From Candidatus Sumerlaeota bacterium (GTDB lineage Bacteria; CG03; SLGR01): a DNA stretch of 15,043 nt. This document shows, one piece after another, positions 1 to 15,043 of the stretch. The stretch lies in the NCBI GenBank assembly GCA_007136585.1, contig SLGR01000118.1, positions 1 through 15,043 of the forward strand, in the 5' to 3' direction. Position numbers and translations under genes: made by a program. The first letter of the stretch is position 1; each line of letters starts with the position of its first letter. Under the pieces are notes generated by a model. It searched no databases, was not told where the DNA came from, and saw only the letters and a list, made by a program, of their open reading frames with translations.

Positions 1-1964
1 CCTCCGGCAGAGAGGTCAGGGCGGGGATGCTTGCCATGGCGGGGAACCCGATAACCTGGGGGCATATAGTGGTTGCCCTGAAGGCGATAGCCGAGTATGA
101 CCTCAATCAGATAATATTTGTTATATCCGGCCCGGATGACCGCAAGCCCGTGCTCAGTAACACGATGGAAGAACGGCGCGAGATGGCTAAGGAGTTTCTG
201 CCGGGTTTCGGAGGACTCTTCTCCTACTCGGATATTTCAATGGAGGATCCGGCCGACGGTGAGACGCAGATCTGGAAGCTTATGGATCTTAACCGGGATG
301 TAAAGCTTGATATGGCCTACCTTGTAGGGGATGATCACAAGCACGTTGTAAGCCCGAAGAAGCTTGACGGTGTAATGGAGTCTGTCTCCTCCCGGGATAG
401 TATAACCCTTCAGGACGTTATGAATATGGATCACGGTTATCTTGATACAATAGGTAAACTTTACCGCGGGATGATAGAGAAAAAGGAGAACCTTGGCGAG
501 GGCCAGTCCGTAAACATAGTTTTTATGGAGCGTGAGCGCGAAGCTGTTCTTGATATCGAGAAGGCCCTGTATGAGGAGATAGAGTCCGAGGGTTTCTTCA
601 GCACGCTTGAAGGGGTGAGTTTTGATGCCTCGTCAACGGCTGTCAGGAACGCGCTTCTTGGGCTGGAGGATCCCGCATACGGTCTTACGCTTCTTCCTGT
701 ACCGGTAAGCGAGCGTATCCAGAGCCGCGGGTACAGGGATTACCTGCACCATATAGTTCTTGATGTTATAAACCGTTACGCGGATACCCCGGTTAAACTT
801 ACCGCGCCGATAAGCAGGATCCGTCCGGCGACTCTCCTTAAGAGGGCGGAGGCTCTCCGCGAGGCGGAGCTTCCGGTTACGCCTACGACGCTGCGCTACA
901 GCGTGGCTACTCTTATAGAGAAGGCTTCCCAGCTTGAGGCATACGGGATACCTGTTACTCCGGCAACGCTGGGGTATGCGGTAGAGACGATGAGAGACCG
1001 CGCCGATGTTCTTAAGGGGTCCGGTCTTGCCCTGACCCCGGGTTTGCTTTCCCGGTCTGAAGGTCAGCCCGGGCGCTGGGCCCTGGAGCAGGGGCTTACG
1101 GGGACGGAGCTGAGGTACCTGAGGGTGCTTCTTATGAGTATGCCCGCCGAGGAGCGGGGAGCTCTTATGGATGAGGGTTTTGCCTCCCTGGTGGAGGAAG
1201 AGATATCCGCTGCGGCCTCGGAGCTTGAGGCTTCCGTTCCGGAGCTTCCTTCCGAAGTTTACGCAAAGCTCGGAATGCTTAAGGCTATGAGCACTCCCGG
1301 AAGCGGGATGCTTGAGGATATCATAAGGGTTACGGTAGCTCACGAGAAGAACCTTGAGGTTTCCGGCGGGGATATGGAGCTCCTTGCAGAAGGGTATGCT
1401 TCGGATTTAAGCGGTCTGGATAGCGTTGACCTTGCGGCGCTTCCGATATTCTTTAACGAGGTCCTCTTTACGGATCTGATGCTTGATGCGGGCGATCTCT
1501 GGAGGAGCGAGCGCGACTTAAGGAGCGGCCTGAAGCGTCTCTTTAAGCAGGACGGGTACGCCCATGTGCCGCTCTACTACCGTAACAGGATAATAGACCG
1601 TGTGGTTGATCTTAACAGGGAGTTCCTGGGCGAGTCCCGCGATATAAGGCCTGTGAGCCTTACGGGTGCGGTGGAGGCCGAGGATACGTACTTTACGGAT
1701 ATGCGCCGGGGAGTTGAACAGCTCCTGGACGCGGTCCTTGGTCTTGGAACAGCTATAGTTGAGCTTCCGCTTGCGGGGCTCAGGCTGACGGCTGATGTAT
1801 ACGCCTCAAGGCAGTGGGATGACCTGACAGAGACGGTATTTATGAGGCGGAGCTCTTCCGGGGCCGAGTGGTACGAGCGTATCCGCAGCCTCTTTGAGAG
1901 AAGGCAGACCCCCGGTATAGTAAGCAACCTCAATAAGTATGCGCATATACTCTATGCCAAGTAA
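1..1964 (+). CDS. C-terminal part of a large multidomain protein with a NadD/CoaD-like nucleotidylyltransferase domain (5' partial)
   Basis: The frame is open from the first complete codon (position 3) to TAA at 1962-1964. The ATG at 27 is probably internal, because starting there would cut into the first beta strand of the Rossmann domain (VRAGMLAMAGNP). The nucleotidylyltransferase signature GNPITWGH (42-65) matches the (H/T)xGH motif, and SSTAVR (630-647) matches the ISSTxxR motif of NadD/NMNAT-type enzymes. The domain spans about 15-735 and would transfer an adenylyl group from ATP. The substrate (nicotinate mononucleotide, phosphopantetheine or other) cannot be assigned. After it come Pro-Thr helical repeats (825-1050), a helical region without recognised motifs, and an amphipathic stretch near 1708-1800. 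No membrane segment is seen. A stand-alone NadD is about 200 residues, so this is a domain in a larger protein. Like the gene at 4255, it is probably the tail of a giant gene (inference). Confidence 0.85.
   Translation, partial: SGREVRAGMLAMAGNPITWGHIVVALKAIAEYDLNQIIFVISGPDDRKPVLSNTMEERREMAKEFLPGFGGLFSYSDISMEDPADGETQIWKLMDLNRDVKLDMAYLVGDDHKHVVSPKKLDGVMESVSSRDSITLQDVMNMDHGYLDTIGKLYRGMIEKKENLGEGQSVNIVFMEREREAVLDIEKALYEEIESEGFFSTLEGVSFDASSTAVRNALLGLEDPAYGLTLLPVPVSERIQSRGYRDYLHHIVLDVINRYADTPVKLTAPISRIRPATLLKRAEALREAELPVTPTTLRYSVATLIEKASQLEAYGIPVTPATLGYAVETMRDRADVLKGSGLALTPGLLSRSEGQPGRWALEQGLTGTELRYLRVLLMSMPAEERGALMDEGFASLVEEEISAAASELEASVPELPSEVYAKLGMLKAMSTPGSGMLEDIIRVTVAHEKNLEVSGGDMELLAEGYASDLSGLDSVDLAALPIFFNEVLFTDLMLDAGDLWRSERDLRSGLKRLFKQDGYAHVPLYYRNRIIDRVVDLNREFLGESRDIRPVSLTGAVEAEDTYFTDMRRGVEQLLDAVLGLGTAIVELPLAGLRLTADVYASRQWDDLTETVFMRRSSSGAEWYERIRSLFERRQTPGIVSNLNKYAHILYAK
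15..735 (+). other. Domain: nucleotidylyltransferase, NadD/NMNAT/CoaD superfamily
   Basis: Rossmann-type domain bounded by GNPITWGH (42-65) and FDASSTAVRNAL (621-656), with LPVPVSERI following in the place of the C-terminal helix of NadD-type enzymes. The first His of the HxGH motif is Thr, as in CoaD (FDPITNGH), while the second His is kept. The ISSTxxR-type motif instead favours the NadD/NMNAT/RibF side. The superfamily is fairly certain; the substrate is not. Confidence 0.75.
825..1052 (+). repeat. Protein-level helical repeats of 26 residues (PxTL...IPVT type)
   Basis: Successive units begin at the codons for PATLL (825), PTTLRYSV (882), PATLGYAV (960) and PGLLSR (1038). The 882 and 960 units are exactly 78 bases (26 codons) each; the first is 57 bases, a seven-residue deletion. 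Each unit reads as Pro-x-Thr-Leu, an amphipathic helix with a Lys/Arg-Ala core, then a turn (GIPVT or GLALT). This resembles small alpha-helical solenoids such as mTERF-like repeats, but I cannot assign a family. A protein- or nucleic-acid-binding surface is a guess. Confidence 0.6.
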
Positions 1965-2041
1965 GAGAGAGGGGTATAAACCGGATCCCGGATAAAGGGC
2001 AGACAGCAACGTTAGGCTGCGGATGATAAAAAAGGTGAAGC

Positions 2042-2638
2042 ATGCACTTGCACTGTAAAATAAAAAAGATAATGAGACTCCTTAAAGGAGGAAAGGTTAT
2101 CGCCTTCCTCCTTGCGGGAATCCTGGGAGGGATTTCTGTGATGGGGTTTTTCCACCTCGATCAGGAGGCTGTCAGTATATATGAAATGTTCAGTGAAAGT
2201 CTCTCATCCCCCGCCGCCGCGCAGGTCAGTATAAACAGGGAGATAAACGGGGAGAGCCGCTCTGAAGGAGAAGACAGGGAAGAGGAAAGTAAATTTTATG
2301 ACCTCCTGTTTCTTATAGGAAGTATTGTCTTCATGAGCAGTAATACCGCGATATTATATATCCCGGTTTTTCTGATGCTGTCGTTATATATTTTCAAGGA
2401 GGTCCCCGGTTTGGATCGGGGCCGGAGGGCTGGAAAGATACGCTTTTACAGGCTGAGGGCTCTAAAGTTCCTGAACCCCGTTCAAAAGATCATAAGGACC
2501 CGCGCCGAGAGGTATGATATAAACCCTTCTTTTATAAATTTCAGGGGGAAGTTAACCCGCGCATTGGTAAAGGATACACCGCCAGGCGCGGGTTTTTCAG
2601 TAATTAAATATGCATATAATCAGAGTATAGAGTATTAA
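2042..2638 (+). CDS. Small protein with two membrane segments, unknown function ('gene A')
   Basis: A 198-residue protein of no recognised family. Hydrophobic segment 1 is at residues 19-37 and segment 2 at about 87-118. Between them lies a polar, acidic loop (SEGEDREEE) with the motif AAAQVSINREI (58-68). A strongly basic tail (119-198, RGRRAGKIRFYRLRALKF) follows. The positive-inside rule predicts both ends in the cytoplasm and the loop outside. I chose the ATG at 2042 because AAGGTG lies 4 bases upstream (2032-2037); the next in-frame ATG (2072) has no such site. The gap to the previous gene is 77 bases with no terminator. Topology and the INR motif match the protein at 3668-4255, so the two may be distant paralogues. 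A terminator-like hairpin sits inside its last 28 codons. Confidence 0.8.
   Translation: MHLHCKIKKIMRLLKGGKVIAFLLAGILGGISVMGFFHLDQEAVSIYEMFSESLSSPAAAQVSINREINGESRSEGEDREEESKFYDLLFLIGSIVFMSSNTAILYIPVFLMLSLYIFKEVPGLDRGRRAGKIRFYRLRALKFLNPVQKIIRTRAERYDINPSFINFRGKLTRALVKDTPPGAGFSVIKYAYNQSIEY
2554..2598 (+). terminator. Terminator-like hairpin inside the 3' end of gene A
   Basis: Perfect 9-bp stem AACCCGCGC (2554-2562) with GCGCGGGTT (2586-2594), a 23-base loop and a run of five T (2593-2597). This is the form of a Rho-independent terminator. It lies within the coding sequence, 41 bases before the stop codon, so it could reduce transcription into the response regulator gene or act as an RNA-stability element. 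The core CCCGCGC/GCGCGGG recurs at 4210-4238. Confidence 0.5.
2594..2620 (+). promoter_or_regulatory. Possible sigma-70-type promoter for the REC-REC gene
   Basis: A perfect TATAAT is present at 2615-2620. The best -35 candidate is TTTTCA (2594-2599), four of six matches to TTGACA, with a short 15-base spacer. It follows the hairpin at 2554-2594 and lies 42 bases before the REC-REC start. Hairpin, -10 box and strong ribosome binding site in order would suit a separate transcription unit. AT-rich DNA gives TATAAT by chance fairly often. Confidence 0.35.
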
Positions 2639-2662
2639 ACTCAAAAAAACGGAGGTTATGTA

Positions 2663-3415
2663 ATGTCAAAAAGAGTACTTGTAGTAGAAGATGAAGAGAT
2701 TATCGCTTCAATGGTCCAGGATAACCTTGAGGCCAGGGGGTATGAGGTCCTGGTAGCAAACTCGGGGATAGAGGGGCTGAGAAAGGCGGAAATATATGAA
2801 CCGGACCTGATAGCTCTTGATATAATGATGCCGGGTCTTGACGGTATTGATGTTCTCAGGAGGCTCAAGGCAAATAAGGAGACCAGGGATATCCCGGTGA
2901 TTATTCTATCAATAGCGGAAGGGTACCAGAAGGAGGGGTTAAAGCTTGGGGCGGCGGCTTTCATAAAAAAGCCTTTTGATTTTAATACCCTTACAGATAA
3001 GATAAAGAGCTTCACGGAGAATAAATCCGTCCTTGTTGTGGAAGATAATAAGGAGACCCTTAAACTTATTGAGATTAGGATGAGAATGCTGGGTTACGAG
3101 GTCAGAAGCGCAAGTGACGAGGCAGAGCTTTTCAGCAGGTTAGAAGAGGGGAAACCGGATATAATTCTTATGGATGTGGTCCTCCCAGGTCAGGACGGAC
3201 TTGCTATCATAAGAAAACTGAAAGCTATGAAGGAGTACTCTGAGATCCCGGTAATAGTTTTCTCCGGGTACGTCTCGGATGAGCTTTCCGAAAAAGAGAT
3301 CGCCGGGGTTGAGAAGTATATTGACGGAGATATAAACCCACAGGCCCTGGTTGAAGAGGTAAGGACATATATAGATAAAATATCCTCAGAAACCTCCGGT
3401 ATCAGCGCGCTCTAA
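2663..3415 (+). CDS. Stand-alone tandem response regulator receiver protein (REC-REC)
   Basis: A 250-residue protein made only of two CheY-like receiver domains, with no DNA-binding or enzymatic output domain. REC1 (4-118) has the acidic pair E9/D10, phospho-acceptor D53 (LIALDIMMPGLDG), switch residue S83 and K103 in IKKP, so it looks fully competent. REC2 (122-240) has E127/D128, acceptor D171 (IILMDVVLPGQDG) and S201. The conserved Lys-Pro is replaced by Gly222-Asp223 (KYIDGDIN), so its phosphorylation response may be altered. The start at 2663 has a consensus GGAGG at 2651-2655 with 7-base spacing. Such proteins usually pass phosphate in a relay or act by binding a partner. No histidine kinase is in the window, so its partner is unknown. 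It sits between the two small membrane-protein genes. Confidence 0.95.
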   Translation: MSKRVLVVEDEEIIASMVQDNLEARGYEVLVANSGIEGLRKAEIYEPDLIALDIMMPGLDGIDVLRRLKANKETRDIPVIILSIAEGYQKEGLKLGAAAFIKKPFDFNTLTDKIKSFTENKSVLVVEDNKETLKLIEIRMRMLGYEVRSASDEAELFSRLEEGKPDIILMDVVLPGQDGLAIIRKLKAMKEYSEIPVIVFSGYVSDELSEKEIAGVEKYIDGDINPQALVEEVRTYIDKISSETSGISAL

Positions 3416-3667
3416 GTTTCTGCGGAGGCGGTCGGCAAATGTATAAGCGGCGTATGCGGTTAAAAATTTCAAGGAGTTTTTTTATAAAGTAACCCGTATA
3501 ACCGGTAAATTTTACCTTTATTTCACATTACAGGGAGTTTAAGCGGGCCGGATTTCACCTACCTTGCATATTACGGCCTTTGCTCTTCGCCTGCTTTTCA
3601 TATTGTAAAAGTAAAATAAATACAGTAGAGATTATTTAAAGTAACAGCTGGAAAACAATAAGATACA
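3416..3667. other. 252-base intergenic region upstream of gene B and the giant gene
   Basis: This is the longest gene-free stretch and is clearly AT-rich towards its 3' end (3595-3667). No good terminator follows the REC-REC gene and no convincing -35/-10 pair was found; TTTTCA at 3595-3600 has only weak -10 partners. It contains a 13-base perfect dyad (3504-3516) and a weak 5-bp GGCCG/CGGCC inverted repeat (3546-3550, 3574-3578). No tRNA-like fold or CRISPR repeat is seen. It probably holds the control region for gene B plus the giant gene. Confidence 0.5.
3504..3516. promoter_or_regulatory. Perfect 13-base dyad, possible operator
   Basis: GGTAAA-T-TTTACC reads the same on both strands around T3510. 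The one-base centre makes an RNA hairpin impossible but suits a dimeric DNA-binding protein. It lies 151 bases upstream of gene B. Only one copy was noticed, so support is weak. Confidence 0.2.
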
Positions 3668-4255
3668 ATGGGTAAATTTTATAATAAGACATTTTCTATA
3701 TTAGGAAGCATACTGCTTTTCTGTATATTTTCTATTGTAATGTTGGGAGAGGGGTTAAACCTCTCTTCCAATAGCGGGTTTCTGAACCCCGCAACCGCCG
3801 CTCCTTCGGTGGCCGCCATGGTGATAAACCGGATAGTGGGGACAGGGTCTTCCGAGGCTTACGAGACCGCCGGGCGAGAAAACCCGGATGAGGGTTCCGG
3901 CTCCGCGGATTCCGGTTCGGTTTTCTTCTCTCTTTCTAACGCTTCCCTTGCCGGCGCAGAAAAATGGCTTATGCTTCTTATGCTGGGGCTTTTCCTGTCA
4001 GCTTCGGTTATACTGATCACCCTGAAGAACAAAGTATGGGCGCCGGGAGGAGCTCCTCTCTTCAAAAGGGATCTGCTGATGTTTTTCAGGAAGGTAAACG
4101 CCCTTATCATCGATAAGCTGCGAAGATTCCTTTCGATGGTCTATGATTCGGTGCCTTTTTCATATCTTCCCGCAGGTTTTGCGGATACCTCAGTTTCCGC
4201 TGTACCGGACCCGCGCTTTGTTTCAGGCAGAGCGCGGGCCTTTCATTTGGTCTAA
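3668..4255 (+). CDS. Small protein with two membrane segments, coupled to the giant gene ('gene B')
   Basis: A 195-residue protein of no recognised family. Hydrophobic segment 1 is at residues 9-27 and segment 2 at 100-119. The loop between is Ser/Gly/acid-rich and carries VAAMVINRIV (48-57), resembling AAQVSINREI of gene A. After segment 2 comes a basic tail (LFKRDLLMFFRKVNALIIDKLRR region, 131-153). The predicted topology is cytoplasmic ends and an external loop, as in gene A. No Shine-Dalgarno sequence precedes the ATG at 3668, so initiation may be weak or leaderless; a later in-frame Met (residue 25) has none either. Its TAA (4253-4255) shares one base with the ATG of the giant gene, a classic translational-coupling arrangement. 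It may be an assembly partner, membrane anchor or regulator of the giant protein (inference). Confidence 0.75.
   Translation: MGKFYNKTFSILGSILLFCIFSIVMLGEGLNLSSNSGFLNPATAAPSVAAMVINRIVGTGSSEAYETAGRENPDEGSGSADSGSVFFSLSNASLAGAEKWLMLLMLGLFLSASVILITLKNKVWAPGGAPLFKRDLLMFFRKVNALIIDKLRRFLSMVYDSVPFSYLPAGFADTSVSAVPDPRFVSGRARAFHLV
4207..4248 (+). promoter_or_regulatory. GC-rich hairpin just upstream of the giant gene start
   Basis: Stem CCCGCGCT (4210-4217) pairs perfectly with AGCGCGGG (4231-4238). GG 4207-4208 can add two pairs with CC 4239-4240 across a bulged A. The loop is 13 bases and a T-rich tail TTTCATTT (4241-4248) follows. It lies within gene B and ends 14-16 bases before the ATG at 4255, which has no obvious ribosome binding site. 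It could attenuate transcription or hide the start until ribosomes finishing gene B open it. The tail is weaker than in a standard terminator. Confidence 0.45.
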
Positions 4256-7200
4256 TGGAAACTCTTCTTAAAAAACTCAAACCCATAAGCTGGACCATCC
4301 TTGCATGCTTCATCTTTGTCCACATATTCTCTGATTTTGCCCTCGCTGCCGGAGAGCTGAGCCGGTCTCCCCGTCTGGATGTTTCCGGGATAGAGGTTCC
4401 TGCGGAGTTCGGCCAGGTCGTTGAAACCTACCGGGGAAGCGCAGAGTACGCCCCGCTTGTCATAATAAACGACCTCCACGCTAATTTTGAGGTTCAGCGG
4501 AATATTATGAGGGTGCTGAGCTACCTTGACTCAGAGCACGGGTTCGGAAAAGTAGGGGTTGAAGGAAGTTCAGGGGTTATAGATACTGCGCTTCTGAGAG
4601 ATATCCCCGACAGCGGGATCCGGGAGAACGCCGTAAAGTATTTTATGAGACACGGGGTGGTAAACGGCGCGGAAGGGTATGCCTCACTTAACGGGTCCGG
4701 TCCCGTAACACTGATCGGGGTTGAGGATCCGGAAGTATATGAGAAGAATACCGGGCTCCTTATATCCTCTCTCAACCGCCGGGACAGCTTTGTGGGGTAC
4801 CTGGAAAGGATCAGCGAAATACTGGGCGAGGTTGAGAGAAGGACCTTCTCCTCTGACCTGAGACGCTATAATACCCAGCTCAGCCTCTACAGGCAGGATG
4901 AGCTCAGCCCCGAAGTTTTCCACGGGTACCTGAAGGAGTGGGCCCGGAGAGCCGGTGTTTCCATAGGTGGTATCTCCCCTGAGTACAGCAGGTACATGAG
5001 CCTTACCCGCAAGCAGGGGGAGCTTAACATGAGGAGAGTTGAATCGGAGTACCGCAGGCTTATCCGCGATATAGAAGGCTCCGGTTCTTCCTCCCGGGTG
5101 GTAAGGCAGATTAGCCATATAATGCGTAACCCCGAGAGCATCAGGCGGCAGATGATGGACAGGATCGAGACCGATCCCAGGTACGGAAACCTGCGCGATT
5201 ATATCCGGATGATTAACCTCGCCCATGAGGTAAACACCGACCTGCTGGTAAGGGACGAGGTCAGGGTGCTCCGGGAAGTTTCCCTGGGGCTCTGCCGCGA
5301 TGACACGGAAAGGGCCCTGGTAAAGGCCGGAGAGTATATCCAGCTTATAACCAAGTTTATGCTTAACCAGGTGAGCAGCGACGATCTGATAACTTTTCGT
5401 GAAGAGGCCGAGAGTTTCAGGAGAAAATTTGAGCTGCTCCGCGCTAAATACAGACGTGAGTTTAACGAACTTGATCACCTTTTCGGACGTCTATCACCCT
5501 ACATGGACGAGATGAGCAGGTTCTATGAACTGGCTGAAGAACGTAACGCGATATTTATTGAGAACCTGAAGAAAAAAGCCGGTCTCGCCTCCGGAAACTG
5601 CGCCCTGATAACCGGCGGGTTCCATACTGACGGGATAACCCCCATGCTCAGGGAAAAAGGGTACCCGTATGTGGTAATAAACCCCAGAGTTACTTCCCAT
5701 ACCCAGGAGGATATGAGAACCTATTACAGCCTTCTCCGGGAGGAGGAGCCCGTAAGCTACGAGGAGCTTGTGTCAGAGACGCTATCGCTCCCCTCGTTCC
5801 TTGACCGCCCCTGGCTTAAGAACCGGATACTGGCCTGGGTTGCCGGAAGTTACATCCGTCAGGATCTCGGCCGCCGCGCCCCTACAGATGACCTGGGAAG
5901 TAGGCTTGAGAGTTTTCTAAGGAAGTGGGACAGCAAGGGTAAATTCAATTTTACGGTTGCCGAGAGTTATACTTACGGAGATTACCATATACTGCAGCTT
6001 CTTTCGCTCGGGGACGAGTATCTTCGTCTTAATATTGGTGTTGACGCAGAGGGCGGGATAACCCTCCTGGAACCGGATAGCGAACCCGTTATGGCGGGGC
6101 TGGCCGAATCCAGGGTGGCCGGAGTCAGAGCAACCGGTGATCCCGGGATGGAGCTGACCCGGGACGTGAAAGCCGTCATAGCCGGAATACGCCCTGTAAG
6201 CGAAGCTGTTCAGGTTGAGGATCCGGAAACCTTTGAGAGGTGGCTGGGAGCCGTAAGTTCAAACCTCCGCCTGGTGAGGACGGAGGCCGGGTATTACCTC
6301 TTTGACCGGGTCTCCGCCATAGAAAAGATGATAGACGAGAACAACCGGTTTATTGAGCACAGGGTTTTTGAAAATCCTGTCCTGACCGCCAAGCCGGCCT
6401 CGCTTGCGGCCCATCCCCGGTTCTCCATTCTCCAGTCCGAGACTGTCAGCGCCGGCGAAGCGGAAAAATACCTTAGTAAGTTTGAGGCCGAGCTTAAGGG
6501 TATTGATCACCCGGCTCCGGCTCCGCAACGACCCCGCGGGTTCCTTCCCCGTTACGGTATCTACGCGGGGTTGGGAATAGCAGCTGCCGCTTCGGCCGGG
6601 ATCCTGGGGGTATCTGGAGCGGTTGCGGCTTTTGCCCTGTCTTCAATAGCAGTTATTGGGTTCCGACGTTACGCCGACCGGCGCCGCGCGGCAAGAAGAC
6701 CGGCTCCCGTCCGCACTGACAGGGAAAGAATTCTTGAGCCGGTTGAAAGGTATCTTGAAACAGAACCGGAAACCCCCCGCGAGAAGGAGGATACTGAGCC
6801 TGCGCTCCGTGAGCCCGGTCTTATTTCACTCTTATCATCAGGTATCAGGAACGCCGTATCCGGAGTTCTCTCAGCTTACGCCCGGATTCATCTGAACCTT
6901 TCAGGGGCGGTCTTAGGCGCGCTCTCCCGTATGCCTTCGGAGCTTTCCGGAGAAGAGCTTCTGGATGTAAGCCGGGACGGGCTCGGAAAAGCCGAGACCG
7001 CCGCGGAGATCTCCCGTATATGGGACAGGCTGGGGGATGCCGGGCTTCTTGAGACGCACAGCCGGGAGTTAAACGATCTCCTTCTTGAAAGAATTACCAC
7101 TCTGAGTCTCAGGCAATCCAGTGATATAAATATCTGGGACGCCGTCCATTATTTCAGTAAAATAAAGGCTCTTTCGGAGTACGGCGAGAGCATACACGTT

Positions 7201-10200
7201 CCGGAGCCCCTGGCTGACCTGGGGCTTCCCGGTATAGTCTCCGGTCTAAGCCGGGAGGGGATCATAATCTCTCCGGAAGAGTCTCTTGATCAGGTATACA
7301 CGCTTAACCCGGCTGCTGTTACCATTGACGGGTACGATTTTCTCTTTCCCAGGATATTTATTGAAGACGGTGCTGACGGGCATTCGGTTATAGGCCTTGA
7401 GGTTGTAGAGAGGGATTCGGGGCAGAGCCTTCTCTCCTACCCGCTGGTATTTGATCCGCCGACCCACCTTAAGGGGACCCGATTTGAGGGTGATACAAGG
7501 TACAGGGCGGAGGATCCCAGGGCTTTCATTAAAGACGGACGCCTTTACCTTTATTACACGATGGTGGAGACGACGCCGCGCAGAAGGCTCGCCGACGGCA
7601 GGATGCAGAGCGACCAGGAGATGTGGTCCGAATGGAAGACCTGGTCGGCGGCATCAAGCATTTCACTGGATAACCTCAGGGAATCCCTCTCAGGGAAACT
7701 CTCTCCGGAGGATTTCAACTGGGAGCACCACGGGGATATGGACCTTATACAGGACCTGGAGATAGACGGGCGCGCCCAGAACGTCAAGAACGGCCTCTAC
7801 TGGGGCGAGTTCGAGTTAGAGGGAAAGAAGCGGCATATGACCCTCCTTCGCCCCACACCCGTTGACTCTTTCAGGACACCAGACAAGAACGTCTATACGG
7901 CCTTTTCCGATAACCTCGAGGGACCCTACACCCTGGGAGACAGGTTATACTCTCCCAGACGCCCTGAAGGCCCCTATTCCGGCCTTGCTTTTGACAGCGG
8001 GTATGTGGGAACCACCGCCTCTCCGGTAAAGACCCCTGCCGGCTGGGTTCATATATACCACACGGCCTCGGAAACAGCTGACGGTGTTGTGTACAGACTC
8101 GGTATAATGATAACAGACCTTAACCAACCCGATAAGATTATTTACCGTTCCTGGCTTCCTCTCCTTTCCCCGGAGGATAAAACCGAGTTTGACGGATGGG
8201 TGGATAACGTTGTCTACTCCAACGGTTTTACCTGGGACATCCTCAAGGACGGTTCCCTGCGGATAAATCTTTACTACGGGGCCGCCGATACTCATATTGC
8301 GAAAGCTTCTTTCACCGTTGACCTGAGAGAGAAAGACGGGGCTTCCCTGGCGGAGCTTCAGGAGAAGGAGCTTGCCCTGATCAGGGAGGCGGCCCAGTAC
8401 CTTGAAGAGAGGGCTCTTCCCTCTTCCCGGGAGAGGGTATACCTGTCTCCCGATGAAGAGGGTACCCCCCTTGTCGTTGAGGTTCCCGAGTTTCAGGAAG
8501 AGCTCCTTCCGGGGGCTGAACCCGGGTTTGACCTCTACCGGAACGAGAAGGAGATAAAGGCCTTAAGAAACAAGCTCTCCTACTATGATGAGAAACAGGG
8601 GGCCTGGAAAGGTTATTTTCACGAGGGGTATTACGGGCGTGAAGTTACCGAAAATGACGTTATTCTCCTTACCGCCACCCGTGAACAGAAGAACCTTGCC
8701 AGGAATATGCTTGAAGGAACTCTTTCTCCCGACAGGATAATGAGCGTGAGCGACTGGTTTTCAATGAGCCCGACCCGCAGGCCGGATCCAAGGCTGATCT
8801 TTGTCTCGCTTGTAAGGTCGCAGGGCGATACCTTCCAGGCGATGGCCGGACGTACCGTAAAAGTTCACTACCATACAAAAGACGGCGGGATAGTTGAGGA
8901 GGTCTTTGAGATACCTTCGGTCCTTGATATGCGTATGCCCAAATCCGGCGAGGGGTACTACATTAACGTAAAAGTCGATACCGACCTTGAAAGGGTGATA
9001 AAGGAAGGGGACTCGCCGGAGAAGAAAAGACAGGTAGAGCCGACTGATTACAGGTCTCTTTACCTCGACCGGTTTGATTTCAGCACCCTTCAGGTAAAGG
9101 ACGAGGCCGGGTACTGGAGACCGGCCCGGTACAGGATAAAAGATAACCCTGATCTGGAGAAGGAATATGTTGAGGGTATGGGGGTTCTTCTCGGCAGGCC
9201 GGGGATAAGAGTACTTGGTAATTACAGCGTCCTCAGGGCTCTTACTGACGCGGTCCGGGAGACCGGAATGAGCCCGGAAGAAGCCCGGGAATACGAGATA
9301 CGCGAAACGGTATCGGAGAATATAAAAGGGGCCAGGATAAAGGATGAAAAGAAAAGAGATCGTTCGGAATCAGTTGACGCGGTAATAAATATTATCATTG
9401 AGAACGACGGGAGGATGAGTTCTCTCGGAGACCTTAAGGATATCCTGGGCGCGGCCGGTATAAGTTTCGGAGAGACGGCCATGGTAAGGGTGGCTGCCGG
9501 GCTTAACCTTGAGATACCCGATAAGCCGAAGCTAAGGGATATAGCGGCATCCGCGTTTAAGACAGCCCTTTGCCCGGGCGCGGCGGCAACCTCCGCTGCA
9601 GACCCCGTTCTTGGTTCAATGCGGGAAAGAGCCCCTCCCCGCGAGGTTTCTGCCCAGACTCTGCGCGAACTTTACGCCGAAAATACCGAAAGCGGGTTCG
9701 TAATGGAGCCCTATAAGGAGATAATAAAGTTTGAGGGTAAGCCTTTTTACGCCCAGTACGTACAGTATCCCAGGAGAAGGAAAGACCCTGAATGCGTTCT
9801 CTGCGAGAATAAATACCGCCCGGAGAGGGTATATTTTCCCTGGCAGGGATCCCGCGGAGAATACATTATATCCGCAAACGCCTACTCTTTCTTTGAGAAC
9901 CAGACCGACCTTATAACACAGGAGCATATTTCCCAGGATATTGACCGGGAAACTTTTAATGATGTGGTTGAGTTTCTTTCCCGGACAGGTTTCCGGGTGG
10001 GGTATAACGGCAAGGGCGCCGGCTCATCCCGGCCCCTGCACAGGCATTTCCAGGCTTCCGAACAGAGGTTCCCTGTTGAGGATGCCGGGGTTACGCCCCT
10101 GGGCGTAAGAGGCGGGGTCAGAATAGGGATGCTTGAGGATTACCCGGCCAGGGTATTCGTGCTGGAAGGGTCTTCCTCCGAAAATATGACAGATGCGGCT

Positions 10201-13200
10201 CTTGAGGTGCTGGGTCTTCTGGATAAGCATTCCCTTCCTTATAACCTGCTTTTTGCCCCGGGAGAAGACGGGGAGTCAAGGGTTTTCATCTTTCCGCGGA
10301 GTATGGAGAAACCTTCCACCCTGGGAGTTATGTTCGGGTACCCCCAGATGTCCGGTATAAACGTATGTTTTGATCCTCATATACTCAGTGATCCCGGTTT
10401 CGGCGATATGATAGAGGACTCCCTCAGAGAGGTTTCTTCCGGGGAAGAGGTTGACCGCCTTACGGAAGATGTAAAAAATATGTTCCGTCAGGTTATTGTG
10501 CTTCTTGGCCCTCCCGGTTCAGGTAAGGGGACCTATTCCAATATGTTCTCGGAAGAGTACAGGACCCCCCGTCCTGTCTCCGCGGGTGAGCTTCTGAGAA
10601 ACCTCCCCGAAACGGATCCGAGGAAAAACGAAATAGAAACCCTTATGGCTGAGGGAAGACTCGTTCCTCCGCAGATAACATACGAGCTTCTGGGTGAAGA
10701 GATTGAGAGGATACTCAGTGAGAACCCCGGTGAGCCGGTTATCATAGACGGTTCACCCCGGAGAGCTGAGGAGATCAGGCTTTTCAGGCAGATGCTGGAG
10801 GAACTGGGTGTTTCAATAGCAGCGGTTCTTGATCTCAAGGTGGAAGGGGAAGAGGTGCTCAGGCGCCTTACCCGGCGCGGCCGGGAGGACGATACCCCGG
10901 AATCGATAATTGAACGTATGAGGATATACAGGTATGAGACCCAGCCTGTCATAAACCGCTTTGAAGAAGACGGGGAAAAGGTTCTGAGGGTTGACATATC
11001 GGAATCTGCCGTTGAGGATAACTATAGGAAATTCGCGGATTCGCTCCTTGAGGTTGACGGTATATCTGATCTGATTTCCGAAGAGCCGTCCGCGGAGACC
11101 CCGGATCCCTCAGAAGAGACCCGAATCGCTTTAAGGGAAAGGGTTCCCGCATATTATGATCTTAACGCTCTCTTAAACCCGTTTGGCTGGCTCAAGGGGT
11201 ACTTTGACCTTGTAACCTCCCTCCCCGGAAGAAGGGAGACGGCCGGGCTTCTTCCCGAAGGGACCCCTGCCGAAGCTGATATCTCGGAGGAAGTATACCC
11301 CGCGGAGACCCCGGAAGAGGAACTCCCCTCGGAAGACCCTGCCCCGGAAGAAGAGGAGACCCGTATAGCCTTACGGGAAAGGGTTCCCGCATATTATGAC
11401 CTTAACACTCTCTTAAACCCGTTTGGCTGGCTAAAAGGGTACTTTGACCTTGTAACCTCCCTCCCCGGAAGAAGAGAGACAGCCGGGCTTCTTCCCGAGG
11501 GAACCGCGGAGGTTCCCGCGGATGAGGTCGCGGAAGACGATCCTGTAAGAGAGGCCCCCGCCGCGGAGGATATGGAACCTGAACCGGAGGTTTCGGAACC
11601 TCAGCCGGTTACGGAAGAAGAAACAGTCGAGACGGAACCCGGCACCCGGAGAGGTGCTCAGAATATGCTCGACTATATGTCGCGCACGAAGGATTACAGG
11701 GAGTCCGTAAAAGAACAGGTGCTTAGAATTGAGGAAGAGCAGATGGAGGTTTCAGAAGAGATCTTCAGGATGTATACTGAGCATTACCGCGAAACTTACG
11801 GAGAGGAAGGGTGGGAAGCGCTTAAGAAACGCCAGCTGGAAAGGTTCAAAGAAAGCGAGGCCGCTGCCCGGGCCGATTATAAAGAGAGAAGGGAAAGAGG
11901 AGAACTTCCGGAGAGCGAAAGAGGGTTAAGTATAGTAAACCCGTGGGGGCTGATGTTTTTCCCGGGTAAGTTCGGAGATTTGACCGGCGCGGCGGAGTTT
12001 AAAAATATCGAGACCCGTTCACGTGATATAAGCAGGGGATGGCGCGGACCTGTACGCTTCGTGACTTCTCAGAAAACCCCCTCCTCCGATCCCTCAGCCA
12101 GGGCCGCGATGGAACGTTTCGGCATAGAGAGCGAAGATCTTCCCTACGGGATGGAGATAGGCAAAGGGCACCTTTACCACACTGTTGAGTTTACCCGTGA
12201 CGCGGAGGGGTTTGCCCTCTGGAACGCGCTCCTTGATGACCCGGATTTTTCTCACAGGGTCTTTCTGCCGTGGGTTCCGGAGTTCGGCCCGAAATACGGT
12301 CTTCTCTTTATGGATATGGAAGCGCTTGACGAGCCCAGGGAGGCCAGGGGCGCCCTGGGGCTTTTTGACTGGGAAGAGACGCAGGCTGCCGCGCCGGCCC
12401 GGGCGGAGAGTGATGAGGCTGAAGAAGAGAGCCAGTGGGAGGAGTTCCTTTCAGAGTGGAACAGGGAACTTAAACAGCTCAAAGACCGGAAGGATTCCCT
12501 CCTGAGGGAGTCCATACGGATGGTAAGGTCCCTGGCGGGTCAGAGGGGTATGGAGACTTCCCGCGCCCGGCAGCTGACCAGCGATATGCTTGCCCTGCTT
12601 GAGACCGCCCGTTCAGGGGTGGAGAGAAACCTTGAGAATATGCTCAGCGGTCTCCGCGAAGAGATAAGGCCCGGTGAAGGAGAAAGAACAGCCGTTGCCC
12701 TGGACAGTGATGGAAATATAATAAGGACCCCGCTCAGCGGGATTTCCGAAGAATCTCCCGTCCCGTCCGGAAAAGGACGCCTGGCGGTCATTTCTCCTGA
12801 CGAAACCGTCCTTGCTTTCACCGACCAGGGGCGCGTTTACGTGGTAGAGGGGGATTCTCTGAGTCTTGAACCCGGGGAGGAGGTCACGGCCCTCTCGGGA
12901 GTCAATACTTCAAAAGAAGGACAGTACGCGGTTATCGCCACGAGGAGCGGGCGGGTAAGAAGGATGAGCCTGGATAAACTTGTGCCGTACGCCCGGAGCA
13001 GCAAGAAGGTTTTTACGTTCAAGGAGGACGAGGATGCCGTCCTCTCTGTTGAGATTACCGGCGGGGAGAGGGAACTCCTCCTTATATCCTCTATGGGTCA
13101 GGCGCTCCGTTTCAGGGAAACGGATGTCCCGGAACACGTTACTGAAGCTACTATGGGTGTCAGGGGTATACAGCTTCCTGAAGGCGATACCCTGGTATCT

Positions 13201-15043
13201 ATGAGTGCGATCCCGGCGGATTCTTCAAAAACCGTACTTCTTATAACAGATGACGGTAAAGCCCGGCGCTCATCTACGGAAGGCTTTCCTCTTTTCAAAA
13301 GGGACGATGTCGTCTACAGGACCCCCGGCAAATGGAAAGAGATGGTCGGGACCCCGTTTATAACCTCGGGCAGGGTTTCCGGTGTTTTCCTTGTTGACGA
13401 TTCGGACCATATAATTTTCGCCTCTTCTGAGGGGATAACCCGGAAGGAAGCTCTCCGGGTTCCGGCTGAGGAATCGCCGTTCTACCCGGGAGTGGATTTT
13501 ACAGACCCGGATTCCGCGCGTTCCGGTATGGCGGCTCTTATCCCCGGAGGACTGGATATAAGCGAGGCTATGAGTCCGGAAGAATGGAAGGAGTGGTCGG
13601 AGAGGTTCAGGGAAAACCTGCGGAAAATATCCCGGAGCGGTAGTGAACTCGCGGAGTTATGGAGAGGGAGAATAGAGAAGGCCCTTGAACGCGGGTTCCC
13701 GCATGAGGAACCCTCAAAGGTACTTAGCGTACGCCAGGAGAGCGACAGGTGGGCCGACCAGATACTTTACGGGGAAAAGACCATTGAGACCCGGACATGG
13801 AAGAACAGTAACATAATCGGGCGGATGGTATATCTACATGTTCCCAGGGCCAGAGGAGACGTCCACGGACGCATAATAGGAAAATTCAGGGTTGTTGATG
13901 TGGTTGACCTTTCCGACCCGGATGTCTTTGAGGCTCTTGGCGATATGCACAAGGTCTCTTTTTACGAGTACGGACGCAGGTACGGTTATCTCCTGAGCGA
14001 GGTGGAACCCTTAAGCGAGCCTATGCCTTATCCCGGGGGCCAGCGTTTTTATGAATTTGACGAGTCCGTTGCGGAAAGGGCTGCCGCCGAGGAAGAAGCC
14101 GCCGCGGAAAGCGATGATGACCGCAGGACCCCGGCAAGGCCCGCGGAAGATGATGAGGAAGAGGACGGGGTCCCTGAAAATATACAGGAAGCCCTTGACG
14201 CGCTCTCCAGGCTCTCCGGAATGAAACAGGCCGTTGAGAGAGAACACCTTCTTCTCCGCATTCTTGAAGGCCAGATGCAGGATATGACGGCAGATGAGGC
14301 CCCGGCCGATATTGAGGAGATAGAAAGAGCGCTCTTTGAGCTCGCCGGGGCCCTGGGTTCCGGAAACGAGGAAGAGATACTCCGGGTCTCCGGGATACTG
14401 AAATCACTGGCGGAGAACCCCGGCAACCGGGCCGTTCTGGAACCTGTGCTTCTTTCGTGGGGAGTTGACCAGGCCTATGATATCCTGGGGATGCGCCGTG
14501 ATACACTGGAAGAGAGACTGGCCGAGAGAGTGAGAGAGAACCTCAGCTCCGGCCGCGGACGCCCTCAGCCCTCGGTTCCGAAACAGGCCCATTACGAGAA
14601 ATCCGAAATTCTTGAGGCTCCCACGGGGGAAGATTACCTTTACAGGCCTCTGAGCACCCTGCGTCTGGTGGACGAGGAGGGTACCGAGTCTCCCCTGGAA
14701 TTTGAGGGGAGTCCTCTTGAGGGTCTGCACCTTTATATAGACGGGAAGAAAGTGCTTCTCAACCCGCAGCAGGAAGAGGTGGTCTGGACAGCGGCAAATT
14801 ACATGATGCCGCAGTCCAGGGACGACCCGGCTGAGATAGACCTTGAGGCCCTTCCCGGCGAGTCGGCGGAGAAGAACCTTTTTGAAGGTATGACCATTGA
14901 TCCCCAGACACTTAAGGAATCCCCCCGGGGAAGAAGGATAAAGGGGCTCATAGAAGTTCTCCGGGACTCCGGGGTAAATCTGCCCGAAGAGGCTCGTTTC
15001 TACAGCGACAGGGAGAAGGGGGAGGTTTCCGGGGTATTCTCAG
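4255..15043 (+). CDS. Giant multidomain membrane-tethered protein (3' partial, at least 3,596 residues)
   Basis: Starting at ATG 4255 (TAATG overlap with gene B), I read every codon to the window edge and found no stop. Domains by residue: signal peptide/anchor 11-31; TIKI/ChaN/EreA-like extracytoplasmic region ~35-480; uncharacterised region to ~765; hydrophobic segment 767-803 followed by an Arg-rich stretch; GH130 ~1018-1358; unassigned 1360-1800; GalT/HIT-like ~1805-2075; adenylate kinase ~2080-2265; acidic linker with two 51-residue repeats; ASCH ~2558-2705; coiled coil ~2723-2808; six-bladed GyrA C-terminal pinwheel ~2811-3080; second ASCH ~3156-3268; acidic linker; weak topoisomerase IB N-domain-like tail ~3470 onward. 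Proteins this long are known mainly from Omnitrophota and a few other lineages. The overall function is unknown. The mix of carbohydrate, nucleotide and nucleic-acid modules on one chain is unusual. Confidence 0.95.
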   Translation, partial: METLLKKLKPISWTILACFIFVHIFSDFALAAGELSRSPRLDVSGIEVPAEFGQVVETYRGSAEYAPLVIINDLHANFEVQRNIMRVLSYLDSEHGFGKVGVEGSSGVIDTALLRDIPDSGIRENAVKYFMRHGVVNGAEGYASLNGSGPVTLIGVEDPEVYEKNTGLLISSLNRRDSFVGYLERISEILGEVERRTFSSDLRRYNTQLSLYRQDELSPEVFHGYLKEWARRAGVSIGGISPEYSRYMSLTRKQGELNMRRVESEYRRLIRDIEGSGSSSRVVRQISHIMRNPESIRRQMMDRIETDPRYGNLRDYIRMINLAHEVNTDLLVRDEVRVLREVSLGLCRDDTERALVKAGEYIQLITKFMLNQVSSDDLITFREEAESFRRKFELLRAKYRREFNELDHLFGRLSPYMDEMSRFYELAEERNAIFIENLKKKAGLASGNCALITGGFHTDGITPMLREKGYPYVVINPRVTSHTQEDMRTYYSLLREEEPVSYEELVSETLSLPSFLDRPWLKNRILAWVAGSYIRQDLGRRAPTDDLGSRLESFLRKWDSKGKFNFTVAESYTYGDYHILQLLSLGDEYLRLNIGVDAEGGITLLEPDSEPVMAGLAESRVAGVRATGDPGMELTRDVKAVIAGIRPVSEAVQVEDPETFERWLGAVSSNLRLVRTEAGYYLFDRVSAIEKMIDENNRFIEHRVFENPVLTAKPASLAAHPRFSILQSETVSAGEAEKYLSKFEAELKGIDHPAPAPQRPRGFLPRYGIYAGLGIAAAASAGILGVSGAVAAFALSSIAVIGFRRYADRRRAARRPAPVRTDRERILEPVERYLETEPETPREKEDTEPALREPGLISLLSSGIRNAVSGVLSAYARIHLNLSGAVLGALSRMPSELSGEELLDVSRDGLGKAETAAEISRIWDRLGDAGLLETHSRELNDLLLERITTLSLRQSSDINIWDAVHYFSKIKALSEYGESIHVPEPLADLGLPGIVSGLSREGIIISPEESLDQVYTLNPAAVTIDGYDFLFPRIFIEDGADGHSVIGLEVVERDSGQSLLSYPLVFDPPTHLKGTRFEGDTRYRAEDPRAFIKDGRLYLYYTMVETTPRRRLADGRMQSDQEMWSEWKTWSAASSISLDNLRESLSGKLSPEDFNWEHHGDMDLIQDLEIDGRAQNVKNGLYWGEFELEGKKRHMTLLRPTPVDSFRTPDKNVYTAFSDNLEGPYTLGDRLYSPRRPEGPYSGLAFDSGYVGTTASPVKTPAGWVHIYHTASETADGVVYRLGIMITDLNQPDKIIYRSWLPLLSPEDKTEFDGWVDNVVYSNGFTWDILKDGSLRINLYYGAADTHIAKASFTVDLREKDGASLAELQEKELALIREAAQYLEERALPSSRERVYLSPDEEGTPLVVEVPEFQEELLPGAEPGFDLYRNEKEIKALRNKLSYYDEKQGAWKGYFHEGYYGREVTENDVILLTATREQKNLARNMLEGTLSPDRIMSVSDWFSMSPTRRPDPRLIFVSLVRSQGDTFQAMAGRTVKVHYHTKDGGIVEEVFEIPSVLDMRMPKSGEGYYINVKVDTDLERVIKEGDSPEKKRQVEPTDYRSLYLDRFDFSTLQVKDEAGYWRPARYRIKDNPDLEKEYVEGMGVLLGRPGIRVLGNYSVLRALTDAVRETGMSPEEAREYEIRETVSENIKGARIKDEKKRDRSESVDAVINIIIENDGRMSSLGDLKDILGAAGISFGETAMVRVAAGLNLEIPDKPKLRDIAASAFKTALCPGAAATSAADPVLGSMRERAPPREVSAQTLRELYAENTESGFVMEPYKEIIKFEGKPFYAQYVQYPRRRKDPECVLCENKYRPERVYFPWQGSRGEYIISANAYSFFENQTDLITQEHISQDIDRETFNDVVEFLSRTGFRVGYNGKGAGSSRPLHRHFQASEQRFPVEDAGVTPLGVRGGVRIGMLEDYPARVFVLEGSSSENMTDAALEVLGLLDKHSLPYNLLFAPGEDGESRVFIFPRSMEKPSTLGVMFGYPQMSGINVCFDPHILSDPGFGDMIEDSLREVSSGEEVDRLTEDVKNMFRQVIVLLGPPGSGKGTYSNMFSEEYRTPRPVSAGELLRNLPETDPRKNEIETLMAEGRLVPPQITYELLGEEIERILSENPGEPVIIDGSPRRAEEIRLFRQMLEELGVSIAAVLDLKVEGEEVLRRLTRRGREDDTPESIIERMRIYRYETQPVINRFEEDGEKVLRVDISESAVEDNYRKFADSLLEVDGISDLISEEPSAETPDPSEETRIALRERVPAYYDLNALLNPFGWLKGYFDLVTSLPGRRETAGLLPEGTPAEADISEEVYPAETPEEELPSEDPAPEEEETRIALRERVPAYYDLNTLLNPFGWLKGYFDLVTSLPGRRETAGLLPEGTAEVPADEVAEDDPVREAPAAEDMEPEPEVSEPQPVTEEETVETEPGTRRGAQNMLDYMSRTKDYRESVKEQVLRIEEEQMEVSEEIFRMYTEHYRETYGEEGWEALKKRQLERFKESEAAARADYKERRERGELPESERGLSIVNPWGLMFFPGKFGDLTGAAEFKNIETRSRDISRGWRGPVRFVTSQKTPSSDPSARAAMERFGIESEDLPYGMEIGKGHLYHTVEFTRDAEGFALWNALLDDPDFSHRVFLPWVPEFGPKYGLLFMDMEALDEPREARGALGLFDWEETQAAAPARAESDEAEEESQWEEFLSEWNRELKQLKDRKDSLLRESIRMVRSLAGQRGMETSRARQLTSDMLALLETARSGVERNLENMLSGLREEIRPGEGERTAVALDSDGNIIRTPLSGISEESPVPSGKGRLAVISPDETVLAFTDQGRVYVVEGDSLSLEPGEEVTALSGVNTSKEGQYAVIATRSGRVRRMSLDKLVPYARSSKKVFTFKEDEDAVLSVEITGGERELLLISSMGQALRFRETDVPEHVTEATMGVRGIQLPEGDTLVSMSAIPADSSKTVLLITDDGKARRSSTEGFPLFKRDDVVYRTPGKWKEMVGTPFITSGRVSGVFLVDDSDHIIFASSEGITRKEALRVPAEESPFYPGVDFTDPDSARSGMAALIPGGLDISEAMSPEEWKEWSERFRENLRKISRSGSELAELWRGRIEKALERGFPHEEPSKVLSVRQESDRWADQILYGEKTIETRTWKNSNIIGRMVYLHVPRARGDVHGRIIGKFRVVDVVDLSDPDVFEALGDMHKVSFYEYGRRYGYLLSEVEPLSEPMPYPGGQRFYEFDESVAERAAAEEEAAAESDDDRRTPARPAEDDEEEDGVPENIQEALDALSRLSGMKQAVEREHLLLRILEGQMQDMTADEAPADIEEIERALFELAGALGSGNEEEILRVSGILKSLAENPGNRAVLEPVLLSWGVDQAYDILGMRRDTLEERLAERVRENLSSGRGRPQPSVPKQAHYEKSEILEAPTGEDYLYRPLSTLRLVDEEGTESPLEFEGSPLEGLHLYIDGKKVLLNPQQEEVVWTAANYMMPQSRDDPAEIDLEALPGESAEKNLFEGMTIDPQTLKESPRGRRIKGLIEVLRDSGVNLPEEARFYSDREKGEVSGVFS
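4285..4350 (+). other. Signal peptide or signal anchor of the giant protein
   Basis: Residues 1-10 carry three Lys (LLKKLKP), 11-28 are hydrophobic with aromatics, and FALAAGE follows, giving an Ala-Leu-Ala type I signal peptidase site after residue 31. Sec-type export of the N-terminal domain follows. Whether the peptide is cleaved cannot be told by eye. Confidence 0.75.
4450..5700 (+). other. Domain: TIKI/ChaN/EreA-like extracytoplasmic region
   Basis: Begins with the strand-and-motif LVIINDLHANFEVQRNI (D73, H75), then KVGVEGSSG (E103). It ends with CALITGGFHTDGI (H457) followed by a Tyr-Val-Val-Ile-Asn strand. An early Asp/His, a Glu on the next strand and a late Gly-x-His motif separated by a long helical insertion is the pattern of the TIKI/ChaN/EreA/TraB superfamily, whose members bind metal, haem or cleave esters. 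I infer only a distant relationship. The intervening helices (residues ~170-440) are rich in Arg and Glu. Confidence 0.35.
6553..6711 (+). other. Internal hydrophobic segment with Arg-rich flank
   Basis: About 37 residues (767-803) of Ala/Gly/Leu/Ile/Val without charge are followed by FRRYADRRRAARR. With the N-terminal domain outside and the positive charge after the segment, one crossing would put the rest of the protein (residue 804 onward) in the cytoplasm. A two-helix hairpin returning outside is possible by length but disfavoured by the charges. Confidence 0.65.
7306..8328 (+). other. Domain: glycoside hydrolase family 130 (beta-mannoside phosphorylase type)
   Basis: Family GH130 cleaves beta-mannosides, mostly by phosphorolysis that releases alpha-mannose-1-phosphate. 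Visible signatures in order: YRAEDPRAF (R1084-R1089, with D1087 at the catalytic-acid position of the EDPR motif); GYVGTTASPVKTPAGWVHIYH (G1249-H1269, where most members have YHG); Y1280 in VYRLG; ITDLNQPDKIIYRS; VDNVVYSNG; and YYGAADTHIAKASF with D1345. The length of about 340 residues is normal for the family. His1269, Tyr1280 and D1345 correspond to phosphate- or sugar-site positions in phosphorylase members, which favours a phosphorylase, but the subfamily is not assigned. A GH130 domain inside a giant membrane protein is unusual; family members are normally single-domain proteins. Confidence 0.88.
8329..9666 (+). other. Unassigned region of the giant protein between GH130 and GalT/HIT-like domains
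   Basis: Residues ~1359-1804. I recognise no family. It begins with a helical Glu/Leu-rich segment (1363-1395) and continues with a mixed alpha/beta section (FDLYRNEKEIKAL to about LDRFDF). It ends with helical segments containing DAVINIIIENDGRMSSLGDL (starting at residue 1708), which may be a small winged-helix-like or helical domain. There is no hydrophobic membrane segment. Confidence 0.5.
9667..10480 (+). other. Domain: GalT/HIT-like nucleotidyl transferase or phosphorylase (DUF4922/VTC2-like)
   Basis: The region contains CVLC (C1847, C1850), then YIISANAYSFFENQTDLITQEH, then the active-site motif NGKGAGSSRPLHRHFQ (N1918-Q1933). The HxHxQ pattern (H1929, H1931, Q1933) after Gly-Ala-Gly-Ser-Ser is that of galactose-1-phosphate uridylyltransferase, Ap4A phosphorylase and GDP-L-galactose phosphorylase, in which the second His is the nucleophile carrying the nucleotide. 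The CxxC and the spacing of the 'N...H' segment fit DUF4922-type proteins best. Expected chemistry is nucleotide transfer to a sugar-phosphate or phosphate; the substrate is unknown. It is followed after ~20 residues by the adenylate kinase domain. Confidence 0.72.
10488..11052 (+). other. Domain: adenylate kinase, short form
   Basis: Interconverts ATP + AMP and 2 ADP (or a related nucleoside monophosphate). P-loop GPPGSGKGT (G2085-T2093) follows the strand QVIVLL. VSAGELLR replaces the usual STGDLLR, GRLVPPQITYELL matches the NMP-binding helix region, IIDGSPRR replaces the usual LLDGFPRT, and RRLTRRGREDDTPESIIERM contains the arginines and Asp-Asp of the GRxDD motif. The LID insertion of long-form bacterial enzymes is absent, as in AK1/UMP-CMP-type short kinases. 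All core catalytic motifs are recognisable, so activity is plausible. It directly follows the GalT/HIT-like domain. Confidence 0.9.
11113..11265 (+). repeat. 51-codon intragenic direct repeat, copy 1
   Basis: Encodes EETRIALRERVPAYYD (starting at residue 2287) followed by LNALLNPFGWLKGYFDLVTS and LPGRRETAGLLPEGT, embedded in an acidic, Pro-rich linker. Copy 2 lies exactly 240 bases downstream. The two differ at 13 of 153 bases by codon comparison: 12 synonymous changes and one Ala-to-Thr change. The aromatic, hydrophobic core in a disordered linker looks like a docking peptide (inference). Confidence 0.9.
11353..11505 (+). repeat. 51-codon intragenic direct repeat, copy 2
   Basis: Same peptide as copy 1 except Thr in place of Ala in LNTLLNPFGWLKGYFD. 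The sequence between the copies (11266-11352) and after copy 2 (11506-11640) is Glu/Pro/Ala-rich and not repeated precisely, so only this peptide is held constant. Confidence 0.9.
11926..12372 (+). other. Domain: ASCH (PUA-like), first copy
   Basis: LSIVNPWGLMF (residue 2558 onward) matches the ASCH opening LSxxxPWAxxI. FKNIETRS (K2583, E2586, R2588) matches the GxKxxExR motif, followed by WRGPVRFVTSQK, ERFGIESEDLPYGMEIGKGHL and the closing YGLLFMDMEALDEPREARGALGLFDW (begins at residue 2681). ASCH domains bind RNA or nucleotides in the PUA-like fold, and some hydrolyse modified nucleosides. An insertion (PGKFGDLTGAAEF) replaces the usual one- or two-residue turn before the Lys-Glu-Arg motif. 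Confidence 0.7.
12421..12678 (+). other. Predicted coiled coil before the pinwheel
   Basis: Residues ~2723-2808 are charged and Leu-spaced without Pro (EEFLSEWNRELKQLKDRK, later LLETARSGVERNLENML), consistent with one or two long helices linking the first ASCH domain to the pinwheel, or mediating dimerisation. Confidence 0.5.
12685..13500 (+). other. Domain: GyrA/ParC C-terminal-type six-bladed beta-pinwheel
   Basis: In gyrase and topoisomerase IV this domain binds and bends DNA. Six blade strands are visible: AVALDSDGNIIRT, VLAFTDQGRVYVV, YAVIATRSGRVRRM, LLLISSMGQALRF, TVLLITDDGKARRS and VFLVDDSDHIIFASSEG. TMGVRGIQLPEGDTLVSM is the hallmark loop of GyrA C-terminal domains (RGVRGIxLxxGDxVVxM). 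The GyrA box (QRRGGKG), needed for positive DNA wrapping, is reduced to PSGKG (S2838-G2841), which suggests DNA binding without gyrase-type wrapping. The catalytic breakage-reunion domain is absent in the window. Confidence 0.87.
13720..14058 (+). other. Domain: ASCH (PUA-like), second copy
   Basis: VLSVRQESDRWADQILYGEK (3156 onward) matches LSIRQPWADLILxGxK, and GEKTIETRTW carries K3175, E3178 and R3180 of the GxKxxExR motif. GRMVYLHVPR, GRIIGKFRVVDVVDL and YLLSEVEPLSEPMPY complete the fold pattern. A residue insertion replaces the QPW motif (QESDRW). It lies about 75 residues after the last pinwheel blade. Likely a nucleic acid- or nucleotide-binding module; the ligand is unknown. Confidence 0.85.
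14590..15043 (+). other. C-terminal visible part: weak similarity to topoisomerase IB N-terminal domain
   Basis: The stretch SPLEGLHLYIDGKKVLLNPQ (residue 3486 onward) then QEEVVWTAANYMM resembles the eukaryotic-type topoisomerase IB N-domain pattern LPxGVKLYYDGKxVxLxPEAEEVATFYAxML. KNLFEG about 30 residues later could match the NFFxDW element. The match covers little sequence and no catalytic Tyr or Arg residues are within the window, so this is a suggestion only. A viral or bacterial-type TopIB has no such N-domain. Confidence 0.3.

What the first reader, a model, noticed from the sequence alone, without database searches (positions are those of the whole stretch)
4255..15043. Uninterrupted giant reading frame running out of the window
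No stop codon occurs in 3,596 consecutive codons, and recognisable domains appear in order in the same frame throughout. It is a single giant gene, not several adjacent ones. It would be easily missed because it has no end within the window.
Basis: seen in the sequence. Interest (0 to 1): 0.8.

Follow-up and report, generated by a model that had tools for sequence, protein, structure and literature searches.

The report
Giant head-cargo-tail multi-enzyme protein family
The window holds the start of one of at least eleven giant proteins in an uncultured bacterium, all built like a train with the same front end, the same back end and a changing chain of ordinary-looking enzymes between them, which turns an anonymous giant gene into a recognisable protein family.

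Summary
Codons 4255-15042 form one open frame of 3,596 codons with no stop, and the contig itself ends there. Random sequence of the same make-up never exceeded 292 codons, and all 70 sub-windows score as coding in that frame. The frame is the 5' part of a multi-copy family with three parts: an exported-looking head (~550-640 aa, probably EreA/ChaN-like fold, invariant D-x-H, E and GGFH), a variable cargo of enzyme domains, and a ~300-aa tail. Most heads follow a small partner gene with two membrane segments, and the cassettes stand head-to-tail in tandem; the window contains such a junction. Head, tail and partner occur together in 4 of 16 genomes of the phylum. Four single frames elsewhere join head to tail (one complete, 1,089 aa); others exceed 13,400 aa. 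The head alone also tops large proteins in other phyla. Cargo includes adenylate kinase, mannoside phosphorylase, gyrase-type propeller, SecA, pyruvate kinase, kinases and helicases, with catalytic motifs mostly kept. Giant genes are already known in this part of the tree; this shared architecture I did not find described in the papers I could read. Function is inferred, not shown.

The parts
3..1964 (+). 3' end of a preceding giant ORF (653 aa visible, open at 5' end); begins in an NMNAT/cytidylyltransferase-like domain
   Evidence: Open at the 5' edge; Pfam CTP_transf_like E 1.9e-4; same domain starts the visible part of G001 C7
1065..1961 (+). Conserved ~300-aa tail of the preceding giant, ending in the P-x-L-N...ILYAK-type motif
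   Evidence: Alignments A1/A4; tail search finds it in the same 4 of 16 genomes as the head; dN/dS 0.12 against the paralogue on C243
2042..2638 (+). Partner gene 1, 198 aa, two hydrophobic segments, no Pfam or NCBIfam family above cut-off
   Evidence: Alignment A2, distribution, hydropathy
2663..3415 (+). Two-receiver-domain response regulator lying inside the cassette; similar arrangement in G001 C136
   Evidence: Pfam Response_reg 7e-45, 2 stretches; G001 C136
3668..4255 (+). Partner gene 2, 195 aa, divergent copy; its stop codon overlaps the giant's ATG by one base
   Evidence: A2 profile 149 bits; TAATG junction; two hydrophobic segments
4255..15043 (+). Giant ORF: head plus cargo, no stop before the contig ends
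4255..4353 (+). Sec-type signal-peptide-like N-terminus (KKLK - hydrophobic - ALA)
   Evidence: Sequence and hydropathy, conserved in the family
4354..6180 (+). Conserved head with EreA/ChaN-like core; invariant D73-x-H75, Q81, E103, R430, GGFH457
   Evidence: A3; AF2 model pLDDT 78.8; VIA-align EreC Z 8.4, 2rad Z 7.9, HopBA1 Z 7.0; residues conserved in all 31 distant rows that reach them
6553..6663 (+). 37-residue uncharged stretch with basic flanks (hydrophobic hairpin or membrane segment)
   Evidence: similar element after the head in most relatives checked
7372..8319 (+). Cargo: GH130-like mannoside-phosphorylase propeller
   Evidence: Pfam 3.6e-18 over the C-terminal third; PDB 1vkd 1.7e-18; R-x-EDPR motif present
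8419..9450 (+). Cargo segment shared in frame with an 11,855-aa giant of another family
   Evidence: blastp 29% identity, 1e-20, residues 1389-1732
9787..10059 (+). Cargo: DUF4922 domain (HIT/GalT-like), HxHxQ present
   Evidence: Pfam 3e-8; LHRHFQ; no PDB hit
10489..10995 (+). Cargo: adenylate kinase, P-loop and catalytic arginines kept
   Evidence: Pfam 1.3e-25; aligned to M. tuberculosis adenylate kinase 2cdn; a separate ordinary copy exists on C237
11112..11505 (+). Linker segment duplicated in tandem (two 154-nt copies 240 nt apart, 92% identical)
   Evidence: the repeat finder D1
11632..13686 (+). Cargo segment shared in frame with a 9,921-aa giant of another family
   Evidence: blastp 24% identity, 8e-28, residues 2460-3144
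12856..13440 (+). Cargo: DNA gyrase A C-terminal beta-pinwheel
   Evidence: Pfam 1.1e-15, NCBIfam, PDB 1zi0 5e-18
13729..13950 (+). Cargo: ASCH domain, just above the cut-off
   Evidence: Pfam 3.6e-4, 21.6 bits against cut-off 21.2; no PDB hit

Best explanation
Shown: the ORF is the front part of one member of a paralogous family of giant proteins built as head, cargo and tail, encoded in tandem cassettes, mostly with a small membrane partner gene directly upstream. Inferred: the N-terminal signal sequence carries the head across or into the inner membrane. There the head, probably an EreA/ChaN-like hydrolase with a kept His/Glu/His centre, acts as a common module. The hydrophobic element after the head and the two-segment partner hold the chain at the membrane. 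The cargo is a string of working enzymes (nucleotide kinases, sugar phosphorylases, DNA and protein modules) kept together by tethering in the producing cell. Cargo is gained and lost by recombination between conserved ends, while head and tail stay under purifying selection.
For: Single frames join head and tail. Head, tail and partner occur in the same 4 of 16 genomes. In nine tail-to-head junctions all genes lie on the same strand, and 11 of 16 testable heads have the partner upstream. dN/dS is 0.12-0.33 on heads and tails. Cargo is colinear between families: G001 C41 and G004 C169 over more than 2,000 residues, and the window with G003. The catalytic core of the head is invariant in distant phyla. 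Cargo motifs are kept: adenylate kinase, pyruvate kinase, protein kinase HNDIKPEN/DFG, SecA GEGKT and DEAD-type motifs, GH130 EDPR. The only pyruvate kinase match of the genome lies in a giant. Signal peptide and post-head hydrophobic element.
Against: Topology is unresolved. Basic residues flank the hydrophobic element on both sides, and some relatives show two segments or none, so cargo may lie on either side of the membrane. ATP-dependent cargo behind an export signal is odd. A partner is missing before 5 of 16 testable heads. Many cargo stretches have no recognised domain, and the GH130 match covers only part of the profile. No expression or protein data exist here.
Confidence: 0.42

Rival explanations
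1. Exported multi-effector chain: the whole giant is secreted or surface-held and delivers its enzymes into a neighbouring, prey or host cell; head, hydrophobic hairpin and tail serve export, membrane insertion or docking (in logic like multifunctional effector chains with conserved ends).
For: Signal-peptide-like N-terminus in all complete heads; conserved ends around a variable middle; nucleotide-dependent cargo that would need a cytosol; second, diverged copies of adenylate kinase and SecA besides the ordinary ones; giant ORFs in Omnitrophota are linked by others to predation (PMC10066038).
Against: No RTX, Rhs, cysteine-protease or secretion-linked domain was found in the cargo scanned. 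Much cargo is metabolic (pyruvate kinase, mannoside phosphorylase, PPDK), not classical effectors.
Confidence: 0.27
2. Polyprotein: the chain is cut after synthesis into separate enzymes, and head and tail guide or protect the precursor.
For: Cargo domains are unrelated enzymes separated by acidic, proline-rich linkers (e.g. residues 2275-2289 and 2358-2369; duplicated linker).
Against: No common cleavage motif or dedicated protease was identified; the linkers are not conserved between members in blastp.
Confidence: 0.18
3. Surface coat or adhesion giant of the sort proposed for Omnitrophota.
For: Same broad part of the tree and similar sizes (PMC10066038, PMC12057145).
Against: No discoidin, laminin-G, dockerin, cadherin or beta-helix repeat in the window ORF or in scanned relatives.
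Confidence: 0.08
4. Artefact: several ordinary genes joined by sequencing or assembly error, or a frame without stops by chance.
For: Fragmented MAG (257 contigs); the end of the gene is not assembled.
Against: Coding signal in one frame throughout; in-frame colinearity with other families; the same architecture in four independently assembled genomes.
Confidence: 0.03

Closest known systems
Giant ORFs of Omnitrophota, incl. Velamenicoccus archaeovorus 39,678 aa (Seymour et al. 2023, PMC10066038)
   Same: Very long secreted or membrane-linked proteins in uncultured PVC-related bacteria, few annotated domains, common in the phylum
   Different: Those are reported as poorly conserved, with adhesion domains or many membrane helices; here a defined head, tail and partner recur and the cargo is a string of housekeeping-type enzymes. 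I could not compare the sequences directly
Giant genes of Omnitrophota, Elusimicrobia and CG03 (West-Roberts et al. 2023 preprint, known here only through PMC12057145)
   Same: Giant genes in lineages whose NCBI names match our relatives ('Elusimicrobia bacterium')
   Different: Reported link is cell-wall degradation and predation; the head-cargo-tail scheme is not mentioned in the text available to me
EreA/ChaN-like superfamily (erythromycin esterase EreC 6xcs, BcR135 2rad, HopBA1 5t09)
   Same: Fold match of the head core and an invariant D-x-H / E / GGFH pattern
   Different: The head has a long helical insertion, a signal peptide, and sits at the front of giant chains; no sequence match to the PDB members
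MARTX-type multifunctional toxins (from general knowledge; none fetched)
   Same: Conserved ends around a variable set of effector or enzyme domains
   Different: No RTX repeats and no autoprocessing protease domain found; cargo mostly metabolic
Modular PKS/NRPS megasynthases
   Same: Very long multi-enzyme chains in tandem genes
   Different: No ketosynthase, acyltransferase, condensation or adenylation domain in the window ORF

Membership tests
Head-cargo-tail giant family (defined here) | Conserved ~550-640-aa head with signal peptide at the N-terminus | tested here: met
   A3 and searches
Head-cargo-tail giant family (defined here) | Conserved ~300-aa tail at the C-terminus of the same chain | tested here: inconclusive
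   The window gene's 3' end is not assembled; relatives have it in the same frame, and the preceding giant in the window has it
Head-cargo-tail giant family (defined here) | Two-segment partner gene directly upstream | tested here: met
   3668-4255 and 2042-2638
EreA/ChaN-like superfamily | Fold | tested here: inconclusive
   EreC Z 8.4, 2rad Z 7.9, HopBA1 Z 7.0 rank high, but helical rows (TTYH) tie; Foldseek found no significant hit
EreA/ChaN-like superfamily | Conserved catalytic His/Glu/His centre | tested here: met
   H75, E103 and H457 invariant in 12 near relatives and in all 31 distant rows covering them; equivalence to EreC residues rests on fold and recall
MARTX toxins | RTX repeats and cysteine protease domain | tested here: not met
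   No such Pfam match in the window ORF or scanned relatives
PKS/NRPS megasynthase | KS/AT/ACP or C/A/T domains | tested here: not met
   None in Pfam or NCBIfam scans; the weak 'Erythro-docking' match (0.01) lies below its cut-off
Omnitrophota giant ORFs (>20 kb) | ORF longer than 20 kb | not testable with these tools
   10.8 kb is visible, then the contig ends; relatives reach 40 kb
Omnitrophota giant ORFs (>20 kb) | Sequence relation to the Velamenicoccus giant | not tested
Adenylate kinase (cargo domain) | P-loop and catalytic arginines | tested here: met
   Alignment to 2cdn

The most novel reading that the evidence does not exclude
A widespread, undescribed system in which bacteria string complete metabolic and information-processing enzymes into giant chains behind one common catalytic, membrane-directed head, in tandem gene arrays that swap cargo between fixed ends; in the window's clade a fixed tail and a membrane partner complete it, and part of central metabolism (the genome's only pyruvate kinase match) runs from such chains.
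Probability: 0.25. Interest if true: 0.88.

Novelty: new variant of a known kind. Interest (0 to 1): 0.62.

Why it matters
Giant bacterial genes have mostly been listed one by one, with few domains and little conservation. Here a shared head, tail and partner give profiles with which such genes can be found, counted and aligned, and they make concrete tests possible: where the cargo sits, whether it is cut, and whether it works. Enzymes such as SecA, pyruvate kinase and adenylate kinase inside giant chains would be very unexpected to a biochemist.

Tried and rejected
Chance open frame: rejected. Altered genetic code: not needed, since the frame is open under table 11 and neighbouring genes end normally. 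PKS/NRPS, adhesin and RTX readings: no such domains. Sequence search of the head against PDB: nothing real. Foldseek with the head: no significant hit; only the second aligner brought the EreA-like group forward. Tail: AF2 model only pLDDT 65, all-helical, no fold match. Tail and partner in other phyla: no match, which may also reflect divergence. First genome-contig scan with one sequence found nothing; the alignment-based scan worked. A 24,620-aa frame in G242 is almost wholly masked N and is not used as evidence. The West-Roberts preprint is not held.

Full report
1. Observation. The frame from ATG 4255 stays open for 3,596 codons to base 15042. The window equals contig C24 (15,043 bp) of a 1.88-Mb, 257-contig MAG estimated 88% complete, so the end of the gene is missing from the assembly. 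The probability of no stop is about 10^-73. The longest open frame in 200 simulated sequences was 292 aa, and codon usage from ordinary genes of the same genome prefers this frame in 70 of 70 sub-windows.

2. Domains in the window ORF. Pfam and NCBIfam give, in order, GH130 (1251-1355), DUF4922 (1845-1935), adenylate kinase (2083-2240), GyrA C-terminal propeller (about 2868-3062) and ASCH (3159-3232). The adenylate kinase aligns to M. tuberculosis adenylate kinase with P-loop and arginines kept. The GH130 part matches mannoside phosphorylase structures and contains R-x-EDPR. The propeller matches DNA gyrase A. ASCH is only just above its cut-off.

3. The head. Residues 1 to about 640 are found at the front of other giant frames in the same genome and in G001, G003 and G004. 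All complete N-termini look like Sec signal peptides with a conserved AxA-type end. Alignment A3 shows D73-x-H75, E103 and GGFH457 among the invariant residues. A model of the head (pLDDT 78.8) gives no significant Foldseek hit. The second aligner ranks erythromycin esterase EreC (Z 8.4, 194 residues), 2rad (Z 7.9) and HopBA1 (Z 7.0) together, although unrelated helical rows score as high. With the motif evidence I judge an EreA/ChaN-like fold likely (about 0.75). Stand-alone proteins of about 520-565 aa that consist of little more than this head exist in G102 and G041.

4. Distribution of the head. Among 386 genomes spread over the tree, 17 carry it; in the phylum of G242, 9 of 44 do, with up to 29 scored copies per genome (a cap). 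D73, H75, Q81, E103, G138, R430, GG and H457 are unchanged in every distant row that covers them (31 of 31). Several distant carriers are complete large proteins: 2,508, 3,527 and 2,753 aa, one with CofD and ARMT1-like cargo. A 24,620-aa frame listed by the search tool is almost entirely masked N and must not be counted.

5. The tail and the partner. In the window's order-level clade, giants end in a conserved ~300-aa region with a shared last motif. A ~180-200-aa partner with two hydrophobic segments and a conserved 'FLxPVxK...YDINP...GFF' end lies upstream of most heads. Head, tail and partner searches each ring in the same 4 of 16 genomes of the phylum. G000 has at least 11 tails. Neither tail nor partner was found in the other phyla with heads.

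6. Gene order. The window reads: tail of a giant (3-1964), partner (2042-2638), two-receiver response regulator (2663-3415), second partner (3668-4255), head of the next giant (4255-). Similar tail-partner-head order occurs on G000 C110 and C243, G001 C2 (twice) and C136, and G003 C25; G001 C87 and C9 go from tail to head without a partner. All nine junctions are on one strand. Eleven of sixteen testable heads have a partner upstream; five (G001 C87, C9, C97, C123, C24) do not (my count).

7. One chain. A complete gene, G001 C2 2266-5535 (1,089 aa), has head and tail and almost no cargo. Single frames on G001 C9, C142 and C87 contain the end of the head and the tail (2,246, 2,856 and 4,454 aa visible). 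G001 C41 (head) and G004 C169 (tail) are colinear over more than 2,000 residues of cargo and look like one orthologous giant in two families. G003 C25 and C42, free of masked bases, carry frames of 11,855, 13,409 and 9,921 aa, each cut by a contig end.

8. Cargo. Scans of other members found GH94, glycosyl transferases, alpha-amylase and starch-synthase domains, ABC1 and Ser/Thr kinases, FHA, phospholipase D, topoisomerase IB, helicases, metallophosphatases; SecA, pyruvate kinase and cation efflux; PPDK, methyltransferase, M23, CAAX protease and HD domains. Two large members gave no Pfam match at all. The genome has an ordinary adenylate kinase (165 bits against 97) and an ordinary SecA (415 against 255), but its only pyruvate kinase match is inside a giant; the MAG is 88% complete, so another could be missing. 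Motif checks show kept catalytic residues in most cases inspected.

9. Selection. dN/dS between close paralogues is 0.28 for heads and 0.12, 0.23 and 0.33 for tails. Cargo could not be tested this way, because no close relative exists.

10. How it may work. Shown: architecture, order, conservation. Inferred: the signal sequence brings the head to the membrane or periplasm; the head is an active hydrolase; the hydrophobic element and the partner anchor the chain. Which side the cargo lies on is not settled: the uncharged stretch of the window (37 residues) and its longer counterpart on C110 (45) have basic residues on both flanks. I put 0.42 on a tethered multi-enzyme in the producing cell, 0.27 on export or delivery, 0.18 on a processed polyprotein, 0.08 on a coat or adhesin and 0.03 on artefact.

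11. Known context. Giant ORFs are well known in Omnitrophota (PMC10066038) and are cited as common in Elusimicrobia and CG03 (PMC12057145); huge proteins are enriched in Elusimicrobiota (PMC11573180). The named relatives of our head are deposited as 'Elusimicrobia bacterium'; from the isolate names I recall soda-lake sediment and spring samples, which I did not verify. In papers that I could search I found no description of this head, tail and partner, but the main preprint was not available. I therefore call it a new variant of a known kind.

Noticed in passing
window 3-380 and locus L154 (G001 C7) start: The preceding giant's visible part begins with an NMNAT-like domain that is also the start of the visible part of G001 C7, so this cargo sits in giants of two genera.
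   Followed up: partly
window 2663-3415; L042 1052-1771: A two-receiver response regulator without recognised output domain sits inside the cassette in two genera, between partner and head.
   Followed up: no
L136 2749-3747 (-), G000 C123: The only pyruvate kinase match of this MAG lies inside a giant ORF with most active-site motifs kept.
   Followed up: partly
L135 12796-13995, G000 C226: A diverged SecA (255 bits) lies inside a 6,000-aa giant frame, next to an ordinary SecA elsewhere in the genome (415 bits).
   Followed up: partly
G001 contigs C136, C97, C87, C24, C123, C11, C9, C142: Contigs break again and again inside the conserved head, as expected when near-identical heads of tandem giants collapse in assembly; giant counts in such MAGs are lower bounds.
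   Followed up: partly
G242, G387, G388, G370, G396, G397 (phylum of G242): Genomes with dozens of head-bearing large proteins (29 is a scoring cap); their C-termini may share another short motif ending RALE-S-[IL].
   Followed up: partly
L167-L171, G242 C22: A reported 24,620-aa open frame is produced by a long run of masked N, a trap for stop-free-frame statistics.
   Followed up: yes
L028-L029, G003 C42 57-33175: A long run of genes with signal-peptide-like starts lies upstream of a partner pair and a giant; some align with the GH94 cargo of the giant on G003 C25.
   Followed up: no
window 11112-11505: A tandem duplication (240 nt spacing, 92% identity over 154 nt) in a linker after the adenylate kinase.
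   Followed up: no
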